Shown here piece after piece: positions 1 through 64,000 of a stretch of DNA of 64,000 nt (positions are counted from its first letter, which is position 1; the number at the start of each line of letters is the position of its first letter). A program made the position numbers and the translations under genes. The notes beneath the pieces are model-generated. The model was not told the origin of the DNA. It was given only the letters and a program-made list of their open reading frames with translations, and did not search any database. Source of the DNA: Amycolatopsis sp. NBC_01488 (GTDB taxonomy: Bacteria > Actinomycetota > Actinomycetes > Mycobacteriales > Pseudonocardiaceae); assembly GCF_036227105.1 (NCBI RefSeq), contig NZ_CP109434.1, positions 3,352,001 to 3,416,000 on the forward strand, read 5' to 3'.

Positions 1-577
1 CGGGCGGCAGCAGGTTCGGCGGGTCGCGTTCGACGTCCCACACCGGCACGGCCGTCCGGCCGAGCAGCCGCCAGCCGCCGGGCGACGCGCTCGGGTACAC
101 CGCGCTGTACTCGCCGGCGATCGCCACCGACCCCGCCGGGATACGCGTCCGGGGTGTCGACCGGCGCGAGACGTGCAGCGCCGGGTCCAAACCGGACAGG
201 TACGCGAAGCCCGGCGCGAAGCCGCAGAACGCCGAGACGTACGCACCCGCGCGGTGCCGCGAAATCACCGCGGCGACGGACAAGCCCGTCTCGGCCGCGA
301 CGTCGGCCAGGTCCTCACCGTCGTACACTACCGGGATCACCACCTCGGCCGAAGCGGACACCGCACTGTCCACAGGGGACACTTCGCGCAGCACCGAACC
401 CAGGCGGTCCGCGTCCGTCACCGTCGGGTCGAAGCGGACCAGCAGCGTCCGGGCCGCCGGGACCAGCTCCTCGACGCCCGCCAGGTCCAAGGAGCGCACA
501 GCGGCCTGGAAGCCGAGCACGTCGTCCAGCTCCACCAGCACCGCGCGCCGCCCGCACGGCAGCAGCCGGACGGTCAT
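1..577 (-). CDS. pxpB: 5-oxoprolinase subunit B (PxpB/KipI family), 3' end beyond window
   Basis: This gene encodes one subunit of the ATP-dependent PxpABC enzyme, which opens 5-oxoproline (pyroglutamate) to glutamate in the cytoplasm. 192 codons are visible and the gene runs off the left edge. The family signature FCGFAPGFAYL is at residues 117-127, followed by the R-x-P-A-G-S-V-A-I stretch typical of the KipI/PxpB fold. The ATG at 577 overlaps the TGA of pxpA in an ATGA arrangement, so translation is probably coupled. The usual subunit length is a little over 200 residues, so nearly all of it is present unless it is fused to PxpC. PxpC should lie just left of the window. The older family name is allophanate hydrolase subunit 1. 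Confidence 0.9.
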   Translation of the reverse strand, partial: MTVRLLPCGRRAVLVELDDVLGFQAAVRSLDLAGVEELVPAARTLLVRFDPTVTDADRLGSVLREVSPVDSAVSASAEVVIPVVYDGEDLADVAAETGLSVAAVISRHRAGAYVSAFCGFAPGFAYLSGLDPALHVSRRSTPRTRIPAGSVAIAGEYSAVYPSASPGGWRLLGRTAVPVWDVERDPPNLLPP

Positions 578-1326
578 CCGGTGAACGCGCCGAGCGGCAC
601 GTCCGCGCGGGCCAGCCCGTCGCGGATCCGCCGCGCCAGCTCCACCGCGCCCGGCGTGTCCCCGTGCACGCACAGGGAGTCCGGGCGCAGGTCGAGCTTG
701 CCGCCGTCGGCCGTCACGACCCCGCCGCCGGACGCCATCGTCACCGCCCGCTCGGCCACCGCCGCCGCGTCGTGCAGGACCGCGCCCGGCTTCTTGCGCG
801 AGACGAGCCGGCCTTCGGCGGTGTACGCCCGGTCGGCGAACGCCTCCGCGTACGCCAACACGCCGGCTTTTTCCGCCTGCCGCTGCATTTCCGAGTCCGG
901 CAGGCAGAGCAGCGCGAGCGCGGGGTCGTAGCGGCGCAGGCCGTCGACGATCGCCGCCGCCTGCTCGACGTCCACCGCCGCGGTGTTGTACAGCGCGCCG
1001 TGCGGCTTCACGTACGTCACGCGGCTGCCCGCCGCGCGAGCGAACGCGTCCAGCGCGCCGATCTGGTACAGCACCTCGTCGGCCAGGTCGTCCGGCGCGA
1101 TGTCGAGCGCGCGCCTGCCGAAGCCGGCCAGGTCGCGGTAGCCGACGTGCGCCCCGATCGCGACGCCGCGCTCGGCCGCCAGGTCGCACACCCGCCGCAT
1201 CACCGACGGGTCGCCGGCGTGGAAGCCGCAGGCGACGTTCGCGCTGGTCACGATGTCGAGCATGGCTTCGTCGTCGCCCATCTTCCAGGCGCCGAAGCCC
1301 TCTCCGAGATCGCTGTTCAGGTCCAT
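574..1326 (-). CDS. pxpA: 5-oxoprolinase subunit A (LamB/YcsF family)
   Basis: PxpA is the third partner of the PxpB/PxpC 5-oxoprolinase. The 250-residue protein has the family's opening MDLNSDLGEGFG (residues 1-12), NVACGFHAGDP (30-40) and VKPHGALYN (106-114), which are the conserved acidic and His residues of the LamB/YcsF barrel. The ATG at 1326 is chosen because it starts exactly at the conserved MDLN motif; an upstream in-frame start would add 24 unconserved residues inside the neighbouring gene. It lies 1 base downstream of the DUF1445 gene stop and overlaps pxpB by 4 bases, so the three genes form one transcript. The order DUF1445-pxpA-pxpB resembles the ycs-kip operon of Bacillus. Confidence 0.93.
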   Translation of the reverse strand: MDLNSDLGEGFGAWKMGDDEAMLDIVTSANVACGFHAGDPSVMRRVCDLAAERGVAIGAHVGYRDLAGFGRRALDIAPDDLADEVLYQIGALDAFARAAGSRVTYVKPHGALYNTAAVDVEQAAAIVDGLRRYDPALALLCLPDSEMQRQAEKAGVLAYAEAFADRAYTAEGRLVSRKKPGAVLHDAAAVAERAVTMASGGGVVTADGGKLDLRPDSLCVHGDTPGAVELARRIRDGLARADVPLGAFTG

Positions 1327-1327
1327 T

Positions 1328-2122
1328 TCAGCCCACCCGGTATTCGCTGTCGAGCCGGTCCGTGATGAACATGTACCCCGGTGCGTGGGTGATCGCAAAG
1401 GGGGGCCGCGACGCCATCAGTGCCGCCTGCGGCGTGACCCCGCAGGCCCAGAACACCGGGACGTCACCCGGTTCCGCGTCCACGGGATCCCCGAAGTCCG
1501 GCCGTGCCAGGTCCTCGATCCCCAGCGCACGCGGATCGCCGACGTGCACGGGCGCGCCGTGCACGGCCGGCATCGCGCGGGTGATGCGGATGGCGTCGTC
1601 GACGCGGTCCTCCGGGATCTGCCGCATCGACACGACCATCGGCCCGAACAGCCGCCCGGCGGGTTCGCACGGCCGGTTCGTCACGTACATCGCGACGTTG
1701 CGGCCCTGGTCGACGTGCCGCAGCGGCACGCCCTCGGCGGCCAGCGCCGTCTCGAACGTGAAGCTGCAGCCGATGGAGAAGGCAACCATGTCGCTGCGCC
1801 ACAGGCCGGTCGCGTCGGACACCTCGCCGGCCAGCACGCCGTTCTGCCAGATCCGGTAGCGCGGCAGGTCGGTGCGCAGGTCCGCGCCCTCGGCGAGCCG
1901 GGTGGCCGGGTCGCCCGGGTCGGTGACGTCGAGCAGCGGGCACGGCTGGGGGTTGCGGGTGCAGAACAGCAGCACGTCGTAGGCCCAGTCCTCGGGCACG
2001 GCGATCAGGTTGGTCTGGGTGAAGCCGTTGGCCCAGCCCGTGGTGGGGTGAGCGGTGCCGCGGCGGAACACTTCGCGCGCTTGCGCGGGGGTGTACGTCG
2101 CGGGTTCGTCAAAGGTCGTCAT
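1328..2122 (-). CDS. DUF1445/YcsI family putative hydro-lyase (D-glutamate cyclase-like)
   Basis: The 264-residue protein belongs to the DUF1445 (YcsI, D-glutamate cyclase-like) family. Recognisable stretches are the N-terminal [20 protein letters not shown], a central [10 protein letters not shown], and a C-terminal [20 protein letters not shown] mitochondrial homologue converts 5-oxo-D-proline to D-glutamate, which fits the adjacent 5-oxoprolinase genes; the substrate here is inferred from context only. The ATG at 2122 is preceded by a GGGGA ribosome-binding sequence. The gene lies 10 bases downstream of the MFS transporter and 1 base upstream of pxpA, so it is an internal operon member. 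Confidence 0.85.
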
Positions 2123-2132
2123 GAGTTCCCCC

Positions 2133-3377
2133 TCAGTCGACGAGTTCGATACCGCGGGTCTCCGGAAGCCCCAACAGTGCCAACACGGCGATGCCGTAGC
2201 CGAGCGCGCCGAACACGATCGCGCCGCCCGCGCCGAGGAAACCCACGACGGTCGGGAAGATCGCGCCGACCGCGCGGCCGAAGTTGTACGTGAAGCCCTG
2301 TCCCGTCCCGCGCAGCGCCGTCGGGTACAGCTCGGCGAGGTAGGCGCCGAAGCCGCTGAAGATCGCGGACATCGAGAAGCCGAGCGGGAAGCCGAGCACC
2401 AGCACGAGACCGTTGGCGCCCTTGGGGATCTGCGTGTACGCGACGATCAGCGCGGCCGAGAGCAGCGCGAACGTCAGGAAGGTCTTCTTGCGCCCCATCA
2501 GGTCCGTGAGGTAGCCGCCGCAGACGTACCCGACGAACGCGCCGGTGATGAGGAACGCGAGGTAGCCGCCGGTGCCGATCACGGTCAGCTCGCGCGTCTT
2601 CTTCAGGTAGGACGGCAGCCACGTCGAGATCGTGTAGTACCCGCCCTGGACGCCGGTGGCGAGCAGCGCGGCGAAGAGCGTCGTGCGCAGCAGGTCGGCC
2701 TTGAAGATCTTGACGAGCGTGCCTTTCGTGCGCTCGGTCTTCAGCCGTTCCTCGGCGCGCGGCGCGTCCTTGACGCTCTTGCGCACCCACAGCACGAGCA
2801 GCGCGGGGATGACCCCGGTCCAGAACATGATGCGCCAGGCCACGTCGTCGCTCGCGACGCTGAACACGACGGTGTAGACGATCACCGACAGGCCCCAGCC
2901 GACTGCCCACGCGCTCTGCACGAAGGCCACGGTCCGGCCGCGGTAGCGGGCCGAGGAGTACTCCGCGACCAGCGCGGCACCGGCTGCCCACTCGCCGCCG
3001 AAGCCCAGGCCCTGCAGTGCGCGGAAGACCAGCAGCGTCTCGAAGTTCGGCGCGAACCCGCAGAGCACGGTGAAGATCGTGTACATCGCGATGGTGATCT
3101 GGAGCGTGCGGACGCGGCCGATCCGGTCGGCCAGCATGCCCGCGCCCACGCCGCCGACGGCCGACACGACCAGCGTCGTCGTGCCGAGCAGGCCGGCTTC
3201 CCCGCTCGAAATGCCGAAGTACGCGGTGATCGCGGCCAGGCCGAGCGGCAGGGTCTGGTAGTCGAACGAGTCCAGGCCGTAGCCGCCGAACGCGCCGACG
3301 AAGGCGCGTCGCCCGCGTTTGCCGAGCGTGCGGAACCAGTCGAACGGCCGGGCCTCGGTAGCAGTTGTCGCAGTCAT
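2133..3377 (-). CDS. MFS transporter, sugar/organic-acid:H+ symporter type
   Basis: The 414-residue membrane protein has about twelve hydrophobic segments. It carries the MFS loop signatures DRIGRVRT (after TM2) and DLMGRKKT (after TM8), and a PETRGIEL tail typical of the sugar or aromatic-acid:H+ symporter families. The start is the ATG at 3377 because an AGGAGGT sequence sits just upstream; longer in-frame starts run into the regulator gene. It is the first gene of the minus-strand operon with DUF1445, pxpA and pxpB. It probably imports the substrate of that module, perhaps pyroglutamate or another small carboxylate, although the sequence does not fix the substrate. It is divergent from a GntR regulator that probably controls it. 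Confidence 0.88.
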
Positions 3378-3427
3378 GGGGCACCTCCTGGCCAGTGTCT
3401 CATCGTGGCGTGTCTCACACAGTAAGG

Positions 3428-3440
3428 ATTGTTGAACAAT
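3428..3440. promoter_or_regulatory. FadR/GntR-type operator palindrome
   Basis: ATTGTTGAACAAT is a perfect palindrome around one central base in the gap between the MFS gene and the divergent GntR gene. It fits the FadR-subfamily consensus TNGTNNNACNA without mismatch. It is the likely binding site of the neighbouring regulator, acting on both promoters. Binding is inferred. Confidence 0.7.
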
Positions 3441-3471
3441 TCCACAAGACGGCAGTTGGATCGTCCTCAGT

Positions 3472-4215
3472 GTGACGGGTACCATCCGTGCTGTGGGCAT
3501 CGAAGACAGCGACGTTCCGGGCCTGGAGGCCGACCGCGGCCTGGTCAGCCGCAAGAGCACGGCCGAGCGGGTGGCCGGCGTGCTGCGCAAGCGCATCGCG
3601 GAGGGCTTCTTCCTGCCCGGCGGCCGGCTCTCGGAGCAGGACATCGGCAACGCGCTCGGCGTCTCGCGCAACACGCTCCGCGAGGCGTTCCGGCTGCTCA
3701 CGCACGAGCGGCTGCTCGCCCACGAGCTCAACCGCGGCGTCTTCGTCCGGATCCCGAGCGTCGAGGACGTCGTCGACATCTACCGCGTCCGCAAGATCAT
3801 CGAATGCGCCGCGGTCCGCGGCGTGACGGCGAAGCCGGCGACGTTCGCGCGGATTCGCGAGAAGGTCGAGATCGGTGACGAGGCCGCGCGCACCGGCAAC
3901 TGGAAGGACCTCGGCACCGCGAACGTCTGGTTCCACCAGGAGCTGGCCGCGCTGTCCGGCAGCGAGCGCGTCAACGAGCTGGTCGGGCGGCTGACCGCCG
4001 AGCTGCGGCTGGTCTTCCACATCATGGCCGAGCCGCGGCGCTTCCACGAGCGCTACCTGCCGCGCAACCACGAAATCCTCGACCGCGTCGAGGCCGGCGA
4101 CGGCACGGGCGCGGAGCAACTGCTGATGAAGTACCTCGAAGACGCGGAGGAACAGCTGGTCGACGCGTATGCCGACCGCGCCGAGGCGGCCCGCGCGGCC
4201 GTCGCGGCGGACTGA
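3472..4215 (+). CDS. GntR family transcriptional regulator, FadR/FCD subfamily
   Basis: The 247-residue protein has an N-terminal winged helix at about residues 25-90. Within it, the segment running to GNALGVSRNTLREAFRLLTH is the GntR recognition-helix signature. It is followed by an all-helical FCD ligand domain (about 105-225) with the metal-binding pattern of Asp and His residues (for example HIMAEPRRFHERYLPRNHEI). FCD domains usually bind small carboxylates, which agrees with a 5-oxoproline or glutamate-related signal. Translation starts at GTG 3472 or at the second GTG, 3493; neither has a strong ribosome-binding site. The regulator is divergent from the MFS-DUF1445-pxpAB operon and probably represses it through the palindrome at 3428-3440. 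Confidence 0.88.
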   Translation: MTGTIRAVGIEDSDVPGLEADRGLVSRKSTAERVAGVLRKRIAEGFFLPGGRLSEQDIGNALGVSRNTLREAFRLLTHERLLAHELNRGVFVRIPSVEDVVDIYRVRKIIECAAVRGVTAKPATFARIREKVEIGDEAARTGNWKDLGTANVWFHQELAALSGSERVNELVGRLTAELRLVFHIMAEPRRFHERYLPRNHEILDRVEAGDGTGAEQLLMKYLEDAEEQLVDAYADRAEAARAAVAAD

Positions 4216-4455
4216 CTACTTCTTGCGGCACGTGAGCCACGGCGGCCGGCGTCCACTGTCGATTCGGGCACGGCGGGCCAGTCTGCGGCTGCCCGTTCGG
4301 GCACCCCGGCAATTTGACGGTCCCCAATCACGCCTCGGCTCGCTAACCTGCGAAAGCGGTTTCGCCGTCGGAGACCCCCAGCGGCAGGCGAAACCTCACC
4401 GCTGCCGGGCCGGGGCCTCCCCAGTGCCACGGTCCGGCAGCCCTTCGAACGCGGA
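4216..4455. other. Intergenic spacer without a recognised gene
   Basis: This spacer lies between the convergent GntR and GH18 genes. I see no convincing coding region or promoter. The only clear structure is the terminator immediately to its right. Confidence 0.5.
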
Positions 4456-4487
4456 ACAGGCCCGGCCGGAACCCCGGCCGGGCCTGT
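4456..4487 (-). terminator. Hairpin terminator after the GH75-GH30-GH18 genes
   Basis: A perfect 14-bp stem, ACAGGCCCGGCCGG and its complement, closes a 4-base loop 12 bases beyond the GH18 stop. There is no U-tract, which is normal for high-GC actinobacteria. It may also stop the convergent GntR transcript. Confidence 0.8.
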
Positions 4488-4499
4488 CGCTGCACGCCG

Positions 4500-5864
4500 T
4501 CAGCCGGCGTAGCGGGCGAAGATCCTCGTGAAGTCCCACGCCTGCTGGGAAACGCCCGAACACGTGTCGTCGTTCGGGTAGGCCCCCGGGCACGGGCGGT
4601 CCCGGTTGGCCGACCAGAACGTCAACCGGGCCAGGTGGTGCTGGTTCGCGTAGGCCAGGATCGTGGTGAAGTCGTTCAGCGTGACCGTTTCGTTGTTGTC
4701 CGTGATGCCGTTCATCGACGAGATGCCCATGTGCCGGTAGGCCGTGTCGTCGTCATAGCCGTAAGCCGACTTGACGACGTTCTTGAGGCCCTCGGCCGCG
4801 CGCTGCGTGAGCGTGCCCATGTTCTGGCCCGCGCCGCCGAAGTCGAACGGCATGATGACCCAGCCGTCGACCGTGAGCCCCGACTGCGCGGCCCGGTTCA
4901 CCAGGCTGTTGTCCGGTCCGGACTGTCCGGTGCCGAAGGTGACGTAGATCTTGATGCCCGGGTTGTTCGCCCGGACCGTCTTCAGCGCGTCGACCGTGCG
5001 CTGCTGCACCGTCGGGTTGCTGTAGGCGTCGGCCTCGATGTCGATGTCGATCGCCTTGAGGCCGAAGGCGCTGATCACCTTCTGGTAGCCCGCCGCCAGC
5101 TCGCCCGCGCTGCCGCACGACGACTCCAGCTTGTTGCCGGAGTAGCCGCCGAACGACGGGATGACGTCGCCGCCGCCCGCCCGCACCGTGTTGATGGTGT
5201 TCTGGTCGACGCCGCCGGTGAGCGCCCGGCCGCCGTCCCACTGCGGGTTGCAGTAGCCGTTGGACAGGACGAACGCCAGCGTGAACCACTTGACGCCGGT
5301 GGCGCTCATGATCGTCGACGGGCTCGGCGGGTTGCCCCAGCCGTTGTAGAGGTACGGCGCCACGGCCATCGCGCCCGGCCCGGGCGGCGGGGTCGTGCCG
5401 CCGCTCGGGAGCGTCCACTGCTGGTTGGCCGTGCTCGCGCACGTCCAGATCTGCAGCCGGGTGCCGTTCGCGCTGGAGTTGCCGGTCGCGTCGAGGCACT
5501 TGCCCGACCCGGTGTTGACCAGGTTCTTCGCCGCGTTGGCCGTCCACTTCTGGGCGTTCGAGCCGTTGCAGTCCCAGAGCTGGATCGTGGTGCCGTTGGC
5601 GGTGCCCGCGCTGGTGACGTCGAGGCACTTGCCCAGCGCCTGCAGGGATCCGTCGGACCCGACTGTCCACTGTTGGGCGTTGGAGCCGTTGCAGTCGTAC
5701 AGCTGGATCGCCGTGCCGTTCGCGGTGCTCGCCGCGTTGACGTCGACGCACTTGCCGGCGAGGCCGGTGATCGGCCCGGTCGCCGCCTGCGCGACGCCGG
5801 GCAGGAGGACCACGGCGGACGCGGCGATCAGGCCGCCCACCGCGGTCAGTGCTCGCTTCTTCAT
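4500..5864 (-). CDS. Secreted GH18 chitinase with N-terminal CBM13
   Basis: The protein (454 residues) has a Sec signal peptide ending near AQA-A (residues 26-28), then a ricin-type beta-trefoil CBM13 (about 30-152), a short Pro/Gly linker, and a GH18 barrel (about 168-454). The catalytic DxDxE motif is seen as DIDIE at 273-277, with E277 the acid/base. GH18 enzymes cut chitin by substrate-assisted retention; this one resembles bacterial single-domain chitinases, but its exact product is unknown. The ATG at 5864 is chosen because it opens the signal peptide (MKKRALTAVGG) and a GGAGCAAGGC-type ribosome-binding region precedes it. It lies 10 bases downstream of the GH30 gene and ends at the hairpin at 4456-4487. 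The CBM13 is N-terminal here, unlike in its three neighbours. Confidence 0.9.
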   Translation of the reverse strand: MKKRALTAVGGLIAASAVVLLPGVAQAATGPITGLAGKCVDVNAASTANGTAIQLYDCNGSNAQQWTVGSDGSLQALGKCLDVTSAGTANGTTIQLWDCNGSNAQKWTANAAKNLVNTGSGKCLDATGNSSANGTRLQIWTCASTANQQWTLPSGGTTPPPGPGAMAVAPYLYNGWGNPPSPSTIMSATGVKWFTLAFVLSNGYCNPQWDGGRALTGGVDQNTINTVRAGGGDVIPSFGGYSGNKLESSCGSAGELAAGYQKVISAFGLKAIDIDIEADAYSNPTVQQRTVDALKTVRANNPGIKIYVTFGTGQSGPDNSLVNRAAQSGLTVDGWVIMPFDFGGAGQNMGTLTQRAAEGLKNVVKSAYGYDDDTAYRHMGISSMNGITDNNETVTLNDFTTILAYANQHHLARLTFWSANRDRPCPGAYPNDDTCSGVSQQAWDFTRIFARYAG

Positions 5865-5874
5865 GCCTTGCTCC

Positions 5875-7734
5875 TCAAGCCGGGACGGTCCACTTCTGGT
5901 TGGCCGCGCCGGTGCAGGTCCAGATCTGCAGCCGGGTGCCGTTGGCGCTGGAGTTGCCGGTCGCGTCGACGCACTTGTTCGACGCCGAGCCGACGAGATC
6001 CCTGGCCGCGGTGGCCGCCCACTGCTGGTTGGCCGTGCCGCCGCAGTCCCACAGCTGCAGCTGCGCACCGTCCGCTGTGGACTGTCCGGTGACGTCGAGG
6101 CACTTGCCCAGCGCGCGGATCGTGCCGTCGGTGCCGACCGTCCACTGCTGCGCGGCCGAGCCGTTGCAGTCGTAGAGCTGGACCGCGGTGCCGTTGGCGC
6201 TGTTCGCGCCGGCGACGTCGATGCACTTGCCGCCGAGGCCGGTGATCGCGCCGGTCTTGCCGGTGCCGCCGCCCGTGCCCTGGTTGCCCGCCCAGGTGAA
6301 GGTCGCCGACGTGTGGCCGGGCAGGGTGTAGGTGAACGACGAGTTGCCCCAGTTCACGCGCACGCTCTGGCTTCCGGTGCCGGAGTTGTACGCGATCAGC
6401 GCCTTGGAGCCGTCCGGGTTCTTCCAGGCGACGTTGCGGACGGTCGAGTTGTCGTTCGAGTCGATCCGGTACGCACCCGGCTTCACGAACTTCGTCAAGT
6501 GGCCCATCGTGTAGTACTCGACGGTGTAGTCCACCTGCCCGCTGCGCGAGTCTCCGTTGTGGACGGTGATCAGGCCGGTGCAGGTGCCGCAGCCGCCGTT
6601 GTGCGGGCCCATGTTCTGGTCGACGGCGAGGCTCCACTTGGTCACGCTCTTCGACCAGTTCCGGGTGTAGTCCACGATGTTGTTCATGTCCTCGGCCTGC
6701 TGGTTCGAGATCCAGGTGCCGCCGGAGTGCTCGGTCGAGTAGGCGTTGACGTTCGGGTACTGGTTGTGGGTGGTCGTCTGCTGCGTGATGTCGCCGCCGT
6801 ACCCGTGCCAGGCGACGCCGCCGAAGTTCGGGTGGTTGCGGATGGCCGCGTCGTCGAGCGTCGGCGCCCCGTAGGACGCGTAGGTGTCCCAGTTCCAGTC
6901 GAGCGCCAGGACCTTTGTGGACAGTCCGGCGCCTTGCAACGCCGGCAGCAGGTTGTTCTTCGCGAAGTAGGCCAGGCCCGCGCCGTTCCAGTTGGTCGAC
7001 GGGTAGCTCGAACAGCACGTCGGCTCGTTCTGCATCGAGACGTAGTCGATCGGCACGCCCGCGGCCTGGTAGGCCTGGAGGTACTTGACGAAGTACTGCG
7101 CGTACGCCGGGTAGTACTGCGACTGGACCCAGCCCAGCAGGTAGCTGTCGTTGTCCTTCATCCACGGCGGCGCGCTCCACGGCGACGCCATCACCTTGGC
7201 CTGCGGGTTGAGCTGCTTGGCCTGCTTGGTCAGCGGCAGCACGTCGGCCTGGTCGTGCGCGATCGAGAAGTGCGTCAGGTTCGGGTCGGTCTGGCCGGCC
7301 GGCATGTCGTCGAAGGTGTAGCTGTAGCGCGCCAGGTCGGACGCGCCGAGCGGATTGCGGATGAAGCTCAGCCCGATGCCGGCGTTCGGGTCGAACAGCT
7401 TGCGCATCGTGTCGTCACGGGTGGCCTGCGACAGCGCCCCGCTGGAGTTCATCAGCCACGCCGCGGTGTCCGTAAAGGACGCTCCGCCGCCTTCGAACTG
7501 CTGGTAGGTGGTGTTCTCGTTGACGTTGATGGTCACGCCGCCGGTGCCGGTGCCCGCGGCGAAGGTGACCGGCGTCTGCTGCTGCAGGCCGCGCGTGACC
7601 GTTCGGCCGCCGGCGTCGCTGGTCGTGGTCAGCCAGACGTTCACGGTTTCGCCCGCGGCCTGCGCGGGCGCGGCGAAGGTGGCCGCGGCGAGCGCGGCGA
7701 CCCCGAGCATGCTGAAGAGAGAGCGTTTTCTCAT
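5875..7734 (-). CDS. Secreted GH30 glycosidase (probable endo-beta-1,6-glucanase) with CBM13
   Basis: This 619-residue protein has a signal peptide (cleavage near AQA-A, residue 27), a GH30 catalytic domain of about 55-480, and a C-terminal CBM13 (about 495-619). The acid/base is E237 in MQNEP and the nucleophile is E335 in YSTEHSGG, both at the expected GH30 positions. GH30 includes endo-beta-1,6-glucanases, glucosylceramidases and xylanases. Beta-1,6-glucan is preferred here because the neighbouring enzymes attack the other fungal wall polymers, but that is inference. The ATG overlaps the TGA of the upstream chitosanase (ATGA), so the two are translationally coupled. GH18 follows after 10 bases. 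Confidence 0.85.
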   Translation of the reverse strand: MRKRSLFSMLGVAALAAATFAAPAQAAGETVNVWLTTTSDAGGRTVTRGLQQQTPVTFAAGTGTGGVTINVNENTTYQQFEGGGASFTDTAAWLMNSSGALSQATRDDTMRKLFDPNAGIGLSFIRNPLGASDLARYSYTFDDMPAGQTDPNLTHFSIAHDQADVLPLTKQAKQLNPQAKVMASPWSAPPWMKDNDSYLLGWVQSQYYPAYAQYFVKYLQAYQAAGVPIDYVSMQNEPTCCSSYPSTNWNGAGLAYFAKNNLLPALQGAGLSTKVLALDWNWDTYASYGAPTLDDAAIRNHPNFGGVAWHGYGGDITQQTTTHNQYPNVNAYSTEHSGGTWISNQQAEDMNNIVDYTRNWSKSVTKWSLAVDQNMGPHNGGCGTCTGLITVHNGDSRSGQVDYTVEYYTMGHLTKFVKPGAYRIDSNDNSTVRNVAWKNPDGSKALIAYNSGTGSQSVRVNWGNSSFTYTLPGHTSATFTWAGNQGTGGGTGKTGAITGLGGKCIDVAGANSANGTAVQLYDCNGSAAQQWTVGTDGTIRALGKCLDVTGQSTADGAQLQLWDCGGTANQQWAATAARDLVGSASNKCVDATGNSSANGTRLQIWTCTGAANQKWTVPA

Positions 7735-8798
7735 GGGAGCGTCCACTTCTGGTTCGCGCCGGACCCGCAGGTCCAGATCTGGAGCCGGGTGCCGTTGGCG
7801 GAGGAGTTGCCGGTCGCGTCGAGGCACTTGCCGGAACCGGCGTTCACGAGGTTCCGCGACCCGTTGGCCGACCACTTCTGGGCGCCCGAGCCGTTGCAGT
7901 CGTAGAGCTGGACCGTCGTGCCGTTCGCGGTGCCGGCGCTGGTGACGTCGAGGCACTTGCCGAGCGCGCGGACCGCTCCGTCGGAGCCGACTGTCCACTG
8001 TTGAGCGGTCGTGCCGTTGCAGTCGTAGAGCTGGACGGCGGCGCCGTTGGCGTTGTTCGCGCCCGCGACGTCGACGCACTTGCCGCCGACACCGGTGATC
8101 TGCCCGCCACTGGCCGGGGGCGGCGTGGTGGTGCCGCCGGCGAACTGCGTGGCGACCTGCTCGCCGAGGCTGGTGGCGTTGGCGTGGTTTTCGATCGGGT
8201 CGACGTGCGTGTTCGGGAACACGATGTAGGTCACCGGGCCCTCGGTGCCGCCGTTCTTCGGGTCCGGGTTGATGCCGAGGTTCGCGGCGGTGGCGTAGGA
8301 CGCCTCGCCGATGATGCTCGTCGGGCCGGTGTCGCCGACCACGGCGTAGGTGACCTGGTCGTGGTAGATCACCGCCACGACCGATCCGCCGTCGATGCCG
8401 TAGTTGCGGTAGTCCCAGGTGGACGTCGGCTGCGGCAGGACGATGTAGGGCAGCTGCGCCGCGTTGAGCGGCTGGTCGGTCGAGGTGTGGAACGCGGTGT
8501 CGGGGTAGAAGCAGCAGTCGGTGTTCTCGTTGCACTGCGTCGTCCGGACACCGTCGCAGTCGATGTCCATGTCGGCCTTGAAGAACACCGCGCCGTTGGC
8601 CTGGCAGACGGGCACGGTGGCCGCGCCGCCTTCGTCGAAGGAATACTTGCCGTTCGAGATCTGCTGGCAGTTCTGCGTTTGCGCGAGCAGCTGACTGGCG
8701 GAGGGGCCCGCCTCGACGGCGGCTTGGGCGGAGCCGGTGGTGAGGAAGGAAAGCGCTAACAGGGCACACCCCATTAGCGCGACGAGGAATCGCCGCAC
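7731..8798 (-). CDS. Secreted GH75 chitosanase with CBM13
   Basis: The protein (355 residues) carries a signal peptide (cleavage near AQA-A, about residue 27), a GH75 domain (about 43-230) and a C-terminal CBM13 (about 240-355). GH75 signatures visible are FFKADMDIDCDG (residues 72-83) and GDTGPTSIIGEAS (155-167), which hold the Asp and Glu catalytic candidates. GH75 was first defined from fungal chitosanases and hydrolyses chitosan endo-wise with inversion. Translation starts at GTG 8798 with an AGGAGA sequence at suitable spacing. It is the first gene of the GH75-GH30-GH18 set. A terminator separates it from the GH16 gene upstream, so it may have its own weak promoter or depend on read-through. 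Confidence 0.88.
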   Translation of the reverse strand: MRRFLVALMGCALLALSFLTTGSAQAAVEAGPSASQLLAQTQNCQQISNGKYSFDEGGAATVPVCQANGAVFFKADMDIDCDGVRTTQCNENTDCCFYPDTAFHTSTDQPLNAAQLPYIVLPQPTSTWDYRNYGIDGGSVVAVIYHDQVTYAVVGDTGPTSIIGEASYATAANLGINPDPKNGGTEGPVTYIVFPNTHVDPIENHANATSLGEQVATQFAGGTTTPPPASGGQITGVGGKCVDVAGANNANGAAVQLYDCNGTTAQQWTVGSDGAVRALGKCLDVTSAGTANGTTVQLYDCNGSGAQKWSANGSRNLVNAGSGKCLDATGNSSANGTRLQIWTCGSGANQKWTLP

Positions 8799-8833
8799 TG
8801 GGATTCTCCTTGTGGGGGAAGGAAAGAGTGCCA

Positions 8834-8863
8834 GGTAGGCGGACCGGGCGGGGTCCGCCTACC
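8834..8863 (-). terminator. Hairpin between GH16 and GH75 genes
   Basis: GGTAGGCGGACC and its exact complement form a 12-bp stem with a 6-base loop, 12 bases beyond the GH16 stop on the minus strand. It may fully terminate or only attenuate transcription into the GH75-GH30-GH18 genes. Confidence 0.75.
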
Positions 8864-8875
8864 CGAGGTGGTGGA

Positions 8876-10099
8876 TCAGGGCGTGTTCCACTTCTGGTTG
8901 GCGCCGCCGCCGCAGGTCCAGATCTGCAGGCGGGTGCCGTTCGCACTCGAGTTGCCGGTGGCGTCGAGGCACTTGTTCGCGTTGGGGTTCACGATGTCCT
9001 TCGCCCCGCTGATCGCCCATTTCTGGGCGGCGGTCCCGTTGCAGTCGTAGAGCTGCACCGGGGTCCCGTCCGCCGTGCCCGCGGCGTTGACGTCCATGCA
9101 CTTGCCCAGCGCCCGGATCGTGCCGTCGGTGCCGATGGTCCAGTTCTGCGCGGCGTTGCCGTTGCAGTCGGTGATCTGGATCGGCGTGCCGTTGGCGGAG
9201 TTCGCGCCCGCGACGTCGACGCACTTGCCGCCGATGCCGGTGATCGTGCCGGTCCGGCCGCTCGGCGGGGTGCCGCCACCGGTGTCGGTGGTGACGTGGA
9301 CGTAGTCGACGACCAGCTGCTGCGGGAACTGCGTGCTGCTGTTGGGGTCGCCGGGCCAGTACCCGCCGACGGCGAGGTTGAGGATGATGAAGAAGTTGTG
9401 GTCGTAGACCCAGCGGTTGCCGTTCAGGTCGGCCGGCGTCCGGGTCTGGTAGAGGTTCCCGTCGACGTACCACTTGATCTGGTTGGGCGACCAGTCCACG
9501 GCGTAGGTGTGGAAGTCGTCGGAGAAGTTCGGGCCGTTGTAGGCCGCGCCGATGCCGCCGGAGCCGGAGTAGCCGGGGCCGTGGATGGTGCCGTGCACGG
9601 TGTTCGGCTCGAACCCGACGTTCTCCATGACGTCGATTTCGCCGTCGGTCGGCCAGTTGCTGCCGCCGAGCATCCAGAAGGCCGGCCACATGCCCTGCCC
9701 GCGCGGGAGCTTCATGCGCGTCTCGAAGTGGCCGTAGGCCTGGCTGAACTTGCCGGCCGTGTTCATCCGCGCGGAGGTGTACTCGCAGCGGCCGTACCAG
9801 CAGTTGTAGTTGCCGGGATTTTCCTTCTTGGCGGTGATCACGAGGTGGCCCTGGCCGTCGAGCTGGGCGTTGTTGGTGCCCGAGGTGTAGTACTCCCGCT
9901 CGTGGTTGTTGACGTTGTCGCCGGTTTCGAGCTGCCACTTCGACCCGTCGACGGCGGCGCCCGCGGGGCCGTTGAAGTCGTCGGTGAAGGTGGCCGCGGC
10001 CATCGCCGCGGGCGCGGTCAGCGCTTGCTGCCCGAGGAACAGCAGCGAGGCGGCGGCGAGGAGGGCCGCTGCTCTTCGGATCTTGCGTGAGGTGGACAT
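8876..10099 (-). CDS. Secreted GH16 endo-beta-1,3-glucanase (laminarinase type) with CBM13
   Basis: The 407-residue protein has a long signal peptide (cleavage near AMA-A, about residue 35), a GH16 jelly-roll domain (about 37-275) and a C-terminal CBM13 (about 290-407). The catalytic motif GEIDVMEN is at 153-160, giving E154 as nucleophile, D156 as helper and E159 as acid/base. The extra Met after Val is the beta-bulge form of laminarinases. It should cut beta-1,3-glucan, the main fungal wall glucan. The ATG at 10099 opens the signal peptide. A promoter with two overlapping operator-like sites lies about 190 bases upstream. It is the only one of the four hydrolase genes with an obvious strong regulated promoter. 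Confidence 0.9.
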   Translation of the reverse strand: MSTSRKIRRAAALLAAASLLFLGQQALTAPAAMAAATFTDDFNGPAGAAVDGSKWQLETGDNVNNHEREYYTSGTNNAQLDGQGHLVITAKKENPGNYNCWYGRCEYTSARMNTAGKFSQAYGHFETRMKLPRGQGMWPAFWMLGGSNWPTDGEIDVMENVGFEPNTVHGTIHGPGYSGSGGIGAAYNGPNFSDDFHTYAVDWSPNQIKWYVDGNLYQTRTPADLNGNRWVYDHNFFIILNLAVGGYWPGDPNSSTQFPQQLVVDYVHVTTDTGGGTPPSGRTGTITGIGGKCVDVAGANSANGTPIQITDCNGNAAQNWTIGTDGTIRALGKCMDVNAAGTADGTPVQLYDCNGTAAQKWAISGAKDIVNPNANKCLDATGNSSANGTRLQIWTCGGGANQKWNTP

Positions 10100-10268
10100 C
10101 GTTGTCGCCTCTCTCACCGTTGGGGGGACGGCGTTCCGCGCGCAGCACGGAACGCGGGAGGGGGGGAGGTGGCCTCGCATGCCGGGGCGGCGGCAGGCGC
10201 GACCGCTTACGCCGGCGCTCGCGGTCCGGGCGGGGTGGACCCACGGGCGGCGACGGGCTGTTCGGTGC

Positions 10269-10291
10269 CTTTGTTGTGCTTGGCAACAAAG
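10269..10291. promoter_or_regulatory. Operator-like inverted repeat at the GH16 promoter
   Basis: CTTTGTTG and its exact complement CAACAAAG are separated by 7 bases. The arm sequence resembles operators of ROK-family repressors such as XylR of Bacillus (TTTGTT...CAACAAA). It overlaps the predicted -10 hexamer, so a bound protein would block the polymerase. The two adjacent ROK genes are the obvious candidate binders. Confidence 0.65.
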
Positions 10292-10318
10292 TATGCATGG
10301 TCCAGACAAGCCGGGCAA
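10290..10318 (-). promoter_or_regulatory. Predicted promoter of the GH16 gene
   Basis: Read on the minus strand, TTGCCC (10318-10313) and CATACT (10295-10290) are separated by 17 bases, each matching its consensus hexamer at 4 of 6 positions. The site lies about 190 bases from the GH16 start, leaving a long leader. Confidence 0.5.
10298..10309. promoter_or_regulatory. DasR dre-like element inside the GH16 promoter
   Basis: TGGTCCAGACAA matches 10 of 12 positions of the DasR dre core TGGTCTAGACCA. It lies in the spacer between the -35 and -10 hexamers. DasR controls chitin and N-acetylglucosamine genes in Streptomyces. No DasR gene is in this window, so this is a sequence resemblance only. 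Confidence 0.4.
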
Positions 10319-10779
10319 CCGTCGGCCGGTCATTTTTTTTCAATCCGAATTAAGGGTGGGGCGCTGACCGCCTCGACGCGGTGCGGGCGGCTCGAGGCGC
10401 CGCGGAGGGGGTTCCGCTCAGCGGGGCACGGGCTTGTCCACAGCCTGGCCGAGTTGTGGACAGGCCGGCCTCGGGTGCCGGCTGTGCGCGGGTTTTGTCG
10501 GGGGGCGTCGATACGCTGGAGCGGGGATGGTCCCCCTGGGAGGGCGGGCTCTGCTTCGGGGGCCGCGGCGGGGCGGGGCGGGGAAGCGGGCCGGGCTCAC
10601 GGGCCGGGGCGGGGAAGCGGGCCGGGCTCACGGGCCGTGGCGGTGGATCGGACCGGGGCTGGTCGGGCTCGGGTGTGCGGGGTCGGGGACGGACTGGGCT
10701 GGTCCTGGATCGGACCCGCGGCCGGACTCGGGCCGGGTCAGCTCTGCTTCGGGGCCGCGGCGGTGAACCGGGCCGGGGC
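10319..10779. other. Very GC-rich intergenic region with local repeats
   Basis: No convincing gene is seen between the GH16 promoter and the end of the ROK gene. Reading frames here are low-complexity Gly/Arg/Ala strings. It holds a tandem duplication (separate entry) and two copies of a GCTCTGCTTCGGGG-type word near 10548 and 10740. Confidence 0.6.
10575..10636. repeat. Perfect 31-bp tandem duplication
   Basis: Positions 10575-10605 and 10606-10636 are identical, head to tail. Each unit begins GGGGCGGGGAAGCGGG. It lies downstream of the ROK gene and outside any recognised gene, and looks like a replication-slippage product. Confidence 0.85.
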
Positions 10780-12015
10780 TCAGGCCGCGTCGGAGTCCGG
10801 GGCTCCCGGCTTCACGATCCTCGACGTCGCCCCCTGGTCCAGCAGATCCGCCACCGGCAGCGTCGCCGCTCCCGTGGCGACCGCGTCCAGGCCCAGCGAG
10901 CCCAGCTGGATCGACGTCTGGCTGAACGGGTGCCGCAGTGCGTGCTCGCCCGCCACCTCGCGGATGCGGGGCAGCAGCGACTCGCCCAGCGCCAGGCCTG
11001 CCCACCCGCCGATCACGATGCGCTCCGGGTTGAACAGGTTGATCAGGTTCGCGATCCCGGCGCCCAGGTAGCCGGCCGTCTCGTCGAGGACGCGGGCCGC
11101 CGTCTTGGACTTGGGGGCCGCCTCCAGCAGTGCCGCGAACTGGGCCTGCTCGTCCTCGCCCGGGACGTCCTTTCCGCGCATCCGGCGATACCGTGCCAGC
11201 ACTCCGCCCGCGCCGATGTACGCCTCCAGGCAGCCGCGTGCGCCGCAGCGGCAGTCGTTGCCGCCGTACGCGATCGTCGTGTGGCCCCACTCGCCCGCGC
11301 TGCTCGTCGAGCCGCGGTACGTCGTTCCGTCCGTCACCACCGCCGCGCCGACGCCCGAGCCGATCAGCGCGATCACCGCGTGCCGCGCGCCGCGGCCGGC
11401 GCCGAACCACATCTCCGCCTGGCCCTGCGTCTTCGCGCCGTTGTCGACGAACAACGGCAGACCCACGCCCGCGTCCCGCAGCAGCGAAACCAGCGGGACC
11501 GCGTCCCAGCCGACCGTCGGCGCGTGGACCAGTACCCGCGAGCCCTGCTCGACCGTGCCCGGGACGCCGATGCCGACGCCCAGCACCGCCGAGTCGTCGA
11601 TGCCCGCGCTCGCGAACACCTCGCGCAGCCCGGACGTCACCTGCTCGACCGCCGTCGCCGGGTCCGGCGCCTTCGGGAGCGGGTGCTCGACCGTCGCGAG
11701 GCGGTTCATCGCCAGGTCGAACAGCTCGACCTTGACGCCCGTCTCGCCGATGTCGACCCCCGCGACGTGCCCGTACGCCGGGTCGACGCGCAGCAGCACC
11801 CGCGGCCGGCCGCCGTCGGACTCGACCTGGCCGGCTTCGGTGATGAGCCGTTCTTCGCCCAGCTCGGCGGTCACGTTGCTGACCGTCGCCGCACTCAATC
11901 CGGTGAGCTGGCTGAGTTCGTGCCGCGACAGCGGGCCGTCGAAGTACAGTTTCGACAGCAGCAGAGAACGGTTGTGCCTCCGCAGGTCACGGACGGTGGT
12001 GCGCTTGCTCGCCAT
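10780..12015 (-). CDS. ROK family transcriptional repressor (minus-strand copy)
   Basis: This 411-residue protein has a MarR-like winged helix at about residues 10-65 (HELSQLTGLSAATVSNVTAEL) and a ROK sugar-kinase-like domain. The phosphate-binding VDIGETGVKVELFD is at about 88-100, and the zinc site comprises GHTTI (244-248) and CRCGARGC (255-262), with all Cys and His present. ROK repressors of this type bind a sugar and leave DNA. In Streptomyces the ROK repressor CsnR controls chitosanase, a useful precedent given the GH75 gene nearby. The ATG at 12015 is preferred to a TTG two codons upstream. It is divergent from a close paralogue and probably helps regulate the GH16 and ABC promoters on either side. 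Confidence 0.9.
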   Translation of the reverse strand: MASKRTTVRDLRRHNRSLLLSKLYFDGPLSRHELSQLTGLSAATVSNVTAELGEERLITEAGQVESDGGRPRVLLRVDPAYGHVAGVDIGETGVKVELFDLAMNRLATVEHPLPKAPDPATAVEQVTSGLREVFASAGIDDSAVLGVGIGVPGTVEQGSRVLVHAPTVGWDAVPLVSLLRDAGVGLPLFVDNGAKTQGQAEMWFGAGRGARHAVIALIGSGVGAAVVTDGTTYRGSTSSAGEWGHTTIAYGGNDCRCGARGCLEAYIGAGGVLARYRRMRGKDVPGEDEQAQFAALLEAAPKSKTAARVLDETAGYLGAGIANLINLFNPERIVIGGWAGLALGESLLPRIREVAGEHALRHPFSQTSIQLGSLGLDAVATGAATLPVADLLDQGATSRIVKPGAPDSDAA

Positions 12016-12147
12016 GGGCAACCCATCTGAACTCTTACCGGCTCACTGACAGAATGCCTGATCACCGTAAGTTGTGGCTATGTATTAAGTAGTGAACTAA
12101 GTCCTGAAGCCATAGTGACATGGGCGGCGTCTGGCAGAATCCCCCAG
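12016..12147. promoter_or_regulatory. Divergent ROK-ROK promoter region
   Basis: The spacer is AT-richer than its surroundings around 12080-12105. It contains TTAAGTA (12085-12091) and CTAAGT (12097-12102); the same two words recur on the other strand in the importer promoter at 13394-13406. They are candidate ROK half-sites. No clear -35/-10 pair could be fixed. Confidence 0.4.
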
Positions 12148-13335
12148 GTGACCCAGGTGGTACGCCAGACGACCCGTGACCTCCGGCGGCACAACCGCGC
12201 GGCACTCCTCTCCTCCCTGTACCTCCGCGGTCCCGTCAGCAGGCTGGAACTAGTAGCTGAATCGGGCTTGTCGGCCGCCACCGTTACCAACGTCGTCTCC
12301 GAGCTCATCGCCGACGGCGTCGTCGCGGAGGCCGGCTCGGTCGAATCCGACGGCGGACGGCCGCGGACGCTGCTGGCCGTGCGGCCGGACTTCGGGCACG
12401 TCGTGGGCGTCGACGTCGGCGAGACGCACGTCGAGGTCGGTCTGTTCGACTGCGCGCTCGGGACGCTCGGCACCGTGCGCCACCCGCTCGTCGGCACCCG
12501 GCTGGATCCGGACGAAGTGGCCGGACTGGTGCGAACCGGCATCGCGGAAGTGCTCGAAGGCGGCGAACCGGACGCGGTGTTCGGCGTCGGCATCGGCGTG
12601 CCCGGCGCGGTCCGCGACGGCGGGATCGTGCACGCGCCGACCCTCGGCTGGCGCGGCGTGGCCTTCGCCGACCTGATCCACCCGCACATCCAAGCGCCCC
12701 TCCACCTCGACAACCGCGCCCGCACCCTCGGCCAGGTCGAGAGCTGGCGCGGCGCCGGCCGGGGCGCCGAACGCGCCATCGTCGCGCTCCTCGGCGTCGG
12801 GGTCGGGGCCGCCGTCGCGACGGCCGGCCGCTCGCACCCGGACATCACGACCAGCGAGTGGGGCCACACCGTCGTCAAGGCGGCCGGGGCGGCCTGCCGC
12901 TGCGGCTCGCACGGCTGCCTGGAGGCCTACGTCGGGACCGAGGCGGTCGTCCGGCACTACGCCGACCGCGTCGGCAAGGAACCGGTCATCGGGGACGAAA
13001 GCGACGACGAACTGGCAGCCATCGTCGCCGAAGCGGCGAACCCGGGTCCGGCCGCCGACGTGCTCGCCGAGACCGCCGAATACCTCGGGATCGGCATCGC
13101 GAACCTGATCAACCTGCTCAGCCCGGACCGGGTGGTGCTTTCCGGCTCCGCGGGGGCGATCATGGGACCGGCGATCCTGCCCGCCGTGCGCGACGCGGTG
13201 GGCCGGCACGCGCTCGACTACCTGGCCGGGCACACCGAGGTCGTCCTCGGCCGGCTCGGGCCCGAGGCGGTCGCGCTCGGTGCGGCCACCCTGCCCATCG
13301 CGCAACTGCTCGCGAACGGGGGTCGAACCGGCTGA
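12148..13335 (+). CDS. ROK family transcriptional repressor (plus-strand copy)
   Basis: This is a paralogue of the neighbouring minus-strand ROK protein, about 395 residues. It begins with the shared TTRDLRRHN segment, then a winged helix (AESGLSAATVTNVVSELIADG) and a ROK domain with VDVGETHVEVGLFD. Its zinc site is GHTVV plus CRCGSHGC. GTG 12148 is chosen because conservation with the paralogue begins there; GTG 12115 would add 11 unconserved residues. It lies just upstream of the family-5 ABC importer operon, reads the same way, and is the likely local regulator of that operon. The inducer is presumably an oligosaccharide released by the adjacent hydrolases, which is inference. Confidence 0.88.
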   Translation: MTQVVRQTTRDLRRHNRAALLSSLYLRGPVSRLELVAESGLSAATVTNVVSELIADGVVAEAGSVESDGGRPRTLLAVRPDFGHVVGVDVGETHVEVGLFDCALGTLGTVRHPLVGTRLDPDEVAGLVRTGIAEVLEGGEPDAVFGVGIGVPGAVRDGGIVHAPTLGWRGVAFADLIHPHIQAPLHLDNRARTLGQVESWRGAGRGAERAIVALLGVGVGAAVATAGRSHPDITTSEWGHTVVKAAGAACRCGSHGCLEAYVGTEAVVRHYADRVGKEPVIGDESDDELAAIVAEAANPGPAADVLAETAEYLGIGIANLINLLSPDRVVLSGSAGAIMGPAILPAVRDAVGRHALDYLAGHTEVVLGRLGPEAVALGAATLPIAQLLANGGRTG

Positions 13336-13540
13336 AACCCTTGCGACGCAAGGAGTAGTCCGGTCCAAAGGCCAAGGCAAGCAGTTCTTTTATTACTTAA
13401 ACTTAGGTACAAAACGTTACCGCCGTGTTATTGACGTGACCCGAGTCACCCGGGTTGACTTCGGGACGTCGTTCGGTCGCCGGCGGTCGGGGCTCGCTAC
13501 CAGTCGACACCAAGCACGTCGTCGATGACTAGGAGGACCG
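13336..13540 (+). promoter_or_regulatory. Promoter region of the oligosaccharide importer operon
   Basis: An AT-rich patch (13388-13420) contains TACTTAA and ACTTAG, complements of the words in the ROK-ROK spacer. An inverted repeat GTGAC-CCGA-GTCAC lies at 13436-13449 beside a TTGACG (13431) and a TTGACT (13455). An AGGAGG ribosome-binding site sits just before the ATG at 13541. No confident -10 was assigned. Confidence 0.5.
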
Positions 13541-15211
<1,671 letters not shown>

Positions 15212-15214
15212 GCA

Positions 15215-16341
<1,127 letters not shown>

Positions 16342-16345
<4 letters not shown>

Positions 16346-17322
16346 GGTACCTGCTGCAACGGCTGGCCTTCTACGTCTTCACGGCCTGGGCCGCCGTCAC
16401 CATCAACTTCTTCATCCCGCGGATGATCCCGGGCGACCCGGTGCAGTCGCTGATCGCGAAGAACCAGGGCATGATCAGCGCGGACGCGATCCAGTCGCTG
16501 TATGTCCTCTTCGGACTCGACAAGAACGAAAGCCTGATCTCCCAGTACTTCGACTACTGGGGTCAGCTCTTCCGCGGCGACCTCGGGATTTCGTTCACGT
16601 TCTTCCCGACACCGGTGTCCGACCTGCTTTCCGACAGTCTGCCGTGGACGATCATCCTCGTCGGCATCACCACGATCGTCGGCTTCGCGCTCGGCACCGG
16701 GCTCGGCGTGATCGCCGGCTGGAAGCGTGGCTCGTGGGTCGACGGCCTGCTGCCGGTGACGACGTTCCTCTCGTCGATCCCGTACTTCTGGCTCGGCCTG
16801 ATCGCGCTGACGATCCTGGCCGGCCCGGGCAGTTTCTTCCCGTCGTCCGGTGGGTACGACCCGGGCGTGGTGCCCGGCTGGGACGGTGGGTTCATCGGCA
16901 GCGCGATCCAGCACAGCCTGCTGCCCGCGCTCACCATCCTGATCAGCTCGATGGGCAGCTGGATCCTGGGCATGCGCAACATGATGGTCACCGTCGCGTC
17001 GGAGGACTACGTCACCGTCGCGCACGCCAAGGGCCTGCCCGAGCGCCGGGTGATGGTCGGGTACGCCGCCCGCAACGCGCTGTTGCCCAGCGTGTCCGGC
17101 TTCGCGCTCGCCCTCGGGTTCATCGTCGGCGGCACGCTGCTGGTGGAGATCGTCTTCTCCTACCCGGGCGTCGGCTACCAGCTGTTCCAGGCGGTCGGCT
17201 CGCAGGACTACCCGCTGATGCAGGGGATCTTCCTGATCATCACGCTGTCGGTGCTGGTGGCGAACCTGTTCGCCGACGTCGCCTACCTCGCGCTCGACCC
17301 CCGCACCCGGAAGGAGGGCTGA
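16342..17322 (+). CDS. ABC transporter permease, OppB/DppB type
   Basis: This 326-residue inner-membrane subunit starts with the typical [16 protein letters not shown] helix, followed by [11 protein letters not shown] and about five further membrane segments. The cytoplasmic coupling (EAA) loop is visible as [18 protein letters not shown]. It forms the translocation channel with the following DppC-type subunit. The ATG overlaps the preceding ATPase stop by 4 bases, and the next permease begins 1 base after its stop. Confidence 0.92.
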
Positions 17323-17323
17323 C

Positions 17324-18312
17324 ATGGCCGTACCCGCGGCGGACGTCAAAGCCGCCCAGGCCCTCCCCGTCGACGCGATCGCCGGGCGCGCCAAGCGGCG
17401 CCGGTTCCGGTTCCTCACCGGCGGCAAGGCGGTCACCGGCCTGAGCGTGCTCGTGTTCTTCGTCGTGATCGCGGTCATCGGCGAGTGGATCGCGCCGTAC
17501 GACCCGTCGGCGCGCAGCAACGACCTGCTGGAGGGGCCGTCGGGCCGGCACTGGTTCGGCACCACCCACCTCGGCCAGGACATCTTCAGCCAGGTGGTGG
17601 TCGGCACCCGCAGCGTCATGCTCGTCGGGCTGACCGCCGGGATCGTGGCGACGATCCTCGCCGTGCTCGTCGGCGTGACGTCCGGCTACCTCGGCGGCAC
17701 GCCCGGTGAGGGGCTGTCCGCACTGTCCAATGTGTTCCTGGTGATCCCGGCGCTGCCGCTGATCATCATCATCGGCAGCGCGGTCCCCACCGGTGGCGAC
17801 TACCTGGTGGCGGTGATCATCGGGTTCACGTCGTGGGCGTGGGGCGCGCGCGTTCTCAGAGCACAGACGCTTTCGTTGCGTGGCCGGGAATACGTCGAAG
17901 CGGCCCGGGCGACCGGCGAGTCGACGTGGCGGATCATCTTCTTCGAGATCCTGCCGAACCTGACCGCCGTGATCGCGTCCAGCTTCGTCGGCACGGTGAT
18001 CTTCGCCGTGATGTCGGAGATCACGCTCGCGTTCGTCGGCGTCTCAGGACTGTCCAACTGGAACTGGGGCACGATCCTGTTCTGGGCGCAGAGCCAGCAG
18101 GCCCTCGCGCAGGGCGCGTGGTGGTGGTTCGTGCCGGCCGGGCTGGCGATCGCGATCCTCGGCACCGCGTTGTCCCTGCTCAACTTCGGCATCGACGAGT
18201 TCGTCAGCCCGCGGCTGCGCGGCAGCGGCAAGGCCCGCGTCAAGGGCGCCGACGGGCGGACGCATCGCATGCGCGTGGGCTTCACGCCCGTGCTCGGGCG
18301 GGAGGAACAGCC

Positions 18313-18316
<4 letters not shown>
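17324..18316 (+). CDS. ABC transporter permease, OppC/DppC type
   Basis: The 330-residue protein has an N-terminal cytoplasmic arm and then the OppC_N helix. The characteristic HWFGTTHLGQDIFSQVVVGTR follows, and then the BPD_transp_1 domain with coupling loop LRGREYVEAARATGES. It pairs with the upstream OppB-type permease. The stop overlaps the following ATPase start by 4 bases (ATGA). The C-terminal tail is longer and more basic than usual and shows no motif I recognise. Confidence 0.92.
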
Positions 18317-19308
<992 letters not shown>

Positions 19309-19349
19309 ACGCCGTCTGTCCTATCCGGTCCACCTGGAGGAGACCCGCC

Positions 19350-20753
19350 TTGACCGAGACCACAGCCGCGACCGCCGAACAGCAGGCGCTGATCGACACG
19401 CTGCCGCCGGACTTCCGCTGGGGCGTGGCCACCGCCGCGTACCAGATCGAAGGCGCGGTCGCGGAAGACGGGCGTACTCCGTCCATTTGGGACACTTTCT
19501 GCCAGGTCCCGTGGGCGATCGACAACAATGACAACGGTGACATCGCCTGCGACCACTACCACCGGATGCCGGCGGACATCGAGCTGGTCGACGAGCTCGG
19601 CGCGGACACCTACCGGTTTTCCGTGGCGTGGCCGCGGGTTCAGCCGCGCGGGCGTGGCGGCGTCAACGAGGCGGGTCTCGGGTTCTACGACCGGCTGGTC
19701 GACGAGACGCTCGGCAAGGGCATCACGCCGTGGCTGACGCTGTACCACTGGGACCTGCCGCAGGAGCTGGAGGACGCGGGCGGCTGGCCGGCGCGCGACA
19801 CGGCGTACCGGTTCGCCGACTACGCGATGCTGGTGTTCGACCGGCTCAAGGATCGAGTCCGCCACTGGACGACGTTGAACGAGCCGTGGTGCTCGGCGAT
19901 GCACGGGTACGTCCACGGCGTGATGGCGCCGGGCCGCCGTGACTACACGGCCGGGCTGCACGCGGTGCACCACCTGCTGCTGGGTCACGGCCTCGCGACG
20001 CAGCGGATGCGCCAATCAGCACAGCTCCCCACCGAGTTCGGCATCACGCTCAACATGTGCACGGCCGACCCGGCGACGGATTCCCCGGAGGACGTCCGCG
20101 CGGCGCGGCAGGCGGACGCCCTCGGCGTCCGGATCTACCTGGACCCGCTGGTCCACGGCCGCTACCCGGCGGACGTGGTGGACGACCTGGCCGCGCGCGG
20201 CGTCAAGCTGCCGATCCAGGACGGCGACCTCGACGTGATCTCGACCCCGCTGGACTTCCTGGGCGTGAACTACTACTTCGGCCAGCAGTTCTCGGGCGTG
20301 GACGAGACGGGCCGCGCGGTGGACGACGACGGCGTCCCGGCGTCCCGCACGATCCCGTTCGGCGAGCCGACGACGGCGATGGGCTGGGAGATCCTGCCGG
20401 ACAAGTTCACCGAGCTGCTGACCCGCCTCGGGCGTGACTACCCGGGCCTCCCGATGTACATCACGGAGAACGGCTCGGCGTTCGACGACGACCCGGACTC
20501 GTCCGGCTTCGTCCGCGACGAGCAGCGCACGGCGTACCTGGCTTCGCACATCGCGGCCGTGGCGGCGGCGCGCAATGCCGGGGCGGACGTCCGTGGGTAC
20601 TTCGCATGGTCCCTTTTGGACAACTTCGAGTGGGCGTACGGGTACGCGAAGCGGTTCGGCTTGATTCGCGTGGACTACGAGACGCAGGAGCGGACGATCA
20701 AGCAGAGCGGCTACTTCTACCGCGACACGGTCCGGCGGGTCCGCGGCAGCTGA
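19350..20753 (+). CDS. GH1 beta-glucosidase, cytoplasmic
   Basis: This 467-residue GH1 enzyme lacks a signal peptide, so it should hydrolyse imported oligosaccharides in the cytoplasm. The acid/base is E178 in TLNEP and the nucleophile E373 in YITENGS. The N-terminal FRWGVATAAYQIEGA is the GH1 N-terminal signature. Translation starts at TTG 19350, supported by the TGGAGGAG sequence 7 bases before it and by family length. It is last in the importer operon and is followed by a strong hairpin. The likely substrates are laminari- or gentio-oligosaccharides from the GH16 and GH30 enzymes; cellobiose cannot be excluded. Confidence 0.92.
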   Translation: MTETTAATAEQQALIDTLPPDFRWGVATAAYQIEGAVAEDGRTPSIWDTFCQVPWAIDNNDNGDIACDHYHRMPADIELVDELGADTYRFSVAWPRVQPRGRGGVNEAGLGFYDRLVDETLGKGITPWLTLYHWDLPQELEDAGGWPARDTAYRFADYAMLVFDRLKDRVRHWTTLNEPWCSAMHGYVHGVMAPGRRDYTAGLHAVHHLLLGHGLATQRMRQSAQLPTEFGITLNMCTADPATDSPEDVRAARQADALGVRIYLDPLVHGRYPADVVDDLAARGVKLPIQDGDLDVISTPLDFLGVNYYFGQQFSGVDETGRAVDDDGVPASRTIPFGEPTTAMGWEILPDKFTELLTRLGRDYPGLPMYITENGSAFDDDPDSSGFVRDEQRTAYLASHIAAVAAARNAGADVRGYFAWSLLDNFEWAYGYAKRFGLIRVDYETQERTIKQSGYFYRDTVRRVRGS

Positions 20754-20765
20754 CGATCACCCGGT

Positions 20766-20791
20766 CGGGGGTGGGGTACGCCCCACCCCCG
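20766..20791 (+). terminator. Terminator of the importer/GH1 operon
   Basis: CGGGGGTGGGG and its complement form an 11-bp stem around a TACG loop, 12 bases after the GH1 stop. Confidence 0.85.
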
Positions 20792-20874
20792 CGGCGGTGG
20801 TGCGCACCATGGTCCGCCACCCCTGGACACCCCTAACGTCGGCGGGGACAGATCCCGAACGGCGGAGGGGAACC

Positions 20875-21585
20875 ATGGCGGTCCGAACTGAGGTCAGGCC
20901 CGTACCTCGAACGGCGCAAAAGGCCTGGTGGCGGCGGCCGTGGATCGGGCCGCTGGCGCTCGTCGTGCTCGCCTTCCTCTCCTTCTCGCTGCCGCCCTAC
21001 CTGGCGCTCGACCCGGCGCAGTCGCGGGTGCCGGCGCCCGCGGGGTTCCCGGCGCACTACTGGTTCCTGGTCGGGCACGTCGTCTTCGGCTCGGTCGCGA
21101 TGATCGGCGCCGTGCTGCAGATCTGGCCGTGGCTGCGCCGGACGCACCCGGTGATCCACCGCTACGCCGGCCGCGCGTACGTCTTCGCCGGCGTGCTGCC
21201 GTCCGGGCTGATGGCCCTGACGATCGGGTCGCAGAGCCCGTTCGGTCCGGCGACCCGCGTCAGCGACGTGCTCGGCGCGGTGCTGTGGATCGGGTGCACC
21301 ATCGCGGGCTGGCGGGCGGTGCGCGAGCGGCGCTTCGGCGACCACCGCAAGTGGATGATCCGCAGCGTCACGCTGACCTTCTCGATCATCGTCAACCGGG
21401 TGATCTCGCCGATCGCGATGATCGTGCTGGCCCCGCAGATCCCGACCACCTTCGGCGGCAGCGAACTCGCCTACGGCCAGAGCGTCGCGGCCATCTCCGC
21501 CTGGGGCGGTTTGGCGTTCGCGCTGATCGTCAGCCAGCTGTGCCTGGAGCGGCGGCCCGCGCGGAAGCCAGCCAGCGTGCGATGA
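20875..21585 (+). CDS. DUF2306 family membrane protein
   Basis: The protein (236 residues) has about six or seven hydrophobic segments. The DUF2306 features are HYWFLVGHVVFGSVAMIGAV, HRYAGRAYVFAGVL and FGDHRKWMIRSVTLTFSIIVNR. The conserved His residues in helices suggest a haem- or quinone-binding membrane protein, but no function is established for the family. The ATG at 20875 has CGGAGGGG upstream. The 3' end overlaps the convergent acyl-CoA dehydrogenase gene by 56 bases. It has no obvious link to its neighbours. Confidence 0.85.
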   Translation: MAVRTEVRPVPRTAQKAWWRRPWIGPLALVVLAFLSFSLPPYLALDPAQSRVPAPAGFPAHYWFLVGHVVFGSVAMIGAVLQIWPWLRRTHPVIHRYAGRAYVFAGVLPSGLMALTIGSQSPFGPATRVSDVLGAVLWIGCTIAGWRAVRERRFGDHRKWMIRSVTLTFSIIVNRVISPIAMIVLAPQIPTTFGGSELAYGQSVAAISAWGGLAFALIVSQLCLERRPARKPASVR

Positions 21586-22696
21586 TCGTCCGCTGGATCT
21601 CCGACGCGCCTTCGTAGATGCGGGGCGCCCGGACTTCGCGGTAGAGGTGTTCGAGCAGGTGTCCGCGACGCAGGGCGCGGGCACCGTGCAGCTGCACGGC
21701 GGAGTCGACGACGAACTGGGCGGTTTCCGTGGCGAACAGCTTCGCCATCGCCGCGCGGCCGCCGAGGTTCTGCTCGCCCGCGTCGTACGCGCCCGCCGCC
21801 GCGTAGACCAGGAGCCGCGCGGCTTCCGTGCGCGTCGCCATCTCCGCCAGCGCGTGCGCCACCGCCTGCTGCTTGATCAGTGGGCCACCGAAGGCTTCCC
21901 GCTCGCCCGTGTAGTCCACAGTGGCCTCGAGCGCCGCCTGGGCCATCCCGACGGCGAACGCGCCGACGCTCGGGCGGAACAGGTCGAGCGTCCGCATCGC
22001 CACCGCGAAGCCACGGTTCTCCTCGCCGAGCAACTCCTCGCGCCGGACCTCGACGCCGTCGAACGTGACCGTGCCGATCGGGTGCGGGCTCACCAGGTCC
22101 AGGTGCTCGCCACCGAGCCCCGGCCGGTCAGCGGGGACGACGAACGCGCTGACTCCGCGTGAACCGGCCCCGGGAGTGGTCCGCGCGAAAACCGTGTAGA
22201 AGTCGGCCTCGGGGGCGTTCGAGATCCACATCTTCTCGCCCGTGAGGCGCCAGCCGTCGCCGTCGGGTTCCGCGGCCAGCGACAGCGCGGCCGCGTCGGA
22301 ACCGGCGTCCGGCTCGGTCAGGGCGAACGCCGCCACCGCGTCCCCGGCCGCCACAGCGGGCAGCCACTTCGCGACCTGATCGTCCTGTCCGGACTGGAGG
22401 ATCGGATAACTTCCCAGGCCCTGCAACGCCAACGCGGTCTCGGCCTCGGTGTTCACCGTGGCCAGGTTCTCCCGCAGGATGCACAGGTCGGTCGCGGCCG
22501 CCTGCCGTGACGGCTTGCCGGAAGCGACGCCGGGGAAGAGTCGCGCGAGCAGGCCGAGTGCGCCCATCTCCTTGAGCAGTGGGCGGTTGACCGCACCCTC
22601 CACTCCGGACTCGGCGAGCGGGCGCAGCTGCTCCGAACCCAGCCGCCGCACCTGCGCGGCGAATGCCTGCTGAGCAGGATCGAGGGCGAAAGTCAT
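21530..22696 (-). CDS. Acyl-CoA dehydrogenase
   Basis: This 388-residue flavoprotein has the acyl-CoA dehydrogenase domains in order, with FALTEPDAGSDAA and WISNAPEADFYTVFAR in the middle beta-domain. In the C-terminal helical domain are QLHGARALRRGHLLEHLYREVRAPRIYEGASEIQRTII parts; the G-A-S-E-I motif lies at the usual position near the active site. Its ATG overlaps the TGA of the upstream fused flavoprotein (ATGA), so the two are coupled. It probably oxidises an acyl- or alicyclic-CoA intermediate of the same pathway. The exact acyl group is unknown. Confidence 0.9.
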   Translation of the reverse strand: MTFALDPAQQAFAAQVRRLGSEQLRPLAESGVEGAVNRPLLKEMGALGLLARLFPGVASGKPSRQAAATDLCILRENLATVNTEAETALALQGLGSYPILQSGQDDQVAKWLPAVAAGDAVAAFALTEPDAGSDAAALSLAAEPDGDGWRLTGEKMWISNAPEADFYTVFARTTPGAGSRGVSAFVVPADRPGLGGEHLDLVSPHPIGTVTFDGVEVRREELLGEENRGFAVAMRTLDLFRPSVGAFAVGMAQAALEATVDYTGEREAFGGPLIKQQAVAHALAEMATRTEAARLLVYAAAGAYDAGEQNLGGRAAMAKLFATETAQFVVDSAVQLHGARALRRGHLLEHLYREVRAPRIYEGASEIQRTIIARWLASARAAAPGTAG

Positions 22697-25035
22697 GACG
22701 AAGCTCCCGGTCGCCAGCGGGCATGGGCGGTCCCGGTCGGCCCCGACCGGACGAGGTCGAGCCGCGGTTCCGGGCCGTCGGTGCGGCCGGACTGCGGCTT
22801 CCGGCTGCCCGCGGCGAACGGCTTCGGCCACGGCATCGGGTAGCCCTGCTCGGCCGCCGCGTGTAGTGTCCACTGTGGATCGTAGAGGTGCGTTCGGCCC
22901 AGCGCGCAAAGGTCCGCGCGCCCGGCGAGGATGAGCGAGTTGACGTCGTCGTAGGACGAAATCGCGCCGACGGCGATCACCGCGATGCCGTACTCCTCGC
23001 CGATCTCGTTGCGGATCCGGTCCGCGTACGGCGTCTGGTAGCTGCGGCCGTACTGCGGCTTCTCGTCGCAGACGACCTGGCCGGTCGAGACGTCGATCCC
23101 GGCCGCGCCGTGGGACGCGAAGGCGCGGGCGATCTCGACCGCGTCGTCGGCGTCGATGCCGCCGTCCGCCCAGTCGGTCGCCGAGATCCGGACGGTCATC
23201 GGCCGCTCGGCGGGCCAAGCGGCTCGCACCGCGTCGAAGACTTCGAGTGGGAAACGCAGCCGGTTCTCCAGCGAGCCGCCGTAGTCGTCACTACGCTGGT
23301 TGGTGAGCGGAGAAAGGAACGACGACAGCAGATAGCCGTGCGCGCAATGCAGTTCGAGGACGTCGAACCCGGCGCGAGCGGCCGCCCGCGCACACTCGAC
23401 GAACTCGTCGCGGATCGCGGCCATGTCCGATGTGGACAGTTCGCGCGGGACTTGGTTCCGGTTGGAGTAAGCCAACGCCGAAGGAGCGCAGACTTCCCAG
23501 TTTCCCGACGGGAGCGGCTCGTCGATGCCCTCCCACATGAGCTTCGTCGAGCCCTTGCGCCCCGAGTGTCCCAGTTGGACACCGATGCGCGCCGGAGTCT
23601 GCGCGTGGACGAAGTCGACGATCCGCTTCCACGCTGCTTCCTGTTCCGCGGTGTACAGACCACCGCAGCCGGGCGTGATCCGGCCTTCGGGGGAGACGCA
23701 GACCATCTCGGTCATCACCAGCCCGGCGCCGCCGAGGGCCTTGCTGCCCAGGTGGACCAGGTGGAAGTCGCCCGGCACACCGTCCACAGCGGAGTACATG
23801 TCCATCGGGGACACGACGATCCGGTTGGGCAGCTCCAGCTCGCCGAGCTTGAACGGCTGGAACATCGGCGGCCGCGACGTCGTCCCGAGTGACGTCGCGA
23901 ACCAGTGGTCCAGCTCGGCCGCGAACTCCGGATCGCGCAGGCGGAGGTTGTCGTAGGTGACCCGGCGGCTGCGCGTGAGGATGTTGAACGCGAACTGCGG
24001 CGGTTCCTGGTGGGCGTACTGCGCGATGTTTTCGAACCACTCCAGGCTCGCCTGCGCGGCACGCTGCGTCGACTGGACGACCGGGCGCCGTTCCAGCTCG
24101 TACGCCTTGAGCGCCTCGGCGACGCCGTCGTTTTCGTGCAGGCACGCGGCCAGCGCGAGCGCGTCCTCCATCGCCAGCTTCGTGCCGGAGCCGATCGAAA
24201 AGTGCGCGGTGTGCGCGGCATCGCCGAGGAGGACGACGTTGTCGTGCACCCACGTCTCGCACCGGACGGTGCCGAACGTGACCCACTTCGAGTTGTTCAC
24301 CATGATCCGGTGGTCGCCCAGGACGTCGGCGCACAGCTCGCGGATCAGCGCGATCGACTTCTCGTCGCTCTGACCGGGCGGCAGCGACGTCGCGGCGATC
24401 GGCCCGAACGTCCGCTGCCAGACGTCCTCCTGCACCTCGAGGATGAACGTGCTGCCGTCGCGGCCGTACGGGTAGCCGTGGATCTGCATGATCCCGGCCG
24501 GCGTCTCCAGGACGTAGAACTTGAACGCGTCGAACACCAGGTCCGTGCCGAGCCAGATGTAGCGGCACCGGCGGGTCTCGACGCTCGGCCGGAACGTCTC
24601 GGCGTGCTTCGCGCGCATCGCGGAGTTGACGCCGTCGGCCGCGATGACCAGGTCGTAGCCGGAGAGGTCCGCCGGGGCCTCTTCACGGAAGTGCAGGCCG
24701 ACGCCGAGTTCGGCGCAGCGGCTCTGGAGGATGCCGAGCAGGCGCTTGCGGCTCATCGCCGCGAAGCCGTGGCCGCCGGAGGTGGTGACCGTGCCGCGGT
24801 AGTGGACGTCGATGTCGTCCCAGCGCGCGAACTCGGCGCGCATCGCTTCGTGCACCGCCGCGTCGGCGTGCTCGATGCCGCCGAGCGTCTCGTCGGAGAA
24901 CACGACGCCGAAGCCGAACGTGTCGTCCGGCGCGTTGCGCTCCCAGACGGTGATTTCACGTCCGGGACCGAGTTGTTTCGCCAGCGCGGCGAAGTACAGA
25001 CCCGCCGGGCCGCCACCGATGACCGCGATACGCAC
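22693..25035 (-). CDS. Fused FAD monooxygenase / Old Yellow Enzyme reductase (2-aminobenzoyl-CoA or salicylyl-CoA hydroxylase type)
   Basis: The 780-residue protein joins two flavoenzymes. Residues 1-380 are a class A FAD monooxygenase, with GGGPAGLY at 7-14 and LGDAAHTAHF at about 273-282. Residues about 395-745 are an OYE-type FMN reductase with LGHSGRKGS, CAHGYLLSSFLSP and DYGGSLENR. Databases usually name this architecture bifunctional salicylyl-CoA 5-hydroxylase/oxidoreductase. The same architecture is that of 2-aminobenzoyl-CoA monooxygenase/reductase of Azoarcus, which hydroxylates and then dearomatises the CoA ester. The neighbouring RidA favours the amino substrate (see findings). 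Translation begins at GTG 25035, apparently leaderless. No CoA ligase is visible in the window. Confidence 0.85.
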   Translation of the reverse strand: MRIAVIGGGPAGLYFAALAKQLGPGREITVWERNAPDDTFGFGVVFSDETLGGIEHADAAVHEAMRAEFARWDDIDVHYRGTVTTSGGHGFAAMSRKRLLGILQSRCAELGVGLHFREEAPADLSGYDLVIAADGVNSAMRAKHAETFRPSVETRRCRYIWLGTDLVFDAFKFYVLETPAGIMQIHGYPYGRDGSTFILEVQEDVWQRTFGPIAATSLPPGQSDEKSIALIRELCADVLGDHRIMVNNSKWVTFGTVRCETWVHDNVVLLGDAAHTAHFSIGSGTKLAMEDALALAACLHENDGVAEALKAYELERRPVVQSTQRAAQASLEWFENIAQYAHQEPPQFAFNILTRSRRVTYDNLRLRDPEFAAELDHWFATSLGTTSRPPMFQPFKLGELELPNRIVVSPMDMYSAVDGVPGDFHLVHLGSKALGGAGLVMTEMVCVSPEGRITPGCGGLYTAEQEAAWKRIVDFVHAQTPARIGVQLGHSGRKGSTKLMWEGIDEPLPSGNWEVCAPSALAYSNRNQVPRELSTSDMAAIRDEFVECARAAARAGFDVLELHCAHGYLLSSFLSPLTNQRSDDYGGSLENRLRFPLEVFDAVRAAWPAERPMTVRISATDWADGGIDADDAVEIARAFASHGAAGIDVSTGQVVCDEKPQYGRSYQTPYADRIRNEIGEEYGIAVIAVGAISSYDDVNSLILAGRADLCALGRTHLYDPQWTLHAAAEQGYPMPWPKPFAAGSRKPQSGRTDGPEPRLDLVRSGPTGTAHARWRPGASS

Positions 25036-25042
25036 GCCGTCC

Positions 25043-25072
25043 AGGGTATGTCGTCAGCGGTACGACCGTCAA
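25043..25072 (-). promoter_or_regulatory. Leaderless promoter of the fused flavoprotein gene
   Basis: On the minus strand, TTGACG (25072-25067) and TACCCT (25048-25043) are 18 bases apart. The -10 ends 7 bases before the GTG, so transcription should start at or next to the start codon. No ribosome-binding sequence is present, which agrees. Confidence 0.65.
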
Positions 25073-25102
25073 TAAGGCGAAAGATGGCGTACGGTGTCCC
25101 GC

Positions 25103-25501
25103 ATGGAACGCATCAACCCGCCGGAGCTGGGCAAGCCGTCCGGGTTCTCGCACGCGGTGGTGGCCGAGGGCCGCGTCGTCTTCCTCGCCGGGCAGACCGC
25201 GCTGGACGCGTCGAACGAGATCGTCGGCGACGGGGTCGTCGAGCAGTTCGAACGCGCGCTCGGCAATCTGCTGACGTCGCTGCGCGCGGCGGGCGGAACG
25301 CCGGAAGACCTGTGCAGCGTGACGATCTACATCGTCGACATGGCCGACTACCGGGCCCACGCGCGCGAGATCGGCCGGGTCTGGAAGCGGCTCGCGGGGA
25401 CGGAGTACCCGGCGATGGCCGGCATCGGCGTCGACCGGCTCTGGGACGACGAGGCCCTCGTCGAGGTGCAGGGCTTCGCCGTCGTCCCCGCTCGTGAGTG
25501 A
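25103..25501 (+). CDS. RidA family (YjgF/YER057c/UK114) enamine/imine deaminase
   Basis: The protein (132 residues) has the RidA fold signatures HAVVAEGRVVFLAGQTALD, QFERALGNLLTSLRAAG and DLCSVTIYIVD. A C-terminal ALVEVQGFAVV replaces the usual IEIEAVA. RidA proteins hydrolyse reactive enamines and imines; the canonical catalytic Arg is not in its usual place, so this is an Rid subgroup other than RidA itself. ATG 25103 is preceded by TACGGT (25090-25095) with 7 bases between, consistent with a leaderless transcript. It is divergent from the fused flavoprotein. Its last two codons and stop come from a dispersed palindromic repeat. Confidence 0.85.
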   Translation: MERINPPELGKPSGFSHAVVAEGRVVFLAGQTALDASNEIVGDGVVEQFERALGNLLTSLRAAGGTPEDLCSVTIYIVDMADYRAHAREIGRVWKRLAGTEYPAMAGIGVDRLWDDEALVEVQGFAVVPARE

Positions 25502-25535
25502 GAAACAGTGTGCTAACCCTGTTTCTCACTCACGA
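25492..25535. repeat. Dispersed 44-bp palindromic element, copy 1 (bidirectional terminator)
   Basis: TCGTGAGTGAGAAACAG and its perfect complement flank a 10-base loop. The RidA stop codon TGA (25499-25501) lies inside the left arm. A second copy at 48586-48629 has identical arms. Both sit between convergent genes, so the hairpin can terminate transcription from both sides. Confidence 0.9.
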
Positions 25536-25551
25536 CCACTTGCGCCGGGAC

Positions 25552-26406
25552 TCAGCCGAAGCTGATCGACTTCGCGACGAACGCGCGGGCCGGGCCCTCC
25601 AGCCGCGCGTGCAGTTCGAAGAACACCTCGGCCGCGCGGATGCCCGACCAGTCGCCGGGCAGGAACTCCGCGGGCAGGCCGGGGTCGAGGTAGGGCATCC
25701 GCCGCCAGCCGGTCAGCACGCGGACGTAGTCGGCGAAGGCCTCTTCGTCGGCGACGGACTTGCGGCGCTGCCAGCGGCGCAAAGCGGGGCCGTGCTCGTC
25801 GAGGAACGTCGTGTACAGCTCGTCGAGCCGGTCGAGGTCCCACCAGTCGCGGACTTTCGCGCGGACGTCGCCGAAGGCCAGGTGGTCGGCGCGGAACAGG
25901 TCGGCGTACCCGGCCAGGCCGAGCCGGGTGAGCGCCTCGGCGGTCGTCGCGTGCAGGTGCGCCGGCGCGATCCAGACGCCGGACGCGGCGGTGCCGAACC
26001 CCATCCGGGCGAGCTGGGTGCGCAGCAGGTGACGCTTGTGCCGCTCGGTCTCCGGCACCGAAAACACCGCGAGCAGCCAGCCGTCCGCCGCCGTCGCGCG
26101 CCCGCGGCGGAAGATCCGCTCGTCACCCTCGCGCAGGATCTCGCGCGCGTCGTCGGACAGCTCGTACCCCGCCGTCGCGCCACGGCGCACCGCTTCGAGG
26201 ATCCCGCGCCGCTTCAGCCGCGAGATCGACGAGCGCACCGCGGGCTCGTCGACGCCGACGGCGGCCAGCAGGTCGATCAGCGAGGCGACCGAGAGCCAGC
26301 CGCCTTCGGTGCGCGAGTAGAGGCCGTACACCGTCACGATGAGCTGGCGAGGCTGGGCCGCACGGCCGGAGCCGTCCAGTTCGGTTGCCTCGGGTACGGC
26401 CGTCAT
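25552..26406 (-). CDS. PaaX family transcriptional repressor
   Basis: The 284-residue protein has a winged-helix N-terminus (PRQLIVTVYGLYSRTEGGWL, SVASLIDLLAAVGVDEPAVR, SSISRLKRRGIL, about residues 20-75). The PaaX central and C-terminal domains follow (RHKRHLLRTQLARMGFGTAASG, SGVWIAPAHL, RMPYLDPGLPAEFLPGDWSG). PaaX-type repressors respond to aryl-CoA thioesters such as phenylacetyl-CoA, so this one probably senses the aryl-CoA substrate of the adjacent flavoprotein module. It is convergent with RidA across the palindromic repeat. Its start region carries the left copy of a 21-bp direct repeat, and the DNA upstream of its own start has been replaced by an inserted island. Confidence 0.88.
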   Translation of the reverse strand: MTAVPEATELDGSGRAAQPRQLIVTVYGLYSRTEGGWLSVASLIDLLAAVGVDEPAVRSSISRLKRRGILEAVRRGATAGYELSDDAREILREGDERIFRRGRATAADGWLLAVFSVPETERHKRHLLRTQLARMGFGTAASGVWIAPAHLHATTAEALTRLGLAGYADLFRADHLAFGDVRAKVRDWWDLDRLDELYTTFLDEHGPALRRWQRRKSVADEEAFADYVRVLTGWRRMPYLDPGLPAEFLPGDWSGIRAAEVFFELHARLEGPARAFVAKSISFG

Positions 26407-26420
26407 CGGGCCACAATAAC
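26400..26420. repeat. 21-bp direct repeat, left copy (candidate attL)
   Basis: This sequence, ending GGGCCACAATAAC, is repeated exactly at 29864-29884 in the same orientation, 3464 bases away. It covers the PaaX start codon and upstream bases. An integrase-like remnant abuts it on the inner side, as expected for an attachment site. Confidence 0.75.
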
Positions 26421-26537
26421 GAACCCTGGCGCACCTGGGGATACGCGTTGGGCAGCAGTTCGAGATCGGCGTGGCCCATCGACCGCTTGACGGCCACCAC
26501 GTCCGCCGCGCCGTCGATGGCCCGTGTGGCGTAGCCG
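26421..26537 (-). pseudogene. Tyrosine recombinase/integrase C-terminal remnant
   Basis: On the minus strand this stretch encodes YATRAIDGAADVVAVKRSMG followed by HADLELLPNAYPQV. It resembles the end of tyrosine integrases (ATxxI..GADxxxVxxxLGHA.......Y), with a GHAD histidine and a Tyr ten residues later. There is no start codon and the catalytic Arg boxes are missing. The fragment begins beside the PadR gene end and reads toward the left direct repeat. It is probably what remains of the enzyme that inserted the island. The similarity is short, so confidence is moderate. Confidence 0.5.
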
Positions 26538-26777
26538 CTACGGCTTGGCGAGCTCGCGCCGACCCTCGTCGGTAAGTACGTAGTAGCGGTGGGTCTTGTC
26601 GGGTTCGTCCCACCCGCCCGTGAGCCAGCCGCGTTGCTCGAGCGTGTCCAGCATCGGGTAGAGCCGCCTGCTGTGCACCTGCGCAGCGCGGCGCAGGTCC
26701 TCGGGATAGAAGCGGGCCTCGGCAGCCCCTTTGAGCAGTACCGTCACCAGCCTGCGCATTTCCCGGGTCGACCGCAT
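26538..26777 (-). CDS. PadR-like winged-helix regulator, small
   Basis: This 79-residue protein has a PadR-type helix-wing core. It runs from RFYPEDLRRAAQVHSRRLYPMLDTLEQRG, where the recognition helix is found, to a wing containing THRYYVLTDEGRREL. It lacks the C-terminal dimerisation helices of full PadR proteins, as is common for short actinobacterial versions. ATG 26777 is the start; no strong ribosome-binding site is seen. It lies inside the putative island and its target is unknown. Confidence 0.75.
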   Translation of the reverse strand: MRSTREMRRLVTVLLKGAAEARFYPEDLRRAAQVHSRRLYPMLDTLEQRGWLTGGWDEPDKTHRYYVLTDEGRRELAKP

Positions 26778-27247
26778 GGCTCGATCCTAGCTCTCGTCGT
26801 CCCGCGCGGGCGGTCCCAGCGACCAGCGGAACAGGCTCGATCGGTAGCCGGCGCCGGGATGGGTCGGGCCGGTCGGCTGCGGCGGGGGGTGGCTTCCCGC
26901 CGAGCCGCCGAAGGCCACGTTGCCTGCCTGGCCACCGGCGAGGCAGCTGCGGCGGTCGCGTCGGCGAGATCTCGGCCTCTTCGGCATTGGCGTCTCCTAC
27001 CGCTTCGGCGGTTTCGGCTGGATGGGCCGGGGCTGCGGGCCGGGGTTGTCACGGGTGGGTGATGTGGGCGTGTCCTTGCCCGGTCCCGGCCTTGTCGGTC
27101 CTGGTCCAGCGGGGTTGCGCGGCATTGACCGTCCTTCGGTTCAGGGCGTGGGCACGCGCACCCGATCTCGCCGCGCACTGCACGGTGGGGGCGGCGATCT
27201 GGAACCCGGCCGGCGCGCGGGGGAGGGCGAGCGCGCCGGCCGGGGGC
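26778..27247. other. Intergenic stretch in the island, no supported gene
   Basis: Reading frames on both strands here are Pro/Arg/Ala-rich and share no recognisable motif. The only structure found is the terminator at its right end. Confidence 0.5.
27205..27244 (-). terminator. Hairpin after the 72-residue hypothetical gene
   Basis: CCCGGCCGGCGCGC and its exact complement are separated by 12 bases, directly after the stop at 27248 on the minus strand. Confidence 0.7.
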
Positions 27248-27466
27248 CTATCGAGGTTCGGCGGGATCGAGCGCCCGGCCGTCGAGTTCAGTCGCGCGTG
27301 CGGCCAGCTCGGCGCCGATGCCGACGAGCTGGCGGCCGAGCATGCGAAGCCCGTCCGCGTAGGCGGCGTCATCGGGCTGCAGGTTCAGCAACTCGACAGT
27401 CACGCGCCCGATCTCGGTGTTCACCTTCGCCAGCCCCGCGAGCAGCCGGCGGTCACGCGCGTGCAT
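27248..27466 (-). CDS. Small hypothetical protein (72 residues)
   Basis: The protein is helical and acidic, with no transmembrane segment or known motif (LLAGLAKVNTEIGRVTVELL, LRMLGRQLVGIGAELAARAT). The pattern suggests a short coiled coil. Its ATG overlaps the end of the upstream reading frame (stop at 27453), which implies coupled translation with that gene. A strong hairpin follows the stop. I do not recognise the family. Confidence 0.6.
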   Translation of the reverse strand: MHARDRRLLAGLAKVNTEIGRVTVELLNLQPDDAAYADGLRMLGRQLVGIGAELAARATELDGRALDPAEPR

Positions 27467-27841
27467 CGCGGGTCACCACCTCGAACAGGTTGCCCACGAA
27501 CACGCCGCCGAACTCAGTTCCGGCTCGTGGGTGCGGGATGGCGGCCCAGCCGTGCGCACCGCACGCGGGGCACGTCCCGGCGCTGTTCGGCCGAGGGCCG
27601 GAACCGGCCGGGGATCGATGCTCTCCCGGTGGTGTTCGAGTGGGAAGCGAGCGCCGAGCAGACACCACGGCCGCAGCAGTTCCAGCCGCAGGTTCGCCAG
27701 CTCGGTGACCCGGTACAGGTGCGCCCACCCGTCCGCCTCGAACAGGTGCCACTCCCACCGGTTGCGCGCCGAAAGGACCAGGTGGGCGTCGGCGGCCGCT
27801 CGTCGTCGGTTGCTCGTCGTTCGGTCCTCGTGAGCAATCAC
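27453..27841 (-). pseudogene. Hypothetical zinc-ribbon-like gene with an internal frameshift
   Basis: Two frames look coding in series. The first (from GTG 27841) reads HLVLSARNRWEWHLFEADGW, then LYRVTELANLRLELLRPWCLLGARFPLEHH in shorter pieces. After about 27620-27640 a second frame gives GTCPACGAHGWAAIPHP and FGGVFVGNLFEVVTRDARA, with a CxxC half of a zinc ribbon. The second frame ends at 27453 and overlaps the start of the 72-residue gene, which supports it as the true 3' end. A single indel would join them. It may be decay within the island or an assembly error. Confidence 0.55.
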
Positions 27842-27974
27842 GTCCCGTCGTGTTTTGGCTGTTCAGAGGCGGTCCCGCAACCCCGGTAATGACGCTACGA
27901 TCAGCGGGGAGAGGGCAGAACGGACCGCGAGTACGGGTGTGGTCCGTGGGGAATGGGCCAGACCGGGAGCGTCC

Positions 27975-29059
27975 GTGAGTGGAAGATCGGCAACGCTGAC
28001 CGGGAGTCAGGGTTCCCGTTCGACGGGCATCGTGTCCGGCTACGCTCTCAAGCTCGCGCGCCAAGCCGCGGGGTTTACGCAAGAGCGGTTCGCGGAATCT
28101 CTCACGGTGGACGTGAGCACCATTCAAGGGTGGGAATCGGGGCGGCGTCCGCTCGCCGCGATGAACGCGGGTGACTTCGTCCGGCTGTGTGCCCGACTGC
28201 CCCGGCTCGGTGCACCCCCGGCCACGGGCCGGCACCTGCGCGCAGCCGTTGAGGCCGATCTGGTCCTCTCGACCGGGGTCACCGCCGGAAGCGCATGGGT
28301 CGACCCCGGCATGCACCCGCTCGCCACGAGCGTGCACCGCAAGACGCTCACCAACCTGATCACGTGGCCGTTCACCGGGCACCTACCGCCGGAGCTGAAC
28401 GCCTTCGCATCGAAGGTGCCCCGCCGCGGACCCGTCGCGCCCGGCCCCATGCTGAGTGTCGACGAGCGAACCCGGTTCTTCGATCATCTGATGACCGTCG
28501 CGGAACGCGGCGTACACCCCGACGAGGCACTATTACGCCGACAAGCGGTGTACCTGCTCGGCTTCGACGAACGCGACCAGACAGCCGAATGGCTGCGCGA
28601 CGAATGGAAAAGCGCGGGGCGTCGGCCGATCGCCGACGGCGACGTGACCAACTTGCTCGAAGCCCGCTCCGCGTCGGTCGCGCTGGCCTCGACCGGCGAC
28701 GGCACCCACCTACACGACTTCGTCGCGCGCACCACGGACACGCGCGCCGAGCTGGCGAACCTCAACTACTGGGCGCACTGGATCGGCGAACTCGGCGATG
28801 ATCAGGCCAACGACAGGTTCATGGTTGAAGACGACACCAAAGCCTGGTCCGGCGTGCGGCTCTTTCACCACCTGGTCAGCCGTCTTGATCCGTTCTCGCC
28901 ACACCTGCCGCTGAACCTGCACACCGTGCACACTCTGGTGGCCAGCCGTCCCGCGCTGCTGGCCGAACGGTCCTCGGCCCGCGACGCACTGGCCGGGGCT
29001 CTGGACCTACTCACCGCCGGCGACGTACTAACTACGCACTCCGTCTCGCCGACCGCTAG
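27975..29059 (+). CDS. XRE family helix-turn-helix protein with a C-terminal frameshift
   Basis: The N-terminus has an XRE helix-turn-helix (YALKLARQAAGFTQERFAES, then LTVDVSTIQGWESGRRPL). A long helical region follows (about residues 60-350), as in actinobacterial transcriptional regulators of this type. GTG 27975 is preceded by GGGAGC. As read, the frame does not stop near the expected end but runs to 29417 across the HD gene, giving a nonsense tail. In another frame the bases just after 29026 encode TNYALRLADR and stop at 29059, a natural ending 12 bases before the HD start. One extra base near 29026 would restore it. The gene is divergent from the frameshifted zinc-ribbon-like gene. Confidence 0.7.
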
Positions 29060-29071
29060 GGAGAACACCTC

Positions 29072-29851
29072 ATGCCAGACGAGCCCGCCGCTCTCGCCGC
29101 GTTCGGCTACGAACTCGGCTTGCTCAAGCGCATCCGGCGCGCGGGGTGGTGGCACGTCGGCGTCCGTGATCCTGAATCGGTCGCCGAGCACAGCTTGCGC
29201 ACCGCTCAGATCGCGGCTCTGCTCGCCGCGGAGGAAGGCGCAAGTCCTGAGCGGGCCGCGTTCCTCGCGCTCTGGCACGACACACAGGAGACCCGAACCG
29301 GGGACATTCCGCACACTGCGGCCAAGTACCTGGGCAAGCCCAACCCGCGCGAGATCACCGCCGACCAGACGGCTGCCCTGCCAACGGGCTCCCGCGAACT
29401 CGTCCGGGCCGCAGTAGACGAGTACGAGGCAAGGGAGACCCTTGAAGCACGGTGCGCGAAGGACGCGGACAAGCTCGAAATGCTGCTTCAAGCCGTCGAG
29501 TACCGGGAGACCGGAGTTGAGCGCGTCGCCGGATGGATCGACTCCGCCCGCAAAGGACTCGCGACCGAGACCGCTCGACGTATCGCCGAGGTAGCCGGCA
29601 CCCGTCGCCGCTCGCTTGCCGGGACCGTTGAGCTTCCGCCATCAGTAAGCAAGCCGCGGGCGGGCGGGCCGGCCGCCGCGAGCTGCCGCCGTGCCGCGCA
29701 ATGCTCGAATGCCGTGCAGCCGACCACTGCTCGGCACGTCGCCTTTGCGGGCCTCGAGGTAGAGCGCGCCGCGGCCGCGTTCGTGTGGGAGCGCATTGGG
29801 GCCTCTCGTAGTAGGCCCTTCGTCCCACGATCATCGCGTTCCCGCTGGTAG
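29072..29851 (+). CDS. HD-domain phosphohydrolase, YfbR/HDDC2 (5'-deoxynucleotidase) type
   Basis: The metal-binding HD residues are visible: H in SVAEHSLRTAQ, HD in ALWHDTQETRTGDIPH, and the final Asp in CAKDADKLEMLLQAVEY. These are the HDDC2/YfbR pattern of dNMP phosphatases. The catalytic part covers about residues 1-175 of 259. The last 80 or so residues have no motif and biased composition, so the natural stop may have been lost near the island's right border. ATG 29072 follows GGAGAACACC. It is adjacent to the XRE gene and probably co-transcribed with it. Confidence 0.8.
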   Translation: MPDEPAALAAFGYELGLLKRIRRAGWWHVGVRDPESVAEHSLRTAQIAALLAAEEGASPERAAFLALWHDTQETRTGDIPHTAAKYLGKPNPREITADQTAALPTGSRELVRAAVDEYEARETLEARCAKDADKLEMLLQAVEYRETGVERVAGWIDSARKGLATETARRIAEVAGTRRRSLAGTVELPPSVSKPRAGGPAAASCRRAAQCSNAVQPTTARHVAFAGLEVERAAAAFVWERIGASRSRPFVPRSSRSRW

Positions 29852-29863
29852 CGGCCAGAGGCC

Positions 29864-29884
29864 CCGTCATCGGGCCACAATAAC
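29864..29884. repeat. 21-bp direct repeat, right copy (candidate attR)
   Basis: This is identical to 26400-26420. Joining the DNA to the left of the left copy with that to the right of this copy would give a simple divergent PaaX-GNAT spacer, so this is probably the original promoter-side sequence. Confidence 0.75.
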
Positions 29885-29922
29885 AACTCCCGCGCCGATC
29901 GCTCCGCTACGATTTCGCCGCG

Positions 29923-30597
29923 ATGCTGCCAGCCACCAAGGGGATCTTCGACCGGCTCACCCGCCGCGGCCGCCTGATGACCAAGCGGACCTGCGACCGG
30001 CAGGGCCACGTGCTGCGCGACGGCCGGTTCCTGTTCCGGACGCCGACCGCGTGGGAGTACGCCGCCGCGGTCGCCTGCGGTAGCGACCCCGCCGCCCAGC
30101 GCTGGCTCGGCTGGCAGCGGGAGTCGATCGTTGCCCGGGGCGCGCGGGCGGACGCGCTGCGCGTCGTGCCCGGCACCGGGCCGGACTGGGTGTCGCCCGA
30201 TCCGCAGTCGATCGACCTGGTGATGATCGACGTCGAGGCCAACCGCTGCGTCGGGCTGGTGAGCGTGCACACCGGCGAGGATGGCGGCCCGGAGACCGGC
30301 GGCTACCTCGCGCCGGACTACCGCGGCCGCGGCAACGGCCGGATCCTCTTCGCCGCCGGGCTGACGCTCGCGCACGAGCACCTCGGCCTGCCGCGCGTTC
30401 GCGCCGGCGCCGAGGTCGGCAACGTCGCTTCCGCGCGCTCACTGCAGGCCGCCGGTCTCGCCCGCGTTGCCGGGCCGCCGACGTACCGGCTGCCGGACGG
30501 CCGCGTCACCGAGGCGTGGTGGTTCGAGCACGCCGTCCCCCGGACCACGCGCTGCGGCGGTCCGCAGGCGACGTGGTTCCCGGCTTCGCTGCTCTGA
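29923..30597 (+). CDS. GNAT family N-acetyltransferase
   Basis: The 224-residue protein has the GNAT core in its second half. GGYLAPDYRGRGNGRILFAA holds the acetyl-CoA-binding motif A (R/Q-x-x-G-x-G/A form), followed by VRAGAEVGNVASARSLQAAG, the usual N-A-S-x-x-x-x-x-x-A-G region. The substrate is unknown. ATG 29923 is supported by a leaderless-type -10, TACGAT (29908-29913), 9 bases upstream; a later ATG at 29977 is possible. It lies just outside the island's right border and was probably once divergent from paaX. Confidence 0.85.
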   Translation: MLPATKGIFDRLTRRGRLMTKRTCDRQGHVLRDGRFLFRTPTAWEYAAAVACGSDPAAQRWLGWQRESIVARGARADALRVVPGTGPDWVSPDPQSIDLVMIDVEANRCVGLVSVHTGEDGGPETGGYLAPDYRGRGNGRILFAAGLTLAHEHLGLPRVRAGAEVGNVASARSLQAAGLARVAGPPTYRLPDGRVTEAWWFEHAVPRTTRCGGPQATWFPASLL

Positions 30598-30640
30598 CGC
30601 TTCGGCCGTCGCCGACGTTTCCGGTGGTTAGCGTCGTCGC

Positions 30641-31411
30641 ATGACTTCGCTTTCCGCTCCGGTTCCTTCGGTGCCCACTGACGTCGTTCTGGGGAGTGTC
30701 GCCTGGTTGCGGGCTTCGGTCGCCCGGTTCAGCAATGGTCCCGACCACGCCCGGCGGCGTTCGCTGGCCGTGGACCTCCTGGCCGGCGTCGATGCGGATT
30801 CCCTGCGGGACAAGGCTTTCGCGCGTACTTCTCAGCTCGTGAGTGCTCTTGCGGACTTCGACGTGCTGGCCGTGATCGCGCGTCCGGTGCCGGTCGGGGT
30901 GCTCGCCGAAGCGCTGGGCCTGCCGGACGTCTCGGCGGACGTCGTCCCGGTCGCGGCCGCGTACCACCCGCACGTCACGCCCGATGCCGAAGCCGAAACC
31001 GCGCTGGGACGGCTGATCGCGGCGTGCGGCGGACCGACGGAACTCGCGGCGGCCCGGATCGGCCTGCTGGTCCAGGCCTGCGACGCCACCGCCGGACTGA
31101 TCGGGAACGCGGTTTCCGCATTCCTGGCGGGAAAGCCCGGGGAATTGCTCGCCGACCCGCCGGTGTTGTCCACGCGCCGCCGGATCGACGGCTCGGACGT
31201 CTCGGTGCCGCTGGCCGGAACCCCGTTCGGCGCCGGGCCGCGCGCGTGCCCGGGTTCGCGGCACGCGCTCGCCCTCGCGACCGGTGTTCTCCAGGCGCTG
31301 CACGGGTTTCGCCTGACAGAAACGGAAACGACGTGGGTGTCGTCGCCGAATCTCCGGATGCCCGCGGTGCTGCGGGTGACCCGCGGCCGAACCCGCGGCG
31401 GGTTCTGCTAA
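30641..31411 (+). CDS. Truncated cytochrome P450-like protein lacking the ExxR arginine
   Basis: At 256 residues this is far shorter than a P450 (about 400). The haem motif FGAGPRACPG is intact with Cys203. An I-helix-like segment (LVQACDATAGLIGNAVSAFL, 143-162) and a C-helix-like GPDHARRRSLAV (33-44) can be placed. The N-terminal sheets and helices A/B are absent. The K-helix motif expected just before DPPV reads ELLA (168-171), so the ExxR arginine is Ala. Haem binding may survive, but normal P450 folding and catalysis are doubtful. It stands alone, with no ferredoxin partner nearby. Confidence 0.75.
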   Translation: MTSLSAPVPSVPTDVVLGSVAWLRASVARFSNGPDHARRRSLAVDLLAGVDADSLRDKAFARTSQLVSALADFDVLAVIARPVPVGVLAEALGLPDVSADVVPVAAAYHPHVTPDAEAETALGRLIAACGGPTELAAARIGLLVQACDATAGLIGNAVSAFLAGKPGELLADPPVLSTRRRIDGSDVSVPLAGTPFGAGPRACPGSRHALALATGVLQALHGFRLTETETTWVSSPNLRMPAVLRVTRGRTRGGFC

Positions 31412-31447
31412 GAATTACCGCGTTCATCTTCTGGGGAAGGCGCGGAA

Positions 31448-31807
31448 ATGCTGTATTTCGATGGTCTGCTGGGCGTGGTCACGTTCGGGTTGTGGATCTT
31501 CTGCCTGGTCGACGTGATCACGACGGACGAGTCGTCGTGCCGCAACCTGCCGAAGGGGCTGTGGCTGCTCCTCGTGCTGGTGGTGCCGCTGGTGGGGTCG
31601 ATCGTCTGGCTGGTGGCGGGGCGGCCGCAGCACGCGACGCGGGCGCGCGGCCCGTACGAGCGCGCCACGCCGGCGTACCCGGAGTACGACCGCCCGGGCC
31701 GGTTCGCGGCCGGCAACCCGGACGACGACGAGGAGTTCCTCCGCAAGTGCCGCGAACGCGCGGAGGCGCAGCGGAAACTGGCCCGGGACAAGAACACCGA
31801 GGACTGA
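31448..31807 (+). CDS. PLDc_N domain small membrane protein
   Basis: This 119-residue protein has two membrane helices (about 4-22 and 38-58) joined by a polar loop with FCLVDVITTDESSCRNLPKG. That is the PLDc_N (phospholipase D nuclease N-terminal) arrangement found alone in many actinobacteria. The C-terminal half is charged and ends in a basic/acidic helix (EEFLRKCRERAEAQRKL). The function of stand-alone versions is not known. ATG 31448 has a GGAAGGCG sequence upstream. It is convergent with the MarR gene, 5 bases apart. Confidence 0.8.
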   Translation: MLYFDGLLGVVTFGLWIFCLVDVITTDESSCRNLPKGLWLLLVLVVPLVGSIVWLVAGRPQHATRARGPYERATPAYPEYDRPGRFAAGNPDDDEEFLRKCRERAEAQRKLARDKNTED

Positions 31808-31812
31808 CGCGC

Positions 31813-32277
31813 CTAGCAGCCGGGGCCTTCGCACGTGCCCTGTTCGTAGGCCTCCAGGGTCGAGATCACCAGCCGGCGCTCGGCCGGCGTCAGCGGCGCC
31901 AGCGCGTTGCTCCACGCCTGCGCGCCGCGCGCCAGCCACGCGTCCACCGCCTGACGGCGGTCCGGCGTGATGCTCACGATCGTGCGGCGCCGGTCCGCCG
32001 GGTCCTCGTCGCGGTTCAGGACGCCCTGGCGGCTCAGGTCGCCGACCATCAGGCTCGCCGTCGTCGGAGCGACCTCGAGGCGGCCGGCCAGCTCGGTGAC
32101 CGTCATCGGGCCGTCGAACAGCAAGATCGACAGCAGTGACAGGTGCCGCGGCGCGAGCGTGCAGCCGGTCAGCTCGTCGGGGACCGGCGTCCGCTTCGCG
32201 CGGCCGACCAGGCGCGGCATCAACAGCAGGAGCCGGCGCACGCCGTCCTCCAGGCTCAAGCCCGCTTCCGTTGACAC
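31813..32277 (-). CDS. MarR family transcriptional regulator
   Basis: The 154-residue protein has a MarR winged helix with TVTELAGRLEVAPTTASLMV (recognition helix) and the wing signature DEDPADRRRTIVSITP. GTG 32277 follows a GGGAGG ribosome-binding sequence. The C-terminal ECGPGC-like Cys-rich tail (CEGPGC) is unusual and could be redox-active, though this is speculative. It is divergent from an F420-type reductase gene, with a palindrome between them, a typical autoregulated MarR arrangement. Confidence 0.88.
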   Translation of the reverse strand: MSTEAGLSLEDGVRRLLLLMPRLVGRAKRTPVPDELTGCTLAPRHLSLLSILLFDGPMTVTELAGRLEVAPTTASLMVGDLSRQGVLNRDEDPADRRRTIVSITPDRRQAVDAWLARGAQAWSNALAPLTPAERRLVISTLEAYEQGTCEGPGC

Positions 32278-32301
32278 CGCCCGCCTCCCGTCGGTAGCTT
32301 T

Positions 32302-32316
32302 GTTTGCAAAGCAAAC
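32302..32316. promoter_or_regulatory. MarR-type operator palindrome
   Basis: GTTTGC-AAA-GCAAAC is a perfect inverted repeat in the divergent MarR/F420-reductase spacer, 25 bases from the MarR start. It is the likely binding site of the MarR protein. Confidence 0.65.
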
Positions 32317-32380
32317 GCTTCGGGCTGACCCGAGCGTATCTCACGTCAGGTCGAGCGTACCGGCCAGAACAGGGGAATCC

Positions 32381-32803
32381 ATGACGGCGCCAGCTGACAT
32401 GAACGCGTTCAACAACCAGGTCGTCGAGGAGTTCCGGGCCAACGAAGGCGTGGTCACCGGCATGTTCGAGGGCAAGAACGTGCTTCTGCTCACCACGATC
32501 GGCGCGAAGAGCGGCGAAACCCGCCTGTCGCCGCTCGTCTACACCCGCGACGGCGACCGGCTCGTCATCGCCGCGTCCATGGGCGGCGCGCCGAAGAACC
32601 CGGCCTGGTTCCACAACCTCGTCGCCAACCCGAAGGTCACCGTCGAGGTCGGCACCGAGAAGTTCGAGGCCACGGCCACCGTGATCGAAGACCGCGCCGA
32701 GCGCGACCGCCTCTACGCGGGCATGGTCGCGCACGCCGAAGGCTTCGCCGACTACGAGACGAAGACCACGCGGGTCATCCCGATCGTCGTCCTCGAGCGC
32801 TGA
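32381..32803 (+). CDS. Deazaflavin (F420)-dependent nitroreductase family protein (DUF385/Ddn type)
   Basis: The 140-residue split-barrel protein shows the Ddn-family motifs LLLTTIGAKSGETRLSPLVY (F420-binding) and GGAPKNPAWFHNLVANPKV. Members use reduced F420 to reduce quinones or nitro compounds and may protect against oxidative or electrophile stress. The ATG at 32381 has AGGGGA upstream. The divergent MarR regulator probably represses it until an aromatic or electrophilic signal appears. Confidence 0.88.
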   Translation: MTAPADMNAFNNQVVEEFRANEGVVTGMFEGKNVLLLTTIGAKSGETRLSPLVYTRDGDRLVIAASMGGAPKNPAWFHNLVANPKVTVEVGTEKFEATATVIEDRAERDRLYAGMVAHAEGFADYETKTTRVIPIVVLER

Positions 32804-32851
32804 GGTCCTCCTCCCGCCGGCCGCCCCCCGCGCGCGGCCGGCGGAAGCCGG

Positions 32852-34129
32852 TCAGCCGAACCGCCCCGCCGGGTCGTACGCCGCCTTGAGCCGCTTGAGC
32901 CGGGCGACGTCCGCGGCCGGGAAGGCTGCCGCCAGCTCGTCGGCGGAGTGCTCGCCGTAGAGGAACGGCAGCAGCCGGCCCGTCGACCACGGCGCCAGCG
33001 CGTCGAACAGCTTCGCGTGCGCGCGGCGGACCGGGTCGACGCCGTCCTCGACCACCGACAGGGCCCGCACGACGAACTCCGCCGCCGAGTCCCAGCCGAC
33101 GCCGGCGGGCTTCCGGCGGGCGAGTTCGCCGCCGAGACGGTCGATGATCAGCACCGTCTCCACCGGCGCGCCCGGGCCGGCGTGCTCGAGGATCGACGTC
33201 AGCATCCCGTCGTTCAGCACCTCCACCGTCGCGTTCGTCCCGTGGTAGGGGTGCGGGTTCGGCGGGTCACTCGCGATCGACCCGGAATCCGTGTACGGCA
33301 ACCGCTTCAGCGTGTCCAGCAGCACCGGCGCGGCGGCCCGCAACGGCGCGACGAGCCGGTCGCCGTCGTCGCCGAGGTACGCGATCCGCAGGTTCGCGAC
33401 GTGCTTCCCGCGGATCGGCTCCGGCAGGAACGGCAGGTCGGGGAGCGGGACCAGGGCGATCGACGTCGTCAGCTCGTCGGGCGCGGTCATCGCCCACGTC
33501 CGCCACGCGCGCAGCACCGCCGGCAGGTCGGCGGCGTCGAAGTACAGCCCGCCGCCGTACAGCTCGGTCACCGGGACCAGGCCGAACTCCAGCGCCGTCA
33601 CGACGCCGAAGCTCGCGCGGCCGCCGAGCAGGGCCCAGAACAGGTCGTCTCCCGGCGTCACGGTGCGCAGTTCGCCGTCCGCGGTGACGACGTCGATGGC
33701 GCGCACGTGATCGGCCGCGCGGCCGAACCGCCGGGCCAACAGGCCGAAACCGCCGCTCAGCGTGTAGCCGACGACGCCGACGTCGGGCGATGAGCCGCTC
33801 AGCGGCGCCAGCCCGTGCTTCGCGGCGGCGTCGATCACCGCGCCCCAGCGCACGCCGGCTTGCACTCGCGCGGTCTTCGCGGCGGCGTCGATCTCGACGC
33901 CGGTCATCCGGCGCGTGCTGACCAGCAGGCCGTCGGTGCCGGCGGTCAAGCCGTGTCCGGTGGCCTGGACGGAGACCGGCAGGTCGTGCTCGGCGGCGTA
34001 CTTCACCGCCGCGACGACGTCCTCGGCGGACTCGGCGGCGACCACCACCGCGGGCTGGGTGTCGATGGACGTCTGGAAGCCGGCGACCTCTTCGGCGTAA
34101 CCGTCCTGACCAGGGCGAAGGGTGTGCAT
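32852..34129 (-). CDS. FAD-binding oxidoreductase, berberine bridge enzyme (BBE) type
   Basis: The protein (425 residues) has an FAD_binding_4 domain at about 25-195, with VQATGHGLTAG whose His is the usual 8-alpha-histidyl FAD site. It ends in the BBE signature YDPAGRFG. The Gly-rich loop reads GGRASFGVVT where most homologues have GGGGNFGVVT, so a loop residue change may affect FAD or substrate binding. No 6-S-cysteinyl cysteine is seen. ATG 34129 is preceded by AAAGGAGCC. It is divergent from a LysR gene that probably controls it. The substrate is unknown; related enzymes oxidise sugars or aromatic alcohols. Confidence 0.87.
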   Translation of the reverse strand: MHTLRPGQDGYAEEVAGFQTSIDTQPAVVVAAESAEDVVAAVKYAAEHDLPVSVQATGHGLTAGTDGLLVSTRRMTGVEIDAAAKTARVQAGVRWGAVIDAAAKHGLAPLSGSSPDVGVVGYTLSGGFGLLARRFGRAADHVRAIDVVTADGELRTVTPGDDLFWALLGGRASFGVVTALEFGLVPVTELYGGGLYFDAADLPAVLRAWRTWAMTAPDELTTSIALVPLPDLPFLPEPIRGKHVANLRIAYLGDDGDRLVAPLRAAAPVLLDTLKRLPYTDSGSIASDPPNPHPYHGTNATVEVLNDGMLTSILEHAGPGAPVETVLIIDRLGGELARRKPAGVGWDSAAEFVVRALSVVEDGVDPVRRAHAKLFDALAPWSTGRLLPFLYGEHSADELAAAFPAADVARLKRLKAAYDPAGRFG

Positions 34130-34217
34130 TTCCTGGCTCCTTTCGTTGCTTCCAGCTTCGGGCCGCGACGATCAGAAGTCCAAGATCTGGTTTGTCTGGC
34201 AGCTAGAATCACTGCTT

Positions 34218-35096
34218 ATGGAACTGCACCAGCTCACGTACTTCGTCGCAGTCGCCGAGGAAGGCAACTTCACGCGCGCGGCGGAACGGCTGCACGTTGC
34301 CCAGCCCGGCGTGAGCGCGCAGGTCCGGCGGCTGGAGCGCGAGCTGGGGCAGCAGCTGCTGGACCGGTCGGGCCGGATGGTCCGGCTCACCGACGTCGGC
34401 GCCGCCGCGCTGCCCCACGCGCGGGCGGCGCTCGCGGCGGTGAGGGGCGTGCGCGAAGCCGTCGACGAGCTGGCCGGGCTGGTCCGCGGCCAGGTCGCGA
34501 TCGGCGCGGTGACGTCGGCGGGCCCGGTGAAGCTGCCGGACCTGCTCGCCCGCTTCCACGAGCGCTACCCGGCGGTCGAGATCACGCTGTCCGAGGCCAA
34601 TTCGGACAGGATGCTGACGGCCCTGCGCGAGGGGCGGCTCGACCTGGCGGTGGTCGGCCTCTCGACGGATCCGCCACCCGGCATCGCGACGCAGGTGCTG
34701 ATCGACGAGCCGTTCGTGGCGGTGTCGGCGGGTTTCCTGGCCGACCGCGCGGAGGTCGCGATCGACGAGCTGGCCGGCCTGCCGCTGATGGCGTTGCCGA
34801 AGGGCACGGGCCTGCGTACGGCGCTGGACGCCGCGTTCGCACGCGAGGGACTGACACCGCGGATCGCGTTCGAGGCGGCGGACCCGAACGTCCTCGTGCA
34901 GCTCGCGACGCGGGGGCTCGGAGTGGCGGTGGTGCCGGAGTCGCTGGGCCGCTACCACGAGGCGGAGCTGCGAGTCATCACGATCGCCGGGCCGGGGTTG
35001 CGGGGAGTGCTGGCGCTGGCGTGGCGCACCGACGGCCCGCTCAGCCCGGCAGCGCGGGCGCTGATCGCGTTCGCCCGGGCGAACTACCGCTCTTGA
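34218..35096 (+). CDS. LysR family transcriptional regulator
   Basis: This 292-residue protein has an N-terminal LysR helix-turn-helix (LTYFVAVAEEGNFTRAAERL, then HVAQPGVSAQVRRLERELG) and a two-lobed substrate-binding domain. ATG 34218 begins the conserved MELHQL. A TAGAAT (34204-34209) lies 8 bases upstream, so the transcript may be leaderless. It is divergent from the BBE oxidase, its probable target. DUF2236 follows 32 bases after its stop and may be co-transcribed. Confidence 0.9.
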   Translation: MELHQLTYFVAVAEEGNFTRAAERLHVAQPGVSAQVRRLERELGQQLLDRSGRMVRLTDVGAAALPHARAALAAVRGVREAVDELAGLVRGQVAIGAVTSAGPVKLPDLLARFHERYPAVEITLSEANSDRMLTALREGRLDLAVVGLSTDPPPGIATQVLIDEPFVAVSAGFLADRAEVAIDELAGLPLMALPKGTGLRTALDAAFAREGLTPRIAFEAADPNVLVQLATRGLGVAVVPESLGRYHEAELRVITIAGPGLRGVLALAWRTDGPLSPAARALIAFARANYRS

Positions 35097-35128
35097 CACA
35101 TCGTCAACAGTGTCGTTCCCTGAAGAGC

Positions 35129-35926
35129 GTGACCGAAACCGCTCTTCAGGACGCCGTCATCGGCGCGGGGCTGCTCGCCGGTAGCGCGAACGTGATCATG
35201 CAGCTTTCTCGCGCGCCCGTCGGCTACGGCGTGCTCGAGAGCAAGGTCGACACCGGCAACCTCTTCCGCCACCCCATGAAGCGCACGCGGACCACGCTCA
35301 CCTACCTCGCCGTCGCGACGATGGGGACCGACGCCGAGCGGGCCGCCTACCGGCGCGGCGTCAACGCGGCGCACGCCCAGGTGCATTCGAGGGCCGGGAG
35401 TCCCGTCGCCTACAACGCCTTCGACACCGACCTTCAGCTGTGGGTCGCGGCCTGCCTCTACAAGGGCTTCGAAGACGTCTACCTCGCCTTCGCCGGCGGC
35501 GAGCCGACGCACTTCTACCGCGAGGCCGCGGCGCTCGGCACCACGCTGCAGGTGCGACCCGAGATGTGGCCGGCGGACCGCGAGGCGTTCGAGAGGTACT
35601 GGACCGCGGGGCTCGCCGAGGTCGGCATCGACGACACCGTCCGCCGCTATCTCACCGACGTCGTCGACCTGCGCTTCCTCCCGCCGCCGATGGCCGCGCT
35701 CGGCCGGCGGTTCAACCGGTTCGTCACGACCGGCTTCCTCCCGCAGCACTTCCGCGACGAGATGCGCCTGCCCTGGACGGCTGCCGACCAGCGCCGCTTC
35801 GAGACGCTCCTCGCGGCCATCGGCCGGGTGACGCGCGTGCTGCCCGGCCCGCTGCGGCGGTTCCCGTACAACCTCTGCCTCTGGGACCTGCGCCGCCGGC
35901 TCCGCACCGGGCGTCCGCTGGTCTGA
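35129..35926 (+). CDS. DUF2236 / MpaB-like oxygenase family protein
   Basis: The 265-residue protein shows DUF2236 features: RTTLTYLAVATMGTDAER, VNAAHAQVHSRAG with the conserved His pair, YNAFDTDLQLWVAACLYKGF and GFLPQHFRDEMRLPW. This family includes the haem-dependent latex-clearing protein and MpaB-like oxygenases. GTG 35129 is the best start because it opens the conserved region, although only a weak GAAGAG lies upstream. It may function with the BBE oxidase under LysR control; that is inference. Confidence 0.82.
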   Translation: MTETALQDAVIGAGLLAGSANVIMQLSRAPVGYGVLESKVDTGNLFRHPMKRTRTTLTYLAVATMGTDAERAAYRRGVNAAHAQVHSRAGSPVAYNAFDTDLQLWVAACLYKGFEDVYLAFAGGEPTHFYREAAALGTTLQVRPEMWPADREAFERYWTAGLAEVGIDDTVRRYLTDVVDLRFLPPPMAALGRRFNRFVTTGFLPQHFRDEMRLPWTAADQRRFETLLAAIGRVTRVLPGPLRRFPYNLCLWDLRRRLRTGRPLV

Positions 35927-36008
35927 CGCACCCCGGTTACAGTGTCGGGTCGGCACAGCTGCCCTTCTGAGAGTTGACCGCTTCGCGTGGGGGCGCGAAG
36001 GTGGGCCG

Positions 36009-36968
36009 ATGAGCGGCGACGAGGTCAGGCACGGCGTCAAGCTGAGCAGTCTCGACCAGGAGGTCTTTCCCGGTGCGGGTGCGACCAAGCGGGAGTGGCT
36101 GGACTACCTGGAAGCCGTCGCCGACCGGATGCTCCCCGAACTGCGCGACCGGCTGCTGACCGTGCTGCGGGTGCTGCGCGGGCAGGGCCCGTTCATGCAG
36201 AAGAACCTGCCGAAGTACACGCCGGACTGGGTTGAGCGGGTGTCCGTGTGGGCCGAGACGTCCAAGCGGGACGTCTCCTACGCGCTGTGCAACGACCTCC
36301 GCACGCTGATCTGGTTCGGCAACCAGCGCGCGATCGAGTTCCACACGTCGCTGTACCGCGGCGACCCGTCGCACGGGCCGACCCATCTGATCCTCGACCT
36401 CGACCCGCCCGCCGACGGGCCGTTTTCGCTGGCCATCGGCGCCGCCGGACTGGTGCGCGAAGCGCTGCGCAACGACGGGCTCGACGGCGCCGTGAAGACC
36501 AGCGGGTCCAAGGGCGTCCACGTCTTCGTGCCGCTGGCGCCGGGCCAGTCGACGGAGGACATCGCGGCGGCCACGCGGGCGGTCGCGGCGCGCGCCGAGC
36601 GCATCGACCCGTCACTGGGGACGACGGAGTTCGTCAAGGACCGTCGCGAGGGCAAGGTGTTCCTGGATTCGACGCGGGCGGGCGGCGCGACGGTGGTGTC
36701 GGTCTACAGCCCGCGTCACCGGCCGGGCGCGCCGGTGTCGTTCCCGGTCCGCTGGGCCGACCTGGACGGCGTCAAGCCGGGCGACTTCACAGTGCACACC
36801 GCTCCGGGTCTGCTCGGCGACGGCGAGGACGCGTGGACCGCGGAGATGCCGGAGCCGTTCGTGCTGCCGGCGGACCTGGTGGCGGAGGGGCACACGATCC
36901 CGATCGCCCGGGTGGTGGCGATGCACGAGGGCAAACGCCGAGCCCGTGCGGCCCGCGAGTCGGGCTAA
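36009..36968 (+). CDS. Stand-alone LigD polymerase domain (NHEJ primase-polymerase)
   Basis: The 319-residue protein matches the PolDom of bacterial LigD. The catalytic Asp pair is in LILDLDPP (D130, D132), the nucleotide-binding HTSLYRG is at 112-118, and KTSGSKGVHVFVP carries further active-site residues. It extends primers and fills gaps with ribo- or deoxynucleotides at double-strand breaks, normally with Ku and a ligase domain. No Ku or ligase gene is in this window, so it is either an accessory polymerase or works with genes elsewhere. ATG 36009 follows GGTGG. It overlaps the convergent CDP-alcohol transferase by 4 bases. Confidence 0.9.
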   Translation: MSGDEVRHGVKLSSLDQEVFPGAGATKREWLDYLEAVADRMLPELRDRLLTVLRVLRGQGPFMQKNLPKYTPDWVERVSVWAETSKRDVSYALCNDLRTLIWFGNQRAIEFHTSLYRGDPSHGPTHLILDLDPPADGPFSLAIGAAGLVREALRNDGLDGAVKTSGSKGVHVFVPLAPGQSTEDIAAATRAVAARAERIDPSLGTTEFVKDRREGKVFLDSTRAGGATVVSVYSPRHRPGAPVSFPVRWADLDGVKPGDFTVHTAPGLLGDGEDAWTAEMPEPFVLPADLVAEGHTIPIARVVAMHEGKRRARAARESG

Positions 36969-37723
36969 GCCGCCTGGTCGTGGCCGCGCCAGGCCGGGCC
37001 GTGCGGACGGCGCAGCGTCGCGCGGGTCAGCTCCACGATCCGGCCCGGCGTCTTCTCGACGCGGTGCCGGGCGAGCCACCCCGTGTCCCGGCCGAACGAC
37101 CAGACCAGCGACGCCAGCGCCGCCACCACGAAACCGAACGAAACCGCCGACGGCAGCAACCCGGAAACCGCCACCACCAGCACCACGCCCTGCACCGCGG
37201 CCACCGTCTTCCGCGCCATGCTCGGGTACAGCGGCGCCGTCAACCAGGGCAACGCCCACGAAGCCGCGACGAACGCGTAGCGCATCAAGCCGATCGCGAG
37301 CACCCACAGCCCCAGCGTCCGGGACACCTGGATGCACAGCAGGAGGATCAGGAAGGCGTCGACCTCCATGTCGAACCGCGCGCCGAACTCGGACGCCGTG
37401 CCCGTGCGGCGGGCGACCTGGCCGTCGAAGCCGTCCATCGCCAGAGCCACCGCGGCCAGCCCGACCAGCCACCAGAGCGGACTACCGCCGTCGGCGACGA
37501 GCTCGGCCACGCCGCCCACCAGTACCGCACGGGCGAACGTGATCCAGTCCGCCGGGCCGAACTTCCCGCGGCCGCTCTGCCGCAGGCCCCAGCCCGTCAG
37601 CAGCACCAGCGCTAGCCCGTAGACGGCTCCCGTGGCCCAGGCGAGCGGGGACAGGGAACCAGCCCCCGCGGCGAGTGCCCACAGCGGGACCGCCGAGCGT
37701 AGGAGAAGTCCGTTCTTGATCAT
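36965..37723 (-). CDS. CDP-alcohol phosphatidyltransferase family membrane enzyme
   Basis: The protein (252 residues) has about six membrane helices and the complete CDP-OH-P motif, DGxxARx8GxxxDxxxD. It is seen as DGQVARRTGTASEFG followed by ARFDMEVD, about residues 98-120. Members join CDP-diacylglycerol or a related CDP-lipid to an alcohol in the membrane. The acceptor is unknown. The start is 37723, divergent from the MDR dehydrogenase of the pterin-like operon. It might belong functionally to that locus, since both would act on membrane-bound precursors, but nothing proves it. Confidence 0.85.
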   Translation of the reverse strand: MIKNGLLLRSAVPLWALAAGAGSLSPLAWATGAVYGLALVLLTGWGLRQSGRGKFGPADWITFARAVLVGGVAELVADGGSPLWWLVGLAAVALAMDGFDGQVARRTGTASEFGARFDMEVDAFLILLLCIQVSRTLGLWVLAIGLMRYAFVAASWALPWLTAPLYPSMARKTVAAVQGVVLVVAVSGLLPSAVSFGFVVAALASLVWSFGRDTGWLARHRVEKTPGRIVELTRATLRRPHGPAWRGHDQAA

Positions 37724-37801
37724 CGTTTACTCCGCGAATCGGCACGGCTGCTCATAGGGTGGCGGCGACACCAGCCTCCGGTCGCCTGCAGAGGAGAACA
37801 C

Positions 37802-38764
37802 GTGGAACAGGCTTTCTGGGTTCAAAGTCCCGGCGAAGGCGCGCTCCGGCCGGTGACCTTGCCCACCCCCGGCGAGGGTGACGTCCTCGTCCGGACGCTC
37901 TGCTCCGGCGTCTCCCGCGGCACCGAAACCCTCGTCTTCCGCGGGGGCGTCCCGGTCAGCCAGCACGACGTCATGCGGGCGCCCTTCCAGGACGGCGAGT
38001 TCCCCGGGCCGGTCAAGTACGGCTACCTCAGCGTCGGCGTCGTCGAGGAGGGGCCGGACGCGCTCACGGGCCGGACGGTCTTCTGCCTCTACCCGCACCA
38101 GACCGCGTACGTCGTCCCCGCGAGCGCCGTGACGCCGGTGCCGGACGCCGTCCCGCCTGGCCGCGCGATCCTCGCCGGCACCGTCGAGACCGCGGTCAAC
38201 GCCATCTGGGACGCGAAACCGAAGCTCGGCGACCGGATCGCCGTGATCGGCGCGGGCATGGTCGGCTGCAGTGTCGCGAAGCTGCTCCAGGGCTTCCCGG
38301 CCACCCGCGTCCAGCTGATCGACGTCGACCCGTCACGCGCCGAGATCGCCGAAGCCCTCGGCGTCGACTTCTCGACCCCCGAAGCCGCAAACGGCGACTG
38401 TGACCTGGTCGTGCACGCGAGCGCCAGCGAAGCGGGCCTCGCCAGGGCGCTGGAGCTGCTCGCGCCGGAAGGCGAGGTCGTCGAGCTGTCCTGGTACGGG
38501 GACCGCCGGGTGCGTGTGCCGCTCGGCGAGAACTTCCATTCGCGGCGTCTGACGATCCGCAGCAGCCAGGTCGGGACGGTCGCGCGGCCCGACCGCGACT
38601 ACGCCCAGCGGCTCGGTCTCGCCCTCGAGCTGCTGGCCGATCCGGCGTTCGAAGCGCTGGTCAGTGGTGAGTGCAGGTTTGAAGATCTTCCGAACGTGCT
38701 ACCCAGGCTCACCGCGAATGAACTTTCCGCCCTCTGCCTCCGTGTCATGTATCAGCCGCAGTGA
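37802..38764 (+). CDS. MDR-superfamily zinc-type dehydrogenase
   Basis: This 320-residue protein has a GroES-like N-terminal half with [15 protein letters not shown] and a Rossmann domain starting at [15 protein letters not shown]. The acidic residue ending beta-2 is in LIDVDPSR. It resembles the Tdh/BchC-like branch of zinc alcohol dehydrogenases, although the structural-zinc Cys cluster is absent. GTG 37802 has a strong AGAGGAGAA sequence upstream. It is the first gene of a tight operon; PTPS, GT4, methyltransferase, LPG-type membrane protein and RibA follow. It may oxidise or reduce a side chain of the product made by the PTPS-like protein. Confidence 0.85.
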
Positions 38765-38795
38765 CCACGTCCACCCGAACGCATCGGAGGTCTTG

Positions 38796-39194
38796 GTGTT
38801 CAGCATCACCGTCCGTGACCACGTGATGGTCGCCCACAGCTTCCGCGGGGAAGTCTTCGGACCCGCGCAACGCCTGCACGGCGCGACCTTCGTGGTGGAT
38901 GCGACCTTCCGCCGCGCCGAGCTCGACGAGGACAACATCGTCGTGGACATCGGCAAGGCCACGGAAGAGCTCGGGGCGGTGCTGAGCGACCTGAACTACC
39001 GCAACCTCGACGACGAGCCGGTGTTCAAGGGCATCAACACGTCCACCGAGTACCTCGCGAAGGTCATCGCCGACCGCCTCGCCGACGCCGTCCACGCCGG
39101 ACGACTCGGCGAAGGCGCGCGCGGCCTCGAAGGCATCGCCGTCTCGCTGAAGGAATCGCACGTCGCGTGGGCGAGTTACGAGCGTGCCCTGTGA
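38796..39194 (+). CDS. 6-pyruvoyl-tetrahydropterin synthase/QueD-like protein with altered metal site
   Basis: The 132-residue protein has the PTPS/QueD fold pattern. VAHSF carries the first zinc ligand (H14) and RLHGATF the second (H28). It also has the [15 protein letters not shown] helix and a C-terminal [14 protein letters not shown]. The third ligand of the usual HGH motif is replaced by Ala (A30), and the catalytic Cys of PTPS/QueD is not at its normal place. The fold is clear but the classical reaction may not be. GTG 38796 is chosen because of the GGAGG sequence 6 bases before. Its stop overlaps the GT4 start by 4 bases. Confidence 0.83.
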
Positions 39195-40258
39195 ACTCCC
39201 TCTACGTCGTGCTGCCCGGGGACATCGACGACGCGTCGGTCCCGAGCGGCGGCAACACCTACGACCGGCGGATGTGCGATCGCCTGGTCGAGGCCGGGTT
39301 CGAGGTCCACGAGATCGCCGTCTCCGGCACCTGGCCGCGCCCGGACACCGAAGCCCGCGCGGTCCTCGGCCACCTGCTGTCCGCCCTGCCCACCGGCTCG
39401 GCGGTGCTGCTCGACGGCCTGGTCGCCTGTGGCGTGCCCGAAGTCGTCGTCCCGCAGGCGCGCCGGCTGTCGCTCTCGGTGCTGGTGCACCTGCCGCTGG
39501 CCGACGAGACGGGCCTGCCGCCCGCGCTGGCCGCCGAACTCGACGCGCTCGAGCGCGACACGCTGCAGGCCGCGAGCTCGGTCGTCGCGACCAGCGAGTG
39601 GGCCGCGCGCCGGCTGGTCGAGCACCACGGCCTCGCCTCGCACCGCGTGCACGCCGTACCGCCGGGCGTCGACCCGGCGCCCCCGGCCATCGGCACCGAC
39701 GGCATGTCCCGGCTGGTCTGCGTGGCCAACGTGACCCCGCGCAAGGGCCAAGGCGTGCTCGCGCAGGCCTTGGAAACCGTCGCCGACCTGCGCTGGACGT
39801 GCGAGTGCGTCGGCGGGATCCGGCGCGAGACGAAGTACGTCGAACGGCTGCGCGAGCACCGGCTCGGCGCCCGCTTCACCCTCACCGGCCCGCGCACCGG
39901 CGCCGCGCTGGCCGCGACTTACCACACCGCCGACCTGCTGGTGCTGCCTTCGCGCGCCGAGACCTACGGCATGGTCGTCACCGAAGCCCTCGCGCGCGGC
40001 GTGCCGGTGCTGACCACCGACGTCGACGCGCTGCCCGACACCGTCGGCGTCGCGCCGGACGGCTCGGTCCCGGGAATGCTCGTGCCCGGCGACGACGTCG
40101 AAGCGCTCGGCGCCGCCCTGCGCCGCTGGCTCACCGAGCCCGAGCTGCGGACGCGGCTGCGCGCCTCGGCGAAGCTGCGCCGCGAGACCTTGACCGGCTG
40201 GGACGACACGGCCCGCCGGATCGCCGACGTCCTGCAGCGGCAGGAGGCGGCGGCATGA
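39191..40258 (+). CDS. GT4-type glycosyltransferase
   Basis: The 355-residue GT-B enzyme has an N-terminal [15 protein letters not shown], where the GGNTYD loop takes part in acceptor binding in GT4 enzymes. The C-terminal nucleotide-sugar domain carries K185 (VTPRKGQ) and the E-x7-E motif (E257 and E265 in [16 protein letters not shown]). These residues are expected for an active retaining transferase. GTG 39191 overlaps the PTPS stop, and the stop overlaps the methyltransferase start, both by 4 bases. Donor and acceptor are unknown. A degenerate paralogue lies at 45995-47071. Confidence 0.88.
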
Positions 40259-41085
40259 CCGCGTTCGCACCGGACTGGCTGTACCTGCGGGAGCCCGCCG
40301 ACGCCGCGGCCCGCGCGGCCGAGCTCCTCGAACCGCTGCGCGCCCACCTGCCGGAAGGCGAAGACGTCGTCATCCGCGACCTCGGCTGCGGCACCGGCTC
40401 GCTCGGCCGCTGGCTGGCCGCGCGCCTGCCCGGCACCCAGCACTGGATCCTGCACGACCACGACACCGAGCTGCTGACCCGCGCCAAGGCGTCCCTGCCG
40501 GCCACCGCGCTGGACGGCAGCCCGGTCGACGTCGTCGCCGAGCAGCGCGACGTCACCGCGCTGCGGGCCGCGGACCTCGCCGGGACGTCGCTGGTCACCG
40601 CGTCCGCGCTGCTCGACCTGCTGACCAGGGACGAGGTCACGACGCTGGCCACGGCGATCGCCGAAGCGGGCTGCGCGGCGCTGCTGATGCTTTCGGTCAC
40701 CGGCGTGGTCGAGCTGTCGCCCGCCGACCCGCTCGACTCGGCCATCGCCGCCGCGTTCAACGCCCACCAGCGCCGGCTCACCGGCGGCAGGCGGCTGCTC
40801 GGCCCGAACGCGGTTGACGTCGCGGCGACGGCGTTCGGCAGGCTCGGCGCCACGGTCGTCCGCGGCCACAGCGCCTGGCGGCTCGGTCCTGACCAGGCCG
40901 AACTGCAGGCGCGGTGGCTCGAGGGCTGGGTCGGCGCCGCGGTCGAGCAACTGCCGGAGCTGCGCCCGGTCGCCGACGTCTACCTGCAGCGCCGGCTGGA
41001 AATGGCCCGGGCCGGCGAGCTGCACGCCGTGATCCACCACGGCGACCTGCTGGTCCTGCCGCCGAGCATGGAGGCTGCGGCGTGA
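40255..41085 (+). CDS. SAM-dependent methyltransferase
   Basis: The protein (276 residues) has a class I methyltransferase fold. Motif I is IRDLGCGTGSLGRWLA at about residues 40-55, the acidic loop after beta-2 is LHDHDTELL, and a later motif LVTASALLDLLTRDEV lies where motif IV is expected. The substrate is unknown. The starts and stops overlap its neighbours by 4 bases on both sides, so it is translationally coupled to the glycosyltransferase and the membrane protein. Within the operon it could methylate either the pterin-like product or the sugar. Confidence 0.87.
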   Translation: MTAFAPDWLYLREPADAAARAAELLEPLRAHLPEGEDVVIRDLGCGTGSLGRWLAARLPGTQHWILHDHDTELLTRAKASLPATALDGSPVDVVAEQRDVTALRAADLAGTSLVTASALLDLLTRDEVTTLATAIAEAGCAALLMLSVTGVVELSPADPLDSAIAAAFNAHQRRLTGGRRLLGPNAVDVAATAFGRLGATVVRGHSAWRLGPDQAELQARWLEGWVGAAVEQLPELRPVADVYLQRRLEMARAGELHAVIHHGDLLVLPPSMEAAA

Positions 41086-42101
41086 AGCGCGCACTGGCGT
41101 GGCTGCGGATCCTCGGCGCGTTCGCCATCCTCGGCGTCCTCGTCTGGCAGCTCGGCAGCGCCGCCTTCCTCGCCGGCCTCGGCCGGATCAGCGTGCCCGG
41201 CGTGCTGGCCGCCCTGGTCATCGGCTTCGCGACGACGCTGTTCAGCGCGGGCCGCTGGCAGATCGTCGCCACCCGGCTCGGCCTGCGGCTTTCGCTGCGG
41301 ACCGCGGTCGCCGACTACTACCGCGCGTTGTTCCTCAACGGCGTGCTGCCCGCGGGCGTCCTCGGCGACGTCCACCGCGCGGTGCAGCACGGCCGCGACT
41401 CGGGCGACGTCCCGCGTGGCGTGCGCGCCGTCGTCCTGGAGCGCACCGCCGGGCAGCTGGTGCTGATCGCGTCCGCGGTCGCCGTCGTGCTGGTGTCACC
41501 GGACATCGTGCCCGGGGCGTTCCGCGAGGTCGTGACGGTGACCGGGGTGGTCGTCGTGCTGGCCGCCGTCGCCGCGATCGTCGCCGGCCGGCTGTTCGGC
41601 GGGCGCTGGATCCACAGCCCGTCGAAGGTCCGCCGCGGCTTCGCCGTCACCCTCGCCGACCTGCGGCTCGGCCTGTTCACCCGCGAGACCTGGCCCGGCG
41701 TCGGCTTCCTGTCGGTCGCGACGCTGGCCGGGCACCTGGCCCTGTTCGTCGTCGCCGCCCGCGTCGCCGGGGTTGACGCGCCGGTCGGGCAGCTCGTGCC
41801 GCTGATGGTCCTCGCGCTGCTCGCGATGGGCCTCCCGCTCAACGTCGGCGGCTTCGGCCCGCGCGAAGGCGTCTGCGCCCTGCTCTTCGGCGCGGCCGGC
41901 CTGGGCGCCGCCCAAGGTGTCACCGTCGCCGTCGTCTACGGGGTGCTCACGCTCGTCGCGAGCCTGCCCGGCGCCGGTGTCCTGCTCGTCCGGAGCGTCG
42001 CCGGGTTCCGCGTGACCCGCGCTCCGCACACCGGCGTCGTGCCTGCTCCGCGCACCGCGGCCGACACCGGGATCGAATCGGAAGTGGGGTTGAAGTCATG
42101 A
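41082..42101 (+). CDS. Lysylphosphatidylglycerol synthase-type (UPF0104) membrane protein
   Basis: This 339-residue protein has eight or so membrane helices and the UPF0104/LPG_synthase_TM signatures [31 protein letters not shown] with the conserved N and P-A-G-V-x-G, and [12 protein letters not shown]. It has no aminoacyl-transferase domain, so it corresponds to the flippase-like half of MprF. Such proteins often accompany glycosyltransferases and are thought to move lipid-linked products across the membrane. GTG 41082 overlaps the methyltransferase stop by 4 bases, and the stop overlaps the ribA-like start by 4 bases. Confidence 0.87.
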
Positions 42102-42751
42102 CCGCAAGCGATGTCGTCGGGGATCTGCCGCGCCGGGCCGTGGTCGAGCGGGTCGTCGAAACCCGGCTGCCGACCCGGCACGGGACGTTCCGCGCGGTCG
42201 GCTACCTCGACCGCACCGGCACCGAGCAGGTCGCGCTGGTCCACGGCGACGTCGCCCCGCTCGGCGCGCTGGTCCGGGTGCACAGCGAATGCCTGACCGG
42301 CGACGTCTTCGGCTCGACGCACTGCGAGTGCGGCGACCAGCTGGCGGTGGCGCTGGACCGGATCGTCGAGGAGGGCTCGGGCGTGCTCGTCTACGTCCAG
42401 GGCCACGAGGGCCGCGGGATCGGCCTGCTCGCGAAGCTCGAGGCGATGCGGCTGCAGCAGGACGAGGGCCTCGACACGGTCGACGCGAACGTGGCGCAGG
42501 GCCTGCCGGTCGACGCCCGCGACTACCACGCGGCGGCGGGCATCCTGACCGACCTCGGCATCCGCTCGGTGCGGCTGCTGTCGAACAACCCTCAGAAGGT
42601 GGAACAGCTCACGCGCTACGGAATCCGGATCAGCGAGCAGGTTCCGCTGCTGGTTCCGCCGAACCCGGAGAGCCTGCGGTACCTGCGGACGAAGGCCGAG
42701 CGGATGGCCCACCTGCTGCCGCACCTGGACCAGGCGTTCTCAGGCGCCTAG
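42098..42751 (+). CDS. ribA: GTP cyclohydrolase II
   Basis: The 217-residue enzyme has intact catalytic features. [12 protein letters not shown] and HCECGDQL contain the zinc Cys65, Cys76 and Cys78, GHEGRGIGL binds GTP phosphate, and the C-terminal [12 protein letters not shown] is typical. It converts GTP to the diaminopyrimidine that begins riboflavin, and in related pathways deazaflavin, biosynthesis. No other rib gene is nearby, so it probably supplies the pyrimidine precursor of the product made by this operon. It is the last gene of the operon. Its 3' end overlaps the convergent creatininase-like gene by 12 bases. Confidence 0.92.
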
Positions 42752-43438
42752 CGCATCGAGGACGCCGGCGAAGCGCTGGACCAGCGTGTCCAGCACGACG
42801 TGCCCCTTCGCCGCGGTCGCCAGCGACGGACGGCCGACCACCCCCGACTCCGTGTACGCCCGCAGGCCCAGCGTCAGCAGGTGGTCCCGGTCGGTGACGT
42901 GGTCGGCCGTCTCGTGGCCCGGCCGGACCAGGTGCGGGTGCGCGTGCAGCAGGATCGACGTCTCCAGTTCGCCCGCGTGCATGTCGTCGTCCAGCGACGT
43001 CCGCAGCCCGGCCGCGGTGTGCGCGGCCTGCCAGTCCGGCACGCCGGGGAACAGCGCCATCGCGCCGGCGGCCTCCTGGACCACATTGGACAGTACGTAG
43101 TTGCCGCCGTGCCCGTTGACCAGCACCAGCCGCTCGACGCCGGACGCGCGCAGCGACGCGGCGACGTCGGTGACCACGGCGTGCAGCGTGCGGGCCGAGA
43201 TGCTCACCGTGCCGCGCCACGCCGCGTGCTCGTGGGAGCACGAAATGGTGATCGGCGGCAGGTGGAGCACGGGGTACGCCGCGGCGACGGCCTTCGCGAG
43301 CGTCGCCGCGATGACCGTGTCGGTCGCCAGGGGCAGGTGGGCGCCGTGCTGCTCGAAGCTGCCGACCGGCAGCACCGCGACCTCCGCGCCCCGCCGCTGC
43401 TCGTCGGCCGTCGTCGCGAGCGGGAACAGGTCGGTCAT
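42740..43438 (-). CDS. Creatininase family amidohydrolase (ArfB/MftE-like)
   Basis: The protein (232 residues) has the creatininase metal residues: [18 protein letters not shown] (E and H), NGHGGNY (H), and [15 protein letters not shown] (H, E). Family members include archaeal ArfB, which removes formyl from the formamidopyrimidine of riboflavin and F420 biosynthesis, and MftE of mycofactocin. No mycofactocin genes are here, while a GTP cyclohydrolase II gene is directly convergent. An ArfB-like step on its product is therefore attractive but unproved. The ATG at 43438 opens [13 protein letters not shown] 43444 is an alternative. Confidence 0.83.
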
Positions 43439-43466
43439 GAGCACGTCCCTTCACTAGGTTGGACTC

Positions 43467-44267
43467 ATGAGCGAGCATGCCGCACTACTCGACGTCGCGC
43501 GCGAAGCCGTGGCGAAGGCGACCGAGATCGTCCGGTCGCGCCCGGCTTTTTCCGTTTCCGCGAAAGGTGATCGCGACCTGGTGACCGACGTCGACACGGC
43601 GGTCGAGGACGCGCTGCGGGAGTTCCTCACGGCCGAGACGCCGGAGATCGGCGTCCTCGGCGAGGAGCGCGGCCGCAGCGGGGACGGCGGCGGCCGCTGG
43701 TGGGCGCTCGACCCGATCGACGGCACCGCCAACTTCGCCCGCGGGATTCCGCTCTGCGGTATTTCCCTGGCGCTGGTGGACGGCGAGCACAGCACGGTCG
43801 CCGCGATCACCCTGCCGTACCTCGGCGTCACGTACACGGCGTCGCGTGGCGAAGGTGCGTTCGCGAACGGAGAGCGTGTCGGCGCTTCGCCCGCGACGGA
43901 GATGTCGGACGCCATGATCGCCGTCGGCGACTTCGCGATCGGCCGGCTGGCCGAAGAGAAGAACGCGGCGCGCCTGCGGCTGCTTTCGGACCTCGGCGCG
44001 CGGGCGCAGAAGATCCGGATGCTCGGCACCGCGGCGATCGACCTCGCCTGGGTGGCGGACGGAAAGCTCGACGCCGCACTGATCCTGTCCAACAACCCGT
44101 GGGACACCATGGCCGGCGTGCTGCTCGTGCGCGAGGCCGGCGGGGCCGTCGTGGACCGCGACGGCAGCGAGCACACGGTCGGTTCGTCGTCGACGATCGC
44201 CGTCGGTACCGGGCTGCGCAAGGAGATCGTGGACGCACTTGATCGGGCGTACGGGGTTGTTCGTTAG
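43467..44267 (+). CDS. Inositol monophosphatase family phosphatase
   Basis: The 266-residue protein carries the IMPase metal motifs. E is in GEERGRSGDG, WWALDPIDGTANFARGIP is complete (D-P-x-D-G-T), and the C-terminal metal Asp is in NNPWDTMAGVLLVREAGG. These enzymes dephosphorylate inositol phosphate, histidinol phosphate or related sugar phosphates; the substrate here is open. In context, the phosphatase could act on a phosphorylated pyrimidine or sugar intermediate. It is divergent from the creatininase-like gene, with only 28 bases between starts. Confidence 0.87.
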   Translation: MSEHAALLDVAREAVAKATEIVRSRPAFSVSAKGDRDLVTDVDTAVEDALREFLTAETPEIGVLGEERGRSGDGGGRWWALDPIDGTANFARGIPLCGISLALVDGEHSTVAAITLPYLGVTYTASRGEGAFANGERVGASPATEMSDAMIAVGDFAIGRLAEEKNAARLRLLSDLGARAQKIRMLGTAAIDLAWVADGKLDAALILSNNPWDTMAGVLLVREAGGAVVDRDGSEHTVGSSSTIAVGTGLRKEIVDALDRAYGVVR

Positions 44268-44407
44268 GATTCCGGGTACCCGGTGGGCAGCGCCACAGTG
44301 CCCGATTGCACTGTCCGTCCAAGGTTTTCGGTTACGTTGGTACCGGCCGGCGGACGATACTGGCATGCTGGCCGGATCTCGTCGGCACACTTTGTCAAGA
44401 ATGGTGG

Positions 44408-45892
<1,485 letters not shown>

Positions 45893-45994
45893 ACCGTCTC
45901 GCTCCCGGCCGCGTGTGACAGATGAGCCGTCATCGTCGTCGACCGCGCTGGAGGTAGCCGTGTCCTGTCCCACCGCTCTGCTCCGGCGCTCGCG

Positions 45995-47071
45995 ATGAGG
46001 CCCGCCGACCCGATGGTGTTCATCCTCCCGGCCGCGCCGCCGGGGAGCGACACGTACGACAAGCGCATGTGCCAGAACCTGCCCGCCGTCGGCCAGCCGG
46101 TGCTGGAGCTGCCGATGACCGGCGGCTGGCCGGAGCCGGACGCGACGGCTCGGCGTCGCCTGGCCAGATCCTTGGCCGCGTTGCCGGACCGGACGGTGGT
46201 GCTGCTCGACGGCGTGATCGCGTCGGGCGTGCCCGAGATCGTCGTCCCGCACGCGCGGCGGCTGCGGCTGGCCGTGCTGGTGCACCAGGCCCTCGCCGAC
46301 GAGCCGGGCCTCGACCCGGCGCACGCGGCGGAGCTGGACGCGTGCGAGCGCGAGACGCTGCGGATGGCCGGGATGGTCGTCGCGACCAGCCCGTGGCTCG
46401 CCCGGCTGCTGATCGACCGCCACGACCTCGACCCGGGCCGCGTCCACGTGGCCAAGCCCGGCACCGACGCGGCGCCGCTCGCCGCCGGGGCCGACGGCGT
46501 CTCCCGGCTGCTGTGCGTCGGCGACGTCACCCGCCGCAACGGCCAGGACCTGCTGGTCCAGGCCCTCGGCGAGGTCGACCACCTGGCGCTGTCGTGCGTC
46601 ATGGCCGGTTCGCTGGGCGGGGACCCGGGGTACGTCGACGAGCTGGGCTGGTCGATCGAGCGGCTCGGCCTGGGCGGTCGCATCACGCTCGCGGGCGACG
46701 CGGTGGACCTGGGCGCCGCCTACAACGCGGCCGACCTGCTGGTCATCCCGGCGCGCGCGGCGACGTCCGGCATGTTCGTCGCCCAGGCGCTGGCCCGCGG
46801 CATCCCGGTACTGGCCACCGAGGTCGGTGGGGTGTACGACGCCCTCGGCGTCGACGCGGACGGCGAGATGCCGGGCCTGCTCGTCGAGCCGAACGACCCG
46901 TTCGCACTGGCCGACGCCCTGCACCGCTGGTACGCCGACCCGGAGCTGCGCCGATCGTTGCGAACGGCGGCGCTCGGCCGCGGCAGCGCACTGGAGGAGT
47001 GGGACGTGGCAGCGCGGCGGCTGACGCAGGCGCTGTCGAGACTGGCGTCGGAGCCGCGCATCGTCGCCTGA
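45995..47071 (+). CDS. Degenerate GT4 glycosyltransferase paralogue (probable pseudo-enzyme)
   Basis: This 358-residue protein aligns along its length with the GT4 at 39191-40258. It shares SDTYDKRMC against [30 protein letters not shown] and the GIPVLATEVG region. The three residues needed to hold and activate the nucleotide sugar are changed: Lys185 becomes Asn182, and both Glu of the E-x7-E motif become Ala256 and Gln264. The GG of the acceptor loop is also lost. The fold should persist without normal transfer activity, so a regulatory or binding role is likely. ATG 45995 is used; ATG 46013 is possible. It lies between the kinase and the SLATT gene. Confidence 0.82.
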   Translation: MRPADPMVFILPAAPPGSDTYDKRMCQNLPAVGQPVLELPMTGGWPEPDATARRRLARSLAALPDRTVVLLDGVIASGVPEIVVPHARRLRLAVLVHQALADEPGLDPAHAAELDACERETLRMAGMVVATSPWLARLLIDRHDLDPGRVHVAKPGTDAAPLAAGADGVSRLLCVGDVTRRNGQDLLVQALGEVDHLALSCVMAGSLGGDPGYVDELGWSIERLGLGGRITLAGDAVDLGAAYNAADLLVIPARAATSGMFVAQALARGIPVLATEVGGVYDALGVDADGEMPGLLVEPNDPFALADALHRWYADPELRRSLRTAALGRGSALEEWDVAARRLTQALSRLASEPRIVA

Positions 47072-47110
47072 CGCTTGCCGCGGGGCGGTGGGGTCCGAGA
47101 ACCTGACGCG

Positions 47111-47635
47111 ATGGCGTCCCCTCTCGATTCCGAACGCGGGTTCCTCGAAGTCGCCGGGCGGGACCCGGACCGCCCACTGCGCGACCAGCTCCTCGGGTTC
47201 CGCGACCTGGTCTCGGCCGACATGGACTGGGCCGACAGCCGCAAGCGGATCTTCCGGCGCAACGCGTCGGTCGTGCGCATCGCCGCGCTCGTGCTGACCG
47301 CGGCCTCGACGGTGGTGCTCGGCATCCAGGAGATCCCGGCCCGCGCGTCGATCGCGCTGCCGATGGTCGCGCTGGTCACGGTGCTCGGCGGGCTCGAGAC
47401 CTTCTTCAGCTGGCGTGCCCGGTGGGTGCTGATGGAGGAAACGCGATACCGCTTCAACCGGCTCCGCGACGAACTCGACTACTACATCGTCGCGACCCCT
47501 GCCGCGGAGCTGAGCCGCGACCGGCTGCAGGAGTTCTTCGACCGCCACCAGGTGACGTGGGCCGACGCCAGCCGCCAGTGGGTCGAGTTCCGCCGGCTCG
47601 ACCGCCCACCGCAGTCACCCGAAGTCCGGGCCTGA
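47111..47635 (+). CDS. SLATT-domain (DUF4231-type) two-helix membrane protein
   Basis: The protein (174 residues) has two adjacent membrane helices (about 57-77 and 82-104) and a basic, helical cytoplasmic C-terminus (EETRYRFNRLRDELDYYIVA). This is the layout of SLATT/DUF4231 proteins, predicted pore-forming partners of nucleotide-signalling defence systems in other contexts. Here no SMODS cyclase or SLOG gene is adjacent; instead it follows a degenerate glycosyltransferase and a kinase. ATG 47111 has no strong ribosome-binding site. Confidence 0.75.
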   Translation: MASPLDSERGFLEVAGRDPDRPLRDQLLGFRDLVSADMDWADSRKRIFRRNASVVRIAALVLTAASTVVLGIQEIPARASIALPMVALVTVLGGLETFFSWRARWVLMEETRYRFNRLRDELDYYIVATPAAELSRDRLQEFFDRHQVTWADASRQWVEFRRLDRPPQSPEVRA

Positions 47636-47677
47636 CCGATTCCTTTCGCCGTCCGCGCCGGTCGAAGGAGGGTGACC

Positions 47678-48595
47678 GTGGATTTCGAGACGTACCGCCG
47701 TGAACTGCTGGCCCACTGCTACCGCATGCTCGGCACGCCCGACGAGGCCGAGGACGTCGTGCAGGAGACGTACCTGCGCGCGTGGCGGGCGTACGACCGC
47801 TTCGAGCATCGCGCGTCCGTCCGCTCGTGGCTCTACCGGATCGCGACGAACGCCTGCCTCACCGCGCTGGAGCAGCGGGGACGGCGGCCGCTGCCGTCCG
47901 GGCTGGGCGCGCCGACGGCCGACCCGGACGCCCCGCAGGCCCCGCCCGACCCGGCCGACCTCTGGCTGCGGCCGATCCCGGACGCGTTGATCACGTCCGA
48001 GTCGGACGACCCGGCGGAGATCGCCGTGGCCCGCGACGGCGTCCGGCTGGCCCTGGTCGCCGGCCTGCAGCTGCTCCCGCCGCGTCAGCGCGCGGTGCTG
48101 ATCCTGCGGGAGGTGCTGGCGTTCCCGGCGGCCGAGGTCGCGGAGATGCTCGGCACCACGGTCGCGGCGGTGAAGAGCACCCTCCAGCGCGCCCGCGCGA
48201 CCCTCCACGACGCCCCGGACGTCGACCCGCCCACCGAGCCCGAGCAGCTCGAACTCCTCGACCGCTACATGAGCGCGTTCATGAACTCGGACCTGGCGGC
48301 CCTGGAGAGCGTCCTGCGCGACGACGCGGTGATCGAGCCGGTGCCGTCGCGCTCGTGGTTCGCCGGGAAGCGGACGTGCGTCGCGTTCGTCCGCCACTTC
48401 CTCGGCGCGCCGGGCGAGTGGCACATGACGCCGACCCGCGCGAACGGCCAGCCCGCGGCGGCGGCCTGGTACCGCGGCGAGCCGTTCGGCATCGCCGTGC
48501 TGACCCCGGGGAAGGGCGGCATCGCGCGGATCACCGTGTTCGGCTTCCCCGACCTGGTGGAGCGGTTCGACTCCGCCGCGGCCGGTCGTGAGTGA
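47678..48595 (+). CDS. ECF sigma factor with SnoaL-like C-terminal domain (SigG/ECF41-like)
   Basis: The 305-residue sigma factor has region 2 (YRMLGTPDEAEDVVQETYLR, RSWLYRIATNACL), region 4 (LPPRQRAVLILREVLAFPAAEVAEMLGTTVAAVKSTL, shown here only to locate it at about 125-165) and a C-terminal SnoaL/NTF2-like domain at about 190-300. This extension acts as a built-in regulator in related ECF groups, so no anti-sigma gene is needed. GTG 47678 is preferred to GTG 47672 because AAGGAGG lies directly before the latter. The last codons CGT GAG TGA are supplied by the palindromic repeat. Confidence 0.88.
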   Translation: MDFETYRRELLAHCYRMLGTPDEAEDVVQETYLRAWRAYDRFEHRASVRSWLYRIATNACLTALEQRGRRPLPSGLGAPTADPDAPQAPPDPADLWLRPIPDALITSESDDPAEIAVARDGVRLALVAGLQLLPPRQRAVLILREVLAFPAAEVAEMLGTTVAAVKSTLQRARATLHDAPDVDPPTEPEQLELLDRYMSAFMNSDLAALESVLRDDAVIEPVPSRSWFAGKRTCVAFVRHFLGAPGEWHMTPTRANGQPAAAAWYRGEPFGIAVLTPGKGGIARITVFGFPDLVERFDSAAAGRE

Positions 48596-48633
48596 GAAAC
48601 AGGGTTGGAACACTGTTTCTCACTCACGACCGG
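48582..48633. repeat. Dispersed palindromic element, copy 2 (bidirectional terminator)
   Basis: The 44-bp core is at 48586-48629, with arms identical to copy 1 at 25492-25535; here the pairing extends to 21 bp. The loop is the reverse complement of copy 1's loop except for two bases, so the copies are in opposite orientation. It holds the sigma-factor stop codon (48593-48595) and lies between convergent genes. Confidence 0.9.
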
Positions 48634-48634
48634 G

Positions 48635-51600
48635 TCAGGTCAGGGTGAGCGCGTAGATCTGGACCCGCGGGTCGTTCGGCAGGCTCACCGACTGCAGCGT
48701 CTTGCCGCCGTCCAGCGTTGCCTGGATGCCGAACAGGCGCACCGGCGGGCCGTCGACGCCGCTGCCCGCCTTGATGCGGTGCGGCATGTCCAGCACCACC
48801 GATGCACCCGCGCCTGCCCAGTCCGCGAACGTCACGGCGAGGTCGGCGCTGGTGCCGTCCGTGTAGTGCGCGGTCAGCGTCGTCGACACCGGCCCGTTGT
48901 GGGACGACCCGACGAGCCGCAACGCGCTGTGCTGACCCGTCGGCAGCAGCAGCGACTGACCCCGCGCCTCGACGAAGTTCGCCGCCGTGCCCGAGGGGTC
49001 CGGAGCCGCGTACGTGACGCCGTCCCAGGTCACGGGGCCCGCCGGGGGCAACAGCGAGGCGTCGTAGCTCCAGCCGCCGCCGTCGAAGTTGCCCTCCGAA
49101 GACGCCGCCACCGTCGCCGTGCCGTCGTGGTTCAGGTCGCGGCCGAGGTCGACCGCGCACGAACTACCCGGCGAGACGCACGCCGACGGCGTCCGGACCT
49201 CGACCGTCGCCGAGCGCGTGACGCTGTTCGCGCCCAGCCCGGACACCTTGACCTGCACCGGGTACGTCCCGAGCGCGGTCCCGGCCGGCACCGTCACGGT
49301 GATCGGCAGCGTCTTCTGCACCGGCAGCCGTCCCGACCAGATCAGGTCGATCGGCGCGACCTTGGTCTTCCACCCGGACGGCGCGGTCACCGAAACGGTC
49401 ACCGGCTGCAGCGCCGGGTTCTGCGCGAGGACGTCCAGGTCGAGGTGCACCTGCTGCGCCGAGCCCGACGGGATCACGACGGACGTCTGCCGCAGCGACG
49501 CGTCGACGTGCCGCCGCGAGTCGCCGGCGGCGTTGTTCACCGACGGCGGTTCGCTGCCGACACCCCACGAAGACGGCTTCGACCCGAGCTTGTGGTTCAA
49601 GACGCCGCCGTGCGCCAGGGCAGACCAGTCGAGCGACGTCTGCCGGACGTCCCGTCCGTTGAGCGACACGCTCTGGACGTACCGGTTCGTGTCGCTCGCC
49701 CCCGGTGCGTCGACGGTCAACGTGCCGCCCTGTGAACGACCGTACTGTCCGATGCGGACAGTGGCCGACTCGAACTGCGGGCTCGACAGCGCGAGGAAGT
49801 TCGCGCCGCTCATCGTCGGGTACAGCCCGAGCGACGAGAAGACGTACCACGCGGACATGGTGCCGAGGTCGTCGTTGCCGGTCATGCCGTCCGGGCCGGT
49901 GGTGAACAGCGTCATCGCCGCGCGGACGACGGTCGCGGTCTTCGCCGGCGCGCCGACCCAGTTGTACATGTACGGCGCGAGCAGGTCGGGCTCGTTGTTC
50001 GGGTTGTACGTCGGCTTGCCGTAGTAGTCGTACGGGCTGGCGATCCAGTCGTTGCGCGCAGTGCCCGCCGGATCCTTCAAGAGATTGCCGTAGGCGAAGA
50101 ACGAGTCGAGCCGCTTCTCCGTCGCGGGCTTGCCGCCCATCAGCGAGACGAGCCCGGCCGGGTCCTGCGGCACGAGCCACTGGTACTGGTACGCGCCGCC
50201 TTCGTGGAACTGGTGGTCGGCGTCGACCGGGTTGTACGGCGTGAGGAAGGTGCCCTCGGTGGTGCGCGGGCGGAACGCCTGCGTCGAGGAGTCCCACAGG
50301 TTGCGGTACCACTGGCCGCGGTCGGCGAACATCTTCGCGTCGCCCTGGTGGCCGAGCCCGCGAGCCATCAACGCCAGCGCCGCGTCGGCCGCCGAGTACT
50401 CCATGGTCGCCGACGCCGGGTGCTCGCAGTCGTTGTCGCCGCCCTTGGCCGCGCAGTCGGTGCCGAGGGTCAGCCCGCTCGGGATGTAGCCGCGGTCGTT
50501 GTAGTAGTTGACGCCGGAGCGCCCGTTGTACGGCGAATCGGCGGGCGGCGTGCTCGTCGCGTTCTTCTTGAGCAGCGCGTACGCCTCTTCTTCGTGCCCG
50601 GCGAGCAGCCCCTTCGACCACGCTTCGACGAGGAACGGCGTCACCGGGTCGCCGGTCATGATGTTGGTTTCGCTCCCGGCCAGCGCCCAGCGCGGCAGCC
50701 ACCCGCCGTCACGGCCGATGGCCACGACCGACAGCGCGACGTCCCGCGCGACCTGCGGTTCGAGCATTTCGAGCAGCTGGTTCTGCGGCCGGTAGGTGTC
50801 CCAGAGCGAGAAGTTCTGGTACGGCGTGTAACCGCTCGCGGTGTGCACCTTGCCGTCGAAGCCGGTGTACGCGCCGTCGGTGTCGCCGGCCAGATTTGGG
50901 TGCAGCTGCGCGTGGTAGAGGGCGGTGTAGAACGCCGTCTGCCGCTCGGTCGTGCCGCCGCCGATCTTGATCGCGCCCAGCTTGTCGACCCACTGCTGGT
51001 GCAGCGCGGTCTTCGTGGCGTCGAAGTCGAAGTCCTTGGTTTCGGCGGCGAGGTTCTTCCGCGCGCCGTCGAGACCGGTGTAGGACAGGCCGACCTTGAG
51101 GACGACGTCGTGGTCGGTGGTGGCGTCGAAGCTCGCCCAGGCGCCGTTGCCGCCGGTGCCCGCGGCGTCGCGGCTGCCGTCGGTGCGGGTCGAGCCGCGC
51201 CAGGTGCCGAACGAGCTGAACGGCCGGTCGAAGGTGGCGGTGAAGTAGACGGTGTGCTCGTCGTGCCCGGCGCAGAACCCGCCGGCGCGGACGCGGCCTT
51301 CGAGGGTCCGGTCGCCGACGACGTGGATCTCGGAGTCCTTCACGGACTGGTTGGCCTGACCGGTGTTGAACAGGACGTTCGCCTGCCCGGTCGAGGGGAA
51401 GGTGTAGCGCTGCCAGCCGGTGCGCGCGGTCGCCGTCAGCTCCGCGTTGACCCCGTACTTCTTGAGGCCGACGCGGTAGTAGCCCGGCTCGGCGTGCTCG
51501 TCGTCATGGCTGTACTCGGACTTGTAGGCGTTCTTGTCAACGTTGTCGACGGCGCCCGTGGTCGGCATGATCGGCAGCTCGCCCATCACGCCGCAGCCCA

Positions 51601-51874
51601 CGCCGGACAGATGCGTCTGGCTGAAGCCGTAGATCGCGTTCTGCAGGTAGTCGTAGCCGCCCTGACCGCCGGTGTCCGGGCTGACCTGCACCATGCCGAA
51701 GGGCGCGCTCGCGCCGGGGAACGTGTTGCCGAAGTTCTGCGTGCCGACGAACGGGTTGACCAGGCTCACCGGATCGGCCGGCACCGGTGCGGCCTGCGCC
51801 ACGGCGGGCGCCAGGCCGACGACCACCACCCCCGCGGCCACCGTGGCGGCCAACCGTCTGCTCTGCGACCACAT
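48635..51874 (-). CDS. Secreted GH92 alpha-1,2-mannosidase-like enzyme with NEW3 and NPCBM-like domains
   Basis: The 1079-residue exported protein has a signal peptide ending near AQA-A (about residue 28). A GH92 catalytic region (about 35-770) follows, with VNPFVGTQNFGNTFPGASAP at its start and later YDYYGKPTYNPNNEPDL and GNDDLGTMSAWYVFSSLGLYP, which include the usual acidic catalytic/calcium residues. Next come a NEW3-type beta-sandwich (about 795-900) and a C-terminal NPCBM-like domain (about 905-1079). GH92 enzymes trim alpha-mannose by inversion with calcium. Fungal mannans or glycoproteins are plausible substrates, which would complement the hydrolase locus at 4-20 kb. ATG 51874 has a strong GGAGGT sequence. 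Two LacI-type operators lie upstream. Confidence 0.92.
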   Translation of the reverse strand: MWSQSRRLAATVAAGVVVVGLAPAVAQAAPVPADPVSLVNPFVGTQNFGNTFPGASAPFGMVQVSPDTGGQGGYDYLQNAIYGFSQTHLSGVGCGVMGELPIMPTTGAVDNVDKNAYKSEYSHDDEHAEPGYYRVGLKKYGVNAELTATARTGWQRYTFPSTGQANVLFNTGQANQSVKDSEIHVVGDRTLEGRVRAGGFCAGHDEHTVYFTATFDRPFSSFGTWRGSTRTDGSRDAAGTGGNGAWASFDATTDHDVVLKVGLSYTGLDGARKNLAAETKDFDFDATKTALHQQWVDKLGAIKIGGGTTERQTAFYTALYHAQLHPNLAGDTDGAYTGFDGKVHTASGYTPYQNFSLWDTYRPQNQLLEMLEPQVARDVALSVVAIGRDGGWLPRWALAGSETNIMTGDPVTPFLVEAWSKGLLAGHEEEAYALLKKNATSTPPADSPYNGRSGVNYYNDRGYIPSGLTLGTDCAAKGGDNDCEHPASATMEYSAADAALALMARGLGHQGDAKMFADRGQWYRNLWDSSTQAFRPRTTEGTFLTPYNPVDADHQFHEGGAYQYQWLVPQDPAGLVSLMGGKPATEKRLDSFFAYGNLLKDPAGTARNDWIASPYDYYGKPTYNPNNEPDLLAPYMYNWVGAPAKTATVVRAAMTLFTTGPDGMTGNDDLGTMSAWYVFSSLGLYPTMSGANFLALSSPQFESATVRIGQYGRSQGGTLTVDAPGASDTNRYVQSVSLNGRDVRQTSLDWSALAHGGVLNHKLGSKPSSWGVGSEPPSVNNAAGDSRRHVDASLRQTSVVIPSGSAQQVHLDLDVLAQNPALQPVTVSVTAPSGWKTKVAPIDLIWSGRLPVQKTLPITVTVPAGTALGTYPVQVKVSGLGANSVTRSATVEVRTPSACVSPGSSCAVDLGRDLNHDGTATVAASSEGNFDGGGWSYDASLLPPAGPVTWDGVTYAAPDPSGTAANFVEARGQSLLLPTGQHSALRLVGSSHNGPVSTTLTAHYTDGTSADLAVTFADWAGAGASVVLDMPHRIKAGSGVDGPPVRLFGIQATLDGGKTLQSVSLPNDPRVQIYALTLT

Positions 51875-51892
51875 GGGCGCACCTCCAGGAGA

Positions 51893-51906
51893 TGACAACG
51901 TTGTCA
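51893..51906. promoter_or_regulatory. LacI-family operator, perfect palindrome
   Basis: TGACAACGTTGTCA is a perfect 14-bp palindrome 19 bases before the GH92 start, with the central CG typical of LacI-family sites. Binding there would block transcription or initiation. Confidence 0.75.
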
Positions 51907-52013
51907 GAAGTGGACCGGGGATCGGATCCGCGGTCGGTGAGCAGCTTTCCACCTCGATGGGCGTTTGAGAAGACCTCAACTGGCAGCTTCGCGCGGCAAC
52001 CGGGCGGCGGTGC

Positions 52014-52027
52014 TGACAGCGTTGTCG
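52014..52027. promoter_or_regulatory. LacI-family operator, second copy
   Basis: TGACAGCGTTGTCG matches the first operator at 12 of 14 positions and is centred 121 bases further upstream. The pair could allow looping. No LacI gene is in the window. Confidence 0.6.
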
Positions 52028-52099
52028 GCGAGGTTGCCGTAGCCGAGGCCGAGGAACGGCGGCCGGCGAGGAGCAAAAGGCGTTTGTCGTTTCCCAAAA

Positions 52100-52139
52100 A
52101 CGTTTCCTGTTTCCTATTCGCGCAGGCAACAGGAAACGT
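52100..52139. repeat. Large inverted repeat in the GH92/peptide divergent spacer
   Basis: ACGTTTCCTGTT and its exact complement are separated by 16 bases. It lies about 95 bases upstream of the exported-peptide gene. It could be a regulator binding site or a 5' leader hairpin. Confidence 0.65.
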
Positions 52140-52234
52140 CTTGAAGGTGCTATCCGCCTGACGAATCCTGGGTGCAGGGCCCGGAAATCCTCCGGAATCC
52201 CTGAAAACCCCACCATTCCCTTGGAGGATTCGTC

Positions 52235-52411
52235 ATGTCCATGCCCAAGAAGCTGGCCAAAATCGGGGGACCCGTGCTCGCGCTCTGCATCATCGCCGCG
52301 GCGCCGATCATCGGTTCCACCACGGCATCCGCGGACGGTGGCGGCAGCACCCCGCCGTCGAGCAGCACCCCGCCGCCGGCGGGGACCGACGGCAACCCCT
52401 GGCACGGTTGA
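52235..52411 (+). CDS. 58-residue exported peptide, Pro/Ser/Thr-rich
   Basis: This short gene starts MSMPKKLAKIGG, followed by a hydrophobic core and a signal-peptidase site after ASA (residue 33). The mature peptide would be about 25 residues: DGGGSTPPSSSTPPPAGTDG then NPWHG. The ATG at 52235 has a textbook GGAGG sequence 7 bases before, the best single proof that it is real. No disulphide cysteines or lanthipeptide-like residues are visible in the mature part. It is convergent with the SARP-NB-ARC-TPR gene across a terminator and divergent from GH92. Role unknown; it may be a signal or surface peptide. Confidence 0.8.
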   Translation: MSMPKKLAKIGGPVLALCIIAAAPIIGSTTASADGGGSTPPSSSTPPPAGTDGNPWHG

Positions 52412-52417
52412 CGTGCA

Positions 52418-52446
52418 CCGGGCCGGCCGTGCCCCGGCCGGCCCGG
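52418..52446. terminator. Bidirectional hairpin between peptide and SARP genes
   Basis: CCGGGCCGGCC and its exact complement form an 11-bp stem with a 7-base loop between two convergent stops (52411 and 52454). Confidence 0.8.
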
Positions 52447-52453
52447 GAACGCG

Positions 52454-55351
52454 TCACCCCGAAGCGCAGGCGCAAACCATCGCCGCACGTTCGTCGCGCA
52501 CTTCTCCGGCTTCCGGCAAATCGAGCGCGTCGAATTCGTTCTCGGCGGAAACCCAATGCGTGACGGCCCGTTCGTGCTCGCCCATCGCGTGCAGCGTTTC
52601 CGCGACACCGCGATGGGCGCGGGCCTGGTAGGCGCGATTTCCGCTGCCGTCAGCCAGGTCCAAAGCCGCTTCGCACGCCGTGAGCGCGTCTCGCCGGGCT
52701 CCCCGGGCGAGCGCGGTCGCCCCGCGGTCGAGGTACAGCTGCGTGCGCAGGTCGGCGTCGGGCACGTTCGCCGCCACCTCGCGCGCCTTGTCGTGGTAGC
52801 GCACCGCCTGCGGGAACCGGCTCTGCTGCCGGTGCACGTTGCCGATGTTGTTCAGCGCGTAGGCCTCGACGCAGTGGTCGCCGACCTCGGCGGCGTGCGC
52901 GTGCGCCTCCGTGTAACTGGCCAGCGCTTCGGTGAGCAGGCCGAGGTTCTCCTGCACCGACCCGAGGTTGTTCAACGCGTGCGCAACGCCCTGGACGTGC
53001 CCGACTTCGCGCAGCATCCGCGCCGCCGCCGAGTGCTGGCGCAGCGCGACGTCGAGGTTGCCGTGCAGCTCGTTGAGGTAGCCGAGCATGCTCAGCGCGT
53101 GGGCCTCGCCCCGTCGGTCCTCGCTCTGCTCGTACTTCGTCAGCGCGACCTCGAGGTGGGCCATCGCCTGCTCGTGCTTGCCCAGCTCCATCGTCGGGAT
53201 CGCGAGCGCGCACAGCGTCGCCGCTTCGCCGCGCGGATCGCCGAGGCGACGCCATTTCGGGAGCGCCTGGGCAGCCAGCTCCAGCGCCTCCGAAAGTTGC
53301 CCGCGCCGGTCGTGCGCCGTGGCCAGCCGCAGCAGGACGTGCGCCTGGCCGTAGTCGTTGCCCGGATCCGCCGAGACGGTCTCCCAGGCCAGGTCGAGGG
53401 TGCCGATCCAGTCCTCGAACTGGTTCGTCGTGTTGAAGTAGCGCCACAGCAGCACGGCCAGCCGCCACGTGTGCTCGGGCAGCTCGTGCCGGGCGGCGTA
53501 CCGGATCGCGGCCACGAGGTTGTCGCGCTCGGCGGCGATCCACCGCAGCCCGGCGCCGGCGTCGGCGAAGTCCGGCGTCACCGGGCAGGTCCGGTCGGAC
53601 GCGGGCAGCTGCGCCCGGTCGAACGGGTACGCGGCGCCGACCGCGGCCGCCAGCGTGACGAGGTAGAAGTCGAGCAGCCGCACCAGAGCCGGCTCTGGCG
53701 CCGGCGCGTCGGCGGCGAACTCCTTGAGCGGGTCCAGCATCTGGTACCGCTCCGGCGCGGCTTCCTCCAGCAGGCTGACCTCGTGCAGGTCGTCGAGCAG
53801 CAGCCGGGCCTCGGCGACGCCGCAGCCGGCGAGCGCGGCGCCGCCCACGACGTCGACGTCCGGCCCGGGCAGGCTGCCGAGCAGCCGGAACATGGCGCGC
53901 TGTGGCTCGCCGAGCTGCTGGTAGGACACCCGGACGGCGGCGATGCCGTCCTCTTCGCCCCAGGGGCCGTTCTCTTCGAGCAGGTGGAGCAGGTGCTCCA
54001 GCGGCCACCGGTCGTGCCGCCGGAACAGCGCGGCGGCGACCCGGATCGGCATCGGCAGGAACCCGCACCGCTTGACGACCAGCGCGACCTCGGCCGCGCG
54101 CCCGCGTACCCGCGGCGGGTCGGCCAGCGCGTGGAACAGTTCGGCCGATTCCTGGGGCGGCAGCGGGGAAAGCCGGATGTGCTCGCCGGTGTCCGCGTCG
54201 CCCATCCGCCGGCTGGTGACGATGGCCAGGCAGCCGTCGGCCTCGGGCAGCAATGGCCGGATCTGCTCCGGCGACGCGGCGTTGTCCAGCACGACGAGCG
54301 TGCGGGTGCCCCACAACGTCGTCTGGTAGAGCGTGACCTTCCGGCCCACGGTGGCCGGGATCTGCTCGGCCGGCACGCCGAGTTCGACCAGCAGCTCGGT
54401 GAGCGCGTCGCCGACGCTGGTCTGGGCCACGCCGGGGGTGAACCCGTTCAGCCGGGCGAGGAGCTGGCCGTCGGGGAAGCGGTCGCGCAGCCGGTGCGCC
54501 GACTCGACGGCCAGGCCGGTCTTGCCGACGCCGGGCGCGCCGCTCACCCAGACCGCGCGGCGCCCGGCCGCGGCGGCCGTCTCGAGGGCGGCGAGCTCGG
54601 CGGCGCGGCCGGTGAACCCGCCGGGCCGCGACGGCAGTGAGCTGGGCGGTTCGCCGTGTTCGGCGCGCGCGGCGAGGTTGCGCAGCACGGGACCCGGCTC
54701 CATGCGCAGCCCGGCGAGAGCGTCGCGGGTGCCGTGGAAGACGCGCAGCGCGCCGACCCGGTCGCCGCCCGCGATCAGGGCGCGCATGAGGAGTTCCGCG
54801 TACTTCTGACTGGCCGGGTCGGACCGGACGAGCGGCCGCAGCCGGTCGCGCGCCGAGCGGTGGTCGCCGGTGTCCAGTTCCCATTCGGCGAGGTCTCCGA
54901 CGGCGTCGGGCAGGCTCTCCTCCGGGAACCCGACCTCGGGGCCGCCGACGCGGTCGATGTCGATGTCCTCGAGGAACCGCCCGCGCCACAGCCCGACGGC
55001 CTCCCGCAGCAGCTCGATCTTCCGGCGCGGGTCGTCGGTCCGGCCTGCTTCGGCGCGCAGCCGCTCGAACCGGACGGTGTCGAGCTGGTCCTCGCCGACC
55101 CGCAGGAGATAGCCGGTCGGCGTCGTCTCGATGCCCACGCCGACGTCGCGCAACCGCTTGACGTAGCTGCGCACCAGGGTGGGTTTGGTTTCCCGGCCGG
55201 TCCAGACGATCTCGGCGAGGCGGGCGCTCGACACCGGCTTGTTCGCGTTCAGGAGCAGCACGACGAGGACGAACCGCTGCTGCTGGTCGCCCAGCGGCAC
55301 CGGGGCGCCGTCGTGCCACGCCTCCAGCGGGCCGAGCATCCGAAACTCCAC
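52454..55351 (-). CDS. AfsR/SARP-type regulator with BTAD, NB-ARC and TPR domains
   Basis: The protein (965 residues) is arranged like AfsR. An OmpR-like DNA-binding domain (about 1-90, MEFRMLGPLEAWHDG) is followed by a BTAD helical domain (about 95-240, with FERLRAEAGRTDDPRRK). Next is a STAND/NB-ARC ATPase (about 250-560, Walker A GAPGVGKTG near 270, Walker B TLVVLDN). A long TPR region fills the rest (about 640-950, repeats such as ALNNLGSVQENLGLLTEAL). Such proteins integrate kinase or ligand signals and activate secondary-metabolite or developmental genes. The start is ATG 55351. It is divergent from the VWA gene and convergent with the exported peptide. Confidence 0.92.
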   Translation of the reverse strand: MEFRMLGPLEAWHDGAPVPLGDQQQRFVLVVLLLNANKPVSSARLAEIVWTGRETKPTLVRSYVKRLRDVGVGIETTPTGYLLRVGEDQLDTVRFERLRAEAGRTDDPRRKIELLREAVGLWRGRFLEDIDIDRVGGPEVGFPEESLPDAVGDLAEWELDTGDHRSARDRLRPLVRSDPASQKYAELLMRALIAGGDRVGALRVFHGTRDALAGLRMEPGPVLRNLAARAEHGEPPSSLPSRPGGFTGRAAELAALETAAAAGRRAVWVSGAPGVGKTGLAVESAHRLRDRFPDGQLLARLNGFTPGVAQTSVGDALTELLVELGVPAEQIPATVGRKVTLYQTTLWGTRTLVVLDNAASPEQIRPLLPEADGCLAIVTSRRMGDADTGEHIRLSPLPPQESAELFHALADPPRVRGRAAEVALVVKRCGFLPMPIRVAAALFRRHDRWPLEHLLHLLEENGPWGEEDGIAAVRVSYQQLGEPQRAMFRLLGSLPGPDVDVVGGAALAGCGVAEARLLLDDLHEVSLLEEAAPERYQMLDPLKEFAADAPAPEPALVRLLDFYLVTLAAAVGAAYPFDRAQLPASDRTCPVTPDFADAGAGLRWIAAERDNLVAAIRYAARHELPEHTWRLAVLLWRYFNTTNQFEDWIGTLDLAWETVSADPGNDYGQAHVLLRLATAHDRRGQLSEALELAAQALPKWRRLGDPRGEAATLCALAIPTMELGKHEQAMAHLEVALTKYEQSEDRRGEAHALSMLGYLNELHGNLDVALRQHSAAARMLREVGHVQGVAHALNNLGSVQENLGLLTEALASYTEAHAHAAEVGDHCVEAYALNNIGNVHRQQSRFPQAVRYHDKAREVAANVPDADLRTQLYLDRGATALARGARRDALTACEAALDLADGSGNRAYQARAHRGVAETLHAMGEHERAVTHWVSAENEFDALDLPEAGEVRDERAAMVCACASG

Positions 55352-55498
55352 GCGGCCTCCCCGGCGTCAGCTTGCTTTCCCCGGATGTGTCGCGCAATCG
55401 GCCGTTGGAGTTTCGGTAATCCGCATTTCTTGCACGTTCGATACACACCGGGTTGCCAGACTTCCGCCGGTCGAATCAGGGGTGAAGGAGAAACCGGT

Positions 55499-56098
55499 AT
55501 GGGGTCCGACGTGTTGCCGTGTTACGTGGCATGCGACGTATCGCTTTCGATGGCCGACCACATGGAGGAGTTGAACAAGGGACTACGAGAGTTCCGGGGG
55601 GCGGTGCACGCCGACGCGTCGGTCGCCGACCGAGTGCTCTGCAGCGTGATCGGCTTCGGGGAGGAGCCGGAGGTGGTGCAGCGGATGCTGCCGATGGACG
55701 GCCTGGTGGACCTTCCCGCGCCCGGGGCGTGCGCGGGAACGAACTTCGGGCCGGTCTTCACGTGCTTGCGCTCGGCGATCGACTCTGATGTGGGCGCGTT
55801 GGCTGCGCACCGCGTCCGGGTCCACCGCCCGTTGGTGTTCTTCCTTTCCGACGGCCAGCCGACGGACCCGGTGACCTGGCCGTCGGCGTTCTCGTCGTTG
55901 TGCGACCCGACCTGGGAGCACCGCCCCCGGGTGGTGGCGTTCGGAGTGGGCGACGCGGACGAGGAGGCGCTGAGCCGCATCGGCACGTTCCGCATGTACC
56001 TGAGCCGCGACGGCGTCCGCCTGGGGACGGCGCTGATCGCGTCGGTGATGCACGTTCTGTCCACTTCCGGTCCACCGCCCGGCCGCACGCTGTCCTGA
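55499..56098 (+). CDS. VWA-domain protein (TerY-like)
   Basis: The 199-residue protein is a single von Willebrand A domain. The MIDAS metal motif is DVSLS at 13-17, with the later Thr/Asp in GTNFGPVF and FFLSDGQPTD. It lacks signal peptide and membrane helix, so it acts in the cytoplasm. TerY-like VWA proteins commonly accompany a phosphatase or kinase; none is here, but a 308-residue unknown protein follows. ATG 55499 has AAGGAG upstream. It is divergent from the SARP-NB-ARC-TPR regulator and may be under its control. Confidence 0.87.
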   Translation: MGSDVLPCYVACDVSLSMADHMEELNKGLREFRGAVHADASVADRVLCSVIGFGEEPEVVQRMLPMDGLVDLPAPGACAGTNFGPVFTCLRSAIDSDVGALAAHRVRVHRPLVFFLSDGQPTDPVTWPSAFSSLCDPTWEHRPRVVAFGVGDADEEALSRIGTFRMYLSRDGVRLGTALIASVMHVLSTSGPPPGRTLS

Positions 56099-56139
56099 AG
56101 GGGGTGCCGGCCATGGAAACGCACTGAAGGAGAAGGACC

Positions 56140-57066
56140 GTGGAGCGTGCTGAGCTGGTCCAGGAGCTGAAGACGCTGCGCAAGGGCCGAGGGCTGGCCG
56201 GCCGCGTCGAGGACCGGGTGGGGCCGCTGTTGCGGTCGGCCTGCGCGGTTTCGGAGGAGGACGGCCTGGTGGCGATCCGGAAGAAGGTGTCGGACCGGTT
56301 GACGAAGTGGGCATCGGACCTCCCGGACGACTTGCGCCTGGCGGCGCTGGCGGCCTTCGCGATTTCCGCGGAGGCCCGCCAGCCGCTGTACCAGGACCGC
56401 GTCCGTTGGGCGGCCTCGCGGGTGGACCGCGACCCGCGGACGGTCCGCCGCCGCGTGGACGAGGCGATCGACCTGCTGGCGGAGCTGGCATCGTCAACTT
56501 CGTCGCCGCCGGCTGTTCCTGGCGATCGCTGGCACACGTTGTCGTTGTCCGTCGCTCTCGTGGTCGACGAGCCGTTGGTTCTCGAGCAGCGTCGGATCGT
56601 GGCTGATCAGGACGGTGTCGGGTCGGTCGACTTGGCGGTTTCGCTGCCGGCCGGGCGTGCGGACCTCTCGGTGACGGTCTTGTACGGAGGGACGTTGGTG
56701 GACCGGGGGATGGAGACATCCTCGCGTTGGGGCTACGGCCTGGAACTGCCCCGGCCGCTGTCCCGAGGCGAGGTGTGGGAGTGGGCGGTGCTGTTCCGGC
56801 CGCCGTCGCTGCGGCCGTACCTGGTTTCGGTGCCGCGGCAGCGATGCGACGAGTTCGACCTGCGGGTTCGCTTCGGCGGTGCTCCCCCTGCGGAGATTTG
56901 GGTTCTGGAGGGCGCGTTTCAGCGGGACGTGTCGGATCCGGGGTACCAGGGGCGTCCGGAGCAAGTGGACTCGTCGGGTGAGGTCCACTTGCGATTCCGT
57001 GGTCTTGCGCCGGGCCTGGCGTATGGAGCGCGGTGGACGGCCGGGCGACCCGAGCCCAGGACGTAG
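56140..57066 (+). CDS. Hypothetical protein, partner of the VWA gene
   Basis: I recognise this only as a conserved actinobacterial hypothetical. The N-terminal half (about 1-118) is helical and charged (ELVQELKTLRKGRGLAGRVE, DRDPRTVRRRVDEAIDLLAEL) and resembles a helix-turn-helix-like module. The C-terminal half (about 130-300) is mostly beta-strand with a conserved pattern of aromatic and Arg/Asp residues. There is no signal peptide. GTG 56140 follows GAAGGAGAAGG. It lies 41 bases after the VWA gene, so co-transcription is likely. A four-codon frame between them may be incidental. Confidence 0.75.
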   Translation: MERAELVQELKTLRKGRGLAGRVEDRVGPLLRSACAVSEEDGLVAIRKKVSDRLTKWASDLPDDLRLAALAAFAISAEARQPLYQDRVRWAASRVDRDPRTVRRRVDEAIDLLAELASSTSSPPAVPGDRWHTLSLSVALVVDEPLVLEQRRIVADQDGVGSVDLAVSLPAGRADLSVTVLYGGTLVDRGMETSSRWGYGLELPRPLSRGEVWEWAVLFRPPSLRPYLVSVPRQRCDEFDLRVRFGGAPPAEIWVLEGAFQRDVSDPGYQGRPEQVDSSGEVHLRFRGLAPGLAYGARWTAGRPEPRT

Positions 57067-57251
57067 GAGGACGCGCCGCTCAGGGCAGCTCGGGATCGGC
57101 TCCGCGATCCACGAGTGCGCTGCCGGTAAGCCATTGCACCGCGAGGCGGCGCCTGCCGAGGAACTCACGGACCTGACGGAAGCCTGTTCCATCAGTTCGG
57201 GCCGAGCCGCCGCTGAGCCCTGAAGTGCCCAGGTGGGTACCATACTGGCCC

Positions 57252-59774
57252 GTGGTCGCTACCTCGCTCGCGGATTCGCCGCTCGTCGACGTAATCGCCG
57301 CCGTGCTGGCCGAACGTGGGCCGATGGCCGAAGAACAGCTCATTGCCGCCCTGTGCGACGGCGGTGTGGCTCTGGACGACGATCCGGAGGAGGCCCTGAT
57401 CGACGCGTTGGAAGACGGTGAAGGGTTGCTGACGGTGCTCGCGGACGGCAGGTGGGCGTCGGCACCCGCACTGCTGACCGGCCGGGTGTTCACGCATCGG
57501 CTGACCGGGCCTGAGGTCGAGCACGGCGTCCTCGGTCTGGAACCCGACCTGACCGTGATCGAGACGCTGGTCCGGCGGGCCGGGCACCAGCGGCTGACGG
57601 ACGGCTCACCGGTCGTCCCCGTGTTTCCGGACCTCGACGGCGAGACGCCGACGGAGCGAGGTGTCCCGCCGGAGGCGATCGCCGATGGCGGTGCCCTGCT
57701 GCTGCCGCCCGGTTGGCTCCGCGAACGGGGGCTGTCCGAGGGCGACGTCGTCGCGTTGCGCGTCGCCGAAGACGGGTTGCTGCTGGAAGCCGGCACCGGC
57801 GAGGCTATCCCGGAGGATCGGCCGGCCGCCTTGGGCCGTGCGCTGAAAAATGTGCTGGCCGAGAGCCCTGATAGGCCGGTGGAGCTTCATTCCGCGGTTT
57901 GGGCGGCATGTGCGAGCGATCGGGCGTTGTTCACGGAGCCGCTTCTTCCGTTGCGGGAGGCATTGGCTGCCTGCGGGCTGGCGTATGACGACGAATGGCT
58001 GGCCCCCGCGGGGTTCGATTTCCGGCGGTGGCGCGCCGGCGTGCGCCGGACGACAATTGCGCGGCAGCATGGCCTCGACGACGAAGCGGCGTTCGCGGTC
58101 TTGGCGATCCTCACGTACTACGAGAAGGTTGCCGAGTCGCATGCGGCGGCCTCCGAAAGCCTCGGCAACGGCGTCGTGGCCGCCGGGCTCAGCGCAGCCG
58201 TTTCGCGCCTGGCCGAGGTGCCGATCGCCGAGGCGGTCCTGGCCGAGATCCCCGCGACCGACCTGGAGAGTGCGGCGGCGCTGGAAATGTTCGCCGAGAC
58301 ACTCGAGGAGACGGCACCACGCGCGGCCCGGCCGGCGTTGTGGTGGCTGCGAGGCAAAGCCCACGAACGACTGGGTGACGTGGCCGCCGCGCAGGCTGCT
58401 TACGAGACCGCCGAGTCGCTGGATCCGCAGTGGTCGCCGGCGCTGTACGCCCTTGCCCGCTTCGCGGGCGAGCGCGGCGACGCCGTCCGAGGACTCGCCT
58501 TGCTGCGCCGTGCCGACACCCCGCCGGACGACATTCTGGTCGAACTCCTCGAGCGGTTCCAGGCCGAGCCGCGTTCCGACGTCGGCCGCAACGATCCGTG
58601 CTGGTGCGGGTCCGGGCGCAAGTACAAGAAATGTCACCTCCACGGCGAAATGCTGACCTTGGACGAACGGGCGCAGTGGCTTTACCAGAAGGCGGGTCTG
58701 TTCCTGGACGACGGTCCATGGAGCACCGCGATGCTGGCGGCCGCCGAGGCGCGAGCCGAGTTCTCCGCCGACGATCCCTATGCCGTGCTCGATGCGCTGG
58801 ACGACCCGCTGACCGCGGACGCGGTCCTGTTCGAGGGCGGCGCGTTCGCCGAATTTGTGGCCGTCCGAGGCGGCTTGCTGCCCGAGGACGAGCGGCTGCT
58901 GGCCGAGCAGTGGCTGCTCGTCGAACGGTCGGTGTTCGAGATCGAGCAGGTCCGTCCCGGCGAGGGCTGCACGGTCCGCGACGTGCGCACGGGCGACGTC
59001 CACCAGGTCAACGAACGGATCGGCAGCCTGCAGCTCAAGACAGGCATGCTGATCTGCGCCCGGGTCGTGCCTACCGGCGAGACCGAGCAGATCTTCGGTG
59101 GCATCGAGCCGGTCGCGCTGCACGAGCGCGACGCGCTCATCGCGCTCCTGGATTCCTCTCCGGATCCGATCACGTTGATCTCCTTCCTGAGCAGGCGGTT
59201 CGCCCCGCCCGTACTGGAAAACGCCGAAGGTGACCCGCTCGTCCTCTGCGAAGTCACCTTGCGGACCGACGACCCGGCGGCGCTCGCCGCCGAACTGGAC
59301 GAGACCTACGAGCGCGACGACGACACCTGGCACGAGTACGTGACCACCAACGGCACGAAGCGCATACGGGCCACCCTCCGCCTCGACGGCCACGAACTCA
59401 CAGTGCACGCCAACAGCGACGCCCGCATCGACCGTGTGCTCACAGTTCTCCGCAAGCTCGACCCGAAGCTCACTGTCGTGAACGAGTCCCGCCAACCCGC
59501 GCAGGAGGCAGTCCGCAGCTCGTCCTTCGCAGAGTCGCCGCCTCCCTCCGTTCCCGAGGCTGCGGCGATCCTTGACCAGTTCATCCGCGACTACGAGCAG
59601 AAGTGGCTCGACGAGCCGATCCCCGCACTCGCCGGGCACACGCCCCGCCAGGCCGCCGCAGATCCAACCCGCCGAGACGACCTGATCCGGCTCCTCGGTT
59701 CCTTCCCCGACACTCACGGCGAGCCTGGCGCCATGGATCCCGACCGCCTACGCGCCGCCCTCGGGCTCCAGTAG
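57252..59774 (+). CDS. SEC-C zinc-motif protein with TPR-like region
   Basis: The protein (840 residues) has a central SEC-C motif at about 445-462, GRNDPCWCGSGRKYKKCHLH, with all Cys/His ligands. Upstream (about 275-440) are helical repeats with TPR character (LRGKAHERLGDVAAAQAAYE). The N- and C-terminal parts carry no domain I recognise. SEC-C modules bind zinc and often sit in nucleic-acid or secretion-linked proteins; large versions of this kind are usually uncharacterised. GTG 57252 is chosen because TACCAT (57238-57243) lies 8 bases before it, consistent with leaderless transcription. It lies upstream of the restriction-modification gene. Confidence 0.82.
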   Translation: MVATSLADSPLVDVIAAVLAERGPMAEEQLIAALCDGGVALDDDPEEALIDALEDGEGLLTVLADGRWASAPALLTGRVFTHRLTGPEVEHGVLGLEPDLTVIETLVRRAGHQRLTDGSPVVPVFPDLDGETPTERGVPPEAIADGGALLLPPGWLRERGLSEGDVVALRVAEDGLLLEAGTGEAIPEDRPAALGRALKNVLAESPDRPVELHSAVWAACASDRALFTEPLLPLREALAACGLAYDDEWLAPAGFDFRRWRAGVRRTTIARQHGLDDEAAFAVLAILTYYEKVAESHAAASESLGNGVVAAGLSAAVSRLAEVPIAEAVLAEIPATDLESAAALEMFAETLEETAPRAARPALWWLRGKAHERLGDVAAAQAAYETAESLDPQWSPALYALARFAGERGDAVRGLALLRRADTPPDDILVELLERFQAEPRSDVGRNDPCWCGSGRKYKKCHLHGEMLTLDERAQWLYQKAGLFLDDGPWSTAMLAAAEARAEFSADDPYAVLDALDDPLTADAVLFEGGAFAEFVAVRGGLLPEDERLLAEQWLLVERSVFEIEQVRPGEGCTVRDVRTGDVHQVNERIGSLQLKTGMLICARVVPTGETEQIFGGIEPVALHERDALIALLDSSPDPITLISFLSRRFAPPVLENAEGDPLVLCEVTLRTDDPAALAAELDETYERDDDTWHEYVTTNGTKRIRATLRLDGHELTVHANSDARIDRVLTVLRKLDPKLTVVNESRQPAQEAVRSSSFAESPPPSVPEAAAILDQFIRDYEQKWLDEPIPALAGHTPRQAAADPTRRDDLIRLLGSFPDTHGEPGAMDPDRLRAALGLQ

Positions 59775-60128
59775 ACACCTACCGGTGAGCTGCGACGGCA
59801 GGGCTGTGTCGCCGGATTGTGGTGGTTGACACCGCGCTCGGCCGTTTGGTCGGTGATCGCCTGACACGCAGGAAATCCCGACCGAGTTTGGCGCCAAATT
59901 ACGTGCTGGTGCTCTATTTCATTCAGTCGTAGCTGTTGGCTCTTGTCGCTCAAACGGCGGTATGATCGCGCGATCAAGTTTGCTTCTGGTGTGGAAGTGA
60001 AGAAAGGGAAACACTGGGAACGGCGCGTGATTCCTGGGGATCGCATTCGTACCCGTTTGGCCAGATGACATCAGAGCTGTGAAGAGGTTGGTTGAGAAAG
60101 GGGTCGCGTCGGTGGCAGGGAGGCGGGC
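59775..60128 (+). promoter_or_regulatory. AT-richer promoter region of the type ISP gene
   Basis: No gene is seen in these 354 bases. A probable promoter is TTGGCT (59936-59941) and TATGAT (59961-59966) with a 19-base spacer. Two perfect 12-bp palindromes flank or overlap it: TTTGGCGCCAAA (59887-59898) and GATCGCGCGATC (59964-59975). The second overlaps the -10. Lower GC than the rest of the window suggests transfer. A GGGAGG site precedes ATG 60129. Confidence 0.6.
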
Positions 60129-63100
60129 ATGCGTCGAAATGGAGGAGGAGCCGCTGCGACGAACGGCGCGCCCAGCTTGGAAGTGGTGATCTCCGACTTC
60201 GGTCGCGCGGTGACTCGAAAACTTCTCACCGGTCACGGTTCCCGGGAAGATCATTTGCGCGGGCCGTTCGAGAAGATGCTTGCAGCGATCGCCGCAAGCG
60301 TCGGGTTACCGGTCACGACCATTGGCGAGACGCGCTTGCCGGATTTCTCCCTCCGTCCCGACTACGCGGTCGACGTGGCTGGTGCCCGCGTCGGATACGT
60401 GGAGTTGAAGAAGCCAGGGCACGGCGTGCCCGGGACTTGGTCGACGCCCTCTCCGCACGACAATAAGCAATGGGAGAAGTTGCAGTTGCTGCCGAACGTG
60501 CTCTACAGCGACGGCGAGCAGTTCGCGCGCTACGAGTTCGGCAAGTTGCGAGGCGAAGTAGCTCGGTTGACGCCCGGGCTTGATCGCGCGGGCGAGAAAC
60601 TGCATGCGGAGAGCGGCGCTTTCGCCCGCGTCCTGACTGATTTTCTGCTATGGGAACCCGAGCGGCCGCGGTCGCTGAACGGCCTCGTGCGGTTGACATC
60701 GAATCTTTGCCGGCTCCTGCGCGACGACGTCACCGTCGAACTGGAGCGGGAGCGAACCGGGCGTGCTCGGCAGCAGACGTTCAGCAGGCTGGCCATGGAC
60801 TGGCGCCAGGTTCTCTTCCCAAGTCTTACCGATGTCCAGTTTGCGGACCAGTACGCGCAGACGATCACGTTCGCCCTGCTGCTGGCCAGGGTCGAGGGCG
60901 TGAGCTTCCAAGGACGTTCGATCGGCGAGATCGCCCGCTTGCTCGGAAAGAAGCATTCGCTGATGGGGCGGGCCCTTACCGTGCTCACCGATCAGCCAGA
61001 GGATGAGCTGAGCATCGCGCTCACGACGATGATCAGAGTGCTCAGCGTTGTCGACTGGACGGAGTTTCCCGACGAGTCCTATTCGATGTTGTACGAGAAT
61101 TTCCTCGAAAACTACGACTCGTCGCTCCGCCGCAAGAGTGGGGTCTATTACACGCCGGCGGCGTTGGTCTCCTTCAGCACCCGCTTCGTGGATGAGGTGC
61201 TCCGCAAGCAGCTGGACCGTCGGCTCGGGTTCGCCGAGCGGGACGTGATCGTGGTCGATCCGGCAATGGGAACCGGAAGCTTCCTCGCTGAGGTCGTCAA
61301 CACAGTCGCCGCGACCATTGCCGTAGAGGAGGGACCTGGCGCAGTCGCGCCACACTTGCGAGAGCTCGCAAGCCGGTTGATCGGTTTCGAGAACCAGGCT
61401 GCCCCATACGCGGTCGCCGAGCTACGGGTACACAGCCTGTTGAAGAAGCGGCACCGGTCCGAGGTGCCCCACAGCGAGCGCCGATTTCTCGCGGACACCC
61501 TGGACGACCCGGATGCCCAGACTCTGCCGCTGGGCAAGATGTACGAGGCGATTGACCGATCCCGGCGCGGCGCCAACCAGGTGAAGCGCGAAGAGCCCGT
61601 CATGGTGGTGATCGGTAACCCGCCCTACGCCGACAAAGCGGGTGGTACCGCACCATGGGTGGAGAAGTCTGGGGCCGGCAGGGATGCTCCGGGCTTGAAA
61701 GCGTTCCGAAAGGCGGAGAACGGCCGCCGGGAGTACGTGTTGTCGAACAAGTACGTTTATTTCTGGCGTTGGGCGACGTGGAAGGCGTTCGAGGCGCACC
61801 CTGGTCATCCGTCGGGAGTCGTTGCTTTCGTCTGCTCTGCGGGTTTTCTGGCGGGCCCAGGCTTCGCGGGCATGCGTGAGTACCTTCGCCGGACAGCCGA
61901 CGAAGGATGGATTGTCGACCTCATCCCGGAGGGGCACCAGCCGCCTGTCAACACCAGGTTCTTTCAGGAGAACCAGCAGCCGATCTGCGTCGCGGTGTTC
62001 ATCCGTCGCGGCGGTCCAGATCCGAAGGTTCCCGCCCGGGTGCACCGCACCTTCGTCGAGAGGACTGTGGGGGACAAGGAAGGTGCGCTGGCAAGTTTGA
62101 CGATCGGCGATGCGCGGTGGCGGCAATGCGCGAGCGGTTGGGATGCCCCGTTCGACGTCGGCAAGTCCGAATCCTGGTCCGCGATGCCCGCCATCCCGGA
62201 TCTCATGCCCTGGGCGATACCGGGAGTGAAGCCGAATAGGACTTGGGTCTACGCACCGGAGCCTGAGACGTTGCGTGAGCGCTGGACCACGTTGACTCGA
62301 GCGCCGCAGCCTGATAAGCCGTTGCTGTTAAAAGAAACTGACGACAGCAGGGTGAATGCGGAGAAGGCTCGGACACCGGGAATGAATGAGCATTCCGGTT
62401 CTATCGGAGCCGAGGTGGGATCGTGTCCTTTGTTGTGCCGTATCGCACACAGGTCCTTCGACAGAAAGTGGGTGATTCCGGACAGTAGACTTCACGACAG
62501 GGCGCGGCCGCCGCTATGGTATACGAACTCGGATAATCAGATCTTCGTAGTCGAGCAGCACGCACACCCGTGACTGCGGGGCCGGCATTGGTTTTCTCCG
62601 CGCTGATCCCGGACATGCATTTTCATTCGGGCCGTGGCGGCCGGGTGCTGCCGCTGTACCGCGATGCCCAGGCGATCTCGGCCAACGTCAGCCCCGGCCT
62701 GCTCGACTATCTCTCGCGACGGCTGAAGTGTGCGGTCACCGGCGAGGACCTGATGGCCTACCTGGCCGCCGTCACTGCACACGAGGGCTTCACCCGCCGC
62801 TTCGTCGAGGAATTGAAGCATCCCGGGGTGCGGATTCCCCTGACGGGAAGCCAGGTCTTGTGGCGGACGGCGGTGGACTTGGGCGGGGAGGTGCTTTGGT
62901 TGTACACGTATGGTGAGCGAGGGGTGAACCCGGAAGCCGGTCGCCCGGCGGGCGTTCCGAGGATGGATTCCGAGCGGCCGGCTGTGCAACTCGGCATCCC
63001 CGACACATCGGATCGGATGCCTGGGAGAATTCGATACGACGAGCCAACCCGTGCGCTGCATGTCGGCGATGGCGTCATCGCTCCGGTTGCCCCGGCTGTT

Positions 63101-63432
63101 ATGGCATTCGAAGTTTCCGGGATGCCTGTTGTGAAGCACTGGTTCGGATACCGGAAGAGGAAGCCGGACGGCACCCACTCGTCCCCGCTCAACGACATCG
63201 TCGCCACTAACTGGACTCCTGCCATGACGACTGAGCTACTTGACCTGCTGACGCGCTGGGACGCTGTGTGGCCATTGCGCCCGAGCAAGACAGACTGTTG
63301 GCGAAGATCGTTGCCGGCCCTCTGATCACGGTGGAGGATCTCGTGTCGTCGGGGGTCCTGCCCGTGCCCAGCTCGGCGAAGAAGATGCCCAAGCCTGATC
63401 AGGAGAGCGATCTCTTCAGCCCTCAAGGCTGA
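60129..63432 (+). pseudogene. Type ISP restriction-modification enzyme broken by two frameshifts
   Basis: Three consecutive frames make one protein of about 1100 residues, the normal size of single-chain type ISP enzymes. Frame one (60129-62573) has the N-terminal nuclease-like part (PDFSLRPDYAV, YVELKKPG), methylase motif I VDPAMGTGSF near residue 376 and catalytic NPPY near 497. After HAHP it stops; frame two continues with TAGPALVFSALIPDMHFHSG, part of the target-recognition region, to about 63282. Frame three then gives PEQDRLLAKIVAGPLITVED and ends at 63432. Each junction is repaired by one added base, near 62569 (G) and near 63283 (C). An alternative is a GTGA coupled two-subunit form for the first junction, but this does not explain the second. 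Decay or assembly error are both possible. Confidence 0.8.
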
Positions 63433-64000
63433 GGTTCGGGCGGGAGCCACCGAGCGACCAGCGTTCGGGGAGTGGCCGCGTCGACATACCAAAGCCGGTG
63501 TTCCTGGTCCCATCGGGCCCGGGTCGTTCGCTTGGCTTCTTCCTTCTCCTCGTACGGCACATCCAGGTACAGCCGACCATCGATCAGGGCACCGGGACCG
63601 ACCTGGGACCGGGACCCGGTTCGCCGACCGGCGCCGTCCCGGTGCCTCGACGCGAGGGGCCGATCCCGGCGTGCCTTGGTCATGATCCGCCGTACCTGCT
63701 CACATGCGCTCGCGTCGGTGACCCGCATCATCAAGTCCGTCGGTCCGACGTTCGCGAGGAGATTGAGAGAACCGTGCCACAGCAAGGTCTCATCCACGAT
63801 GACAACCTTCTCGTGCATCCGTTCCCGGTATGACACCTCGCAACCGGCTTGTCGCAAATCTGCTACGAGCTCGGCTTCGACCGAACCGTCGTCGGGCGGC
63901 CGGGTGTAGACCATTACCTGGATTCCGCTGGAGATCCGTGGCTCGAGCTGGCGTAGCCAGTGGCGTACCGATCGTCGGCCGGAGCAATGCTTGAAACCTG
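63423..64000 (-). CDS. PLD-like nuclease domain plus DUF5710, C-terminal part of a larger protein
   Basis: The reading frame is open to the right edge, so only the C-terminal part (about 190 residues) is seen. It has VMVYTRPPDDGSVEAELVAD followed by MHEKVVIVDETLLWHGSLN, the HxK(x)n motif of PLD-like phosphodiesterases with a G-S-x-N ending. A C-terminal DUF5710 module (YLDVPYEEKEEAKRTTRARW, then LWYVD) follows. This combination is found at the end of UPF1-like helicases and in PLD-type anti-phage proteins, so a helicase N-terminus beyond the window is likely. It overlaps the convergent type ISP gene by 10 bases, which suggests a defence island edge. Confidence 0.78.
   Translation of the reverse strand, partial: GFKHCSGRRSVRHWLRQLEPRISSGIQVMVYTRPPDDGSVEAELVADLRQAGCEVSYRERMHEKVVIVDETLLWHGSLNLLANVGPTDLMMRVTDASACEQVRRIMTKARRDRPLASRHRDGAGRRTGSRSQVGPGALIDGRLYLDVPYEEKEEAKRTTRARWDQEHRLWYVDAATPRTLVARWLPPEPQP

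Follow-up and report, generated by a model that had tools for sequence, protein, structure and literature searches.

The window, a stretch of 64,000 nucleotides of Amycolatopsis sp. NBC_01488, carries a compact group of genes whose identities were assigned through Pfam matches. On the forward strand, the gene for an MDR-superfamily dehydrogenase (MDR; 37802..38764) is followed, after a gap of 31 bases, by those for a PTPS-IV type protein, ortholog of SCO6650 / PDB 3d7j (38796..39194; PF01242), a GT4-family glycosyltransferase (39191..40258; PF00534/PF13692), a SAM-dependent methyltransferase (40255..41085; PF13649 and predicted fold), an LPG_synthase_TM/flippase-like membrane protein (41082..42101; PF03706, 2e-30) and a GTP cyclohydrolase II variant, GCH2, the predicted FAPy former (42098..42751; PF00925, 1.5e-64, 217 bits). 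Four exact 4-base overlaps (PTPS/GT4, GT4/methyltransferase, methyltransferase/flippase and flippase/GCH2) link these genes, where the initial annotation had counted five exact or near ones; the start codons of the PTPS, GT4 and flippase genes were picked from the overlaps. The gene identities proposed at that stage were borne out by Pfam. The dehydrogenase is the weakest case, with 28.4 bits against PF00107 (curated cut-off 31.8), although the structure predicted for it (mean pLDDT 90.7) resembles those of MDR alcohol dehydrogenases, most closely 4cpd (TM 0.77).

Directly beyond GCH2, a creatininase-family amidohydrolase, the predicted FAPy deformylase, is encoded on the reverse strand (42740..43444; PF02633, 1.3e-61), and the 3' ends of the two genes overlap by 12 bases (42740-42751). 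The gene for an inositol-monophosphatase-family phosphatase (IMPase; 43467..44267, forward strand; PF00459), which may perform a dephosphorylation step and is found in a minority of relatives, begins 22 bases past the creatininase gene start. Both had been described as following at once, which holds for their positions; given the opposite strand of the former and the placement of the latter past its start, neither simply continues the operon. On the other flank, a divergent gene for a CDP-alcohol phosphatidyltransferase (CDPOH; 36965..37723, reverse strand; PF01066, 9e-14) lies 78 bases upstream of the dehydrogenase gene. It had been overlooked, as had the RibD_C link presented below.

Conservation was assessed in 161 loci, namely the window and two sets of 80, the second made up of named organisms; three set-2 loci repeat set-1 loci (L105=L018, L143=L023, L159=L029). 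The gene set recurs across Actinomycetes, and the PTPS-like protein is present in 140 of the 249 genomes of the family Pseudonocardiaceae. The dehydrogenase was found in 77/80 set-1 and 80/80 set-2 loci, and GT4 in 77/80 set-1 loci. PTPS is followed by an adjacent GT4 gene on the same strand in 76/80 loci of either set (152/160), GT4 by the methyltransferase gene in 54/80 and 70/80 loci, respectively, and CDPOH adjoins the dehydrogenase gene in 51/80 and 78/80 (129/160). The conservation of these three adjacencies indicates that the arrangement is not due to chance, in agreement with the unity first proposed for the gene set, which, judging from gene order, very probably represents a conserved unit serving one pathway. 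IMPase, present in 9/80 set-1 and 7/80 set-2 loci, was rejected as a core member (16/160), though it lies within 1 kb of GCH2 in 16/16 of these loci, and its suggested link to the cyclohydrolase is thereby upheld.

The same adjacencies bear on the alternative that two pathways lie side by side, one for a GTP-derived molecule (GCH2, creatininase, RibD_C, PTPS and MDR) and one for an unrelated glycolipid or head group (CDPOH, GT4, methyltransferase and flippase). In its favour, the membrane genes need not be tied to a particular lipid, and fusions of CDPOH with a sulfatase-like region or with a methyltransferase exist in some relatives; however, the two halves are interleaved through the GT4–PTPS and CDPOH–MDR pairs, and we regard such a juxtaposition as unlikely.

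Alignment with solved RibA proteins places Met117 of the window GCH2 (codon at 42446..42448, forward strand) at the position of the catalytic Tyr, a residue which we take to act in deformylation. The zinc Cys triad is intact in 123/123 aligned rows; of the features of an APy-forming RibA, the window enzyme thus has the family match and the triad but lacks the catalytic Tyr. In 103 cluster loci, the window among them, the Tyr position is occupied by Met, His, Gln or Leu. When all 161 loci were counted, short ones included, a creatininase-like gene accompanied the non-Tyr GCH2 in 103/103 loci (101/101 distinct ones), compared to 0/17 loci with a Tyr enzyme; in set 1 alone, the corresponding figures were 36/36 and 0/12. 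The Fisher p value of this coupling (7e-21) is inflated by kinship, because the non-Tyr enzymes are probably of single origin (support 92/82).

To this count a core-gene tree of 97 rows can be added, comprising the window, 76/80 set-1 loci (without L020, L074, L087 and L090) and 20/80 set-2 loci. The two traits agree in 96/96 scored rows, and on the best tree each of them changes 13 times; L018, with a degraded creatininase, was included but unscored, and for L079 and L021 the non-Tyr state was taken from genome-wide GCH2 matches. Independent pairs on well-supported branches number only three, too few for significance. Three distinct loci have the creatininase gene and no GCH2 within the compared stretch: in G951 a non-Tyr GCH2 lies just beyond it, in G435 one is found elsewhere in the genome, and in G469 the creatininase is truncated and a Tyr enzyme is seen in one of two GCH2 matches, the motif having been read in one (in 30 of the 49 matches of the whole genome-wide search). 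A close creatininase was absent genome-wide in 11/11 Tyr-cluster genomes searched. On the opposing side, close creatininases occur outside such a cluster in two genomes, G517, where the gene lies beside a phage integrase and no non-Tyr GCH2 was seen, and G440, whose genome lacks PTPS.

From the neighbourhoods compared, it appears that one enzyme of the cluster loses half of its job wherever its helper adjoins. Such a coupling is what one would expect of a cyclohydrolase whose reaction ends at the formylated pyrimidine, FAPy, and a creatininase that strips the formyl group, and on this comparison of sequences we consider it likely that the cluster GCH2 forms FAPy and that the creatininase deformylates FAPy to APy. 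SCO6655, a GTP cyclohydrolase II homolog of Streptomyces coelicolor which presumably carries the same Tyr-to-Met change, reportedly forms FAPy. Against this route, a Tyr-type GCH2 of the window genome would yield APy directly.

Specifically for the creatininase-like protein, residues E31, H33, D42 and H112, kept in 108/108 rows, align with what we take to be the creatininase metal-ligand positions. The Glu of the HAGE motif is also kept in 108/108 rows, and the creatininase Glu beside the fourth ligand (NGHYEN) is replaced by Gly in the window (NGHGGN). The protein scored 38.5 bits for ArfB (NCBIfam NF033501, cut-off 180) and 132.1 bits for MftE (NCBIfam TIGR03964, cut-off 172); both scores lie below the cut-offs, and the higher one for MftE speaks against an ArfB-like reading. 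An MftE-like peptidase was nevertheless rejected, the score being below the cut-off and the presence of the gene tracking the GCH2 residue instead. The ArfB-like role of the initial annotation is probably correct, in the sense of a predicted FAPy deformylase, in view of the 101/101 and 0/17 distinct loci reported above. According to passages of PMC9478397, a creatininase-family FAPy formamidase, BrbF, exists in alpha-proteobacteria; it is likened to the window enzyme by its description, and it serves riboflavin synthesis, from which the window cluster is held separate. This was the only report found in which a creatininase appears together with GTP cyclohydrolase II.

The predicted order of a FAPy former, a creatininase-family deformylase and a RibD_C-type reductase is that of the first steps of archaeal riboflavin/F420 synthesis (GTP cyclohydrolase III, ArfB and ArfC). 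The archaeal FAPy former is, however, GTP cyclohydrolase III, while the cluster would use a changed bacterial GCH2; the window creatininase is far below the ArfB family cut-off, and the product of the cluster, unlike that of the archaeal route, is presumably not riboflavin.

With a line of 130 bits, drawn after the scores had been seen, a RibD_C reductase was found in only 41/80 set-1 and 18/80 set-2 loci, and in 18 of the 59 the identity does not exceed 45%, which counts against a reductase step in the pathway. The protein resembles a solved 2,5-diamino-pyrimidinone phosphate reductase more than it does RibD proteins, and in L083 it is fused to GCH2, with a HAD phosphatase beside the fusion. 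Also on the negative side, the window genome and G023 have a RibD_C homolog with a deaminase domain, as would be the case for a riboflavin enzyme. GCH2 and RibD_C being riboflavin-type enzymes, the locus could be read as housekeeping riboflavin genes with chance neighbours. We find this extremely unlikely: the window genome has three GCH2 genes, the other two of the Tyr type, in line with the initial view that this RibA is not merely housekeeping, and non-riboflavin genes stand in conserved order with it. In addition, no Rfam match was obtained at E <= 1 in window positions 35900-45000, nor at gathering score in the loci of seven relatives and around the RibBA-like gene of the window genome (L181); the missing riboswitch at the locus says little, because the RibBA-like gene region is without a match too.

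A supply of the ribityl-pyrimidine precursor of F420 would draw on the same enzymes, as GCH2, RibD_C and a deaminase would give the FO precursor, and a passage of PMC5041015 remarks, citing unpublished work, that PTPS-IV is involved in archaeal F420 synthesis. However, cofH exceeded its cut-off in 24/26 genomes without PTPS versus 32/38 genomes with it, so that no co-occurrence was found, and four genomes with the core genes (G539, G008, G886 and G957) gave no cofH match. To our knowledge, F420 synthesis has no place for GT4, methyltransferase, CDPOH or flippase either, and this explanation is very unlikely.

Canonical 6-pyruvoyl-tetrahydropterin synthase relies on a catalytic Cys, an Asp-His pair and three zinc His residues. 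The window PTPS, matching the SCO6650 structure sequence (3d7j) in phmmer at 2.8e-68 and 231.5 bits, carries FGPAQ (residues 22-26, counting from 38793), as in PTPS-IV, and HGA where the canonical enzyme has HGH. Across the alignment, Ala takes the place of the catalytic Cys in 159/160 and of the third zinc His in 155/160 rows with a residue there, the Asp-His of the canonical chain (2g64) aligns with Asn-Tyr, and Glu is found at 86 and 121 in 161/161 rows. Because the catalytic Cys is gone, as is a zinc His, canonical chemistry was rejected, and the PTPS-like rearrangement put forward in the initial annotation becomes doubtful.

These losses also weigh on an alternative resembling biopterin glucoside synthesis, in which GTP cyclohydrolase I would provide dihydroneopterin triphosphate to PTPS, MDR would act like a sepiapterin reductase and GT4 would glycosylate the pterin, GCH2 and creatininase forming a side branch. 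PTPS, dehydrogenase and GT4 are indeed the most conserved core, kept in the distant loci L088, L089 and L091 with no GCH2 seen in the locus, and in L089 a dihydroneopterin aldolase gene (FolB) adjoins the RibD_C gene. The precedent is cyanobacterial pterin glucoside synthesis, which uses a PTPS, a reductase and a glycosyltransferase, as found in the window cluster; there, however, the PTPS is a canonical one supplied by GTP cyclohydrolase I, and we know of no GCH2, creatininase or lipid genes in that route. Considering that no GTP cyclohydrolase I emerged from a Pfam scan of the cluster and part of the neighbour proteins, and that GCH2 and RibD_C do recur in the loci, we hold this alternative to be rather unlikely.

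The remaining enzymes say less about the substrate: fold searches with MDR and the methyltransferase (pLDDT 94.5) returned generic superfamily matches, with no substrate hint. By sequence, the solved relatives of GT4 include an inositol-phosphate glycosyltransferase, PimA and other phosphatidylinositol mannosyltransferases. CDPOH has the motif D..DG..AR.{8}G...D...D, presumably the CDP-alcohol phosphotransferase active site, in the window and in 141/142 rows.

As for known systems, the PTPS homolog relates the cluster to the SCO6650-SCO6655 region of S. coelicolor, SCO6652 and SCO6655 of which appear in expression tables (in parts of PMC3610822 and PMC2853524). In Streptomyces loci such as L096 and L097 the creatininase gene precedes GCH2, whereas in this Amycolatopsis it follows GCH2, with IMPase beside it. 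Passages of PMC5445326 report that FGPAQ replaces the C(x)nHGH motif in the PTPS-IV subfamily of COG0720, and that a PTPS-IV cluster of 561 sequences has a PF00925 plus PF01872 neighbourhood; the window PTPS shows FGPAQ as well. The main text of that paper has no instance of "creatinin", the Tyr/non-Tyr switch was not found in its account of PTPS-IV, and no assigned reaction for PTPS-IV was found in the literature searched. A search by titles and passages gave, among the matches listed, no paper describing the pathway or its product; the cluster had been called undescribed, which stands in this respect but not for its parts, since the SCO6650 structure is solved, PTPS-IV with its neighbourhood has been reported, and SCO6655 reportedly has FAPy-forming activity.

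In conclusion, our data favour, with reasonable confidence, a conserved actinobacterial branch from GTP, apart from housekeeping riboflavin synthesis, leading to a glycosylated GTP-derived product. In the best supported steps, the Met117 GCH2 would open GTP, freeing pyrophosphate and keeping the formyl group, and the creatininase-like enzyme from the facing strand would convert FAPy to diamino-ribosylamino-pyrimidinone phosphate (APy); relatives with a Tyr GCH2 and no creatininase in the locus would reach APy directly. An ArfC-like RibD_C reductase, encoded in the cluster of many relatives and elsewhere in the window genome, would fairly probably reduce APy to the ribityl form, which IMPase or HAD enzymes may dephosphorylate. 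More speculatively, the PTPS-IV protein, its canonical catalytic residues gone and its two Glu kept throughout, could act with MDR in converting the pyrimidine to a heterocycle of pterin-like or related type, GT4 could add a sugar and the methyltransferase a methyl group, and CDPOH and the flippase-like protein could join the product to a lipid phosphate, carry it over the membrane, or both.

Glycosylation and methylation of the product are reasonably probable, while its linkage to a lipid is a possibility to which we give much less weight. Our best guess for the end product is a ribityl-pyrimidine or pterin bearing methyl and sugar groups, perhaps attached to a lipid and flipped. The most far-reaching version, in which a bacterial copy of the archaeal FAPy former/deformylase/reductase route, built on a broken GCH2, feeds synthesis of a membrane-anchored natural product, a ribityl-pyrimidine or pterin that carries methyl and sugar groups, is joined to lipid phosphate by CDPOH and is flipped to the outer leaflet, is tentative and rather doubtful; we know of no pterin or pyrimidine lipid of such a kind.

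The Tyr/creatininase switch offers direct assays for two enzymes and hints at what feeds the pathway, making the role of PTPS-IV, widespread in the family, testable in laboratory Streptomyces. Should the membrane-anchored reading be true, the product might act as a redox or light-absorbing lipid, and a pterin or pyrimidine glycolipid would be a membrane molecule of a new class, from bacteria noted for their antibiotics.

On the 9.5-Mb chromosome that contains the window, genes for an MDR-superfamily dehydrogenase (MDR), a PTPS homolog, a GT4 glycosyltransferase, a methyltransferase, an LPG_synthase_TM flippase-like protein and a GTP cyclohydrolase II (GCH2) follow one another on the + strand. 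The initial annotation had joined them through five overlaps of about 4 bases; the successive linkage holds, with four exact 4-base overlaps. It had also placed directly after the operon a creatininase gene, the product of which is a predicted deformylase of the formylated pyrimidine FAPy. This gene does adjoin GCH2, but it lies on the opposite strand and overlaps the 3' end of GCH2 by 12 bases. An inositol-monophosphatase-family (IMPase) gene starts 22 bases past the creatininase start, while a CDP-alcohol phosphatidyltransferase (CDPOH) gene is divergent from MDR, 78 bases upstream. The end of a stand-alone gene resembling the LigD polymerase domain and matched by NHEJ ligase models (36009-36968) overlaps the CDPOH end by 4 bases; this gene is probably without relation to the cluster. 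A second GT4 gene (45995-47071) is located 3.2 kb past GCH2, shares 51% of 339 aligned positions with the GT4 of the cluster, and is also present in two same-genus relatives (L012 and L013); the gene ahead of it resembles, by eye, a Ser/Thr kinase.

The PTPS homolog was detected in 140 of 249 same-family and 57 of 394 same-class genomes (E <= 1e-15), as well as in 52 of 396 genomes of the phylum at E <= 1e-8, where the weaker matches possibly represent another type; four Amycolatopsis carry matches of 94-99%. Two sets of loci were compared: set A, consisting of 80 loci hand-picked for diversity, and set B, the 80 best of at least 573 loci. Set B is mainly from Streptomyces, and three of its loci duplicate loci of set A. 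Specifically, in sets A and B, respectively, each of 80 loci, we found MDR in 77 and 80, GT4 in 77 and 77, the flippase-like gene in 65 and 77, CDPOH in 63 and 78, the methyltransferase in 60 and 79, GCH2 in 48 and 71, a RibD_C reductase in 41 and 18, the creatininase in 39 and 67, and IMPase in 9 and 7. Conservation of the gene order in relatives, which had been proposed as a check on the operon, was observed: PTPS and GT4 are same-strand neighbours in 76/80 loci of either set, and CDPOH adjoins MDR in 51/80 (set A) and 78/80 (set B). The gene set is therefore a real unit.

The window GCH2 shows Met117 at the site occupied by Tyr in solved RibA proteins, while the two other GCH2 genes of the genome are both Tyr-type. 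Across 161 loci (the window and both sets), a GCH2 with the catalytic Tyr replaced (by Met, His, Gln or Leu) occurs in 103, all of which carry the creatininase, compared with none of the 17 loci with a Tyr GCH2 and 4 of the 41 without GCH2. Following removal of three repeated records, these counts become 101/101, 0/17 and 3/40 (Fisher p 7e-21 for non-Tyr versus Tyr loci, with kinship not corrected for), and in set A only they are 36/36, 0/12 and 3/32. Three distinct loci have a creatininase and no GCH2 in the cluster. For L079 (genome G951), a Leu-type GCH2 sits at the very border of the retrieved region, and the genome of L021 (G435) carries a His-type gene elsewhere. L018, from Sciscionella (same record as L105), retains a decayed creatininase of 200 residues (10992-11591), with an internal deletion and an altered end, and its genome (G469) has two GCH2 matches, of which the one read is Tyr. 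Among genomes lacking GCH2 in the cluster, 31 contain 49 GCH2 matches in total; 28 of the 30 read are Tyr, the remaining two being the non-Tyr genes of G951 and G435.

A search of 65 genomes returned close creatininase matches (>270 bits) only in the window's own genome, G435, G951, G517, G440 and, in degraded form, G469, all others giving <136 bits or none; no close match emerged genome-wide in the 11 of these genomes that have Tyr-type clusters. The creatininases of G517 (L263, 6353-7063) and G440 (L265, 9511-10230), 59% identical to that of the window, lie outside any PTPS cluster and count against a perfect coupling rule. The former adjoins a phage integrase gene, the latter a gene whose product weakly matches a helix-turn-helix domain, and they are perhaps a mobile-element version; no non-Tyr GCH2 was seen in G517, and G440 is without PTPS.

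A tree of MDR and PTPS (97 rows) requires 13 changes for the presence of the creatininase and likewise 13 for the non-Tyr GCH2; the two traits agree in 96/96 scored rows, with only 3 independent pairs on well-supported branches, under the sign-test minimum. The pattern may stem from one origin of the non-Tyr module and several swaps for Tyr enzymes, since in the GCH2 tree the non-Tyr enzymes fall on one side (support 92/82) and the cluster Tyr enzymes in three places. The coupling itself would be expected if the creatininase provides the deformylation missing from the altered cyclohydrolase. SCO6655 of S. coelicolor, which bears the same Met as the window GCH2, reportedly forms FAPy. GCH2 retains its zinc Cys triad in 123/123 rows. 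In the creatininase, E31, H33, D42 and H112, which align with the metal-ligand positions of creatininase, are conserved in 108/108 rows, as is the Glu of a HAGE motif; an additional Glu of creatininase (NGHYEN) is replaced by Gly in the window protein (NGHGGN). According to PMC9478397, FAPy is deformylated by ArfB in archaea and by BrbF in alpha-proteobacteria, the latter initially annotated as a creatininase.

Many clusters also encode a stand-alone RibD_C protein (PF01872), whose best solved matches, ahead of RibD proteins, are 6p8c, a structure titled 2,5-diamino-6-ribosylamino-4(3H)-pyrimidinone 5'-phosphate reductase, and the archaeal reductase 5xux with its kin ('Conserved protein'). In L083, near a PTPS-IV core, GCH2 and RibD_C form a single protein (10314-12334), followed by a HAD phosphatase. 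The window genome has its RibD_C homolog elsewhere (54% identity; L179, 9147-10235). There, as in L273 (7942-9069) of G023, from the group taken to be Streptomyces, a deaminase domain is fused to the C-terminus of the reductase, so that the domain order is opposite to that of a typical RibD. RibD_C matches of >=130 bits, a line set after seeing the scores, occur in 33 of 38 PTPS-bearing genomes, mostly picked for want of a close local RibD_C, versus 7 of 26 PTPS-free ones (64 in total; Fisher 1.4e-6, kinship not corrected for). Where present, IMPase lies <=1 kb from GCH2 (16/16 loci). The reductase and phosphatase data fit a dephosphorylated ribityl-pyrimidine.

The PTPS protein closely matches SCO6650 (structure 3d7j, 2.8e-68) and contains FGPAQ, the signature of PTPS-IV according to PMC5445326, with a neighbourhood reported to include PF00925 and PF01872. 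The catalytic Cys position is Ala in 159/160 rows and the position of one zinc His is Ala in 155/160; residues 86 and 121 are Glu in 161/161. Given these replacements and the retained Glu, PTPS-IV likely catalyses another reaction, with a pyrimidine or a pterin-like compound as substrate. The distant members L088, L089 and L091 retain HGH and have lost the Cys. Archaeal F420 synthesis is said to involve PTPS-IV in a review citing unpublished work (PMC5041015). Such a role in actinobacteria is unsupported by the distribution of the FO synthase gene cofH, over cut-off in 24/26 PTPS-free versus 32/38 PTPS-bearing genomes.

By sequence, GT4 resembles several solved structures, among them Tll1590, an inositol-3-phosphate glycosyltransferase, PimA and further phosphatidylinositol mannosyltransferases; a number of these enzymes transfer sugar to inositol compounds or lipids. 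The CDPOH motif is intact. CDPOH shares one open frame with a membrane region of ~500 residues in L049, L054, L066 and L043 (weakly sulfatase-like in L049 and L043), whereas its fusion partner in L081 is a methyltransferase. L088 and L089 have an acyltransferase gene close to the core. Together, these features hint that the product may be linked to lipid. For MDR and the methyltransferase, the folds are of a generic kind.

In conclusion, the cluster had been put forward as an undescribed route from GTP to a modified, possibly lipid-linked or exported pterin or pyrimidine glycoside. Its individual parts are already described, and our literature searches turned up no assigned pathway or product for the gene set. 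The underlying observation is real, with some details corrected, and the proposed route appears right in outline, its opening now backed by the coupling between the GCH2 residue and the creatininase.
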